From NCBI RefSeq assembly GCF_008124605.1, contig NZ_VRYN01000008.1, forward strand, positions 1 through 47,084: a stretch of DNA of 47,084 nt. The letters run 5' to 3'. This document shows positions 1-47,084 of this stretch, piece after piece. Source of the stretch: Halobacterium salinarum DSM 3754 (GTDB lineage Archaea; Halobacteriota; Halobacteria; Halobacteriales; Halobacteriaceae). How positions within the stretch are numbered: the first letter of the stretch is position 1; each line of letters opens with the position of its first letter. A program made the translations under genes and the position numbers. The notes under the pieces were generated by a model, which saw only the letters and a program-made list of their open reading frames with translations, had not been told where the DNA came from and ran no database searches.

Positions 1-92
1 CTAGGGTGTCATAGAACGATTCACAAGGGTTAGTTTCAGGCCATATGTATCGAATCACCCGCTAAGTGGGATTGCGGATTGAGCGAATTCGC

Positions 93-290
93 CTACTCAG
101 TATCCATGAATACACCAATAGTTCCGAGGAATCCGGACGCGAAAACCGTGAGCCCGACAACTGGATTGAAGTAGTGAGCAATAGCGAGACCAAGTAAACT
201 GACCTGTGTACCCAAAATCATCATCTGCGTCCCGAGACGGTTGATATCGGCATCAGACTTCGGCACAGAAAAACAATAAAAAGGAGCCAT
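93..290 (-). CDS. small two-helix membrane protein, unknown function
   Basis: This gene encodes 65 residues with two hydrophobic stretches (about residues 22-42 and 44-60) joined by a short polar turn near Asn-Pro, so it is probably a small integral membrane protein. The ATG at 290 follows an AT-rich stretch, which suits a leaderless haloarchaeal transcript. I do not recognise a family. It is divergent from the next gene at 365 and no operon partner is visible. A chance ORF cannot be excluded, but the clean hydropathy pattern argues for a real gene. Confidence 0.5.
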   Translation of the reverse strand: MAPFYCFSVPKSDADINRLGTQMMILGTQVSLLGLAIAHYFNPVVGLTVFASGFLGTIGVFMDTE

Positions 291-364
291 GTTAAATATT
301 GATAGAGCGTCAGTCTGTACTTAGCGATTCAACGAGAGCGTAGCAGCAGTATGGGAACTGTTCT

Positions 365-745
365 ATGACACCCTCAGTTGTCTCCGGAAGCGCTGTAGCT
401 AGTGAAAATACAGCCCAGTCGGAGTCGGTTCAGCCCACCTCCACGAAATCCTTCTCGATCACGTTTGAAGTCGCTTCAAACGGCGGAACAGGCGGTTACA
501 GGGCGGAAGTCCCAGACAGCGATGCAACCTGTGAAACTGTCGATACCGGGTTCCTAGGTAATGACACAGTCAAACGGTACGACTCAAAAACTATCGTTCA
601 GGGGAAGGTCAAACCCGACAAAGAAGACGAAATAAAGTTCGACACTGACGACGGCGAACGGCCTCCAGGCGACGATTGGTGGTCTGCGGATCCTGGGGTC
701 GATGTCACTCTAGACACACCTTCGGGCAGCGAAACGCTTCAGTAG
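365..745 (+). CDS. hypothetical acidic, probably exported protein or fragment
   Basis: The 126-residue product starts with a Ser/Thr/Glu-rich segment (residues 5-28) that looks like a linker, followed by a polar, Asp-rich, beta-like region with Gly-Gly turns and two Cys. Such composition is usual for cell-surface domains in haloarchaea. There is no hydrophobic signal segment after the ATG at 365, and an in-frame stop (341-343) lies upstream. The gene may therefore have lost its 5' end, or the start may be wrong. No family is recognised. Confidence 0.4.
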   Translation: MTPSVVSGSAVASENTAQSESVQPTSTKSFSITFEVASNGGTGGYRAEVPDSDATCETVDTGFLGNDTVKRYDSKTIVQGKVKPDKEDEIKFDTDDGERPPGDDWWSADPGVDVTLDTPSGSETLQ

Positions 746-1133
746 ACGACCGCCCCGCACAACTATTCCACCTCTGCTCGCCAACAGCAGACGATCCGGT
801 CTGGAGTCGTTGTGCGGACCTCGAACGATCCGAGCTCTGCGTTCTTATTCACGTCTATTGGTGTCACACCGCGGCCAAAGACGAACTCGCCATTGGTAAT
901 CGGTTCCCGAGCACCGGCTTCCAGTTAGCGCAAGTGAACTCCTGTCGCCTCGCTATCCCTACCCAAAACGAGAACCTACCCTGTGTGGCCATCGCGTTGC
1001 CTGTGTCTGTACTTACCCCTTCGATCGGCATGCCGATATTAGATCTTCTCTCGGGCCTTTAGCCGGGCGTCAGTTGCACGATCGTGGGAATCGCGTGGTC
1101 TCTGGTGGGAACGCCCGTCCAAGGATTTGATAC
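746..1133. other. non-coding stretch upstream of the metal-uptake operon
   Basis: No convincing gene is visible here. The long forward frame across 676-1062 has no haloarchaeal acidic bias and overlaps the end of the preceding gene, so I treat it as chance. The stretch ends at the operator of ycdH. It may contain decayed coding sequence, but nothing can be identified. Confidence 0.4.
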
Positions 1134-1171
1134 ATCTAAATTTAGATTTAGATAGAAACTACTTTATAATT
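1134..1171 (+). promoter_or_regulatory. palindromic operator and TATA box of the ycdH-zurA-zurM operon
   Basis: ATCTAAATTTAGAT at 1134-1147 is a perfect 14-bp palindrome. It is followed directly by another TTAGAT copy (1148-1153), giving a half-site repeat. A TATA-like TTTATAAT lies at about 1163-1170, some 26-33 nt before the ATG at 1196, which predicts a leaderless or nearly leaderless mRNA. The palindrome occupies the BRE/upstream position. By established knowledge, the DtxR-family regulator SirR represses the ycdH/zurA/zurM Mn-uptake genes of Halobacterium. That this palindrome is its site is my inference. Confidence 0.65.
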
Positions 1172-1195
1172 CTATCCGTCACGTTCCCAGTACCG

Positions 1196-2245
1196 ATGGA
1201 CGAGCAGACACACACGCACCTCTCACGCAGACGCACACTCACTGCCAGCGCCGGCGTTCTCAGCGCTGGCCTCGCCGGTTGCATAACGAGCGGCGACACC
1301 GACGGAGACCCGGAATCGGGACCGACCGTCGCAGTCGCGTCGTTTTTCAGCTTCTATGACTTCGCGCGGAAGATCGTCGCCGACACGCCGATCACCGTCC
1401 GCAATCTCATTCCCACGGGGCTCCACGGCCACGGCTGGGAGCCGAACGCAAGCATCACCAAGGAGATCCTCGACGCCGACGCGCTCATTCACGTCGGCCC
1501 GGATTTTCAACCCTGGGTTGACCGCGCAATCGAATCACTGGACGACGACGACGCCGATACTCGCCGCATCAACGTTCGGGATGGCGTCGAACTCGTTGAC
1601 CTCGCTGCGAGCCTCGACCGCGACGAGGAGGGCATCGGCCAGAACCGCGGCAAAGACCCTCACTTCTGGCTCGATCCGAACCGAGCCAAGCAGTCCATCG
1701 ACAACCTCACCGAGGGGTTCGTTCAGCTCGCACCCTCCCACGAAAACACACTCCGAACGAACGCCGCCGCGTACAAATCCGGGGTCCTGGACGAGCTCGA
1801 CGACGCATACGCCGCCATCTTCGACCGCGCCGACCGTGACGTCGTTCAGTTGGCCGCGCACAACGCGTTCCAATACCTCGGGACGGCTTACGACATCGAA
1901 ATGCGGCCGCTGGTGGTGAACTTGGCCGCCAGCGGGACGGTCAAGGCATCCGACATCATGGACGCCAAGCAAACGATCGACGACAACGACATCACGTACA
2001 TCGGTGCGGCCGTGTTCGAAACCCGCCGCCCCGCCGAACAGCTGCTCAGTGAAACCGACGTGGAAGCCTATTACCCAGTCACGCCCTACGCGGGCGTTCG
2101 CGAGGACTGGGTCCAGCAGGGCTGGGGCTACGAGGAGATCGCGCGTAACATCAACATGCCCACGTTCAAGCTCCTGCTCGGGAACGCGGCTCCGGACGAC
2201 GTCGGGGGCGCCGAGTGGAACGCCACATGGAGGAACTTCGAATGA
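1196..2245 (+). CDS. ycdH: metal (Mn/Zn) ABC transporter substrate-binding lipoprotein
   Basis: This is the extracellular metal-binding component of a cluster-9 (ZnuA/MntA-type) importer. The start at 1196 is preferred over the in-frame ATG at 1127 because it begins a Tat-type lipoprotein signal: SRRRTL at residues 10-15, then a hydrophobic stretch and a lipobox ending LAGC with Cys29. It also fits the TATA box about 30 nt upstream. Metal-ligand motifs are visible: GLHGHGWEP, DPHFWLDP and AAHNAFQYL each supply a His. The His-rich loop typical of Zn-specific members is absent, which fits Mn. The stop overlaps the ATPase start (ATGA at 2242-2245), so the two are translationally coupled. Confidence 0.9.
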   Translation: MDEQTHTHLSRRRTLTASAGVLSAGLAGCITSGDTDGDPESGPTVAVASFFSFYDFARKIVADTPITVRNLIPTGLHGHGWEPNASITKEILDADALIHVGPDFQPWVDRAIESLDDDDADTRRINVRDGVELVDLAASLDRDEEGIGQNRGKDPHFWLDPNRAKQSIDNLTEGFVQLAPSHENTLRTNAAAYKSGVLDELDDAYAAIFDRADRDVVQLAAHNAFQYLGTAYDIEMRPLVVNLAASGTVKASDIMDAKQTIDDNDITYIGAAVFETRRPAEQLLSETDVEAYYPVTPYAGVREDWVQQGWGYEEIARNINMPTFKLLLGNAAPDDVGGAEWNATWRNFE

Positions 2246-3003
2246 CACCACACCACGACAACACTGCCGACACGCCCGCCATCGAGCTCGCCGATGTCGC
2301 GTTCGGGTACACAGCCACCCCGGTCGTCGAAGACATCTCCCTTGCGGTCTCACCCGGTGAGTACATCGGCGTCGTCGGGCCCAACGGCTCCGGGAAGTCC
2401 ACGCTCATGAAGCTCATGCTCGGGCTGTTGCGGCCCGACCGTGGTCGTGCCCGCCTGTTCGGGGTTCCAGCACACCAGTTCGACACCGGTTCGCGCATCG
2501 GCTACGTCGCCCAACACGCGAGCGCTTCCAAGGAGATGCCGATCACCGTCCGGGAGGTGGTCAAGATGGGGCGGTTCCCACACGTCGGCTTCGGCCAGCT
2601 GTCGGCCGACGACTGGGCCGTCGTCGACGAGGCGCTGGACACGGTCGGCATGTCGGCGTTCGCCGACCGCCGCGTCACCGAGTTATCCGGCGGACAGCGA
2701 CAGCGCGCGTTCATCGCTCGCGCGCTCGCCGGTGAGGCCGAACTGCTCGTGTTCGACGAACCCACGGTCGGCGTCGACATCGAGTCCGTGGCTGCGTTCT
2801 ACGACCTGTTGGACGTGCTGCACGACGACGGTATCACGGTCGTGCTCATCGAACACGACCTGGGTGCGGTCACCGAGCACGCCGAGCGCGTCATCTGTCT
2901 CAACCGAGAACTACATTTCGACGGCCCCACGGCGGAGTTCGTCGACAGCGACGCGCTCGCACGCGCGTTCGGCACCACGACCGCCGTGCTCGGTGACGAC
3001 TGA
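2242..3003 (+). CDS. zurA: metal ABC transporter ATP-binding protein
   Basis: This 253-residue cytoplasmic ATPase powers the YcdH-ZurM importer. The Walker A motif GPNGSGKS is at residues 46-53. The Q-loop region follows (YVAQHAS), then the ABC signature LSGGQRQ, Walker B LLVFDEPT and a switch His in IEHDLG. Length matches the family. The start at 2242 is taken because it overlaps the ycdH stop in ATGA; an in-frame ATG at 2215 lies inside ycdH. The stop overlaps the permease start in TGATGA (3001-3006). Substrate Mn is inferred from the known Halobacterium genes; Zn remains possible. Confidence 0.93.
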   Translation: MTPHHDNTADTPAIELADVAFGYTATPVVEDISLAVSPGEYIGVVGPNGSGKSTLMKLMLGLLRPDRGRARLFGVPAHQFDTGSRIGYVAQHASASKEMPITVREVVKMGRFPHVGFGQLSADDWAVVDEALDTVGMSAFADRRVTELSGGQRQRAFIARALAGEAELLVFDEPTVGVDIESVAAFYDLLDVLHDDGITVVLIEHDLGAVTEHAERVICLNRELHFDGPTAEFVDSDALARAFGTTTAVLGDD

Positions 3004-4007
3004 TGACGGACGTGATCGTCCAGCCGGCAGTCATCGAACCGCTGCTCGGCCCGCTGTACTGGCTGCTTGGCGTCTGGTCGCAGCTCATGACCGGGGTTGC
3101 GCGTGCAACCGGCCTGGAGGTCCTCCAATACGGGTTCATGCACCGCGCGATCCTGGTTGGGCTCTGCATCGGCGTGATGGCCCCGCTCATCGGGACGTTC
3201 CTAGTCCACCGGCAACTCGCCCTCATAGGGGACGCCCTCGCCCACACTGGGTTCGCCGGCGTTGCCATCGGCCTGTTCTTGAACGCCGTCTTTGAGTTCG
3301 GGATCTCGCCGTACCTGACGGCGGTGATCGTGGCGATGGTCGCGGCGCTACTGATCGAGGTGATCTCGGAGACGACCGACGCGTACAACGACGTCTCGAT
3401 GGCGATCGTGTTGTCCACTGGGTTCGCGCTCGGCACCACGCTCATCAGCATCAACGCTGGTGGGCTGGCCGTCGGCGTCAATCAGTTCCTGTTCGGGAAC
3501 CTCTCGACGGTCTCCACCGACAGCGCCGCCATCCTCCTGGTGTTGTTCACGATCATCATCGGCGTTGTCGGAGTGACCCGCAACCAACTGCTGTACGTGA
3601 CCTTCGATGAGACCGCCGCTGCGGTTTCCGGGCTGTCCGTGAACTGGTACAACCGCATCATGGTGATGCTGACCGCCATGGTCGTCGTCGGTGCCATGCA
3701 GATCATGGGCGTCATCCTCGTGGCGGCGATGCTCGTCGTCCCCGTGGCGGGAGCGTCACAGGTCGCTCGCAGTTTCAACGAATCACTGCTCGTGTCAGTC
3801 GTGCTCGCGGAAATCGCCGTGGTGTTGGGCATCGCCGTCTCCTACTACGGGGAAGCGACTGCCGGGGGAGTGATCGTGTTGCTCGCCGTTGGAGTCTACG
3901 TGCTCGCAGTCCTGGCGGGGAAGCTACAGACCGCCCTCACCGGCACTGAAACGCCGGAGATGGGGGCGATCTCCCCGAACTCGGACCCGACGACGACCGA
4001 CGACTGA
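3003..4007 (+). CDS. zurM: metal ABC transporter permease
   Basis: This 334-residue integral membrane protein is the channel subunit of the Mn/Zn importer (ABC-3, ZnuB/MntB family). It has eight or more hydrophobic segments. The family pattern is clear in the stretch with HRQLALIGDALAHTGFAG (about residues 66-83), followed by GVNQFLFGNL and the conserved MQIMGVILVAAMLVVP. The N-terminus carries an extra hydrophobic segment before the canonical first helix. It is the last gene of the operon; the next gene is convergent, 35 nt downstream. Confidence 0.93.
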   Translation: MTDVIVQPAVIEPLLGPLYWLLGVWSQLMTGVARATGLEVLQYGFMHRAILVGLCIGVMAPLIGTFLVHRQLALIGDALAHTGFAGVAIGLFLNAVFEFGISPYLTAVIVAMVAALLIEVISETTDAYNDVSMAIVLSTGFALGTTLISINAGGLAVGVNQFLFGNLSTVSTDSAAILLVLFTIIIGVVGVTRNQLLYVTFDETAAAVSGLSVNWYNRIMVMLTAMVVVGAMQIMGVILVAAMLVVPVAGASQVARSFNESLLVSVVLAEIAVVLGIAVSYYGEATAGGVIVLLAVGVYVLAVLAGKLQTALTGTETPEMGAISPNSDPTTTDD

Positions 4008-4042
4008 GCCACTGCTACTCGCCGGCGACGAGACAGTCTCCG

Positions 4043-5434
4043 TCACGCTGTTCGCGTGACGGCAGTGCGGCACGCGACCGCCACGCCAACGGCGATCGCC
4101 GCACGCGTGGTGTTCGTCAGCGAGACGCCGGTAATGGACGCCACTGTCGTCGTCAACGAAAACACGACGACCACCGGAAGCACCCAGCCAACCGCCACCA
4201 CCCACGGGGTCGCCAGCCCGCTGAGGCGGCCGGCACCGGCCCGGAACTCAGCTGCTGCCTCCTCGCGCAGCACCCAACCGACGATCCCGAGGAACGCAAG
4301 CAAGCCTAGGGTCAGCATGACATCAACGACGGGGCCGGAGACGAACCGGAACGCCGGCCCGGCGAGCGCCAGCCCGCTGCCGGTGGCCGCGAGCAGCAGT
4401 GTCACTGCCGCCGTCGCGACCCGCCGGGAGGCGTTGTAGTTGTCGACAAGCGTCGCCACGGGGGTTTCGAGGAGGTTGATGCCGCTGGTCACGGCCGCCA
4501 ACAGCACGGTGAAAAAGAAGACCGTGGCGACAACGTTGCCACCCGGGAGTGCACCGAACGCGGTTGCGAGGGCAACGAACAGTGCGCCGGGGCCGCCCTG
4601 TCCCGGGGTGATGCCCTGGGAGATCAACAACGGGAGGACGACCAGCCCGGCGAGCACGCCGATCGCCGTGTTGGAGATCGCGATCACGACCGTATCTCGT
4701 GGCAGCGAGGCGTCGTCGTCGAGGTAGGAGGCGTACGTGAGCATCGCGCCAGCGCCCAGTGAGAGCGTGAACAGTGCCTGCCCCGCGGCGGGACCAAGCA
4801 CCGAAAAGAAATTCGCAGCGAGGTAGTCGGGGTCGAAGCCGAGGTAGAACGCGTAGCCGGCGGCGGTGTTGGGTTGGGTGGCCGTCCAGACAGCCAGCCC
4901 GCCGAGCAACACGACGACCGCGGGGAGCATGACTTTCGAGACGCGTTCGATCCCCTGGCTCACGCCGAAGAAGACGATCAAAGCGATGATCCCGAGGAAC
5001 AGCAGATGGAATCCGACTGCAGGGAGGCCGTGGCTCGCGTGGCTGAAGTACTGTTGTGGCTGTGCGAAGTACGCGCCCGTCGGTGAGAGCAGTGTGTACC
5101 GGAGGATCCAGCCGCCGACAACCGAGTAGAACGACAGCATCACCACGGTGGTGATGACGTTGAACGTCCCCACTGCGGTCCCCCATCGGGAACCGATCAG
5201 CGAGCGGAGCGCGCCGATGGGTGTTTGGCGGCCACGCCGCCCGAGCACGAACTCCGCGAGCAGTCCCGGGACCCCGATGCCAACCACGAGCAACAGGTAC
5301 ATCGCGAGGAACGCGCTCCCGCCGTTGTCGGCGGTCAGCCAGGGGAACCGCCAGATGTTCCCGAGGCCTGCCGCACTGCCGACGGCTGCAAGCACGAACC
5401 CGACGTTCGACACCCACGAATCACGATCAACCAT
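4043..5434 (-). CDS. sodium-dependent transporter, NSS/SNF family
   Basis: The 463-residue protein is a neurotransmitter:sodium symporter homologue of the LeuT/MhsT/YocR type that carries an amino acid or similar solute with Na+. The N-terminus shows the family hallmark GLGNIWRFPWL (about residues 23-33), with the unwound helix-1 Na+/substrate region, then NGGSAFLAMY. About eleven to twelve hydrophobic helices follow, close to the short prokaryotic form. The gene stands alone, convergent with zurM and divergently spaced from its other neighbours. The substrate cannot be told from sequence. Confidence 0.88.
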   Translation of the reverse strand: MVDRDSWVSNVGFVLAAVGSAAGLGNIWRFPWLTADNGGSAFLAMYLLLVVGIGVPGLLAEFVLGRRGRQTPIGALRSLIGSRWGTAVGTFNVITTVVMLSFYSVVGGWILRYTLLSPTGAYFAQPQQYFSHASHGLPAVGFHLLFLGIIALIVFFGVSQGIERVSKVMLPAVVVLLGGLAVWTATQPNTAAGYAFYLGFDPDYLAANFFSVLGPAAGQALFTLSLGAGAMLTYASYLDDDASLPRDTVVIAISNTAIGVLAGLVVLPLLISQGITPGQGGPGALFVALATAFGALPGGNVVATVFFFTVLLAAVTSGINLLETPVATLVDNYNASRRVATAAVTLLLAATGSGLALAGPAFRFVSGPVVDVMLTLGLLAFLGIVGWVLREEAAAEFRAGAGRLSGLATPWVVAVGWVLPVVVVFSLTTTVASITGVSLTNTTRAAIAVGVAVACRTAVTRTA

Positions 5435-5507
5435 CAGTGCACAACACTGGACACTGTAGGGTGAAGTTTGTGTCGTTTCGGACCGTCACGGCGGGTTCGA
5501 CGGCGGT

Positions 5508-6593
5508 TCAATCGGTGGCCGCCTGGATCTCTTTGATGCGGGGTGCACCCCGAATCCCACCGAGCAGTACGAGGATCGTGAGCTCGTCCCCGCCGGGCAT
5601 CGGGTTGTCACCGGTGCGAAGCTGTACGGACCCGATCTCGTCGGCCAGCCAACTCTGGCCGTCGGACACCGCCGTCTGGTGGAGCCACTCCGGCGGCCCG
5701 GACACCACGAGCAACCCGCTCCTGGCCGCGTCCCGCGGGCAGTCGAACGTCAACCGGCCGTTTGTCGCCTGCCGCAGGGTCGTCTCCACCGCCTTGATCG
5801 ACTCCACCTCGTCGACGGTCGTCTCATCCATCCCAACCAGCTCTCGGGCGCGATCCAGCAGCGAGCCGTCGTCCCCGTCGGTCCCGAGCGGCTGGCGGGC
5901 GAACCCGATCGTCGCCAGCCCGCCCTCGTCGAGCGTCGAAATGACCTCACTGGCGTCGACCACGCGTTGCCCCACGGACTCCGCAGTCACGGCCTCCCCG
6001 GCGCTGAACAGCGCCCCGAGTCGCATCGCTAACTCCGCGTTTAGCCCGTCGGTCACGTCTTCCACGTCGTTTCTGTCGTCAACCCAGGCGTCGTTGTCGA
6101 ACACGAGCTGTGCGTTCGCCGCGCTCTCGAAGGCCGCAATCGCGCGTGCCGGGTTCTCCGGCGGAACCTCCTCGTGGGTCGCCGGCAGCACCGACACCGC
6201 GTACACCGGCCGGTCGTAGATGCGCTGCAACGCGTCGGTGAGTTTCGGCGCGATCACTGACCCGGTCGCCCCGCCAACCCCTGCGATCACGATGATCGCG
6301 GCCGCATCCGAGGTGATCGCCGAGTCGACCGCCCGCCGCATCTCGACGTGATCGTCCTCGGCGAGCGCCTCGATGCGCTCCCGGGGACTGTCGGCATCAC
6401 CCCCGAACCCGCTGTGCCCGAAGTGGTGGCGATCCTCCTCGGAGACGGCGTCGAGCGCAGCCAGCGCACCGCGGTCGGTCTCAAGCACCGACCCGCCGGC
6501 CAGGTACGACGCCTCTCGTGTGCTGTCATCTTCGTGGAGCGCATCGACGATGCGTCCGCCGGCACCGCCGACTCCAATGGCGACAACGCGCAT
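5508..6593 (-). CDS. non-canonical tubulin/FtsZ (CetZ)-superfamily GTPase
   Basis: The product has 361 residues from the ATG at 6593. That start is chosen because it begins the first beta-strand of the Rossmann fold (MRVVAIGVGGAGG) without the extra tail of the upstream in-frame codon. A tubulin-signature-like loop is present as AGVGGATGS, where FtsZ has GGGTGTG and CetZ GGGTGS, so the T4 loop is modified. The C-terminal half is divergent and acidic. Haloarchaea use FtsZ1/FtsZ2 for division and CetZ proteins for cell shape; this appears to be an outlying paralogue of unknown role. GTP binding is likely from the two Gly-rich loops. Polymer formation is uncertain. Confidence 0.75.
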   Translation of the reverse strand: MRVVAIGVGGAGGRIVDALHEDDSTREASYLAGGSVLETDRGALAALDAVSEEDRHHFGHSGFGGDADSPRERIEALAEDDHVEMRRAVDSAITSDAAAIIVIAGVGGATGSVIAPKLTDALQRIYDRPVYAVSVLPATHEEVPPENPARAIAAFESAANAQLVFDNDAWVDDRNDVEDVTDGLNAELAMRLGALFSAGEAVTAESVGQRVVDASEVISTLDEGGLATIGFARQPLGTDGDDGSLLDRARELVGMDETTVDEVESIKAVETTLRQATNGRLTFDCPRDAARSGLLVVSGPPEWLHQTAVSDGQSWLADEIGSVQLRTGDNPMPGGDELTILVLLGGIRGAPRIKEIQAATD

Positions 6594-6714
6594 ACCACCG
6601 TATTCAGCCACGACACGTAAAAGCACTCAGGAACGTGCGTGCGCCACTCCCCCACAATCAGTCGGGACTCGCGCATTCGAAAACGCATATCGGTCCCCAG
6701 TGCCGAGTGCGGGT

Positions 6715-7734
6715 ATGACTGAACTCGCAGGGACCGTTCTCGCCGGCGACGCCTTCGAGCCGACCCGGGGACGTGTCGTGATCGATGACGGCCGCATCGA
6801 CGCCGTCGAGGAAGACACCCACGTCGATTCCGAAGACATCATTCTCCCCGCGTTCGTGAACGCCCACACCCATCTCGGCGACTCCATCGCGAAAGAAGCG
6901 GCCGTGGGGCTCTCCCTGGACGACGCCGTAGCGCCGCCGAACAGCCTGAAACATCGGCGTCTGGCGGCCGCCGACGACGACGACCTGGTGGCAGCGATGC
7001 GCCACACGCTCACGTTCATGCACCAGACCGGCACCGTTGCCTGCCTGGACTTCCGGGAGTCCGGCCGCCCCGGCACGGAGGCACTGCGCGCCGCCGCCGA
7101 CACCGTCGACGTGACGCCGTTCATCTTCGGCAGCGGGGACCCGGACGTGCTCGACATCGCCGACGGCTACGGCGCGTCCGGTGCCAACGACAACGACTTC
7201 GCCGACGAACGCGCCGCCTGCACGCGTCGCGACGCCCCGTTCGCGATCCACGCCGGCGAACCCGACGCCACCGACATCCATCCGGCCCTGGACCTGGAGC
7301 CCGACCTCCTCGTGCACATGGTGCATGCCGAGGACACCCACCTCACGCGTGTCGCTGACCAGTCGGTCCCGATCGCGGTCTGTCCACGAGCAAACACGGT
7401 GCTCGATGTCGGCGACGCACCGATCCCCGCCCTCCTCGATCACACCACCGTTGCGCTCGGCACTGACAACGTGATGTTGAACCCGCCGTCGATGTTCCGG
7501 GAGATGGCCACCACCGCCAAGCGCTTCGACGTCTCCGCCACCGATGTCCTGCGAATGGCGACCACCGCCGGTGCCGAGATCGCCGGCCTCGACTGCGGCG
7601 TCATCGAACCCGGGCGGCGCGCCGCCCTCGTGGTGCTGGACGGCGATTCACACAACCTCCGCAACGCCGTCGATCCCGTGCAGGCGGTCGTGCGGCGCGC
7701 GACCGGCCTCGACGTCAAGCGCGTGCTCACGTAG
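6715..7734 (+). CDS. amidohydrolase-family protein (TRZ/ATZ-type deaminase-like)
   Basis: This is a 339-residue metal-dependent hydrolase of the amidohydrolase superfamily. An N-terminal beta-sandwich strand leads to AFVNAHTHLGDS (metal His pair), then FAIHAGE and VHMVHAEDTH (metal/substrate His residues). ALGTDNVML supplies the catalytic Asp, and the C-terminal sandwich (VIEPGRRAALVVLD) ends the fold. The set resembles deaminases or chlorohydrolases of cyclic amides and nucleobases. The ATG at 6715 is preferred to a far-upstream codon because the fold begins with TELAGTVLAGDAFEP. It is divergent from the tubulin-like gene. The substrate is unknown. Confidence 0.85.
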   Translation: MTELAGTVLAGDAFEPTRGRVVIDDGRIDAVEEDTHVDSEDIILPAFVNAHTHLGDSIAKEAAVGLSLDDAVAPPNSLKHRRLAAADDDDLVAAMRHTLTFMHQTGTVACLDFRESGRPGTEALRAAADTVDVTPFIFGSGDPDVLDIADGYGASGANDNDFADERAACTRRDAPFAIHAGEPDATDIHPALDLEPDLLVHMVHAEDTHLTRVADQSVPIAVCPRANTVLDVGDAPIPALLDHTTVALGTDNVMLNPPSMFREMATTAKRFDVSATDVLRMATTAGAEIAGLDCGVIEPGRRAALVVLDGDSHNLRNAVDPVQAVVRRATGLDVKRVLT

Positions 7735-7748
7735 CGATTCCGGGCACC

Positions 7749-8495
7749 CTACAGCTTCCGCGTCCACGCCGCCGTGTCGAACTGTTCGGCTGCGAGCGTG
7801 CGCGCCGCCTCCCGAGTCGCCGCCGACAGCGATCCCCGCCGCGTTTCGAACGTGTCCCCGATCGCCGCAACGAGTGCATCGACGATCGTGGCACGCGACG
7901 CGTCAGTGTGATCAGTCATCACTGCAACCCGCTTTTCGGCGGACGCCACGGCCTTATCCGAGAGTTTCTCTTCCCCGATCCGGAGCACGCGAAGCATCCG
8001 CTCGATGTCCAGATCGTAGCTCATCGTCGTGTGGTGCAACACCGCCCCGTCAGTCCGCAGCTGCGCCGCCCCGCCGAGCTTGCCGTCGGCGTGCACAATG
8101 TCGTTCAGCGGCTCGTAGCTGGCGTCGATGCCGACAGCCTGCAGGGCGTCGATGGCCCACTGGTCGAGGTACACGTAGCTGTCGGCAACGTCGTCGGGAA
8201 CGTCCTCGGGCGGGAGGTACAGCGAGTACGTCAGCACCGCACCGGGTTCGACGTACATCGCCCCGCCACCGGTCGCGCGCCGCACCACGTCGATGTCGTG
8301 GCGCTCCACGTAGTCGGTGGCGACCTCGTCCTCGTAGGACTGGAACCGCCCGATCGGGACCGCGGGGGCGTCCCGGTACCACACCCGGAGTGTTGGCCCG
8401 ATGTCGCCAGCCGCAACCTTGTCCGCAAGCACACGTTCGAGGGCCTGCTGGACCGGCTCGCTGTACGTGCCGTCGGTGATGACGCGAAGCGTCAC
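7749..8495 (-). CDS. lplA: lipoate-protein ligase A, catalytic large domain
   Basis: This 248-residue protein has the biotin/lipoate ligase (BPL_LplA_LipB) fold. Motifs include VVRRATGGGAMYVEPG (RRxxGGG lipoyl-AMP site), ADGKLGGAAQLRTDGAVLHH (the adenylation Lys region) and a C-terminal helical part. It activates lipoate and attaches it to E2/GcvH lysines. It lacks the C-terminal accessory domain of bacterial LplA; that part is encoded by the upstream gene, which overlaps its start by 4 nt (8492-8495). Archaeal bipartite LplA/LplB of this type is known from Thermoplasma. Confidence 0.88.
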   Translation of the reverse strand: MTLRVITDGTYSEPVQQALERVLADKVAAGDIGPTLRVWYRDAPAVPIGRFQSYEDEVATDYVERHDIDVVRRATGGGAMYVEPGAVLTYSLYLPPEDVPDDVADSYVYLDQWAIDALQAVGIDASYEPLNDIVHADGKLGGAAQLRTDGAVLHHTTMSYDLDIERMLRVLRIGEEKLSDKAVASAEKRVAVMTDHTDASRATIVDALVAAIGDTFETRRGSLSAATREAARTLAAEQFDTAAWTRKL

Positions 8496-8761
8496 GCGAT
8501 CGCCTCCATGGTGGCGGCGGCCAGATCGCGCGCCTCGAACCCGATCAGACGGGCGTCCACGTCCGCGATCGCCTCCCGGAGCGTGGCGGCGTCGACGTCC
8601 ACCGGGTGCCCTTCGATCGCGCGCTCCAGGTGTGGGCGCGCCTCCGGCGGTTCGAGGAAGAAATCGCCAGTCACGCGCACCGACGTGATGCGATCGTTGG
8701 CTGTCAGCGACACGCTAACGAGCTTGCCGTCCGGGACCTTGACTGTTCCGTGCTGCGCCAT
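8492..8761 (-). CDS. lplB: lipoate-protein ligase accessory subunit (LplB-like)
   Basis: The 89-residue product matches the separate C-terminal domain of lipoate ligase. It starts with beta-strands (TVKVPDGKLVSVSLTANDRITSVRVTGDFFLEPPEA) and then two helices beginning HLERAIEGHPVDVDAATLREAI. In archaeal bipartite enzymes this subunit is needed to form lipoyl-AMP. Its stop overlaps the lplA start (ATGA), giving coupled synthesis of the two halves. The order LplB then LplA is the reverse of the domain order in the single-chain enzyme. Confidence 0.85.
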   Translation of the reverse strand: MAQHGTVKVPDGKLVSVSLTANDRITSVRVTGDFFLEPPEARPHLERAIEGHPVDVDAATLREAIADVDARLIGFEARDLAAATMEAIA

Positions 8762-8873
8762 ATCAGTCCGTGTGCGCGACCGGCCGTAAGTTCCCTGGGT
8801 GGTCTCGGACCCGGAACCGGCACGACACTATCCATCCATCACACGTTTCCCCGCGGCCCTCCTCGGTCACCCC

Positions 8874-9179
8874 ATGATCGTCGTACACGCAACGTTCCGA
8901 TTCGACCCCGACGCGCGCGACGACGCCCTCGAACTGATCGCGGACCTCGTCGAGCAGTCACAGACCGAGGACGGACTGATCGACTACCGCGCCGCGGTCG
9001 ACGTTTCGGACCCCAACGTGGTTCGGTTCTTCGAGCAGTACGAGGACGCCGCCGCGTTCGACGCCCACTCGCAGACCGACCACTTCCAGGCGTTCGAACA
9101 GCAGCTTCCGGAGTTGCTCGCGGGCGAGCCGGAGATCCGCCGGTTCGATGTCGATTCCGTCACCGAGCCACCCCTGTAA
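8874..9179 (+). CDS. antibiotic biosynthesis monooxygenase (ABM)-domain protein
   Basis: The 101-residue product has the single ABM/YgiN ferredoxin-like fold. It starts MIVVHATFRF, has a helix with ELIADLVEQSQTEDGLIDYRA, then VRFFEQYEDAAAFDAHSQTDHFQAF, the typical pattern of E-W/Y-D residues and a conserved His pair. Members act as quinol monooxygenases or heme-degrading enzymes, or have no known reaction. The ATG at 8874 fits the first strand; an in-frame ATG at 8799 would add a non-homologous tail. It stands alone between divergent and convergent neighbours. Confidence 0.85.
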   Translation: MIVVHATFRFDPDARDDALELIADLVEQSQTEDGLIDYRAAVDVSDPNVVRFFEQYEDAAAFDAHSQTDHFQAFEQQLPELLAGEPEIRRFDVDSVTEPPL

Positions 9180-9213
9180 CCCGGCCGCCGCGCTCCTGCC
9201 GACTGGCCCCGTC

Positions 9214-9528
9214 TCACTGGTGTTTCGGGGGCGTCTCATCGCGCTCCCGTTCGAGAGTGCGCCGTCGAGCCGTGAACTCCTCGTCGTCAATGTCGCCGGC
9301 CGCGTAGCGCTCCCGCAGCACTGCCATGGCGGTGTCGCCGCCGGTCGCCCCATCATCGTCCATGGCACGGCGGACACGGACCACGAGATACCCCATCGCT
9401 ACCACGAGTGCAGCCAGGACGACCAGCCACAGGACAGTCGAGATCAGCCCCCCGGCCATGCCGCCCCCCATCGGCCCGTGCGCACCATGGTGTGGCCCCA
9501 TTTGTGCGAGCCCAGTGTGTCGAATCAT
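9214..9528 (-). CDS. SHOCT-domain membrane protein
   Basis: The product has 104 residues. It has a His/Met/Gly-rich N-terminus (residues 9-27), a single membrane helix (about 29-51) and a C-terminal SHOCT motif (AVLRERYAAGDIDDEEFTARRRTLE), a short C-terminal helical module common in haloarchaeal membrane proteins. The His/Met segment could bind Cu or another metal, but this is only a compositional hint. Translation could also begin at Met10. The next gene upstream, PiT, is over 100 nt away, so the two need not share a transcript. Confidence 0.8.
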   Translation of the reverse strand: MIRHTGLAQMGPHHGAHGPMGGGMAGGLISTVLWLVVLAALVVAMGYLVVRVRRAMDDDGATGGDTAMAVLRERYAAGDIDDEEFTARRRTLERERDETPPKHQ

Positions 9529-9641
9529 TCGTTGGACACCTCCTCGTGTGTGTGTACGCCAGCCCCACAGTTAACCAAGGGGGCCGTTCTCGCACTCCGG
9601 GAACACAGCCGAACGCACATTCATACGCCGACTCCCGGTGC

Positions 9642-10835
9642 CTACTGTAATCCCGGTATCGCCGCCAGCAGCCGGTAGAGTCCGAAACTGAGCACCGCCC
9701 CGCCCACCATCGACCCGACCCACGCCGCCACCGTGTAGCCCGTCTTCGTGACCGACACGCCGCCAGTGTCGGCCGCTCCACCGACGAGCCCGGCCCCGAT
9801 GATGCTTGAGATCATCACCTTATTGAACGAGATCGGGTAGCCGAACATGATCGCCGCCTGTGCGGTCAGAAACGCCGGGATGAACGCCGCGATCGACCGC
9901 TTCGGGCCAAGCGACGCGTACTCCCTGGCGACCGCCTGGATCAGTCGCGGCGACCGCACCCAGCCGCCAACCAGGATGCCAACGCCGCCGAGAACCAGCA
10001 GGTATATCGCCGGCAGATCCAGCGCGGACTCGAACACTGGCTCCAGGGGCCCCGTGGCAAGCCCCACCTGGGATCCGCCGCTGGTGAACAGGACGGCCAG
10101 CGCAAGCCCCACCAGCAGCCGGTGGATGCCGGTCGTCACGTCCCGCCGCAACTGCCAGTACATCGCGCCCGCGAGCACCACCGCAATAGCGCCGGCGACG
10201 CCCAGTGCGGTGGTGGGCACCACCCCCGCAGGGAGGTGGCGCGCGACGACGCCGGCGACCGTGGCCCGCGCGCCCTGTGGCGCGGGCAGCACCGACAGCC
10301 GAATCATCGCCAACGCATACCCGACACCGCCCGCGAGCACGGGCACTGTCACGTGGTCCGGAACACGGTCACCGATCAGCACCCGAGCGAGCGCGTACGC
10401 GAGCACGCCCTCGACGATCGGGATCGCGAACCAGAACCCCAGAATGTTGAGATACGTGCCGACCGCGAACCCGCCCCCGAGTGCGACGCCCGCCCCGACC
10501 GCAGCGCCGGTGACGGTGAACGCCGACGGGATCGGGTATCCCCGTGAGTTCCCGATCGTGATGAGGGTGGCGGCGGTCAGCAGCGTCGCCGCGGCGGCCA
10601 GGGGTGTGATCGTGACACCGGTGACGAGTCCATGCCCGATGGTTTCGGAGATGCTGCCGCCCTGGGAGATCGCGCCCAGCCCGGCCACGATCCCGACCAG
10701 CAACGCCCCACGCAGCGTCGACAGCGCGTTCGCGCCCACCGCCGGCGCGATCGGTGCGGAGTTGCTGTTCGCGCCGACGGTGAACGCCATGAACATCGAT
10801 GCAACGAGCGCCACGAGTGCGAGAAGCGAAGCCAT
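9642..10835 (-). CDS. inorganic phosphate transporter, PiT family
   Basis: This is a 397-residue low-affinity phosphate:cation symporter. The two PiT signature repeats are visible: FTVGANSNSAPIAPAVGA near the N-terminus, with ISQGGSISETIGHG, and in the C-terminal half SFNKVMISSIIGAGLVGG with VSVTKTGYTVAAWVGSM. Ten to twelve hydrophobic helices are present. It lies downstream of an RCK/TrkA gene on the same strand (gap about 90 nt), suggesting that transport is gated or regulated by nucleotide-sensing TrkA. A second PiT gene at 42425-43483 is a pseudogene. Confidence 0.9.
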   Translation of the reverse strand: MASLLALVALVASMFMAFTVGANSNSAPIAPAVGANALSTLRGALLVGIVAGLGAISQGGSISETIGHGLVTGVTITPLAAAATLLTAATLITIGNSRGYPIPSAFTVTGAAVGAGVALGGGFAVGTYLNILGFWFAIPIVEGVLAYALARVLIGDRVPDHVTVPVLAGGVGYALAMIRLSVLPAPQGARATVAGVVARHLPAGVVPTTALGVAGAIAVVLAGAMYWQLRRDVTTGIHRLLVGLALAVLFTSGGSQVGLATGPLEPVFESALDLPAIYLLVLGGVGILVGGWVRSPRLIQAVAREYASLGPKRSIAAFIPAFLTAQAAIMFGYPISFNKVMISSIIGAGLVGGAADTGGVSVTKTGYTVAAWVGSMVGGAVLSFGLYRLLAAIPGLQ

Positions 10836-10926
10836 GAATGAAATCCGTCTCCCCGTGCTGGGCTGTTCTCACGAGTCCGTCCGTATGGATGCGTCGATCG
10901 CGGACGCAACCACGCCCGCCATCCAC

Positions 10927-11625
10927 TCAGAACCGCCCGCGGGCGCCGTCCTCGCGAACGTCAGTGCTGAACACAGCTGTCACGTCCGCCGTGGTGCCAC
11001 GGCTCGAATACACCGTTACTTCGTCACCGGGGGTGATCGTCGTCTCCGAGCGCGCGATCTCCGCCTCCCCGTCGCCCGTCCGGACCGCGACAACCAGGAC
11101 GTCGTCGGGCAACACCCCCGTCGACCGCGCATCCACGAGCATCGTGTCCGCGATCGGCGCGTCAGCGCCCACCGTGATCCGGAACACGGCCGCGTCACCA
11201 GCAACCGGCATGGACTCCGATACGGCGGGCTGTCTGGCAACCCGGTACAGTGATTCGGCGGCGAGATCGTGCAGCCCGGCAACCGTGTAGACGCCCAACT
11301 CCGCAAACAGGTGGCGGTGCGCCGGGCGCTGTAGCAGCGACACAACCGTGGGGATGTCGTGTTCGGCCCCGAGCAGACACACGAAGAGATTCGTCGGATC
11401 CCGCCCAGTGGTGGTGATCAGGGCGTCGGCGCGGTCGGCCCCTGCGTCCTGGATCGTCGACTCGTCCGTGGCGTCGGCGTGCAACACCGCACAGTCGTAG
11501 GCGTCGGCGATCTCGTTCGCGCGCCCCCCGTCCTGCTCGACGACGACGACCTCGTTCCCGGATCCAGTCGCAACGTCCACCAGCGGCGCTCCGACCGTCC
11601 CCGCTCCGACGATGATGACCTGCAT
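10927..11625 (-). CDS. TrkA/RCK-type NAD-binding regulatory protein (first of three)
   Basis: This 232-residue cytosolic protein has an RCK_N Rossmann domain (MQVIIVGAGTVGAPLVDVATGSGNEVVVVEQD, dinucleotide GxGxxG at residues 7-12, acidic Glu after strand 2) and an RCK_C domain (about residues 145-225). Such proteins bind NAD(H) or nucleotides and control K+ or other transporters. The ATG at 11625 starts the first beta-strand; an upstream in-frame codon would add an unrelated tail. It precedes the PiT gene on the same strand, so phosphate permease control is inferred. Confidence 0.85.
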   Translation of the reverse strand: MQVIIVGAGTVGAPLVDVATGSGNEVVVVEQDGGRANEIADAYDCAVLHADATDESTIQDAGADRADALITTTGRDPTNLFVCLLGAEHDIPTVVSLLQRPAHRHLFAELGVYTVAGLHDLAAESLYRVARQPAVSESMPVAGDAAVFRITVGADAPIADTMLVDARSTGVLPDDVLVVAVRTGDGEAEIARSETTITPGDEVTVYSSRGTTADVTAVFSTDVREDGARGRF

Positions 11626-11715
11626 CACTGTCGCGTTCACAACGCGGATAAATCCTCGCTTCGGTTGTTCACCCACTGACCGCCACGGCGTGGGGGTGCC
11701 GGCTCCCGCCCCGCC

Positions 11716-12051
11716 TCACAGCTCCTCTTTCATCTCGCCGCGCCGGTAGCGCTCACGCAGCTCGTACCCGGTGACGCGGCCGCCGTCGTCGAGCGTGATC
11801 TCGTATCGGCCGATGATGTCCTGGGTGTCGGGGACGGCGCTCCGCTCGACCACTTCGGCGAGGATTCGCCACCCGCCGTCGGCCCCCGACTCGGCGGTGA
11901 TGATGCCGTCGAAGGGGTGTTCGAGCAGCTCGGCAACGGCCTCCCGAGCACGCGCCTGGGCGTCAGCGAGCCCGATCGGCGACGATCCCGCTGTGTCGCC
12001 GTCGGGGGTCTCATCCGTGCCGTCCGGTTGGTCGGCTACTGGATCGTCCAT
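11716..12051 (-). CDS. gvpO: gas vesicle protein GvpO
   Basis: This 111-residue accessory gas-vesicle protein has an acidic, disordered N-terminus (residues 1-28) and a conserved C-terminal domain ([21 protein letters not shown] through [16 protein letters not shown]). GvpO is required for vesicle formation in Halobacterium, and its exact action is unresolved. It is last in the leftward gvpA-C-N-O set, 22 nt after gvpN. Confidence 0.92.
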
Positions 12052-12073
12052 GCGTGTGCGTAGTCGGGTGCCA

Positions 12074-13108
12074 TCACGAAAGCGTTACTCCGCGGTCAGC
12101 CAGCGTCTCCTCGATCACGTCCCGGAGCGCCTCGACGTCGCTTCGCTGGCTCACCTTCGACGCCAGCACGTCCGTACACACGTCCACGACGGTGTCGGCG
12201 TCCGGGTCGTCGGCCGCAGTCAGCCCTTCGGCCGCCATGATCGCGGCGCGGGTGCCGACGGTGATCTCCAGGCGCTCCCGGAGTTCGCGCATCATCCCCA
12301 CGATGGCCGCGACCGGCACGTCGGCCGCCTCGACGTGCGCACGAACGATGGCGGTCTCGGTCTCGGCATCGTAGAAGTCCATGTGCAGCCCGACCAGCCG
12401 GTCGAGCAACGCGTCCTGTGGCTCGTGAACGCCGGCGTACTCGACGGAGTTCGAGGTCAGGATCGTTCGGAACGCCGGATGCACGTCGACGTACCGCGAC
12501 GCCCCGCGTTTGCCGGGGAGCTCGAGGACGCCCTCCTCGAACACCGACAGCAACACGTTGTTGGCCACTGGTTTGGTGCGCGAGAACTCGTTGTACACGA
12601 GCGTCGCGCCCTCCTGGACGGCCAGCGTCAGCGGGTTGTCAACCCAGCGGTCACGGACGATGTCCTTGCGCTTGACGACGTTGTGGATGAACTGGTCGTG
12701 CTCCGAGATGCGCTCGGTCTCGGCGTACTCCCCGACCAGATCACTCGTCGTGAGGTCGGCGTCCCCGTTGACCCAGACCACCGGCCGGTCACGCGTCCGA
12801 GCGACGTGCATCGCCACTGCGGTCTTCCCGCAGCCAGTCGGTCCGATCAAGTGAACCGGTCGGTCGACGCTGAGCCACCGCCGCATGCGGTCGGTGACCC
12901 GCGCCACCGCGTCGGTCTCGATGAACGACTGCTCGTCGGGAATGAACGCGTCGCCGACGCGGTCGCCTGCCTGCTCGGAATCGGTGTCCCGCGCGTCCGC
13001 GAGCCGCTTGAGTTCCTTGTCCTCGCTGCCCCGTGACTGACGCTTATCGCTGCGCGAGGACCGGATTTTCGACCCTCTGACCTTGCGGTTCCGTGAGGTG
13101 TCGGTCAT
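12074..13108 (-). CDS. gvpN: gas vesicle AAA+ ATPase GvpN
   Basis: The 344-residue protein is a MoxR-type AAA+ ATPase. The basic, disordered N-terminal tail (residues 1-40) is followed by Walker A GPTGCGKT at residues 89-96, a Walker B-like [11 protein letters not shown] and sensor 1 [11 protein letters not shown]. Acidic helices form the lid. GvpN helps vesicles enlarge from small bicones to full size. Its start overlaps the gvpC stop by 4 nt (13105-13108), so the two are coupled. An extended Lys/Arg/Ser-rich N-tail is notable. Confidence 0.93.
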
Positions 13109-13962
13109 GCGTGATCATCCGGCCGGAGCGGAACGTCCTCGCCGTACTCGTCGCGGTAGCCGTCGATGGTCATCTCATGGGTCTGGAGGTGGGGCTCAGT
13201 GATCGCCTGGTAGTACTCCTCGCACACCCGACACTGCACCATGTCCTCGGGCGTGTCGTCCTCTTCGGGCTGTGCCCTGGTGACTGTGGCCTGGCCCGAC
13301 AGCACGTCCGTCTGGGCAGTGGTGTCGTCGGCGTCCGTCTGGGCAGTGGCGTCGTCGGTGTGTCCGTAGAACGCACGTGCGTACGCAGCAAACGACGCCG
13401 CAGTGTCGTCGAAGTCAGCCCGCGTTGCCGCGATGTCAGCGGTCAGCGCGGGGACGGCACTCTCGTGCACGTCGTGCCGGTACGCCTCGAACCCCTCCTG
13501 TTTGGCGGTGAACGACGCCGCCGTCTCAGCGGCGTCCGCGTGCAACGCCCCGACGGCGGGGGCGAACTCGTCGGTGGTGTAGTCCTCGAAGTCGGTCGTG
13601 ACGGCACGGAACTCCTCGCGCAGCGCTTCGATGTCGCGGTGCAGCGCCGAAACGTCGTGCATAGCGGCGGCGTCGGCAGCGAACGCGGTGGTGTAGGCGT
13701 CGAACGCCGCTGCCGTGGCTTCGAGGTCCGCCCGGAGCGCGGCGGTCTCGTCGTGGTGAGTGCTGACAGCAGTGGCGAACGACTCACAGTACGCGTCCAC
13801 GGCCGCCCGCATGTCACGGATGTTCTCCCGGTGCCGGCTGTCCGTACGGATGCTGTTGACGTCCGCGGCGAACTCCTCGGCGTACGCGTCCATCGCCTCG
13901 CGGACGTCGGTGACTGCCGCCCGGGCTTCGATCATCGCCTCTCGGTGGTCTGTAACCGTCAT
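13105..13962 (-). CDS. gvpC: gas vesicle outer scaffold protein GvpC
   Basis: The 285-residue product strengthens vesicles from outside. About five to six imperfect helical repeats of 30-36 residues (about residues 5-205) share an FxAY-type core (DAYAEEF, DAYCESF, DAYTTAF, EDYTTDEF, EAYRHDV, AAYARAF). An acidic Thr/Asp linker follows. The C-terminal domain has Cys244, Cys247, His258 and His262, then a YRDEYG segment, a zinc-finger arrangement. From memory it is shorter than the plasmid-type GvpC of H. salinarum. The gene begins 84 nt after gvpA and its stop overlaps gvpN. Confidence 0.9.
   Translation of the reverse strand: MTVTDHREAMIEARAAVTDVREAMDAYAEEFAADVNSIRTDSRHRENIRDMRAAVDAYCESFATAVSTHHDETAALRADLEATAAAFDAYTTAFAADAAAMHDVSALHRDIEALREEFRAVTTDFEDYTTDEFAPAVGALHADAAETAASFTAKQEGFEAYRHDVHESAVPALTADIAATRADFDDTAASFAAYARAFYGHTDDATAQTDADDTTAQTDVLSGQATVTRAQPEEDDTPEDMVQCRVCEEYYQAITEPHLQTHEMTIDGYRDEYGEDVPLRPDDHA
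13306..13359 (-). repeat. 27-bp tandem duplication in gvpC
   Basis: Two adjacent 27-bp units (13306-13332 and 13333-13359) differ at only two positions. Each encodes nine residues of the acidic linker between the helical repeats and the C-terminal domain (DDxTAQTDx type). The in-frame length keeps gvpC open and suggests recent slippage in a tolerant linker. Confidence 0.85.
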
Positions 13963-14046
13963 TGTCTGGGTGGAATGGGGCTAAGAAAGCGGCGTGGTGT
14001 GGTTGTGTTCGATGCATCTCCCTGGTTGCTCACCGGAGTGCTCTCG

Positions 14047-14286
14047 CTACGCCTCGGGTGCCGGTTCGGGGGCCTCGGCACCCGCAGTGAGTTCTGCCTG
14101 TTCGATTTTCGCGATTTCCTCGGCGTAGTGGAGGAACGTGTCGACCGATGCGGCCACGACGCGGGCCTCGACGGTCAGGATCTCGATCCCGACAAGCGAG
14201 ATGCGAGCCCACACGTCGACGACAACGCCTTTGTCCAGTACACGGTCGAGAACCTCCGCCAAGCTTGAGGAGTCTGGTTGCGCCAT
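14047..14286 (-). CDS. gvpA: major gas vesicle structural protein GvpA
   Basis: This is the 79-residue shell protein. It begins [20 protein letters not shown] and contains the family core helix-strand-strand-helix with [16 protein letters not shown] and [19 protein letters not shown]. The tail [12 protein letters not shown] is of the longer chromosomal-type GvpA as I recall it. The ATG at 14286 is taken because GvpA always starts MAQ; an in-frame codon 27 nt upstream is not used. It is first in the leftward set gvpA-C-N-O and is expected to be far more abundant than the rest. Confidence 0.97.
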
Positions 14287-14554
14287 AGTGATCTGGGTGG
14301 TACCCACCCGCAACTACAGGGAGTGTCCGGAAAACCGCCGTTGTGAGTTCAACCCCCGTTTCGGCGCTCGTAATAGTTCGCTGATTTGTACAAAATCTTG
14401 AACAAGATAAAAATGCGTTCGGATTGTTTCAACACTTGTAATGGTAGTCGAACTGAATATTACGGGTCGAAACTCCAGGTAACAGAGCGTTGAGACAGTC
14501 ACGCCGCGAGGTGACCACCGGCACCACACGACCGACGACCACACAGACCGACCA
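14287..14554. promoter_or_regulatory. divergent gvpA/gvpD control region
   Basis: This 268-bp region drives gvpACNO leftwards and gvpD-M rightwards. On the minus strand a TATA-like TTTTTATCTTG lies at 14403-14413. Immediately upstream (14414-14435) is TGAAACAA-4-GAACGC-like sequence that resembles the two-part activation site used by GvpE next to the BRE. This predicts a gvpA 5' leader of roughly 90 nt. On the plus strand, GAATATTA at 14455-14462 is a TATA candidate for gvpD, giving a leader of about 70 nt. GvpE activation and GvpD repression are known for this cluster; site positions are my reading. Confidence 0.6.
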
Positions 14555-16033
14555 ATGAGCGCACGCACGCCACTCCACGCACCCCCATCCCACGAGGGGA
14601 TCGCACACTTCCCCCGCGAGATCCGGCGGTTTTTCACCGGCGAGCCGGGCCAGACGCTGCTGGTCAACGGTGCCCCAGGCACGGGCAAAACGCTGTTCAC
14701 GATCCGCGGCCTCGACGTGCTGAGCCGAGAGGGAGACGTGCTCTACGTGTCCACGCGCGTTGATCAGGAGACCGTCTACGAGATGTACGTCGAAGGGCAC
14801 GCCGCACTGGACAGAACAGCACTGCTCGACCTTTCACAGGACCCGTTCGGGTTGCCGATGGATGTCGACGTTCCCTTCGAGACGCTGAACCTGGAGTCGT
14901 TGCTCTCGTGGGTCGACGCCATCAGCGCCCCGGCCACCAAGCTCACACTCGCCTTCGACAGCTGGCGGCTGGTCTACGAGTATCTAGCCGCCCGCCACGA
15001 CTCCCCACCCAGCATCGAAACCGTCACCAACCAACTCGTGGCGCTCGCCCGCGACGCCGGCGTGCGCCTCGTGTTGGTGTCCGAGACGGCCACCCAGTCG
15101 CCACTGGAGTACATCGTCGACGGCGTCGTGACACTCCACGTGACGGACAACGAGCGCGGCCGCACCAGACGCCAGCTGCGGTTAGAGAAGCTCCGTGGCG
15201 TCCGCATCGAGAACCGCCTACAGCCGTTCACGCTGGCCGACGGACAGTTCAAAGCCATCACACCGGTCGAGCTGTCGACCACGCAGTCGGTCCCCGACGA
15301 GGCGACCTGGGAGCCGTTGGCGAACCCGACGGCGCGATTCTCCACGGGGATCCGAGACCTCGATACCATCCTCTCGGGGGGGTTCAATCGCGGCGGGGTC
15401 GTCCACCTCGATCTGGGGGCCGACCTGTCCCGCGATGCCTGGAGCGTGCTGGTGTTGCCGGCGATCCGGAACTTCCTCGCAAACGAGATGGGGGTCGCCG
15501 TCGTCCCCCCCAAGGAGGGCAGCCCGGGGTTGCTGCACAACGACCTCAGCGCGGTCCTCTCCAAGGCGGTGTTCGACACGCACTGCCACGTCTTCGAGAC
15601 GTACGCCGGCCCCACGCGAGACCACGACGACGCAGTGGATCCCGACCGACTGCCCGGCCACGACACCACGCCGACCGAACACGGGACGCTGTCCTACGAC
15701 CCGTATATCGCCCGCGCCGAACGGATCCGAGAGCACAGTGACGGGCCGCTGCTACACGTCATTAGCATGGATACAGCCTACCACGCCTTCGAAACCCGCC
15801 TGGGCGACTTCGCGAACTACGTCGCCCTGCACAACGACGCAAGCGTTCTCATCACCAAGCCAGGGACCGCCCTCCGCACGCGAGCAGACCGCGTCGCGGA
15901 CATGCACTTCCGACTGGAGTGTGCCGGCGACGCCATCGTGCTGTACGGCGAAACCCCGCTCACGCCGCTGCTCGGAATCGGCGTCGACCAGTCCGGCACG
16001 ATCCCGGAAATCACGCTCACGGAGATGGTGTGA
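14555..16033 (+). CDS. gvpD: gas vesicle repressor protein GvpD
   Basis: The 492-residue regulator has a Walker A motif GAPGTGKT at residues 39-46, a RadA/KaiC-like fold and [11 protein letters not shown] as Walker B. The arginine-rich segment [17 protein letters not shown] at about 201-217 corresponds to the basic region known to be needed for repression. GvpD counteracts the activator GvpE and lowers its amount. A second KaiC-like half follows ([20 protein letters not shown]). It is first in the rightward operon, 4 nt before gvpE. Nucleotide binding is inferred from the motif. Confidence 0.93.
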
Positions 16034-16037
16034 CCGC

Positions 16038-16619
16038 ATGGACGACCTCTTAGCGGAGCTCAAATCCGAGATGGATGCGGCCGGCGTCGACGCCGACGTG
16101 GAGTTCTCGCTGCCGACCCTGGAGCTCACGGCGGCGCTCGACGCCACCATCGACGACACGTCCCAGCTCTACACCGATGATCCGCCACACCATTACACGG
16201 ACACGCCGCTGACCGGCGACGACCTCCCGCTGCTCGAGGCCTGGCTGGACGACGCCCAGCTCCACGGCGTCGGCGACGACATCATCGCCGAATACATCGA
16301 CGAAGTGTTGCTGGTGTTGATCACCGTGCGTGGCGGTGCCTGTGGCAAGGAGTTGCTACAGGACGTGCGGCGGTTGTTCGGCGCGGATGTCAGCCCGGGC
16401 ACGATGTACCCACACCTCAAGCAGCTCGCCGATGCCGGCCTCCTCGAAATGAGCGAACTCACCAAGCGGAAGGTGTACCGCGTCGCGGACGCCCAAGCCG
16501 CCATCGAGCACGTCGACAGCGTCGTCCTGCAGTTGCTCACGTTCGCTGTCGGATTACAGACCATCATGGCAGACTGCATCGTGAACCAATCAGCGGACCC
16601 ACAGCCCCAGGATGAGTGA
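16038..16619 (+). CDS. gvpE: gas vesicle transcription activator GvpE
   Basis: The 193-residue product has an acidic N-terminal part and a PadR-like winged helix-turn-helix (about residues 90-155: RGGACGKELLQDVRRLFG, SPGTMYPHLKQLADAGLLEM, then the basic wing ELTKRKVYRV). A C-terminal helix follows that could dimerise. GvpE activates the gvpA and gvpD promoters from a site beside the BRE. The ATG at 16038 follows the gvpD stop by 4 nt. Its end overlaps gvpF by 8 nt. Confidence 0.93.
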   Translation: MDDLLAELKSEMDAAGVDADVEFSLPTLELTAALDATIDDTSQLYTDDPPHHYTDTPLTGDDLPLLEAWLDDAQLHGVGDDIIAEYIDEVLLVLITVRGGACGKELLQDVRRLFGADVSPGTMYPHLKQLADAGLLEMSELTKRKVYRVADAQAAIEHVDSVVLQLLTFAVGLQTIMADCIVNQSADPQPQDE

Positions 16620-17265
16620 GTCACACCTCTACACGTACGGCATCATCGACGACAACGAATCGCTCGCCCTGAACGTCGACGGCGTCGCCGGCGCGACCCG
16701 CGCGTACACCGTCTCGTACAGATCGCTGTCGGCGGTCGTCTCCGACATCGAGACGACCGACCCCGAGCGAACCGACGCGGCCGTTGAAGCGCACAACACC
16801 GTCCTGCAGGCGGTGCTCGAACACGACGCCACGCGCGCTGTCGTCCCAATGAGCTTCGGAATGGCGTTCAAGAACGCGCGCACACTGAAAGGCGTGCTCC
16901 GGGGGGCACGCCGGGCACTCCGGAGCACGCTCACCGAGATCGCCGGCACAGTCGAGCTCGGCGTGAAGGTGCTTGCGCCCGGTGACGACACCGCCGTCGA
17001 CACGGCCGCGGTTCGGTCAGACGTCACCGCCCGGCTGAGTGCGTTGAGCGTCGGGGAAACGGAAAACGACTGCTTCACGGACCGACTGATCATCAACAAG
17101 TCGTATCTGGTCGAGCACGACACCAGGGACGCCTTCGACGCCGCCATCGACGAGATCGACGCCGCCCACGACGACCTCACGGTTCGGTACACGGGCCCGT
17201 GGCCCCCGTACAACTTCGTGGACATCCATATCGGCGCTGAGCAGGCCCAACAGGGGGGTAGATAG
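16612..17265 (+). CDS. gvpF: gas vesicle protein GvpF
   Basis: The 217-residue product is of the GvpF/L family. It begins with the ferredoxin-like domain (HLYTYGIIDD) and ends with YTGPWPPYNFVDI, the motif shared with GvpL. GvpF is a minor vesicle component proposed to guard GvpA from aggregating and to help start assembly. It overlaps gvpE by 8 nt and is followed after 2 nt by gvpG. Confidence 0.94.
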   Translation: MSESHLYTYGIIDDNESLALNVDGVAGATRAYTVSYRSLSAVVSDIETTDPERTDAAVEAHNTVLQAVLEHDATRAVVPMSFGMAFKNARTLKGVLRGARRALRSTLTEIAGTVELGVKVLAPGDDTAVDTAAVRSDVTARLSALSVGETENDCFTDRLIINKSYLVEHDTRDAFDAAIDEIDAAHDDLTVRYTGPWPPYNFVDIHIGAEQAQQGGR

Positions 17266-17267
17266 CC

Positions 17268-17519
17268 GTGTTCGTCCTCGATGACCTGTTCGTGAACCCG
17301 TTCCTCTCGCTGGTGGATATCCTCCAGACGATGGCCCTCGACGAACTGTACGACACCAGCGAGATCCGCGACCAGATCAAGGAAAACCAGCTGCTGTACG
17401 AGATCGGCGACCGGCCCGCGGACGAGTACGAGCGCCGCAAACAGGAGCTGGAAGCCCAACTGCGGACGGCCGAACAGATCCGCGACCAGATGCGCGACCG
17501 CATGGAGATCAAGAACTGA
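17268..17519 (+). CDS. gvpG: gas vesicle protein GvpG
   Basis: This 83-residue protein starts with GTG at 17268. The N-terminus is hydrophobic (FVLDDLFVNPFLSLVDILQTMAL). The C-terminal half is a charged helix (residues 35-80) likely to form a coiled coil. GvpG is one of the essential minor proteins. Its stop and the gvpH ATG share a base (TGATG at 17517-17521). Confidence 0.92.
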   Translation: MFVLDDLFVNPFLSLVDILQTMALDELYDTSEIRDQIKENQLLYEIGDRPADEYERRKQELEAQLRTAEQIRDQMRDRMEIKN

Positions 17520-18010
17520 TGCCCACCGACGATCCGTCCGACCGGCCGAGCGGGCTCCTCGACCAGCTCAGTCGCCTCATCGAGACGCTCGCAGAACTCG
17601 ACGACGACAACGGCGAACAGCACGGCCACTCCACGATCGACCGCGGTCGCACACGAATCGACTACGATTACGCCGTTTCGATCGGTCTGGGTTCCGACGC
17701 CCGTTCGCCGTCGACGCCCGCCGGGAACGCCGACGACGCAGGCGATGCGGAGACGGCGCACATCGAAACCCGCGCGTCCGACGACAGCGACGACCTCGTG
17801 GTGGTCGCCGACCTGCCGGGCGTCACCGACGAGACAGCCGTCGATGCAGCCGTTGAGGACACAGGCGCACTCACGATCAGCGTCGGCGACGACGTTGTCG
17901 AGCGACTCACCCTCGACGACCCAGGGATGACGATCACGTCGCTGACGGTCACCAACCAGATCCTCGAGCTGCGGGTCACCCCCAGCGAGCCATCAGCCAC
18001 CGACACATGA
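17519..18010 (+). CDS. gvpH: gas vesicle protein GvpH, Hsp20-like
   Basis: This 163-residue acidic protein has a C-terminal alpha-crystallin-like beta-sandwich: DDLVVVADLPGVTDETAV, ALTISVGDDVVERL and ILELRVTP. GvpH is not strictly needed but alters vesicle stability and interacts with other accessory proteins. The stop overlaps gvpI (18007-18010). The N-terminal 80 residues are acidic and probably disordered. Confidence 0.9.
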   Translation: MPTDDPSDRPSGLLDQLSRLIETLAELDDDNGEQHGHSTIDRGRTRIDYDYAVSIGLGSDARSPSTPAGNADDAGDAETAHIETRASDDSDDLVVVADLPGVTDETAVDAAVEDTGALTISVGDDVVERLTLDDPGMTITSLTVTNQILELRVTPSEPSATDT

Positions 18011-18348
18011 CACCCACGAACCGACACACCCACGGCCAGAACGCACAGCACGCCCGCCGGAACGCCCAACAGAGCCGGGACGCCGCGCGGCGCAAACTCA
18101 TCGCCCAACACGCGGCGCTCGCCGAGCAGCGGGCGCGCAACCGCCGCCGCAGCGACACCGAGCAGCCCACCAGCGACACCACCAACCCGGCCGCACATTC
18201 GACGCTGCCGGCACAACGAACGAACGCCCAAAACGCAGCCCGAAACGCCCACTCGACCGTCCCGGAACAGCCCACGCACGCCACGACCGCGGCCCGAGCG
18301 CGGCTGTATGGGCTGCGTCTCCACAACACGGCGACCACCGACAAATGA
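18007..18348 (+). CDS. gvpI: gas vesicle protein GvpI
   Basis: This 113-residue basic protein, rich in Ala, Arg, Asn, Gln, His and Thr, stands out among the acidic neighbours. It has repeated NAQHARRNAQQS and NAQNAARNAHSTV segments. In Halobacterium GvpI affects vesicle length and pairs with GvpH. Its ATG overlaps the gvpH stop by 4 nt and its stop overlaps gvpJ by 4 nt. Low complexity suggests disorder. Confidence 0.88.
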   Translation: MTPTNRHTHGQNAQHARRNAQQSRDAARRKLIAQHAALAEQRARNRRRSDTEQPTSDTTNPAAHSTLPAQRTNAQNAARNAHSTVPEQPTHATTAARARLYGLRLHNTATTDK

Positions 18349-18641
18349 GCGACCCCAAACCAACGCGCTCACAGGGTGATCTCGCCGAAACCCTGGAGCT
18401 GCTGCTCGACAAGGGAGTGGTGGTCAACGCCGACATCGCGGTCAGCGTCGGCGACACGGAGCTCCTCGGGGTCGAGCTTCGTGCAGCCATTGCGTCCTTC
18501 GAGACGGCCGCGGAGTACGGGCTTGACTTCCCGACGGGAACCGACATGGAGCGCGTGACTGCCGCCGCGGGCGTGGACGCCGACGACAGCAAGTCGGTGC
18601 TTGAGCGCCCTGACCCACCCACAACGGAGGGGTCGGAGTAA
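18345..18641 (+). CDS. gvpJ: gas vesicle protein GvpJ (GvpA paralogue)
   Basis: The 98-residue minor structural protein shares the GvpA core: [47 protein letters not shown]. The C-terminal tail is acidic and not like GvpA. GvpJ is thought to help nucleate or cap vesicles. The start overlaps gvpI; gvpK follows after 1 nt. Confidence 0.93.
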
Positions 18642-18642
18642 C

Positions 18643-19002
18643 ATGGAGATCGCGCTTGACGACCACGACGACGAGGACCTCCAGAGCGGGCTCACGGCGC
18701 TCGTCGTGACAGTCGTCGAACTCCTGGTCGAGGCACTCGAAGGGGAGGCCGTGCGGCGCATGGAGTCGGGCTCCCTGTCGGACGCGGAGATCGAGCGACT
18801 CGGGAGCCAACTCCAGGCGCTCGAGGCGGAACTAGACCGCCTGCAGGCCGACCAGGACATCGAGGCGGCCGTCGACGAGTTCAAAGACGACTTGGACCAC
18901 GTGCTCCGGGACGCCATCACACAGATGTCGGAGGCCGACTCCACACCGGGGTTCGAACCCCAGCACAGCGCTGACGGCGACTCCGGTGGTGGGTCAGCGT
19001 GA
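18643..19002 (+). CDS. gvpK: gas vesicle protein GvpK
   Basis: This 119-residue protein has the GvpK family core [27 protein letters not shown] and [23 protein letters not shown]. The second half is an acidic coiled-coil-like helix. The ATG at 18643 is preferred to an in-frame ATG 42 nt upstream inside gvpJ because homologues start just before the acidic segment. The stop overlaps the GTG of gvpL by 4 nt. Confidence 0.92.
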
Positions 19003-19838
19003 CGCCCGCACAGTCGCAGGCTCGCGCACAGCTTTCGGACGGGCGGTACGTCTACTGCGTCGTCGACACCACGTCCGTGCCATCAGCTTCCGTCGGGGAG
19101 ACGACGGGAATCGACGACGAGACCGTTCGCGTGGTCTCCGTCGACGGCGTCGGCGCTGTCGTCCACGACTGCACGTCGGTGTACGACGCCGACGACATCG
19201 ATCAGGTGAAGCGGTGGCTGGTCACCCACCAGCAGGTCGTCGACGATGTCAGTGACGTGTTCGGCACGCCACTCCCGATGCGGTTCGACACCGTCTTCGC
19301 CGGCGGCGACAGTGCGCTCACCGACTGGCTTGCTGACACGCATCCCCGTCTCCGCACTGAACTGGACGGGTTTGCCGGCTGCTGGGAGTATCGCGTCACC
19401 CTGCTGTGGGACCCACAGCCCTTCGAGGCGCACGTAACCGCCACCGACGACACGCTCCAGGCTCTCGAAGCGCGCCAGGCCGAGGCTGACGCAGGCACGA
19501 CGTTCCTGCTCGAAAAGCAGTACGACGCCCGGCTGGCGGAGCGCCGCCGGGCACGTCGGTCGGCGCTCGCCAGTGACCTGTCCGCAGCCGTCGAACCGGT
19601 CGCCACCCAGGTGGCGTCCCAAGACACCACAACGTCTCTGCGGGACGAGTCGGTATCCGAGCGTCATACGCCGATCGCGCGACTCGCCGTGCTCGCGCCC
19701 GAAACCGACGAATCCGCGCTGGGATCGCAACTGGACGACATCGCCGCACGCGACGGCGTGACGATCCGATTCACCGGCCCCTGGCCGCCGTACACGTTCG
19801 CGCCCGACATCTGTACCGATGAACCCAACCAAGCGTAA
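18999..19838 (+). CDS. gvpL: gas vesicle protein GvpL
   Basis: The 279-residue product is of the GvpF/L family, with the N-terminal domain starting [10 protein letters not shown] and ending [16 protein letters not shown], matching the GvpF signature. It starts with GTG at 18999, overlapping the gvpK stop. A central helical, Arg-rich region (about residues 160-195) is likely the coiled coil. GvpL has been reported to contact several other accessory proteins. It overlaps gvpM by 20 nt. Confidence 0.93.
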
Positions 19839-20040
19839 CTCCCACGCCATCGTTGAATTCGTCGACGTACTGTTGCGCGACGGGGCCGTGATCCAGGCGG
19901 ACGCGATCGTCACGGTTGCCGGCGTCCCCCTGCTCGGGATCAGCCTTCGCGCCGCGATCGCGGGCATGACCACCATGACCGAATACGGCATATTCGACGG
20001 CTGGGACGCCGACCACCGCCGCCGGAACGCCCAGCCCTGA
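19819..20040 (+). CDS. gvpM: gas vesicle protein GvpM (GvpA paralogue)
   Basis: The 73-residue minor protein shares the GvpA/GvpJ core (IVEFVDVLLRDGAVIQADAIVTVAGVPLLGISLRAAIAGM, then TEYGIFDGW). It is the last gene of the rightward gvp operon, 6 nt before the stop of the convergent gene at 20047. The long overlap with gvpL suggests coupled translation. Confidence 0.93.
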   Translation: MNPTKRNSHAIVEFVDVLLRDGAVIQADAIVTVAGVPLLGISLRAAIAGMTTMTEYGIFDGWDADHRRRNAQP

Positions 20041-20046
20041 GTTCAA

Positions 20047-20445
20047 CTACTCCGTCTCGCCGTAGCCGTCGTTGGCCATCCGGTCGGCGACGGCATCCAC
20101 ATTGTCGAACGCCGCCAACAGCGCGTACTCGCGGGCGTCGGTCTTCGACACCGCGTCAGTGTCGAGGCGGGCGGCCAGCTGCCGCCGGAACTCGGCCTCC
20201 TGGGCGACCACCCTGTCGCGGGCGAACACCTCCAAGCGGTTGTCGCGCTCGTCACCAACCGTGTTTCGGCGCACGAAGTAGGGGTACGTGTGTCCGTCCG
20301 TCTCCGACGTCGCGCCCTGTTCGGTTGGGGTTGGGTCGGCTGCGTCCGGACCGGATTCCGTCGCGTCGTCGGCTTCGTCCTCGTCGGCGGTGCTGTCGCC
20401 GCCGAAGTCCAGGTCGCCAGCGCCCTGCTTGAACGAGTTCCCCAT
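20047..20445 (-). CDS. acidic partner gene of the ParA ATPase, unknown family
   Basis: The 132-residue product has an acidic low-complexity N-terminal half (residues 10-50) and a C-terminal helical part (PYFVRRNTVGDERDNRLEVFARDRVVAQEAEFRRQL). The ATG shares one base with the parA stop (TGATG at 20447-20443 on the minus strand). By position it may be the adaptor or centromere-binding partner, like a ParB substitute. No helix-turn-helix is evident, so this is inference from synteny only. Confidence 0.7.
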   Translation of the reverse strand: MGNSFKQGAGDLDFGGDSTADEDEADDATESGPDAADPTPTEQGATSETDGHTYPYFVRRNTVGDERDNRLEVFARDRVVAQEAEFRRQLAARLDTDAVSKTDAREYALLAAFDNVDAVADRMANDGYGETE

Positions 20446-21437
20446 CAGTCGGCCACCTCCGGGTGTCCGTTGCCCGCCATCTGCAGGGTCTCGGTCCCGT
20501 CGTCAACGATGTCCAGGACCAACTCTTCGGGGACCGTGGCGTCGAAGGTGTCGGTGGCGATGAACCCGGCGAGTCGCCAAATCGTCTCCAGGGTTTCGAG
20601 TTCGCGGTCAGGCACCCGTCGCTTTCCGCGCTCGCTCACCATCCCGTCGTCGCCCTCGTAGGTCTTCCAGCGCTCCTCGATGACTTTGAACGCAGATCCG
20701 TGGGCCTCCCACATGGCGTCCATCAGGCTCTCTCGGGAGCCGATCGAGACCGGTGTCGCGAACGCGTCCGTGGTCTCGAACCGGTCGCGGTACTGCTTGT
20801 GGGCGTTCGTCTGCCCCACCCCACAGGGGACCACACACGACAAGCCGACGCCGATGTCGAGTTCGGTCTCCATGTTCCCGACCATCTCTTCGAGGCCGTC
20901 CAGGCTGAGGCTGCCCTTGCCAGCCGGTTTGACCGGCGCGACGAGCGTGCGAAGCGCGTACATCGCGTTGTACAGGAGGTCTTCGGCGCGTGCGTTGGGG
21001 TCGATGAGCACCACGTCGTACTGCTCGTTCACCTGTTCGCGCTCCCACAGCAGCCGGTACAGCAGCTCGTAGCGCGGGTACTCCTCGCGGGACACGTCTT
21101 TCACGCCGGTCTCGTACGTGATCTTCTGTTCGAGGTTGGACGTGAAGTCACTCAGCATGTCGTGGCTCGGCACGATGTCGACGCCCTCTGGGGACGTCTC
21201 GATGAGCGATGCGAAGTCGCCGTCCGGCATCTCGAGGATGTGCTTGACAAGGTTGTCCGCGTTCGGATCGCTGCGGTCCTCACCCACGTCGAACAGTGAC
21301 GTGAGGTTGCCAGTCTGCGGGTCGAGGTCAAGCACCAGCACATCGAGGTCCATTCGGCTGAGCGCGACCGCGAGGTTCGCGGTCATCGTGGTTTTGAACG
21401 TTCCTCCGGACTCGGCGTAGACAACCGCCGTGATCAT
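20445..21437 (-). CDS. ParA/MinD-like ATPase, plasmid partition
   Basis: The 330-residue protein has the ParA fold: MITAVVYAESGGTFKTTMTANLAVALS at the N-terminus, the A' motif VLVLDLDPQTGNLT, and YDVVLIDPNARAEDLLYNAM as Walker B. The Walker A is unusual (ESGGTFKTT rather than KGGxGKTT). The ATG at 21437 is chosen because it starts the first beta-strand; the longer in-frame extension runs through the palindrome array and is not coding. With the acidic partner and the upstream repeats it forms a likely partition locus. Confidence 0.85.
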   Translation of the reverse strand: MITAVVYAESGGTFKTTMTANLAVALSRMDLDVLVLDLDPQTGNLTSLFDVGEDRSDPNADNLVKHILEMPDGDFASLIETSPEGVDIVPSHDMLSDFTSNLEQKITYETGVKDVSREEYPRYELLYRLLWEREQVNEQYDVVLIDPNARAEDLLYNAMYALRTLVAPVKPAGKGSLSLDGLEEMVGNMETELDIGVGLSCVVPCGVGQTNAHKQYRDRFETTDAFATPVSIGSRESLMDAMWEAHGSAFKVIEERWKTYEGDDGMVSERGKRRVPDRELETLETIWRLAGFIATDTFDATVPEELVLDIVDDGTETLQMAGNGHPEVAD

Positions 21438-21865
21438 GTGTGTCCCTACGAGCACCCGGTTACATATATCTGTGTCAGACTGTCTTGACAGTTTTCTGGA
21501 ACAGATATCTGTAACGACTATCTGTAACAGAAATCTGGAGGGCCATCGGTCACAGGGAACGCCCGGAACCGCACTGTCGCGGCTGCAGCCGCGTTTTCGC
21601 AGCAATCCCGTATCACCGACACCTGGCCACTGCCCGCTCGGACGACCTACCTGTCTGTCACAGGTAGTTGTTACAGCGTTCTGTAACAGATCTCTGTACC
21701 TACTGTCTGTAACAGCCTACTGTTCCGGCCCACTGTCACAGCGACACGGGTGTGGTGGCTTTCCCACCTCGACTACCCGCTACAGACCCAGTTCTCACCT
21801 GACTACTGCCGTCTCGGGCTGATTGGAAGCGACTGGTCGTCAGTCGTGTGCCGCCCACGACGGCG
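21438..21865. repeat. array of CTGT/ACAG palindromes upstream of parA
   Basis: No gene is visible in this 428-bp stretch. Two clusters of short palindromes of the form CTGT-n-ACAG occur. Cluster one is 21470-21530: CTGTGTCAG at 21470, CTGT-CTTG-ACAG at 21480, CTGGAACAG at 21496, the half-site CTGTAAC at 21509, CTGTAACAG at 21522. Cluster two is 21655-21741: CTGTCACAG at 21655, TTGTTACAG at 21668, CTGTAACAG at 21681 and 21707, CTGTCACAG at 21733. The first cluster begins about 30 nt from the parA start, so it may serve as operator and centromere together. Confidence 0.75.
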
Positions 21866-22519
21866 TCACCCCCGCATGAGGTCCCTGACCTCGTCCGCCA
21901 CGTCCGCTTCGACGGCGAGCACGTATCGGCGCTCGGGTTCTAAGACCATCTCCGGGCCAGCCAGGTGCTCGCGGTCGGCGGTCGAGATCAGGAGGCTCCC
22001 CTCCGGGAGCGCGATCTCATCGAGGCGGCGGCCGGCAACAGGTGCCGACTCGGCGACCGAGATCTCGATGATGTCCAGATCACTCGTGGGGTAGACGAGC
22101 GTGCGAACGTCCTCGCCGGTGAGCATATCCGCCGCGTAGTCGCCACCGAGGTATTTCGGAAGGAGGGTGGCGTCGACGACCTCCTCGTACTCCTCGTTGC
22201 ACTGCGTGTCCGCGCGGGCGAGCGTCTGAATCGCGGGGTTGAGGTGTTGGGCTTCCATGCAGATCGCGAGGTTCGCGCTGGTGTCGTCGGTGAGCGCGGC
22301 GATGGCGTCGGCGTCGTCGAGATCGGCCTGGGTGAGAATCGACGGCCGGGTCGCGTCGCCGTGAATGACGGGGCCGACGTAGGCGTCGGAGAGCTCCGCG
22401 ACGCGCTGCTCATCGGGTTCGATGAGCACCACGTCATGGCCAAGCGACGAGAGGTTGCCGGCTGCTTGGAGGCCGACCTGACCGCCGCCGGCGATCACGA
22501 AGCGCTTCAGTTGTGGCAT
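21866..22519 (-). CDS. TrkA/RCK-type NAD-binding protein (second of three)
   Basis: The 217-residue protein has an RCK_N domain (RFVIAGGGQVGLQAAGNLSSLGHDVVLIEPD) with GxGxxG at residues 11-16, and RCK_C about residues 135-217. It closely resembles the RCK gene at 26003 in length and spacing of motifs. It is separated from the amino-acid permease at 24550 by the inserted IS element, so before insertion the two were probably divergent neighbours. A regulatory role for a permease is inferred. Confidence 0.85.
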   Translation of the reverse strand: MPQLKRFVIAGGGQVGLQAAGNLSSLGHDVVLIEPDEQRVAELSDAYVGPVIHGDATRPSILTQADLDDADAIAALTDDTSANLAICMEAQHLNPAIQTLARADTQCNEEYEEVVDATLLPKYLGGDYAADMLTGEDVRTLVYPTSDLDIIEISVAESAPVAGRRLDEIALPEGSLLISTADREHLAGPEMVLEPERRYVLAVEADVADEVRDLMRG

Positions 22520-22702
22520 ATATTCTCATTCACAGCCAACGGTCTTCAAACTATCTTGATTCAGCGAGAGAATCCCGCCGTTCCACGGCGGGCGTGAACC
22601 GCGTAAGCCCGGTGCCACAGTCCACGCGGGTCTGCCTGAGGGAATACCCACCGGCACAAGAATTGTGCGACTTGGGTGAATTGTTTTTCGTGAGGCCAAA
22701 TA

Positions 22703-23092
22703 GAGTACAACCTGCAGTCCGGGTCGCACACAGTCTACGCGCTCTAATCTCACTTTGTAACCGTCACGAAGTACCGGGCCGACATTCTCACCGATGAGCG
22801 GCTGGGACGCGTGGCCGAAGTTGCCCACGAGATTGCAGAGGACTTCGAGACCGATATACAGAACGTCGACGGTGGCACCGACCACGTTCACATCCAGTTC
22901 ACGACCAAACCCACCACCAACCTCACAAAGTTCATCAACTCCCTGAAGGGCGTCACCTCGCGCCGGATTCGCAAAGAGTACCCCAATGTTAAAGACCGCC
23001 TCGAAGATGCTTTCTGGCAACCGGGGTACTTCCTCACCACGACCGGGCAGGTCAGCATCGACGTGTTGATGGATTACGTTGAAAATCAGTAG
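22703..23092 (+). pseudogene. tnpA: IS200-type transposase TnpA remnant, lost start and in-frame stop
   Basis: The reading frame matches HUH-family TnpA: a degraded N-terminal stretch EYNLQSGSHTVYAL at 22703-22744, a stop TAA at 22745-22747 where a conserved residue should stand, then SHFVTVTKYRADILTDE. The HUH motif is present as DHVHIQF, and the catalytic Tyr helix is kept (VLMDYVENQ). No ATG or GTG precedes the first motif. A product from GTG 22811 would lack the first strand. Self-transposition is therefore unlikely without a TnpA supplied by another copy. Confidence 0.8.
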
Positions 23093-23093
23093 C

Positions 23094-24353
23094 ATGACCA
23101 CCACGACCACGAAAACGCTGGAGGCCACGCTCGCCCCACCGACAACCCACAAAAAGCGCAAACTGTGTGACCTGCTCGATACCTACCGGGCAGGACTCCA
23201 CGAAGCGTTCGACGCCGGGTGCGAGACGATGACCGCCACCAGCGACGTGGTGACGCCCTACGACCTACCGTATCAGGCAAAAGCGGCCCTGTGCAACTAC
23301 GTCCCGCAACTGCACGGCACCTACGACGCACAGGAGTTAGACGACGACCATCCGGTTCGACTCACCAACCAAGCCGCCGAGTTCGACCACTCGCCGGAGC
23401 GGGACTACGAGTTTACGTGGTGGGTGCCACAGCCGGGCCGAGGGACGAACTTCTGGATTCCGCTTCGCATCAATCCCGCCCAAGAAGGGCTGTGGCACGA
23501 CCTCGGTGACGGTGAGGCGTCGGCAGGGCAACTCCGCCTGCAACGCCACCGCACATCGTGGACACTCCACGTCACCGTCGAGTATCCGGTCGAAGAACCT
23601 GACTACGACGCGACAGACGACGACGACGTAACACCAGTTGGCTTCGATATTGGCGAAGCACACCTGCTCGCGGGCTGTGCCTACGAGCAGGGCACTCCGA
23701 CTGACCCACTACTCATCAACCGCGGTCGAGCGCGACACCTCCGCAAAGCGATGTTCACGATGCTCTGCCGCCTGCAAGAGCGTGACGCCGCCCAATGGCG
23801 AATAGACGAGCGATTTGACCACTCCCAGAACGCGCTCACGGACATTATCGAGAAGGCCAGCCGGGAAGCCGTCGAGTACGCCCAGCAATTCGAGAAGCCG
23901 CTTATCGTCCTCGAAGATTTGGCCCACATCCGCGAGTCGCTGGACTACGGCGAGTGGATGAACCGACGCCTCCACGCATGGGCGTTCGCTCGCGTTCAAC
24001 AGCGCATCAGGGACAAAGCACGAGAGGCTGGTATCCCGGTCAGATACGTGCGACCGGACTACACGAGTCAGACGTGCCACGAGTGCGGTCACATCGGGTA
24101 TCGGAACGGCGACGAGTTCCGGTGCCAGAACGAGGAGTGTTGGGTGTCGGAGTATCACGCAGACATTAACGCGGCGGTCAACATCGCTGACCGCCACGAC
24201 CCGTGGGGTGAGAGCCTGCCGCTGAAACCGGCGGGCGATGACATTTCACGGGATGGGAGCGCCTGTGACAGCGCCGCGACCCCCACCGAGCAGAGCCAAC
24301 CTCGGCAGATGACGCTCGGAGAGGTCGGGTCGGAACCCCCTGCCGGTAGTTAG
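23094..24353 (+). CDS. tnpB: TnpB, RNA-guided endonuclease of IS605-type element
   Basis: The 419-residue protein has an intact RuvC set: Asp in PVGFDIGEAH, Glu in LIVLEDLAHI and Asp in YHADINAAVNI. A zinc finger (CHECG and CQNEEC) lies between the last two. An N-terminal wedge/REC region precedes these. The ATG at 23094 follows the tnpA stop by 1 nt. TnpB proteins bind an RNA from their own right end and cut DNA next to the element's target-adjacent motif. The protein looks complete. Confidence 0.9.
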   Translation: MTTTTTKTLEATLAPPTTHKKRKLCDLLDTYRAGLHEAFDAGCETMTATSDVVTPYDLPYQAKAALCNYVPQLHGTYDAQELDDDHPVRLTNQAAEFDHSPERDYEFTWWVPQPGRGTNFWIPLRINPAQEGLWHDLGDGEASAGQLRLQRHRTSWTLHVTVEYPVEEPDYDATDDDDVTPVGFDIGEAHLLAGCAYEQGTPTDPLLINRGRARHLRKAMFTMLCRLQERDAAQWRIDERFDHSQNALTDIIEKASREAVEYAQQFEKPLIVLEDLAHIRESLDYGEWMNRRLHAWAFARVQQRIRDKAREAGIPVRYVRPDYTSQTCHECGHIGYRNGDEFRCQNEECWVSEYHADINAAVNIADRHDPWGESLPLKPAGDDISRDGSACDSAATPTEQSQPRQMTLGEVGSEPPAGS

Positions 24354-24405
24354 CCGGTATTCTCATGCAGGGAAGCCGCGCCGTTCACGGCGCGGAGGAT
24401 GTCAC
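24240..24405 (+). ncRNA. predicted guide RNA scaffold (reRNA/omega-RNA) at the tnpB 3' end
   Basis: In this family the guide RNA scaffold overlaps the tnpB 3' end and the right-end hairpin, and the flanking DNA beyond the element is the guide. Independent sense transcripts overlapping IS1341-type tnpB genes have been reported in Halobacterium. Here the scaffold would end at the hairpin 24376-24395 plus AGGATGTCAC. The limits are approximate and the feature is predicted from position only. Confidence 0.45.
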
Positions 24406-24549
24406 GTCGTGGGCGTTGGTGTCACCGCCCCACCTGGTCCCGGAGCCACGTCGCCACACCTATCACCGCTCGTATGCAAGAAATCAAGTGTGTCGGCTGA
24501 GTTGTCCCGTTCACACGATGGATACACTACACCTCCACAGTAGTATCTG

Positions 24550-26013
24550 ATGAGCAGCAGCCAAACGCGATCCCCCGACGCCGAACTCGGATTGCTCGAC
24601 GCCACGATGATCGGCATGGGGGCGATGATCGGTGCCGGGATCTTCGTTTTGACCGGCCTCGCGGCCGAAATCGCTGGGCCGGCCGCTATCCTCGTGTTCG
24701 CGCTGAACGGCGTCGTCACCGCGTTCACCGGACTCTCGTACGCCGAACTCGCGGCCTCGATCCCGAAAAGCGGCGGCGGCTACGCGTTCGTGCGCGAGAT
24801 CTTCGGCGATTTCTCCTCGTTCATCATGGGGTGGATGCTGTGGTTCGCGTACATGATCGCGGGCGCGCTGTACGCACTCGGGTTCGCGCCCAACTTCCTC
24901 GAACTGCTGCACGTCTACGGCCTGGTGGCCCCACCGGACCAGGTCGGCGCGATCGCCGTCCCGCTGCTCGACGCCTCAGTGCCCGCCGCGTTCGTGCTGG
25001 CGTTCATCGCAGTGCTCGGACTGGTGGCGCTTAACGCCGTGTCCACAGCGGCAAGCGGGAGCGCTGAAACCATCTTCACGATCATCAAAGTGAGCATCCT
25101 GGTGGTGTTCGTGGCGTTCGGCGCGACGTCCCCGCTGTTCTCCGGGGCCGAATTCCAGCCGCTGTTCGGAGTGGGTGGCGGCCCGGCGGCGATCCTGCCC
25201 GCCATGGGACTGACGTTCATCGCCTTCGAGGGCTACGACCTCATCACCACCGTCACGGAGGAAGTCAAAAACCCCCGCGAGAACATCCCGAAGGCGATCT
25301 TCGTGAGCCTGATCGCGACCGTGATCGTCTACCTGGCAGTCGTCACCGTCGCCGTCGGCACGCTCGGCGCTGACGGCCTGGCGGCGGCCGGCGAAGCGGG
25401 CATCGCGGAGGCAGCCACGTCGTTCATGCCCACCGGACTGCCGATCATCCAGAACGGCGGCGCACTCATCGTCTTCGGCGCGGTGTTCTCGACGCTCACG
25501 GCGCTGAACGCGGTCGTGATCGCGTCCTCACGGGTCGCATTCTCGATGGGCCGTGAGGGGCAACTGCTCCCGTCGTTCGGCCAGATCCACCACCGCTACG
25601 GGACGCCGTTCGTCGCGATCATCGCCAGCGCGGTGGTGATGTTGGCGTCGGTCGCGTTGCCCACGCAGAGCGCCGGCAACATGTCCAGTCTGTTCTTCCT
25701 GCTGTCGTTCATCATCGTCAACGTCGCCGTCATCAGACTGCGCCGCGAGCGCCCCGACATGAACCGGCCTTACGAGATGCCGTTCTATCCTGCGCCGCCA
25801 CTCATCGGCATCGCGCTCAATCTCGTGTTGTCCGTCGTGCTGGTCGACTACCTCGTGCGCACGGATCCGCTTGCGTTGGCGCTCAGCGCGGCCTGGATCG
25901 TTCTGGGGACGGCTGCCTACTACGCACACGCCAGCCGGCAGTCGGCCGCCGGCGACGACGAGGACACCACGACTATTTCGGCGGACGCCGAACACACGCC
26001 ACATGACCACTAA
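24550..26013 (+). CDS. APC-family amino-acid permease
   Basis: The 487-residue protein has about twelve hydrophobic helices. The APC hallmark GMGAMIGAGIFVLTG is at residues 22-36, and SYAELAASIPKSGGGYAFV follows. GLTFIAFEGYDLITTVTEEVKNPREN is the conserved helix 6 region. The C-terminus is an acidic cytoplasmic tail with His-Asp residues. The substrate is probably an amino acid or polyamine. It overlaps the downstream RCK gene by 11 nt, so the two are coupled; nucleotide-dependent gating is inferred. Confidence 0.9.
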   Translation: MSSSQTRSPDAELGLLDATMIGMGAMIGAGIFVLTGLAAEIAGPAAILVFALNGVVTAFTGLSYAELAASIPKSGGGYAFVREIFGDFSSFIMGWMLWFAYMIAGALYALGFAPNFLELLHVYGLVAPPDQVGAIAVPLLDASVPAAFVLAFIAVLGLVALNAVSTAASGSAETIFTIIKVSILVVFVAFGATSPLFSGAEFQPLFGVGGGPAAILPAMGLTFIAFEGYDLITTVTEEVKNPRENIPKAIFVSLIATVIVYLAVVTVAVGTLGADGLAAAGEAGIAEAATSFMPTGLPIIQNGGALIVFGAVFSTLTALNAVVIASSRVAFSMGREGQLLPSFGQIHHRYGTPFVAIIASAVVMLASVALPTQSAGNMSSLFFLLSFIIVNVAVIRLRRERPDMNRPYEMPFYPAPPLIGIALNLVLSVVLVDYLVRTDPLALALSAAWIVLGTAAYYAHASRQSAAGDDEDTTTISADAEHTPHDH

Positions 26014-26656
26014 CCGAGACCTCATCATCGCGGGCGGCGGGCGCGTCGGCTTCCAGACGGCTGAACTCCTCGCCGACCGCGGCCACGACGTGACGATCAT
26101 CGAGCGCGACACCCGCGTCGTCGACGACATCGCCGATCAGTGGATGGCGACCGTCATCGAAGGCGACGCCACCAACCCCGCGATCATCGAACAGGCGGGC
26201 GTCGACCGGGCGGACGGGATCGCGGCGCTCACCGGCGAAACCGGGTTGAACCTCGCGGTCTGCCTGGCTGCCGCCGAGCTCACGCCGTCGATCCGCACCA
26301 TCGCGCGCATCGACCACGGGGTGCGTGATTCGTACACCCGGTTCGTCGACGCCGTGGTGTTCCCCGAACGCGCCGGCGCACGCGTCGCGGCCAACGAGAT
26401 CATCGGCGATGACGTCCAGACGCTGGCCGACATCACCGGCGACCTGGAGCTCATGCTCGTCCGGGTCGCCGACGGCGCGCCCGCCGCCGGCAAGCAGCTG
26501 CGCGACGTTCGGTTCCCGGCTGGGACAGTGATCATCTCCGGCGCGGACGGCCAACGGATCGCACGCCCGGACACGACGCTCACGCCGGGCAGCCGATACA
26601 TCATCGCCGTTGAGCCCGACGTCGCCGGGGAGGCCATGGACCTGATCCAGGGCTGA
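26003..26656 (+). CDS. TrkA/RCK-type NAD-binding protein (third of three), coupled to permease
   Basis: The 217-residue protein has RCK_N (LIIAGGGRVGFQTAELLADRGHDVTIIERD, GxGxxG at residues 10-15) and RCK_C (about 135-217: GDLELMLVRVADGAPAAGKQLRDV, ending EAMDLIQG). The ATG at 26003 lies inside the permease gene (11-nt overlap). It is nearly the same length and design as the protein at 21866. Its stop is directly followed by the stop of the convergent iucC gene with no intergenic base. Confidence 0.88.
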   Translation: MTTNRDLIIAGGGRVGFQTAELLADRGHDVTIIERDTRVVDDIADQWMATVIEGDATNPAIIEQAGVDRADGIAALTGETGLNLAVCLAAAELTPSIRTIARIDHGVRDSYTRFVDAVVFPERAGARVAANEIIGDDVQTLADITGDLELMLVRVADGAPAAGKQLRDVRFPAGTVIISGADGQRIARPDTTLTPGSRYIIAVEPDVAGEAMDLIQG

Positions 26657-28483
26657 CTACTCGTCGGCGTCGCCCGCGACCTCATGCAGGGCGTTCGTGA
26701 CCGTCCCGTGTTCGGCGGCGTGTGGCCTGCTCGCGGTGTCGCTGTACCCCTCTTCGGTGAGCCGGTTCCGGTTGAGGCAGAGCTTCGTGAACGTGGGCTG
26801 GAGGAGATCGAACGTCTCGAAGCGGTCGGACAGCTCCGGGAACTCCGCCTGGTACGCCGTGATCGCGTCCCGCACTTGCGTCCAGAACTCGGTTTCGTCG
26901 TAGCCGTGGTGGGCCGTCAGCACGTCCGAGAGGTATCGGAACACCCCCACGAACAGCCCACAGAAGTAGAACTGGCACAGCCCGTTCGGGGGCTCCGAGC
27001 GCAGCACGCGCCGCAGGTCGGCGTCCAGATCCGCCAACTCCGGGAGAGGTTGGTCGGAGATGTTCACGTCGTCGACGAAGTCCTTCACGCCGAGCCGCGT
27101 CGGCACGAACTCCTCGTCGAGGATGACGATGGTGTTCTCGCCGTGCGGGGAGAACACGGTGCCGTACCGGTAGAGGTAATGCAACAGCGGCGGCAACAGC
27201 GTGTCGAACAGCTCCGTCAGCCACGCCGACAGCTCCAGCGGCGAGCGCTCGACGAACTCGGAGATCACGGCCGTGCCGTCGGCCTCGTGGAGGAGCGCCG
27301 CCAGCGTGACCGCCTGCTGTGAGTCCGGGATGGCGTCGGTGATGGACTCCCGCCAGACGGCCCCCAACAGCTCGTCGTACTGGTAGGCGTTGTCCTCAAG
27401 CTCGCTGAACGCGGGGTGATCGTAGTTGACGCCCGCGACCTCCCCTGGCAACACGAGCTCGCAGTCGTCCCGCAGGAACGGGTCGCCGTCGCGGATGTCC
27501 GTGATGTACTCGGTGACCCGGGGCGCGGCCTCGGTGCGGTCGCCCGGCAGCCCGCGCCACACCAGCGTGTTCCGGATCTTCATCGGGAGCTTCACGTTGT
27601 GTTTCTCGGGGGCGTCGACGTTGAACAGCGTTCGAACCGACTGTCCCGGCAGATAGCTGTCGGCCCCGTTACCAAGCGGCACGATCGCGTCCGCGGCGAG
27701 CTCGCTCGCGTACAGCGACGTGATCGTGGTCTCCCATTGGTAGTTGTGGACGGGGAGGAGTGTGTACTCCTGGGGATCGAGACCCCGGTCCGCCAGCGTC
27801 GCCATGAAATCGTCGTACTGGTCGCCGAGCTCTCCGCGGAGCAACCCCGTGGGGGTGAGCCCGCTGACAGTTTCGAAGGTCACGCGGTCGGTGCGCACTG
27901 CCAGCCAGCCGATGGTTGTGGTCTGGCGGCGCTCGGGCGCGTAATCCCGGTAGTCCTCGTAATCCCATCCGAGACGTCCCTTGTTGAACGTGATCCATGG
28001 ATGACCGGTCATTTCGCTTTCGTACTCGGCGTACGAGCAGTCCGCAAACGACTCCGGCGCGCTTCGTGCTTCGATGTGGGCGTCCGCCAGCAGGGTGTTG
28101 CGGTACTCGCGGATCAAGTGGCCCGTGGTGAGTTCCGTGGCGTCGAGCGTTTCACGGGCGTCTAGGAGGAACCGAATGGGGTCGGTGGCGGTCGCCCACG
28201 AGTCGGCGTCGGCCGGCGCGCGTTCGATGGTGTCCGGGAACACGCGCAGCGTGTCCATGAGGCGCTCCTCAGCCTCGAAGCGATACCGGACGGTGTCCGC
28301 GTCGTCTGCCGCGGGCAACACGAGCCGGTATCGGCCGCCGCGGTCGGTGTCCGTGGTGCGTTCGGGGGCGAGCAGTTCCTCGTAGGTGAACTCACGCAAC
28401 AGCTTCGCGAGCAGGCTGCGCTCGACTGTCGCCCACGTGTCGGCCGTCACAGCGTCCTGGAGTGTGTCTTCGTACGTGTTCAT
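26657..28483 (-). CDS. iucC: IucC/RhbF-type NIS siderophore synthetase
   Basis: The 608-residue protein is an NRPS-independent synthetase that joins the second hydroxamate arm to the citrate half-product. The nucleotide/citrate motif GHPWITFNKGRLG lies near residues 183-195. The C-terminal ferric iron reductase-like domain (FhuF-type) follows, with LHYLYRYGTVFSPHGENTIVIL. Its gene is last in the siderophore operon, 25 nt after the monooxygenase gene. The order of genes matches rhbF in the rhizobactin cluster. Confidence 0.92.
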   Translation of the reverse strand: MNTYEDTLQDAVTADTWATVERSLLAKLLREFTYEELLAPERTTDTDRGGRYRLVLPAADDADTVRYRFEAEERLMDTLRVFPDTIERAPADADSWATATDPIRFLLDARETLDATELTTGHLIREYRNTLLADAHIEARSAPESFADCSYAEYESEMTGHPWITFNKGRLGWDYEDYRDYAPERRQTTTIGWLAVRTDRVTFETVSGLTPTGLLRGELGDQYDDFMATLADRGLDPQEYTLLPVHNYQWETTITSLYASELAADAIVPLGNGADSYLPGQSVRTLFNVDAPEKHNVKLPMKIRNTLVWRGLPGDRTEAAPRVTEYITDIRDGDPFLRDDCELVLPGEVAGVNYDHPAFSELEDNAYQYDELLGAVWRESITDAIPDSQQAVTLAALLHEADGTAVISEFVERSPLELSAWLTELFDTLLPPLLHYLYRYGTVFSPHGENTIVILDEEFVPTRLGVKDFVDDVNISDQPLPELADLDADLRRVLRSEPPNGLCQFYFCGLFVGVFRYLSDVLTAHHGYDETEFWTQVRDAITAYQAEFPELSDRFETFDLLQPTFTKLCLNRNRLTEEGYSDTASRPHAAEHGTVTNALHEVAGDADE

Positions 28484-28508
28484 GGGTTGGGTGGATTGGT
28501 GCGGTCTG

Positions 28509-29942
28509 TCATTGGTGGTGATCGTTCGGCTGGCCGGCGGCTGGCGGTGTGGTCGGGTCGTCGTCGCGGACGCGGCCGCCGGGCGCGTGGCTGGCGTACG
28601 CTTCCGGGGCGAAATCCTGGAAGACGGTGTCCCGGTCGACCGGGTACGGGGCGTCCGCGAGCAGGCGGTCGAGGATCACGGCGTTCCGGTACGCGCCCAG
28701 TCCGAGGTCGGGCGCGCCAACGCCGTGGGTGTGGAGTTCGGCGTTCTGCACGAACAGTCCTCCGGGCAGGTCGCCCCCGACGCCGTACTCCCGGTCGACG
28801 GCGAGACGGTCCTGATCGTCCCGGGCGAGCCGGGGCTCCAGGCTGCTGAGGAACCCCGGCGTGGGCCGGTGGTAGCCCGTGCCCAGGATCACGGCGTCCG
28901 TCTCGAAGGCGAACCCGGTGTCCGTCTGGCGGTGTCGGCAGTCGACGCGGTAGCGCCCACCTCCGGTCGGTTCGACCGCCCCGACTTCGGTGGCGGCGAT
29001 CATCCCCACGTTGGGGTCCCGGCCGCCGATCGACTGCTCGTACAGCGTGTCGTAGATGCGGGTGCTGGTCTCGGGGTCGATCCCCTTGTAGAGGATGTCC
29101 TGGTTGGGGATCAGCTCGTCTTTCACTGGCTGTGGCAGGTCGTACACGTAGTCGGTGTACTCCGGCGTGAAATGCTGGAGCCCGAGTTTCGAGTACTCCA
29201 TGGGGAAGAACCCCGCAGATCGCGTGACCCAGTCGACCCGCGGGCTGCGGTCGGATGTCGAGCGCCGCGTGAGCAGGTCGTGGACGACTTCCGCCGCGCT
29301 CTGTCCGGAGCCGATCACGGCGACGCTGTCGGCGTCACACACGGCCGCCCGGTGCTCGCGGTAGGCCGCGGTGTGGAACACGTCCGGAGCGGGTAGATCG
29401 CGGAACGCCGGCGGCACGTAGGGCCGTGACCCGACCCCGACAACCAGGTCGCGGGCGCGGTACTGGTGTGTGGGTGCGTCGTCATCGGTCGCCGACCGCG
29501 CTTCGTCGGCCGGCTCGACAGCGGTGACGCGGAAGTTCGCGGGCGTCGCGTCGTCGTCGATCGCCGTGATGTCGACGACGCGCCGCGAGAACCGGGGCGC
29601 AGCCAGCGACTCGGCGACCCACTGGCAGTAGTCGTTGTACTCCCGGCGCGGGATCTGGAACGTCTCGTAGAAGTAGAACTCGTAGAGCCGGTCGTGCTCG
29701 CGCAGGTAGTTGAGATAGCTGTAGGGGTTCGTCGGGTCCGCCAGCGTCACCAGGTCCGCGAGGAACGGCACCTCCAGGGTTGTGCCCTCGATGAGCATGC
29801 CGTCGTGCCAGACGAACTCGGGTTTCTGTTCGAGGAACGCAGCGTCCAGTGGCACGTCGTCGCTGCCCTCGATCAGGGCGGCCAGCCCGAGGTTGAACGG
29901 CCCGAGGCCGACGCCGACGAGGTCGTGAACCGACTCCGTCAT
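28509..29942 (-). CDS. iucD: siderophore N-monooxygenase (IucD/RhbE type)
   Basis: The 477-residue FAD/NADPH enzyme hydroxylates the terminal amine of a diamine precursor. An FAD motif GVGLGPFNLGLA lies at residues 10-21. The family hallmark FLEQKPEFVWHDGMLIEGTTLEVPFLADLVTL follows, and NADPH binding is indicated by VIGSGQSAAEV. The ATG at 29942 overlaps the stop of the acetyltransferase gene by 4 nt and starts at the family N-terminus. In this gene order the substrate is likely 1,3-diaminopropane rather than lysine. Confidence 0.92.
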   Translation of the reverse strand: MTESVHDLVGVGLGPFNLGLAALIEGSDDVPLDAAFLEQKPEFVWHDGMLIEGTTLEVPFLADLVTLADPTNPYSYLNYLREHDRLYEFYFYETFQIPRREYNDYCQWVAESLAAPRFSRRVVDITAIDDDATPANFRVTAVEPADEARSATDDDAPTHQYRARDLVVGVGSRPYVPPAFRDLPAPDVFHTAAYREHRAAVCDADSVAVIGSGQSAAEVVHDLLTRRSTSDRSPRVDWVTRSAGFFPMEYSKLGLQHFTPEYTDYVYDLPQPVKDELIPNQDILYKGIDPETSTRIYDTLYEQSIGGRDPNVGMIAATEVGAVEPTGGGRYRVDCRHRQTDTGFAFETDAVILGTGYHRPTPGFLSSLEPRLARDDQDRLAVDREYGVGGDLPGGLFVQNAELHTHGVGAPDLGLGAYRNAVILDRLLADAPYPVDRDTVFQDFAPEAYASHAPGGRVRDDDPTTPPAAGQPNDHHQ

Positions 29943-30649
29943 CGGTCCGCCTCCAGAGTGCTGTTGCCGTGTTCCCCGGACGGACACCGGTGCGTTGCGT
30001 CGTCGTGGTTGACCGCTGGGCCGTCTGCGGGCGGCCCGTTGGCGGCGATCGCACCCGGTGAGAACGCCCCCACGAAGCGCTCGCGGTCACAGACGACGCG
30101 GGTTGCGTCCTTGTCCTCGTGCGGGAAACGAAACGTCTCCCGTGGCTCGAACCCGGCGCGTTCGAAGGCGGCGATGGCGGCGTCGTTGGTGGCGTCGGGT
30201 TCCGCGACCACCCGGTCGGTGGCGGCGTGCCGGAACGCAAGCGCGGTCATCGCGCGCAACAGCGCGGTGCCACAGCCCTGGCCGAGGTACTCCGGCGGCC
30301 CGATGAGGATGTGGATGCCCTGGTCGTTGTCGTCGGCGTCGTAGTGGTCGGCCAGCGGGTCGGCGGCCACCCAGTAGCGCTCCACGTAACTCATCGGCAC
30401 GCCGTCGATGCAGCCGACGTACGCGGTGACGTGGTCGTCCTCAAGGTGGTCACCGATCGCCTGATGGAACGCCGGCAGCGGCGCACCCAGGCTCCAGTAG
30501 GGGGTGACGTGGTCGCTGGTGAGCCACGCGTGCAGGCGGCCCAGGTCGCGGTCGAGTGCCACCCGCCGGAACGCGACGGTGCGGTCGATCTGGGGGTCAG
30601 GGCGGCGATACGCGTAGTCGCTCGTGATTCGGGGCAGTGGCGCTGTCAT
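29939..30649 (-). CDS. iucB: GNAT acetyltransferase of siderophore synthesis (RhbD/IucB type)
   Basis: This 236-residue product is a GNAT-fold hydroxylamine N-acetyltransferase. Signature parts are RRVALDRDLGRLHAWLTSDHVTPYWSL near the N-terminus, GIHILIGPPEYLGQGCGTALLRAM (acetyl-CoA loop Q/RxxGxG/A) and AAIAAFERAGFEPRETFRFPHEDKDATRVVCDRERF at the end, as in IucB. An extra 45-residue tail is probably disordered. The ATG at 30649 overlaps the iucA stop by 4 nt. It acetylates the N-hydroxy-diamine to the hydroxamate. Confidence 0.9.
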   Translation of the reverse strand: MTAPLPRITSDYAYRRPDPQIDRTVAFRRVALDRDLGRLHAWLTSDHVTPYWSLGAPLPAFHQAIGDHLEDDHVTAYVGCIDGVPMSYVERYWVAADPLADHYDADDNDQGIHILIGPPEYLGQGCGTALLRAMTALAFRHAATDRVVAEPDATNDAAIAAFERAGFEPRETFRFPHEDKDATRVVCDRERFVGAFSPGAIAANGPPADGPAVNHDDATHRCPSGEHGNSTLEADR

Positions 30650-32469
30650 TGTGTGTCCACCCGCGTGACCAGCGGGTTCTCGATGGCCGTGTAGACGGAC
30701 TGCGTTTCGAGGTCGGCTTCGAGTTCGTCGCGCTCCTCGAACCGCGTGAGCAGGTTCGCCTTGCAGGGCACGCGGCGCTCGGTCAGCAGCGCCGACACCA
30801 GCGTCGAGTCGGCGGGTTCGTGCTCCGCCAACGACTCCAGTTCCGTGCGCAGCACCGCGAGCAACGCGCGCTCGTCCACGACGCCGCCCGCGCCGAGCGC
30901 GTTCACGACGCCGAAGGCGTTGTTGAACACGATGTAGTACCGGAGGCGTTCGTCCGCGATGGCGTCCGGGCAGACGGTGTCGGCGCGCTCGCAGACGCCG
31001 GGCAGCCAGTCGTCGACGTCGGCCGCCTGGGACGCCGGGAAGTAGTACCCCTGGTTGTCCCGGTAGAACCCGGCCGTCGGGCGGCCGTCGTCGTCGAGCC
31101 GAACGAGCGTGTTCTGCTGGTGGGCTTCCAAGCCGACGCCCTGCTGGAAGTACAGCCAGACGACCGGCCGGACCGTGTGCGCGAGGTACTGCTCGAACCA
31201 CTCGCGGGCGACCGCGCTCTCGGTGCGCCCCTCACGCGTGGCGATCCGCGACACGATGCGGGCCGCCCGTGCGGGGCCGTCCAGGCCGTCCTGGCAGAGC
31301 GCCGCGACCGGGGTGACGTTGTCCGTGTCATCGCCGGCGAAGGGGTTCTCGCGCAGCACGGCCTCGAACCCGGACTCAGCGCCGTCGCCCAGTGTGAGCG
31401 TGATCGCGGCGGGGTCCTCGATGATCGAGAACGCGGGGAACCGGTCGGCGAAGGCGTCCCCGAACCCGGTCGCGAGCAGCTCCGAGACGGCGACCCCGCG
31501 CGCCAGCTCCGGGCGCTTGTTGGTTCGCTCGGCGTTGGTGATCTCCACCGCCAGTGACCCCTTGTACATGAACGGGGCGTCCGGGCTCCACAGCGTCCGC
31601 ACCGACGACGTGGGGTAGAACGTCGGGCCGAACGCGCCCAGGTCACGGAGTTCGTCGCGCGCTATCGCCGCCGCGACGTGTGGCTGTGCGTGCAGGTAGT
31701 CGGCCTGCCACGGATGGACAGGCACCAGCGTGGCCTCCGACTCGGGGGGCACGGTGGTGGCGTCGGCCACCACCGACCGGAGCCACTCCGTCGCGGACGC
31801 GTCCCCGGCGGCCCACGTCTCCACGAGCGCCGGATCAGCGGCGAAAACCCGCAACTGGAAGCCGGCTCGCAGCTCCGGCGCGTACCGCGACTGCTCGTGT
31901 GGCGGGATCCCGGTACGGCTGTTCGGCGTCGGATGCATGTGGTGGCCGTACACCAGCGACTGCTCGGCGTCCCGGAACGACACCGTCGTGTCGTACAGCC
32001 GCTCGTGGTCGCGTGGCGTATCCCGGGCGGCAACGAAGCGCTCGGTCGCGGTCTGTGAGGCCAACACGCGCTCCAAGAGGTCCCGGCCCGCGGTCGGGTC
32101 GTCGCCATCGAGCGCGAGCTCGCGGCGCGCCAGCGACGCGACGCCCGCCGCGTCGATCGGGGACGGCGTCCCGGCCGGCGCGTCAGGCACGCCGGGGCGG
32201 GCGTACGCCGGCACCGCGAACAGGTGGCGGCCAGTGGCCGACGCGTACCGCAACGGGGCGAACACGGTCGTCGACTGGGCTGGGAACGGCACGCGGACGA
32301 CCCGGCGGTCGGCCCGCTGTGCGCCGGCCGGCACGCCGTCGGGGACAGCCCTCGGGGAGACGACCTCGCCGGCGTCGGTCTCCCTGAGGTAGCAGTTGAG
32401 GAACGCGTGCAGGGTGGCGGACTCGGCGTGCGCGGCCGGCGTGTCCGCCACCGCACCGACACCGGTCAT
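30646..32469 (-). CDS. iucA: IucA/RhbC-type NIS siderophore synthetase
   Basis: The 607-residue enzyme attaches the first hydroxamate arm to citrate. The N-terminal motif reads GHHMHPTPNSRTG (residues 175-187); family members normally carry Lys where Asn183 stands. Downstream FYPTSSVRTLWSP and MYKGSLAVEITNAERTNKRPELARG are well kept. The C-terminal FhuF-like part has QQGVGLEAHQQNTLVRL. Its start overlaps bdb by 4 nt and its stop overlaps iucB by 4 nt. Confidence 0.92.
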   Translation of the reverse strand: MTGVGAVADTPAAHAESATLHAFLNCYLRETDAGEVVSPRAVPDGVPAGAQRADRRVVRVPFPAQSTTVFAPLRYASATGRHLFAVPAYARPGVPDAPAGTPSPIDAAGVASLARRELALDGDDPTAGRDLLERVLASQTATERFVAARDTPRDHERLYDTTVSFRDAEQSLVYGHHMHPTPNSRTGIPPHEQSRYAPELRAGFQLRVFAADPALVETWAAGDASATEWLRSVVADATTVPPESEATLVPVHPWQADYLHAQPHVAAAIARDELRDLGAFGPTFYPTSSVRTLWSPDAPFMYKGSLAVEITNAERTNKRPELARGVAVSELLATGFGDAFADRFPAFSIIEDPAAITLTLGDGAESGFEAVLRENPFAGDDTDNVTPVAALCQDGLDGPARAARIVSRIATREGRTESAVAREWFEQYLAHTVRPVVWLYFQQGVGLEAHQQNTLVRLDDDGRPTAGFYRDNQGYYFPASQAADVDDWLPGVCERADTVCPDAIADERLRYYIVFNNAFGVVNALGAGGVVDERALLAVLRTELESLAEHEPADSTLVSALLTERRVPCKANLLTRFEERDELEADLETQSVYTAIENPLVTRVDTQ

Positions 32470-34040
32470 TGGTCGCCCCCGGCGGCGGTCGTGATCGGAG
32501 CGGTCCGGTCGGCCGCCTCGATCGTCGCGGCGTGTCCTTTGAACGCAACGAGTACCGACTGGATGTCGGCGACGGTTGTGCGCGGGTTCATGAGCGTGAA
32601 TTTCACGTGCGCGCGGTCGTCGACGGTCGTTCGCGCGACCACGGCGGTGCCGGCGTCGAACAGCTGTTCGCGGGCGGCCTCGGTGACGTGATCGGCCCAC
32701 GGGCCGGGATCACAGTGGGCGTGCTCGCGGACCGGCCGGTAGCGAAACGTCACCGCGTTCAGTGTCGGCTCGCACGCCAGCTCGAACGCCGGGTCAGCAC
32801 GCAGCAGGCCCGCCACGTCGTCGGCGAGCGCGAGCGTTCGATCCACGAGCGCCCCGAGTCCGTCCCGACCGAGCGTCCGGAACGCGACGTACGGCTTCAG
32901 CGCGTCGAACCGCCGGGTCGTGCGCGTGGACTTCGCCACGAGATTGGGGACGGCGTCGCCCGCCGGATTGAGGTACGCCGCGTTGCGGCTCATGAGCTCG
33001 AAAGATTCCCCGTCAGCGACCAGGAGCGCCCCGCAGGCGATCGGCTGGAAGAACAGTTTGTGGAAGTCCACGGCCACCGAGTCCGCGCGGTCGATGCCCG
33101 ACAGGCGCTCGCTGTGCTGGTCGCTGACTGCGAGGGCACCGCCGAACGCGGCGTCCACGTGGACCCAGAGGTCATGGGTCGCCGCCACGTCGGCCACCGC
33201 CGACAGGGGATCGATACTCCCGAAGTCGGTCGTGCCCGCGGTTCCGACGACCGCGAACGGGTGTTTGCCGGCGTCGTTGAGGCGCTCGACGGTCTCCCTG
33301 AGCGCGGTGGCGTCCATGCGGTGGCGGCCGTCCGTCGGGATCGTGACGACGGCGTCCTCGCCCAACCCAAGCAGAGCAGCCGACTGCGCGGCCGTGAAGT
33401 GCGCGTCGGCCGAACACAGGATTCGCAGGTCTTGGGCCGCCGGCGGGAGGCCGTGTTCACGAACCGACTGCCCGAACACGGTCTCCACGTAGTCGTCGCG
33501 CGCGAGCAGGAGCGCTTGGTGGTTGGACTCCGTCCCGCCGCCGGTGACCACGCCGTCGGCGGCCGGGCCAAGCTCGTAGAGCGCCGTGAGGTCGGCGATC
33601 AACCGCTCCTCGACGACAGTCGCCGCGGGGGCTTGGTCGAAGGAGTCAAGCGACTGGTTGCTCGCGGTGAGCAGCGCCTCGGCAGCGAGCGCCGGCACCA
33701 TGGGCGGACACTGGAGGTGCGCGACACAGGTCTCGTCGCTCGGATGCACCGCGTTGGCAAGCACGTCCTCCCGAACGGCCGCGAGCACGTCCTCAAGCGG
33801 GTGTCCCTCCGCGGGCAGCGCCGTGGTGTCCGCAAGCCGGTCGCGGAGGCGGTCGTAACTCGCTCCCGAGTACGGCCCGTGAGCGCCCCCGATCACGTCC
33901 AGGACGGCGTCGCAGGCGGCTTCCATGGCGTCGGCGTATGCATCGTTGCCGGCGTCGCTCCCGAGGAACAGCCGGTCGGCGAGCGCCACAGGGTCAGTGT
34001 CCGTGGACGCGTTCGCGCCGGCGCTGCGCGGCGGGCTCAC
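32466..34040 (-). CDS. bdb: L-2,4-diaminobutyrate decarboxylase (RhbB type)
   Basis: The 524-residue PLP-dependent decarboxylase (group II) makes 1,3-diaminopropane. Key parts are GGGTESNHQALLLARD (about residues 167-182), HVDAAFGG with the PLP-N1 Asp (about 294-301) and VAVDFHKLFFQP with Lys328 binding PLP. The start is GTG at 34040 in a GTGA overlap with the dat stop. No ATG near the N-terminus fits. It supplies the diamine backbone of a schizokinen/rhizobactin-like siderophore. Confidence 0.92.
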   Translation of the reverse strand: MSPPRSAGANASTDTDPVALADRLFLGSDAGNDAYADAMEAACDAVLDVIGGAHGPYSGASYDRLRDRLADTTALPAEGHPLEDVLAAVREDVLANAVHPSDETCVAHLQCPPMVPALAAEALLTASNQSLDSFDQAPAATVVEERLIADLTALYELGPAADGVVTGGGTESNHQALLLARDDYVETVFGQSVREHGLPPAAQDLRILCSADAHFTAAQSAALLGLGEDAVVTIPTDGRHRMDATALRETVERLNDAGKHPFAVVGTAGTTDFGSIDPLSAVADVAATHDLWVHVDAAFGGALAVSDQHSERLSGIDRADSVAVDFHKLFFQPIACGALLVADGESFELMSRNAAYLNPAGDAVPNLVAKSTRTTRRFDALKPYVAFRTLGRDGLGALVDRTLALADDVAGLLRADPAFELACEPTLNAVTFRYRPVREHAHCDPGPWADHVTEAAREQLFDAGTAVVARTTVDDRAHVKFTLMNPRTTVADIQSVLVAFKGHAATIEAADRTAPITTAAGGDQ

Positions 34041-35395
34041 GCCGACACCTCGGCTGACGACGAGAGCACGGCCGTGACCGCGTCGCTGAACCGGGCCGCG
34101 ATCTCGTCGATCTGGTGGCTGGAGACGATCAACGGCGGCAGGAACCGCGCGACCGCGGAATCCCGGCCGCCGGTCTCGATGATGAGTCCGCGCTCGAAGC
34201 ACGCCTGTTTCACCGCCGCCGCGAGGTCGCCGTCCGGCGGCGGGCGTTCGTCGCCCGCTGCGTCCGGAGCGACGAACTCCACGCCGAGCATGAGCCCGCG
34301 GCCGCGAACGTCGCCGACGACGTCGAAGTCGGCTTCGAGGTCGGTGAGCGCGCTGCGGAGCCGCGCCCCCGTTTTGTCGGCGTGGGCGGGGAGGTCTTGT
34401 TCGATAACGTGCTCGATGGTGACGCGGCCAGCCGCCATCGCGAGCTGGTTCCCGCGGAAGGTGCCGGCGTGTGCGCCCGGCTCCCAGACGTCGAGGCCCT
34501 CGTTGTAGAGGACGACCGCCAGCGGGAGACCGCCGCCGACAGCCTTCGAGCACGTGACGACATCGGGCTCGATGCCGGCGTGCTCGAACGACCACGTCTC
34601 ACCGGTGCGTCCGAGGCCGGTCTGGATCTCGTCGACGACCAGCGGGATGTCGTGTTCCCGAGTGATGCGCCTGAGCTCCTGCACCCAGGCGTCCGGTGCG
34701 GGATTGACCCCTCCTTCTCCCTGTACGAGTTCGAGCACGACCGCAGCGGGCTCCGTGAACCCGCGCTCGGGGCTGCTAATGGCGTGCTCGATGTACGTGT
34801 GGATGGATTCGTGTTCGCCCGCCGGCAGGCCGAACGGGTGGCGGTACTGGTCGGGATACGGGAGGTGGTGGACGTTCGGCATCAGCCCCGAAACCGGCTC
34901 TTTGGCGTCGATGTCGCCCATGAGGCTGAGCGCGCCCGCGGTCATGCCGTGGTAGCCGCCGTGGAACGCGAGCACGCTCCGGTTCCCGGTGGCGGTCTTC
35001 GTGAGCTTCAGCGCGGCTTCGATGGCGTCGGTGCCGGCCGGCGAGCAGAACTGCACCTTCGCCGTGTTCGCGAACGAGGCCGGCAGACTGTCGAACAACG
35101 CGTCGACGAACGCCTCCTTCTCGGGTGTGGTGATGTCGAGCGTGTGCAGCGGGCGGTCCTCGGCGAGCAATCGCTCCAGCTCCGCGGTCACTGCGGGATG
35201 GTTGTGGCCGAGCGCGAGCGTGCCCGCGCCGGCCAGGCAGTCGAGGTAGGTGGTGCCGCCGGCGTCGGTCACCTCGATGCCCTCGGCGTGTGTCACCGCC
35301 ATCGGCAGCGAGCGCGGGTAGGTGCGTGCGTTCGATTCGCGTCGGCGTTGGCTTTCGAGGAGGGCAGCGTTCGACGTGTCGTCGTGGTCAGTCAC
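34037..35395 (-). CDS. dat: diaminobutyrate-2-oxoglutarate aminotransferase (RhbA type)
   Basis: The 452-residue class III aminotransferase makes L-2,4-diaminobutyrate from aspartate semialdehyde with glutamate as donor. SPAGTDAIEAALKL binds PLP phosphate, AFHGGYHGMT follows, DEIQTGLGRTG gives the ring-stacking region and SKAVGGG carries Lys284. It is the first gene of the siderophore operon, directly behind the two iron boxes, and its stop overlaps bdb. Confidence 0.93.
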   Translation of the reverse strand: MTDHDDTSNAALLESQRRRESNARTYPRSLPMAVTHAEGIEVTDAGGTTYLDCLAGAGTLALGHNHPAVTAELERLLAEDRPLHTLDITTPEKEAFVDALFDSLPASFANTAKVQFCSPAGTDAIEAALKLTKTATGNRSVLAFHGGYHGMTAGALSLMGDIDAKEPVSGLMPNVHHLPYPDQYRHPFGLPAGEHESIHTYIEHAISSPERGFTEPAAVVLELVQGEGGVNPAPDAWVQELRRITREHDIPLVVDEIQTGLGRTGETWSFEHAGIEPDVVTCSKAVGGGLPLAVVLYNEGLDVWEPGAHAGTFRGNQLAMAAGRVTIEHVIEQDLPAHADKTGARLRSALTDLEADFDVVGDVRGRGLMLGVEFVAPDAAGDERPPPDGDLAAAVKQACFERGLIIETGGRDSAVARFLPPLIVSSHQIDEIAARFSDAVTAVLSSSAEVSA

Positions 35396-35448
35396 GATGA
35401 CCGGCCTCTCCGGGTGTCTCCGTCTTGGGTTTCTTCTGACATACGCAA

Positions 35449-35500
35449 TTTTTAGGCTAGCCTAAAAATAAATAAAACTACCGCTATTAGGCTGGCCTAA
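35449..35500 (-). promoter_or_regulatory. two DtxR/IdeR-type iron boxes and TATA region of the siderophore operon
   Basis: TTTTTAGGCTAGCCTAAAAA at 35449-35468 is a perfect 20-bp palindrome. A second copy, TTAGGCTGGCCTAA (35487-35500), is palindromic apart from one central pair. Their centres are 35 bp apart. Both resemble the DtxR/IdeR iron box (TTAGGTTAGCCTAACCTAA consensus). On the minus strand the TATA candidate TTTATTTA lies about 35468-35477, between the boxes, so the first box covers the likely start region of transcription. Repression of siderophore synthesis by an iron-loaded regulator is the expected role. Confidence 0.85.
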
Positions 35501-35685
35501 AACTGGGGGTGACGTTGCAACGGCTCGTCGGCCGCAGTGTGTGGATACACACTCTCTCCTCGTCGCTTTCGTACACGACCACACGAAATAAAACATCCGG
35601 CGGTTTCAGTTCTCGACCCATGCCTTCATCGACCACTCACACTCGACGACCCACCGCTCGCTCCACGACGCCTCCAGCTGACAGC

Positions 35686-35829
35686 CTACTCGTCGTCGTG
35701 GCGCTTGTCGTACATTCTCTCCTCGTGGCTGAGCCGCTGGCGCTCGCTGAAATACCTGAACGCGCCGACCGTCACCAACGCGATCGCCCCCAACCACAAC
35801 AACCCGAACACGATCAGGCGCCCAGCCAT
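35686..35829 (-). CDS. 47-residue membrane protein partner of the SPFH protein
   Basis: A short gene runs from ATG 35829 to TAG at 35686. The product has one hydrophobic helix near the N-terminus (MAGRLIVFGLLWLGAIALVTVGAF) and a charged C-terminal tail (RYFSERQRLSHEERMYDKRHDDE). The stop of the SPFH gene shares one base with this ATG (TGATG on the minus strand), so it is probably translated by coupling. Bacterial SPFH genes are commonly followed by a membrane partner such as NfeD; this could be a minimal equivalent. Function unknown. Confidence 0.7.
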   Translation of the reverse strand: MAGRLIVFGLLWLGAIALVTVGAFRYFSERQRLSHEERMYDKRHDDE

Positions 35830-36698
35830 CAGCTCTTGTTCTCCTCGTCGACGTCCTTGGTCAACGTGATCCCGGCCTGCGAGCCAGCGCCGACGTAGAT
35901 CGTGCTGTTGTCCTGGTTCAGCGCCTCGATATACCGGATCTTGATGAGCTCCGGGTTGTCCTTGAGTGACTCCGCAACGATCTCGTTGGCCTCTGCCTCA
36001 CCCTTGGCCTGCACGCGCTTGCGCTCCGCCTCAGCCTTCGCGACCTGGATGGAGTTCTGCTTTTTCTCGATGTTCTGCTTCTCGACTTCCTTCTTCTCGA
36101 CGGCGTCAGCGTACTGGCCCGGGAGTTTGATGTTCCGGATCTGGACGGCCTCGATGATCAGCCCGCTGCCCACGGCCTCCGTCTCGAGCGCCTTCTTTAC
36201 CGCGGCCGCCATCTGCTTTTGGCCCGCGCCGGTGTAGATCTCGGTCGTGTCGATGTCCCCACCCTCCGTCCGCAACACGTCCTGGGTGGTCGGCCGAATC
36301 AACCGCGCCTCGGCCTGGCTCACGTCCTTGTACTCGTCGTAGAACGTCGCGGCCTCCGTCTTGTTCACACGATACCGGATCGTCACGTCAACGTTGACGC
36401 TCACCCCGTCGTTCGTGAGCACCTCAACGGAATCGTCGCGCGCTTCGGCGCCCTCCTGTTTTTCGTTCGCCATCGTGTACTCCTGGGGCCGGACCGGCAC
36501 GACCGCCGTCGACTGTTTGATCGGCACGATCACGTTTGCACCCGGTTCCAGGGTTTCACCGGTGCTTGCACCCCACTCTTTCACCACCTCGATGTTCCCC
36601 TCCTGGACTGGATTCCACGCCAGTCCACCGCCAACGAGCACGGTCACCAAAACGAATGCACCGACCACTGCGCCGACTTTGAGTTGTAACGATTTCAT
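35829..36698 (-). CDS. SPFH/Band 7 (prohibitin-like) membrane protein
   Basis: The 289-residue product has one N-terminal membrane helix (about residues 7-28), an SPFH domain (about 30-190: NIEVVKEWGASTGETLEPGANVIVPI, TNDGVSVNVDVTIRYRV, LIIEAVQIRNIKLPGQYADAV) and a long Lys/Glu/Ala coiled coil (about 190-240). Such proteins form large rings on membranes and guard or organise proteases and transporters. The start at Met 36698 is preferred to the in-frame ATG at 36716, which would put a polar sequence before the helix. It is cotranscribed with the 47-residue gene. Confidence 0.88.
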   Translation of the reverse strand: MKSLQLKVGAVVGAFVLVTVLVGGGLAWNPVQEGNIEVVKEWGASTGETLEPGANVIVPIKQSTAVVPVRPQEYTMANEKQEGAEARDDSVEVLTNDGVSVNVDVTIRYRVNKTEAATFYDEYKDVSQAEARLIRPTTQDVLRTEGGDIDTTEIYTGAGQKQMAAAVKKALETEAVGSGLIIEAVQIRNIKLPGQYADAVEKKEVEKQNIEKKQNSIQVAKAEAERKRVQAKGEAEANEIVAESLKDNPELIKIRYIEALNQDNSTIYVGAGSQAGITLTKDVDEENKS

Positions 36699-36929
36699 AA
36701 CCGTTGTGTTTAGCACGCAGACCGCAGTCCGACCCGCGAGGCACGCTCACGGCGACGTCTCGCACGACCAGCCGGAGCACCTCGGAGCGCGACCTCTGTA
36801 TGCTGTACCCCACTGTGCCACACCACGGTATTAAAAATACTGGTCCGTGTGACGTGTAATCCCCGGCGGCGCGTCTTCGCTCCGCACGGACTCCCGTCGA
36901 CAACGCCCTGCCGGCTACCCATGGCCCAC
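36699..36929. promoter_or_regulatory. intergenic region upstream of the SPFH gene
   Basis: No gene is visible. An AT-rich island around 36828-36841 (GTATTAAAAATAC, a near-palindrome) stands out against GC-rich flanks and may include the TATA box of a leftward promoter some 130 nt before the SPFH start. The region 36850-36929 holds only the end of the following gene's neighbourhood. Confidence 0.35.
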
Positions 36930-37703
36930 TCACGCACTGTCGCGGACCGCGGGTCTCGACTTCAGAGCCGAGACATCGTTTCGCATCCACCGGGCCCGCG
37001 TCCGCAACCGGTCCCGCCGGTGCCGCAGGTCCTGCAGGAACCAGTCGGCGTCGTCCGCCAGCGAAACGTCGCTAAACGACTCCGACTCGATGTCGTACTC
37101 GGTCTGATAACAGTCCCCGACTGCGTGGTAGGCGTGCGCGTTGCTGATCTCCGTCTGTGCCGTGTCGAGCTGTTGGGTCGCCGTTGCCACCGTTCGTTTC
37201 GCGCTTGTCAGCAGCTCCTGTGGCGTGGCCTCCCCGTCGGCGATGACTGCCGCGCTGTCTCCATCAAGTCGTCCCTCGATCTCCGCGAGTAACTCGCTCA
37301 CCTCCTGGCGGCTGCGCTCTATCTGTGACAGCTGCTCGGTCGCAGCCCGGTACGCGCCGAACGCATTCAGGTACGCGTGTTCGGCGTATCGCACGACCAG
37401 CGACCGGAATGCATCCCACCCGAGGTCGGCGGTGCTGCCGCGGCCGTTGAGGTCCGCGAACCAGTACTCGGTGTGTTGTTGCTTGATGAACTGGCGGAAC
37501 ACGGCGAGGTCTTTGTCGTCTGTGAGTGCGCTTCCGGGAATCGCGTTCCCTGACGCTGAAACCTCCGCGATAAGTGATTCAGTGTACCCGTTGCAGGCGT
37601 CGTATAGCTCCGGGGACGTTTCTTTGAGGTCCGCTGTGCACGCCCGTCGTGCCTCCTCTAGCCCGTCGTAGGGGCCCGTCAGCGCGATTTTATTGCGTGA
37701 CAT
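36930..37703 (-). CDS. hypothetical cytoplasmic protein
   Basis: The 257-residue acidic protein begins MSRNKIALTGPYDGLEEARRACT. It is predicted mostly helical, with coiled-coil-like stretches (about residues 125-160 and 165-195) and a basic C-terminus (HRRDRLRTRARWMRNDVSALKSR). No hydrophobic segment or known motif is seen. The ATG at 37703 is preferred over an upstream in-frame codon because the upstream part is non-acidic. It is a single gene; neighbours give no clue. Confidence 0.65.
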   Translation of the reverse strand: MSRNKIALTGPYDGLEEARRACTADLKETSPELYDACNGYTESLIAEVSASGNAIPGSALTDDKDLAVFRQFIKQQHTEYWFADLNGRGSTADLGWDAFRSLVVRYAEHAYLNAFGAYRAATEQLSQIERSRQEVSELLAEIEGRLDGDSAAVIADGEATPQELLTSAKRTVATATQQLDTAQTEISNAHAYHAVGDCYQTEYDIESESFSDVSLADDADWFLQDLRHRRDRLRTRARWMRNDVSALKSRPAVRDSA

Positions 37704-37865
37704 TGTCTCACACGACACTGTGGAATCAGAGATCGCTGCATAAAAACCTCTCGCCACAACGGCTGCCAGTGCTTGACCGATGGACCCGCCGTTACACATC
37801 GATGGTGGGGCGTCCGGCTACATCCGACCCCACAGCACGGATCCCCTCTCACCTGTGAGCCGCCC

Positions 37866-38285
37866 TCACCGAACGACTGTCACGGTCGTCGGGGCGCGCC
37901 GCACCACCGTTTCGGCGACGCTCCCAAGCAGCACACGGGAGACACCACGCCGCCCGTGGCTCCCCATGACGATCTCGGTGATGTCGTTGTCCTCCGCGAA
38001 CGAGACGATCTCACGCGCCGGGTTCCCCACTGTCGTCTCCATCCGGAACGAGAGCGCCGCGTCCTCCAGGAGGGCCTGGGTCTCCTCGGTGAGTCCCTCG
38101 CTGCTGGCCGGATTCTGGAGGCCTTTCAGCTGCTCTTGGACGATGTCCACGCCGGCGTCGAGCATCCCGTCCGCGAGCTCGGTGACGTGCAGGAGCACGA
38201 GTTCGTCGGTGTCGTGCGTCTCAACGGCGTGTTCGACGGCGTCGTGTGCGGGACTCGATCCGTCGTAGGGGACAAGAACTGCCAT
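37866..38285 (-). CDS. universal stress protein (UspA family)
   Basis: The 139-residue single-domain Usp has the core strand MAVLVPYDGSSPAHDAVEHAV with the nucleotide Asp, and the ATP-binding motif GSHGRRGVSRVLLGSVAE (G-2x-G-9x-GS) near the C-terminus, ending in VTVVR. The ATG at 38285 starts the first strand, so the upstream in-frame codon is not used. ATP or AMP binding is expected. It is a stand-alone gene. Confidence 0.9.
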   Translation of the reverse strand: MAVLVPYDGSSPAHDAVEHAVETHDTDELVLLHVTELADGMLDAGVDIVQEQLKGLQNPASSEGLTEETQALLEDAALSFRMETTVGNPAREIVSFAEDNDITEIVMGSHGRRGVSRVLLGSVAETVVRRAPTTVTVVR

Positions 38286-38365
38286 ACGCACCCTCGCCGA
38301 GCACTCCACATAAAACGCGCTGTTGTGTGACCAGCGCCCAGTCACTCCGCGTTGTGGGGGCCTGA

Positions 38366-38899
38366 CGACCAGGCAGTTCCCGGCGAGAACAAACCGGCGG
38401 CCCTCGTGAGCGACACCGAGCGGGTGCGGCGTACGACGCTGAAGATCAGGACAGCGGCCTCGACGAAATCGTTGCGGACCTCAAGGAGGTCTTCTCCCGG
38501 TGGCCGTGGTACGACGAGCAAGAGACCGAGTACCAGGTTCGCTACGAGTTCTCGAAGACCGTTCTTTGCCACGTCCAGCAGACCTCGGAGTGGCTGGCCC
38601 GGGTCGACCGGGCCGATGAGACGATCCTCTTCAGCCAGCACGACCTGCGGTCGCGAGCCGCGGCGTTCACCCTCGCAGAGAGTGTCATGGAGCTCTGTAC
38701 GATGCTCCATCGGGAGGTCGTCACGGAGCGGAGTCAAGCACGAAAGCCGATGTACGTCGGTCCTCGACCAGCAGGCCGCGAGCACGAGCGAGTGGGGGAC
38801 TGGGCGCAGTCCAGACACAGCCTGTCGACCGTCGAATTCCCCGCCCTGCCAGCCCCCGGCGCGATCACGGGGCTGGGGCCATCGGGAGGAAGAGTACCG
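38366..38899 (+). pseudogene. frame-disrupted gene of unknown family
   Basis: The frame open from 38366 encodes a convincing acidic helical protein (DEIVADLKEVFSRWPWYDEQ, then YEFSKTVLCHVQQTSEWLARVDRADE and LFSQHDLRSRAAAFTLAESVMELCTMLHREV). It has no usable start before that stretch and is cut upstream by a stop at 38363-38365. Another frame carries a plausible start (GTG 38406, VSDTERVRRT). A shift of one or two bases near 38430 would join them. The frame continues open into the next gene. It is probably a decayed gene, though a non-standard start cannot be excluded. Confidence 0.5.
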
Positions 38900-39250
38900 A
38901 TGACCAGCGGCCAAGCGTACCGTGGTGAACGCTGCATGGGTGGACAGCTGGTCTACACGCCCGACGGCGACCTCCTAGACAGGCATCTCCACGTCCTGCG
39001 CCGCGTCCCTGGTGGGTTCGACTGGGGATCGGAGACCGATGAGGCCCGTATCGATCAGCTCGCAATTGCACTACTGGCCGATTCGTCGACGAAGAACATC
39101 GCGCTCGAGCACTATACGAGTAAACTACAGGTTGTTTCAAAATATATTCTACGCTGCTCGATCCATCGATTCCTTTCGATTCCGACAACAAATCACCCCG
39201 TTTATGCCACGCCACACCAATGTAATAATACATACATATTTGTGTTTTGA
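38900..39250 (+). CDS. DUF6166-like protein, probably with altered C-terminus
   Basis: From ATG 38900, with GGAGGA at 38885-38890 as a ribosome site, the product has 116 residues. It contains QAYRGER, TPDGDLLDRHLHVLRRVPGGFDWG and QLAIALLADSS, then EHYTSKLQVVSKYI, which match the small DUF6166 family of haloarchaea and bacteria (YxG...DG..L....F.WG...QLAL.LL). The last 35 residues come from AT-rich DNA and do not look like the family. The gene may be truncated at about 39140. Function unknown. Confidence 0.55.
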   Translation: MTSGQAYRGERCMGGQLVYTPDGDLLDRHLHVLRRVPGGFDWGSETDEARIDQLAIALLADSSTKNIALEHYTSKLQVVSKYILRCSIHRFLSIPTTNHPVYATPHQCNNTYIFVF

Positions 39251-39307
39251 TAGAAAATTTTTTACGAAATGCGGACATAGTTTTGGCTGGAGTCAAGGTG
39301 ATTAGCC
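39130..39307 (+). promoter_or_regulatory. AT-rich promoter region and strong ribosome site of hsp20
   Basis: This island is much richer in A+T than its flanks. It contains TATA-like sequences around 39225-39265 and a strong Shine-Dalgarno-like AAGGTGATT at 39295-39303, a few bases before ATG 39308. That favours a leadered, inducible transcript, unlike the leaderless genes elsewhere. Heat induction is expected for hsp20 genes; no specific element is identified. Confidence 0.5.
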
Positions 39308-39679
39308 ATGCCCCTTCCGACAGGTTCAACCAGTTCGTGGCTACAGAACTCCGGATTCCCGAGCCGACTGTTCGAAACCGGTCGCAACGACTACGAACTG
39401 TACGAGGAGGACGACGAGTTCGTCCTGAGCGTCGAGATGCCGGGCTTCGATCCCGAGGAGATCACCGTTTCCTGGGACGAGGGTGTCCTCAACATCGCCG
39501 CCGAACACGAGGATGAGACGCGGAGCCAGCGCAAGACCTACCACCGTCGCTTCCGCTTCCCAAAGAACGTCGAGGACGACGATATCGAGGCCCAGTACAA
39601 TAACGGGATCCTCGAAGTCCGGCTGCCGGTACTGACGGGTGCCACCACCCGCGGCAAGCAGATCGAGGTCCAGGCCTGA
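39308..39679 (+). CDS. Hsp20/alpha-crystallin small heat-shock protein
   Basis: The 123-residue product has the alpha-crystallin domain: NDYELYEEDDEFVLSVEMPGFDPEEITVSWDEGVLNI, with FRFPKNVEDDDIEAQYNNGILEVRLP as the conserved second part (GILxVxLP). It prevents aggregation of unfolded proteins. It lies 65 nt upstream of the cdc48 gene on the same strand, suggesting one proteostasis unit. Confidence 0.93.
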   Translation: MPLPTGSTSSWLQNSGFPSRLFETGRNDYELYEEDDEFVLSVEMPGFDPEEITVSWDEGVLNIAAEHEDETRSQRKTYHRRFRFPKNVEDDDIEAQYNNGILEVRLPVLTGATTRGKQIEVQA

Positions 39680-39726
39680 CATCGCCTCGGACAGGAGTAC
39701 TGACCGACAGCCGCTTTCTTCCGTGA

Positions 39727-41958
<2,232 letters not shown>

Positions 41959-41974
41959 CACTGGTGACTCTCCC

Positions 41975-42142
41975 TTACGTAGTTGAATCGTCGGCTTGAT
42001 CCGATCGAGGTTCACCGGCTTCTTCGAGTTGTTCGGTCACACGTTGGTCAATCTGTTCATCTATATCCACGACCTCGGCCTCGACCTGTCGTTCGGCCTC
42101 GCTTGAAATCGTCTCTTCAAGGATCCACTCGTAGATTGACAT
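41975..42142 (-). CDS. small acidic hypothetical protein
   Basis: The reading frame from ATG 42142 to TAA 41975 encodes 55 residues: MSIYEWILEETISSEAERQ, then an acidic amphipathic helix and a disordered tail ending QADDSTT. The strong acidic bias supports a real haloarchaeal gene. It follows a small membrane-protein gene (42149-42322) by 6 nt on the same strand, so the two probably form an operon. No family is recognised. Confidence 0.6.
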   Translation of the reverse strand: MSIYEWILEETISSEAERQVEAEVVDIDEQIDQRVTEQLEEAGEPRSDQADDSTT

Positions 42143-42148
42143 TTTCCC

Positions 42149-42322
42149 CTAAATTCTCAATAAGTAACCAATGACGAGACCTCCTTCGAACGCTGCCACC
42201 CGGGGATCGACGCGGAAGACGAGAAAAGCAAAGCCGGCAATAAAGAGGATGCCGTACACGAGTTCGATGTGAAATTGCGTCTGTCTTCCTCGGAAGCGAC
42301 CACTGAGCGAACTCAGCGACAT
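42149..42322 (-). CDS. small two-helix membrane protein
   Basis: The reading frame from ATG 42322 to TAG 42149 encodes 57 residues, with a polar, basic N-terminus (SLSGRFRGRQTQFHIE) followed by two hydrophobic segments (residues 20-36 and 43-56) separated by RVDPR. Probably an inner membrane protein. The gene is followed directly by the 55-residue acidic gene. Function unknown. Confidence 0.6.
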   Translation of the reverse strand: MSLSSLSGRFRGRQTQFHIELVYGILFIAGFAFLVFRVDPRVAAFEGGLVIGYLLRI

Positions 42323-42424
42323 CGTTGTTTCTTATCTTCGAGTCTCGTATCGAAAAGCCTGACTTGGGAGTTCGTCTGAGTAGAGGCACGGCTTCCGCTC
42401 CGATAACATCCTGGTGTGACCTGC

Positions 42425-43483
42425 TCAGGTGAGACGGTGGAATCGCTCGGCTGCCTCGAACGTAACGAAGGCGATAACACCGGCAACAGTCGGGGTAGCG
42501 ATCCACGTCGTCACGATCCGTTTCGTCGCCGAGGGATTGAACAGATCGAGCTGGTCAGCGGCCCAGTCCGACCGTTCAGCAGTTGAAAGCCCGTCAGGTC
42601 GGACGATTGCGTGAAGAGGCACCCGACGGCTCTCCCGCCCCACCCGAGTCCGATGACGCACGCGGTGAGCACGACGGCGAGACTCGCGGGGATTCCGGCT
42701 CAGCTCAGACCGGTGAGGATCGAGGCCGCGATCGTCTCAGCGATCAGGGGACGCTTCCAGCGATAGGTCCGTGATATCTTCACCGACGGTCTCCATCGTC
42801 CGGGGACCGATAGCGAAGGCACCGACCCCGATCGCCACGCCGCCGATAGCCACCCCAGATGTCATCTCGAGCTGCCTGGAACCAACGAGGGGCGCGACGG
42901 CGCTGGCGACGTTGGAGGCCCCTGTCGAGAACCCCATGTAACAGCCGATCCCGATCACGACGAGCTCCGCGAAGCGGCCGGTGTCGTCGGATTCGAAACT
43001 GAGCAGATTCACGATCGCGTCGTAGAAGTACCGCCCAACAAACGCACAGATCCAGAAGGCGAGGGTCGTCGAGAGTACCCACCACATACCGACGACACCG
43101 ACGGTGCGCCAGTCGAGGACACCGAGCGCCGCGCCCATCGCGACGACAGCGGCAACCGCCGTCTGGCTGGTGCTGGTCGACACGTTGAGGACGTTTCCGA
43201 TCAGGATGCCGAGCCCGATGAACAGGAGGACGCCGATCGACGCGCCCAGCGTGAAATACTCCGCTGGGATGAAATCCGCCCCCAGGGCGTCGACGACATT
43301 CGTGCCGATGGTGAATCCACCGAGCAGCACGAACACGGCCATCAACCCGGATGCCTGTCGCATCGACAGAGCGTCGCTTCCAGTCGCGGGGCCGAATGCC
43401 ACGCCGGTCGATGAGCCCCCGATATTCACGCCGACGAAGATGGCCGCTGCTACGCCGACGACGAACACCACCGACAGCGCCAT
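42425..43483 (-). pseudogene. PiT-family phosphate permease pseudogene
   Basis: The N-terminal 248 codons read as a PiT protein (VGVNIGGSSTGVAFGPATGS, GGFTIGTNVVDALG, NVSTSTSQTAVAAVV). The frame shifts in a run of four C (minus strand, 42749-42752), where SLIAETIAASILTGLS continues in another frame. That frame meets a stop at 42700-42702, then resumes as AGIPASLAVVLTACVIGLGWG. A further shift near 42600 restores the C-terminus (DLFNPSATKRIVTTWIATPTVAGVIAF, ending at 42425). A complete PiT gene exists at 9642, so this copy is dispensable. Confidence 0.85.
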
Positions 43484-43579
43484 ACAATCGGATACCGGAC
43501 ATAATTCCGCAAAAGAATATTGATTTCCTGAACCGACGAGTAAGGGCTAAGTGAACGCCGACACTATGTCCTGATAGGC

Positions 43580-43861
43580 ATGACCCTCCAGCCTTGGCTG
43601 TACACGCTCGTCGTAGTCGTCGGAGGGTTCCACGTGCTGGCTGTCCTCTATGCGTATTGGTCCAAGCAGAGCTCCGACGGTGGCGTGGAACCTGCGGACA
43701 GCACTAAAAAATCAGTACAGACAAAAGAAGTCGATTGCCCGGAGTGTGGGACAACCAACGAACGGGAATACAGGTACTGTGCGAACTGCGTGTCAGAACT
43801 CCCTGGCGGAGGCAATATCGGCAGAATGCCAACCGCGCCTGTCGGTCGACAGATTCTCTGA
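43580..43861 (+). CDS. membrane-anchored zinc-ribbon protein
   Basis: The 93-residue product has one N-terminal membrane helix (about residues 8-27) and a cytoplasmic zinc ribbon with two CxxC knuckles (CPECG and CANC, about residues 53-72). Anchored zinc ribbons of this design are common small haloarchaeal proteins; the role is unknown. The stop directly abuts the stop of the convergent gene at 43862. Confidence 0.7.
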   Translation: MTLQPWLYTLVVVVGGFHVLAVLYAYWSKQSSDGGVEPADSTKKSVQTKEVDCPECGTTNEREYRYCANCVSELPGGGNIGRMPTAPVGRQIL

Positions 43862-44014
43862 TTACTCCAGCCGATCTCCGGCAAACGAAAGAGTCAGTTC
43901 TTCTGCCTCGTAGATATTGATGAGTTCATTGGTGATTTCGTCATAGGATTCGTCGTCGACTCGTAGATTGTCGAGTCGGTTGACTGTCTCCTCATTAAGA
44001 TCAATCTCCGGCAT
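43862..44014 (-). CDS. antitoxin-like small protein (VapB/DUF7557-like)
   Basis: The 50-residue product begins MPEIDLNEETVNRLDNLRVDDESYDEITNELINIYE, a pattern I associate with short haloarchaeal antitoxins (strand, then a helix with LDxLR and SYDE). No toxin gene follows within the window on this strand, so it is orphaned or acts alone. The ATG at 44014 fits the family start; an upstream codon would add an unrelated tail. Confidence 0.6.
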   Translation of the reverse strand: MPEIDLNEETVNRLDNLRVDDESYDEITNELINIYEAEELTLSFAGDRLE

Positions 44015-44113
44015 ATTCGGAGTCTGGGGTCTGTTGTTCGTAAAACTCACGAAGCGGATTGACTGAAGAAGTGCTGGGGAGCACAGCCCAGTCACTCAAC
44101 CGAAGCTACCTAC

Positions 44114-44131
44114 GTGATACAAGCGTATCAC
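44114..44131 (+). promoter_or_regulatory. palindromic operator of the RHH-RelE pair
   Basis: GTGATAC (44114-44120) and GTATCAC (44125-44131) form a perfect 7-bp inverted repeat with a 4-bp spacer. It ends 5 nt before the ATG of the RHH gene. This is a typical autoregulatory site for a toxin-antitoxin operon; binding by the RHH antitoxin is inferred. Confidence 0.7.
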
Positions 44132-44136
44132 ATCGT

Positions 44137-44415
44137 ATGAGCACTGACAGCGACGGCGGTGGCGACGGCGAGATGGAGAAGATCAACGTCCGGGTACCGC
44201 AGTCGCTGCTGGCACAGGTCGACGAAGTATGGGAAGAGCGTGGCTACGCGACCAAGTCCGAATTCATCCGCGATGCCCTCCGGGATGCGGTCAATCCCCC
44301 CACGCAGCTGTCCGAGGAAGCGCTCAAGCACCTGGCAGAGAGCCGCGAACAGCGAGAGCAGGGTGAGACGGTGTCCCAAGACGACGTGAAGGACCGCCTG
44401 CGCATCGATGACTAA
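44137..44415 (+). CDS. ribbon-helix-helix (CopG-type) antitoxin or repressor
   Basis: The 92-residue product has an RHH fold (about residues 14-52: KINVRVPQSLLAQVDEVWEERGYATKSEFIRDALRDAV) and an acidic, Gln/Glu-rich C-terminal tail that would wrap a toxin. The ATG at 44137 is preferred to an upstream in-frame codon at 44059 because it lies just after the palindrome. It overlaps the RelE gene by 8 nt. Confidence 0.85.
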   Translation: MSTDSDGGGDGEMEKINVRVPQSLLAQVDEVWEERGYATKSEFIRDALRDAVNPPTQLSEEALKHLAESREQREQGETVSQDDVKDRLRIDD

Positions 44416-44677
44416 AGTCGAGTGGACATCAAAAGCACTCGATTTGCTAGACGGACTCGACATCGAAGCCCAAGAGCGACTGGTCAAGAAACTCGACGAG
44501 GCGAAAGACTGGACCTCTCACCGCCTCGAAAAGCTCACCGGCTACCCGTACTACAAGCTCCGCGCCGGCGACTACCGAGCGACGACAGGATCGAATGCCG
44601 TGTCGACCACGTCCTCCACGAGCAGAAGGTTTCCGTCGAGTCCGATGAGAGCGCTATTCCAGAGGGAGAGTCGCTGA
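44408..44677 (+). CDS. RelE-type toxin with altered C-terminus, possibly inactive
   Basis: The 89-residue frame has a RelE/ParE N-terminal part (KVEWTSKALDLLDGLDIEAQERLVKKLDEAKDWTSHRLEKLTGYPYYKLRAGDYRA, to about residue 59). The expected continuation (hydrophobic strand, then a VGHRRxxY-like end) is missing. Instead the frame runs into a Ser/Thr/Arg-rich tail that looks out of frame. The +1 frame (DDRIECRVDHVLHEQKVSVESDE) is more haloarchaeal. A frameshift or deletion near 44582 is likely, so the toxin may be dead. Confidence 0.6.
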   Translation: MTKVEWTSKALDLLDGLDIEAQERLVKKLDEAKDWTSHRLEKLTGYPYYKLRAGDYRATTGSNAVSTTSSTSRRFPSSPMRALFQRESR

Positions 44678-45466
44678 TCAGTTAGTGAAGAACTGTTCCC
44701 ACAGGATGTCTGCAAGTGTGATTCCCGCATAGCCACCGACAACCATCACTAGGAAGGGAACGATGGCCTCGGACGCGGTGTTGGTATCTGCACTGAAAAC
44801 GCGGCTATCTCCGATTGCTGGTGAGAACGGACCACCATCATACATCTCCTTTGACCACTGCCGGTCTCCACTCCCAGCATCGAACGCCACGAGTTCATAG
44901 CGGTCGTAGCTCGCGAGGACGACATCCTCCGTCCGAACTAACGGACCCGGAATATTTGGCCCAGGAATTTCCCACTGTGTCTCACCCGTCTCACGGTCCA
45001 GCGCGTAGATTCCCTGAGCGGCAGCGCCATCTGCGGTGATATACACGGAATCGGCATCGATGGCTGGCGGGGCAGGGATACTTGCACGCTGATGATCGTC
45101 ACTAAACGTCCGCATCCACGGCGTGTCACCAGTGGACGCCGCAAGCGCAGTTACATCGCCCTGATCGCTCGTGGCGACAAGGAGGTCGTCAGCGACAGTC
45201 GGTGGATTGGGTCTGCCAGCTGTATTGTGTGTCCAAGTCGTCGTCCAGCTATCGGTGTCGAGTGCGACGAGCCCGTCGGTCGATGGCTCGGTATAGTCGC
45301 CAAGTACGGGCGTAACGGCGATCGGATCCGCGAGGGCTGGTGGCCCAGTTGGACGCCGATTGAGTTCGTGGGTCGTATCGGAGGACCCGTCATCGAGTTG
45401 TACGGTGGTTAGGGGTCGACCGTGGTGAGGACCTCGAGTTCGATGCGCCGGAGCACAGTGTAACAT
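44678..45466 (-). CDS. PQQ-type beta-propeller protein, 5'-truncated
   Basis: The product has beta-propeller repeats with the PQQ-like pattern [45 protein letters not shown] and [16 protein letters not shown] hydrophobic C-terminal helix ([23 protein letters not shown]) anchors it to the membrane. Full propellers have more blades and a signal peptide; the start here ([19 protein letters not shown] 45466) is not a signal and the first blade is partial. The gene is probably truncated at its 5' end. Extracellular location is inferred. Confidence 0.6.
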
Positions 45467-45540
45467 AGAACGAAACTTGTGTATAAAGAAGCTTCGAGTA
45501 ATGTTACAGACCGAGAGGGACAAGAGCTTGCCCCACCGCC

Positions 45541-45581
45541 TTAACCAACAAAACTATGGATAGAGAGTCCGTGTTGGTTAA
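45541..45581 (+). promoter_or_regulatory. long inverted repeat upstream of the gene at 45596
   Basis: TTAACCAACA (45541-45550) and TGTTGGTTAA (45572-45581) are perfect 10-bp complements, 21 bp apart. The second copy ends 14 nt before the ATG at 45596. The spacing is close to two helical turns, which suits a dimer or tetramer of a regulator. No match to a known operator is recalled. Confidence 0.65.
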
Positions 45582-45595
45582 CACAGAGAGAGTCG

Positions 45596-45919
45596 ATGTC
45601 CTCCGAACCACCGTCCCCACCGGCGAACCTCCCAACGGAGATCGTCAACACGCTCAACGAAGCCACATCGGAGCATCTTCGGGACGCTGCCAGCTACGCC
45701 GAGGCGTTGGCCGAATACAAGGAGCGTGAAGCTCGTCTCGAGGAGGAAGCGGACGATGCCGACGTCGAGGAACGCCCCGATGACCTCCCAGACGACGTGC
45801 CGGCGAAGGCGGCGATCACGATCAAGGAGATCAACGACAATCGCTACTACTACTGGCAGTGGCGGGAAGGTGATTCGGTGACGTCGAAGTACAGAGAGCC
45901 GGTGAATCCCGACGAGTAG
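45596..45919 (+). CDS. conserved small haloarchaeal hypothetical protein
   Basis: The 107-residue product has an N-terminal helix (PTEIVNTLNEATSEHLRDAASYAEALAEYKEREARL), a short acidic, Pro-rich part, and a C-terminal region AAITIKEINDNRYYYWQWREGDSVTSKYREPV. The YYYWQWREG segment recalls small DUF6788-type proteins seen on haloarchaeal plasmids; I cannot confirm the family. Function unknown. The long inverted repeat lies just upstream. Confidence 0.75.
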   Translation: MSSEPPSPPANLPTEIVNTLNEATSEHLRDAASYAEALAEYKEREARLEEEADDADVEERPDDLPDDVPAKAAITIKEINDNRYYYWQWREGDSVTSKYREPVNPDE

Positions 45920-46410
45920 ACGAGATGGAACTGTAGCCTGATATTCGTTTCAACGTGATTCGGAGCGCAGCAGATGACACCCCCCAGCGTGTGAATGGCT
46001 ACCAACCGCCACTCTCTGACGAGACTTCACACCGAGAGAAGACAGAGCAACACGCGGATAGATTACGCCTCGTTTACCCCCACACCCCTCAGTGTGAATG
46101 GTCCACCACCCAGGGTACCGTGATTAAGAAGCCCTTAACAGCAGAAGTCCTCATGCCGTAGGGAAGCTGTCGACTCAGTGGCGAACCTTCGGCACAAGGC
46201 CTTGCCTTTCAAAATGTACTTGCTCAAAGGACTGTTTAGACTGAGGTATAATAAAGATAACTACAGGTGCGGTGCAGTAGCGGGTCGGGTCAGCCACCGT
46301 GGCAGAACGTGTAAGCCGCTCTCCGTGCCGCACTAGGTTCTTCAACTCTCGCTCTATCACTACAACCGTCGTATTCTATGGGGGACCATTCACACCGAGG
46401 GGTGAGGGTG
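45920..46410. other. gene-free, origin-like region with ORB-type repeats
   Basis: No gene is supported in this 491-bp stretch. It holds three copies of a 24-bp element with core CCATTCACAC-3-GGGGTG: reverse at 45976-45999, reverse at 46081-46104 and forward at 46383-46406; the last two match at 22 of 24 positions. A weaker copy is at about 46025-46040. Between copies two and three lies an AT-rich tract (about 46200-46265). Haloarchaeal origin recognition boxes also end in a G-run (GGGGT) and flank AT-rich DNA next to orc genes. Confidence 0.6.
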
Positions 46411-46743
46411 TCACCATCCCATCAACGTCTGGAGTTCCGGCGTCGAGTTGATCAGTCCAGTTCGTGTGCTCTCAACGTCTCCTTGGAGCGAATACGATCT
46501 GAACTTCCCCTGATCTCCGCGTTCCTTCTTTTTCGATTCGAGAACTCCTGTCGTTACGTGCTTGTTCAGAAGCTCAAGCGCACGATTGTACCCCTTGGGC
46601 TCTACTTCGACGTCCCGTGCTACTGTTTGGTAAACCTCGTGAATCTCTGACGTCCGGAACCATTCTTTCTCCGGGTTATTCCGGTCAAGACGCGTGAGAG
46701 CAAACAGGAGTGATTTCCCTGACAGCGGAGTCCCTTTCACCAT
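46411..46743 (-). pseudogene. Orc1/Cdc6 C-terminal fragment
   Basis: The 110-residue open frame matches the winged-helix end of haloarchaeal Orc1/Cdc6: KSLLFALTRLDRNN, EWFRTSEIHEVYQTVARDV, KGYNRALELLNKHV, GKFRSYSLQGDVESTRTGLINSTPELQTLMGW. The AAA+ part (Walker A/B) is absent. The frame stays open upstream to about 46813 (GIFPGESLKLPSIGGKTRQLFIEMVKG) before a stop. The rest of the gene has been lost, probably through IS-related rearrangement. The remnant lies right beside the ORB-like repeats. Confidence 0.8.
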
Positions 46744-46848
46744 CTCGATAAAGAGTTGCCTTGTTTTGCCACCGATTGAGGGAAGTTTCAGACTCTCTCC
46801 CGGGAAGATTCCGTCAAGCTAACCAGGAATTGGACGCCGTCTGGCGAT

Positions 46849-47084
46849 ATGGCATCGCTCAGACGGCTTGCTTGGATGTGTCGAAACCTTGCCAAACAGC
46901 ACGTTGACGATCCGGACGTACCCGCCGCGCCGTCCGGCGCGGGCGGGTACGCCGAGTGGGTGCAGATCGCGTTGATTCTGTACCGTGTCGAACTGGAAAA
47001 GAGCCTCCGTGAATCCGAGGACTACCTCAACGAGATGCCCGGTGTTCTTGCCGTGTTTGGACTTGACGAAGCACCACACTACAG
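46849..47084 (+). CDS. IS5-family transposase, N-terminal part, runs off the window
   Basis: From ATG 46849 the open frame continues to the window edge without a stop. It reads SLRRLAWMCRNLAKQHVDD, AGGYAEWVQIALILYRVELEKSL, RESEDYLNEMPGVLAVFGLDEAPHY. This is the conserved N-terminal part of haloarchaeal IS5-type transposases. The catalytic DDE residues lie beyond the window. The left IS end should lie between about 46800 and 46848, but I could not define the terminal repeat. Confidence 0.75.
   Translation, partial: MASLRRLAWMCRNLAKQHVDDPDVPAAPSGAGGYAEWVQIALILYRVELEKSLRESEDYLNEMPGVLAVFGLDEAPHY

Follow-up and report, generated by a model that had tools for sequence, protein, structure and literature searches.

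The window, i.e. the whole 47,084-bp stretch analysed here, is the entire contig C8 of the draft genome of Halobacterium salinarum DSM 3754 (2.36 Mb in 40 contigs). Its right end carries three copies of the pattern CCATTCACAC-N3-GGGGTG, two perfect and one with a single mismatch, two on the minus and one on the plus strand. They are located downstream of the stop codon of a truncated orc1/cdc6 gene and not upstream of the gene (Table 1). In shuffled windows, 0.5 matches are expected at up to three mismatches, compared to the three observed, all at 0–1 mismatch. This confirmed what a sequence-only reading had noticed, three near-identical elements in both orientations around an AT-rich tract. 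At least two origin recognition boxes (ORBs) with a G-run in both orientations are characteristic of haloarchaeal orc/cdc6 origins, and the AT-rich tract is placed between the oppositely oriented ORB3 and ORB4, as in an origin. The longest inverted pair measures 33 nt and is 88% complementary.

Table 1. Features at the right end of the window
Feature	Position	Strand	Comment
Palindrome TTAACCAACA-N21-TGTTGGTTAA	45541..45581		14 bp upstream of the 107-aa gene
Gene of a conserved 107-aa protein	45596..45919	+	beside most intact versions of the Orc3-type origin
ORB1, CCATTCACACGCTGGGGGG	45980..45998	-	one mismatch, weakest box
Scar of the lost ORB2	45989..45998		from alignment and box lists of intact relatives
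ORB3, CCATTCACACTGAGGGGTG	46083..46101	-	perfect match
AT-rich tract, candidate unwinding element	~46223..46266		most AT-rich 40 bp between the boxes, 70% AT, holds conserved TATAATAAAGATAACTA
ORB4, CCATTCACACCGAGGGGTG	46386..46404	+	perfect match, inverted relative to ORB1 and ORB3, immediately beyond the orc stop codon
orc3 remnant, C-terminal winged-helix part	46411..46756	-	about 115 codons plus stop, AAA+ half missing
ISH1-type (IS5 family) insertion sequence, left end	46757..47084		begins TGCCTTGTT, runs off the contig end

Throughout the 2.36 Mb genome, the three boxes of the window are the only sites at 0–1 mismatch. A scatter of the element over many promoters, which the sequence-only reading had named as a refuting outcome, was thus not observed. 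One further site had two mismatches (C18:289); as contig C18 lacks an Orc, we took it as a chance match or a stray box. The other 13 matches had three mismatches, about as many as the 12 obtained with the reversed pattern as a control.

The truncated orc gene is the NRC-1 gene orc3

A minus-strand frame of 135 residues (46414–46818) matches the Cdc6 C-terminal winged helix with its residues 21–135 (Cdc6_C, E=1.4e-14) and TIGR02928 at positions 278–366 only. The C-terminal Orc1/Cdc6 remnant suspected from the letters alone is therefore real. Its full-length counterpart is a 423-aa Orc1/Cdc6; the remaining frame is still open and comprises 110 aa if counted from ATG. Homology to orc stops at about 46757; from there on, the sequence up to the contig end is an ISH1 element. 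At both tested ends, this element matches exactly the ISH1A copy adjoining the same position on plasmid pHSAL1 of the type strain 91-R6, so that the window strain is probably 91-R6 itself or a near-identical one.

Exact matches to the published knockout primers for orc3 of strain NRC-1 occur in the window at 46411 and 46732, with the third primer matching at 45424. Judged by these matches, the window fragment is orc3, which is located on pNRC200; a previous study (PMC1906834) listed it as one of ten orc genes and obtained a knockout. According to the passages on orc3 in that study, the deletion was tolerated (4/20 isolates) and the wild-type allele was merely about 300 bp larger than the deletion allele, a size that fits the truncated form; these passages mention neither the boxes nor a comparison with intact relatives. 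A slightly longer remnant (TIGR02928 223–366) with the same left part exists in NRC-1 (pNRC200), R1 (pHS3), GSL-19 and GN101. These four strains have a truncation in common, whereas in the window strain and 91-R6 ISH1 has additionally cut off more of the gene. The rest of the NRC-1 remnant was absent when searched for across the genome of the window strain. No relatives of the remnant were found in the viral contigs searched.

Among the derived changes in the remnant, four are replacements and three are silent, compared to 2 replacement and 69 silent changes in pairs of intact genes (Fisher p=3e-4; the test is approximate, since the pairwise counts share one reference gene and are not fully independent). 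By this measure, the winged-helix remnant has evolved without constraint and purifying selection on it has been lost.

Intact relatives keep the same boxes

The intact version of this arrangement is present on at least 23 replicons of other haloarchaea, with an Orc of about 423 aa, usually four boxes and usually the same 107-aa neighbour. The Orc open frames measure 406–429 codons and were found on 17 genome contigs plus several named plasmids; plasmids with an intact Orc occur in Haloplanus, Haloarcula marismortui, Halobacterium hubeiense, Natrinema and Halanaeroarchaeum. A B-family DNA polymerase follows the Orc on the Haloplanus, H. marismortui and H. hubeiense plasmids, and on the 124 kb plasmid pHSR2-01 the Orc3-type protein is the sole Orc. 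Strain GN101 carries an intact Orc3-type origin together with a broken one on the same molecule, megaplasmid 2 (NZ_EU080936.1, 162506–163774 and 270476–270979).

In the intact layout, three boxes point in one direction beyond the AT-rich tract, and the fourth is inverted and at most about 25 bp away from the stop codon of orc. All intact relatives have four boxes except the one of Halorarius, with three boxes and an intact Orc. Across the 23 intact relatives the boxes stand at near-fixed offsets from the orc stop. Those of the window agree, apart from the lost ORB2 and small indels, which places the locus among the Orc3-type replicons. At the site of ORB2, the intact relatives have about 34 bp extra with an additional CCATTCACACCGAGGGGTG box; in the alignment, the loss in the H. 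salinarum copies falls between repeated GTGTGAATGG. The end of ORB1 is mostly GGGGGG in the intact relatives, as it is in the window, and all 19 positions of ORB3, the middle box, are invariant in every aligned intact relative. Among 19 close intact relatives, 51 of the 57 box columns are invariant vs 172 of 434 other columns. This pattern looks like that of recognition sites under selection, and because conservation is much higher in the boxes than in the intervening DNA, we regard them as genuine origin recognition boxes. The presence of these boxes next to an intact Orc in orthologous replicons also supports the earlier proposal of such boxes next to a broken one.

Other Orcs of the genome and the probable origin of pHSAL1

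The next best Orc in the genome of the window strain is 37.6% identical to Orc3, and none exceeds 38%. A search for a matching box near any other Orc of this genome yielded none. The Orcs examined in detail have different boxes, among them GAACAGCGGAACCAGTGGGGTGG (C15), TTACACATCGATGACGGGG (C6), GAACAAATCGATAGGGGTGAG (C12), TTTACACTCGACACCCGGGGTGTG (C20) and TTTCACTCTGGACGAGGGGTG (C23), which are unlike those of Orc3 in sequence and spacing. An intact cognate orc/cdc6, as a functional origin has, was found neither adjoining the boxes nor elsewhere in the cell; there is only the winged-helix fragment. We considered the C23 Orc as the missing front half of orc3 and rejected it, as at 37.6% identity it represents another family and has boxes of its own. 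At this C23 locus (285–1235), the Orc frame stops before a full winged helix and about six TTTCACTCTGGACGAGGGGTG boxes are located upstream; perhaps it is a second disrupted origin.

GC skew was computed for four complete plasmids. For the three with an intact Orc3, the ranges were within the block-shuffle expectation or marginal, so that pHSAL1 alone (NZ_CP038632.1) was useful. The detrended cumulative GC skew of this plasmid has its maximum at 51,565, with a range reached by 0/500 block shuffles. The peak adjoins C6-type boxes TTACACATCGATGACGGGG of another Orc (51,434–51,537), and no extremum was observed at the orc3 boxes (353–777). The segment 51,079–53,185 with its skew extremum is therefore probably the main origin of pHSAL1.

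A probable relic of a plasmid origin

Taken together, the locus is very probably the relic of an Orc1/Cdc6-dependent plasmid origin (an Orc3-type replicon) that is inactive without its own Orc. In the intact form, whose boxes and AT-rich tract were established by comparison, the Orc of about 423 aa would bind the four boxes that immediately follow its gene on the 3' side and the AT-rich tract flanked by the opposed boxes would melt, as suggested by the known Orc/ORB mechanism for both steps; MCM would then be loaded. In the H. salinarum lineage, the replicon was probably merged into a larger plasmid with other initiators, and the Orc gene lost its AAA+ (ATPase) half plus one box. In the window strain and 91-R6, ISH1 has shortened the gene further. 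Lacking an Orc of its own, the origin would be inactive, and the remaining boxes may persist merely for lack of time to erase them.

Of the two alternatives offered by the sequence-only reading, we favour this dead plasmid origin because the remnant is unconstrained, no other Orc of the genome exceeds 38% identity or has a matching box nearby, the ori regions of Haloarcula hispanica require their own cdc6 for autonomous replication, which can be supplied in trans (PMC3936714), and the skew of pHSAL1 points elsewhere. The loss of one box alone does not imply death, since Halorarius has a three-box origin with an intact Orc. The remaining three boxes are almost untouched; in the H. salinarum remnants, changes affect 1 of 57 box columns vs 17 of 434 outside (p=0.71, a test without power), a rate indistinguishable from neutrality that indicates neither decay nor continued selection.

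An initiator gene that lacks an essential domain while its homologues are intact, as in the window, characterises disrupted haloarchaeal origins. In H. hispanica, oriC4-cdc6G and oriC5-cdc6H likewise keep boxes beside a cdc6 broken by rearrangement, with intact homologues elsewhere, and are non-functional (PMC4441112). In oriC5 it is the winged helix that is gone and the AAA+ part that is retained, whereas the window locus lost the AAA+ part. The best reading is that the locus belongs with these already described disrupted origins and not with functional ones. As described in a 2012 survey (PMC3528665), predicted haloarchaeal orc/cdc6 origins also have G-run ORB pairs around an AT-rich tract with family-specific boxes, and are sometimes located downstream of orc, as are the boxes of the window. 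The survey lists one origin on H. marismortui pNG600, a replicon on which we found an intact Orc3-type gene with window-type boxes, and the two may be the same. The H. salinarum relic would be omitted from that survey, as it counted only Orcs >300 aa.

That the origin is still used or dormant, with a different Orc of the cell firing it in trans, the second alternative of the sequence-only reading, appears improbable. The intact boxes would allow it, H. hispanica Cdc6 can act in trans and Haloferax mediterranei has dormant origins (PMC3936714, PMC4595724), but origins are specific to their own Cdc6 (PMC3936714), no Orc of the window genome resembles Orc3 beyond the 38% given above, the boxes at the other examined Orcs differ in sequence and spacing, and the skew of pHSAL1 indicates another origin. 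For the window strain this alternative is thus not supported; it may hold in GN101, whose megaplasmid carries an intact Orc3 alongside the remnant and where the remnant boxes could be bound by this intact Orc.

We regard it as even less probable that fragment and boxes were kept as a regulator, with a headless Orc acting on the boxes, or the boxes soaking up Orc to exclude or tame related plasmids. The open frame of the fragment and the precedent of an ORB-rich region titrating Cdc6E would fit, yet purifying selection on the fragment is lost, its deletion is tolerated, and the coexistence of remnant and intact copy on one GN101 replicon means that the intact replicon is not kept out by remnant boxes. 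Boxes serving as operator sites for the orc or 107-aa gene instead of an origin are hardly conceivable. One box does adjoin the orc stop at less than 25 bp, and on the opposite side the closest gene terminates at 45919, but the boxes stand at the 3' ends of both genes, outside promoters, the genome lacks promoter-scattered copies, and G-run, two orientations and AT-rich tract fit haloarchaeal ORBs.

A palindrome upstream of the 107-aa gene

The 107-aa family had no match in Pfam or NCBIfam. Its predicted structure consists of two helices and a three-strand sheet (mean pLDDT 77, pTM 0.38) and in this model is not clearly a DNA-binding fold. The window genome has four further matches to the family. 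No fewer than three of these adjoin Orc genes whose boxes are unrelated, and the matching genes also have the palindrome, 4–14 bp before their start.

In its general form (TTAACCAACA-N20..23-TGTTGGTTAA, 40–43 bp), the palindrome occurs 15 times in the window genome, at least eight times beside Orc genes, whereas the reversed control had 0 matches. The copies include C1:960249, C12:24779 and 25156, C15:15535 and 15682, C16:2155, C18:668, C20:6055, C23:2447 and others, mostly on small (probably plasmid) contigs. Among 145 sampled Halobacteria genomes, 95 contain the palindrome, with 0 control matches in every genome. In the 21 loci compared, it mostly precedes the 107-aa gene by 14 bp (range 4–15), and across the class it is repeated ahead of further plasmid genes. 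H. hubeiense pSTJ002 has nine copies in intergenic gaps, one of which extends into the 3' end of the gene before it. The 107-aa family was present in 86/95 palindrome-bearing vs 12/50 palindrome-free genomes, a confounded comparison as both mark plasmids. In an exact-letter literature search for the palindrome, the ten listed of 58 matching papers were unrelated, which does not prove that it is undescribed. Tentatively, the palindrome might be the operator of a regulator, either the 107-aa family or a partner, and this regulator would bring the replication and backbone genes of haloarchaeal megaplasmids under joint control; such an undescribed plasmid-wide circuit, a rather doubtful proposal at present, would resemble the KorA/KorB operators of IncP plasmids. 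Further upstream (44059–44677), a gene for a ribbon-helix-helix protein is followed by a weakly ParE-like gene; the couple looks like a toxin-antitoxin pair.

Implications

The relic reading would account for the very short orc gene (orc3) listed in a model archaeon and suggests that Halobacterium megaplasmids still contain the stumps of replicons that were merged. A clean ORB sequence is what the intact family supplies, in a near-fixed layout and for an Orc class common to many genera. As the same boxes exist with an Orc (the second copy of GN101, H. hubeiense) and without one (H. salinarum), the specificity between Orc and ORB is directly testable.
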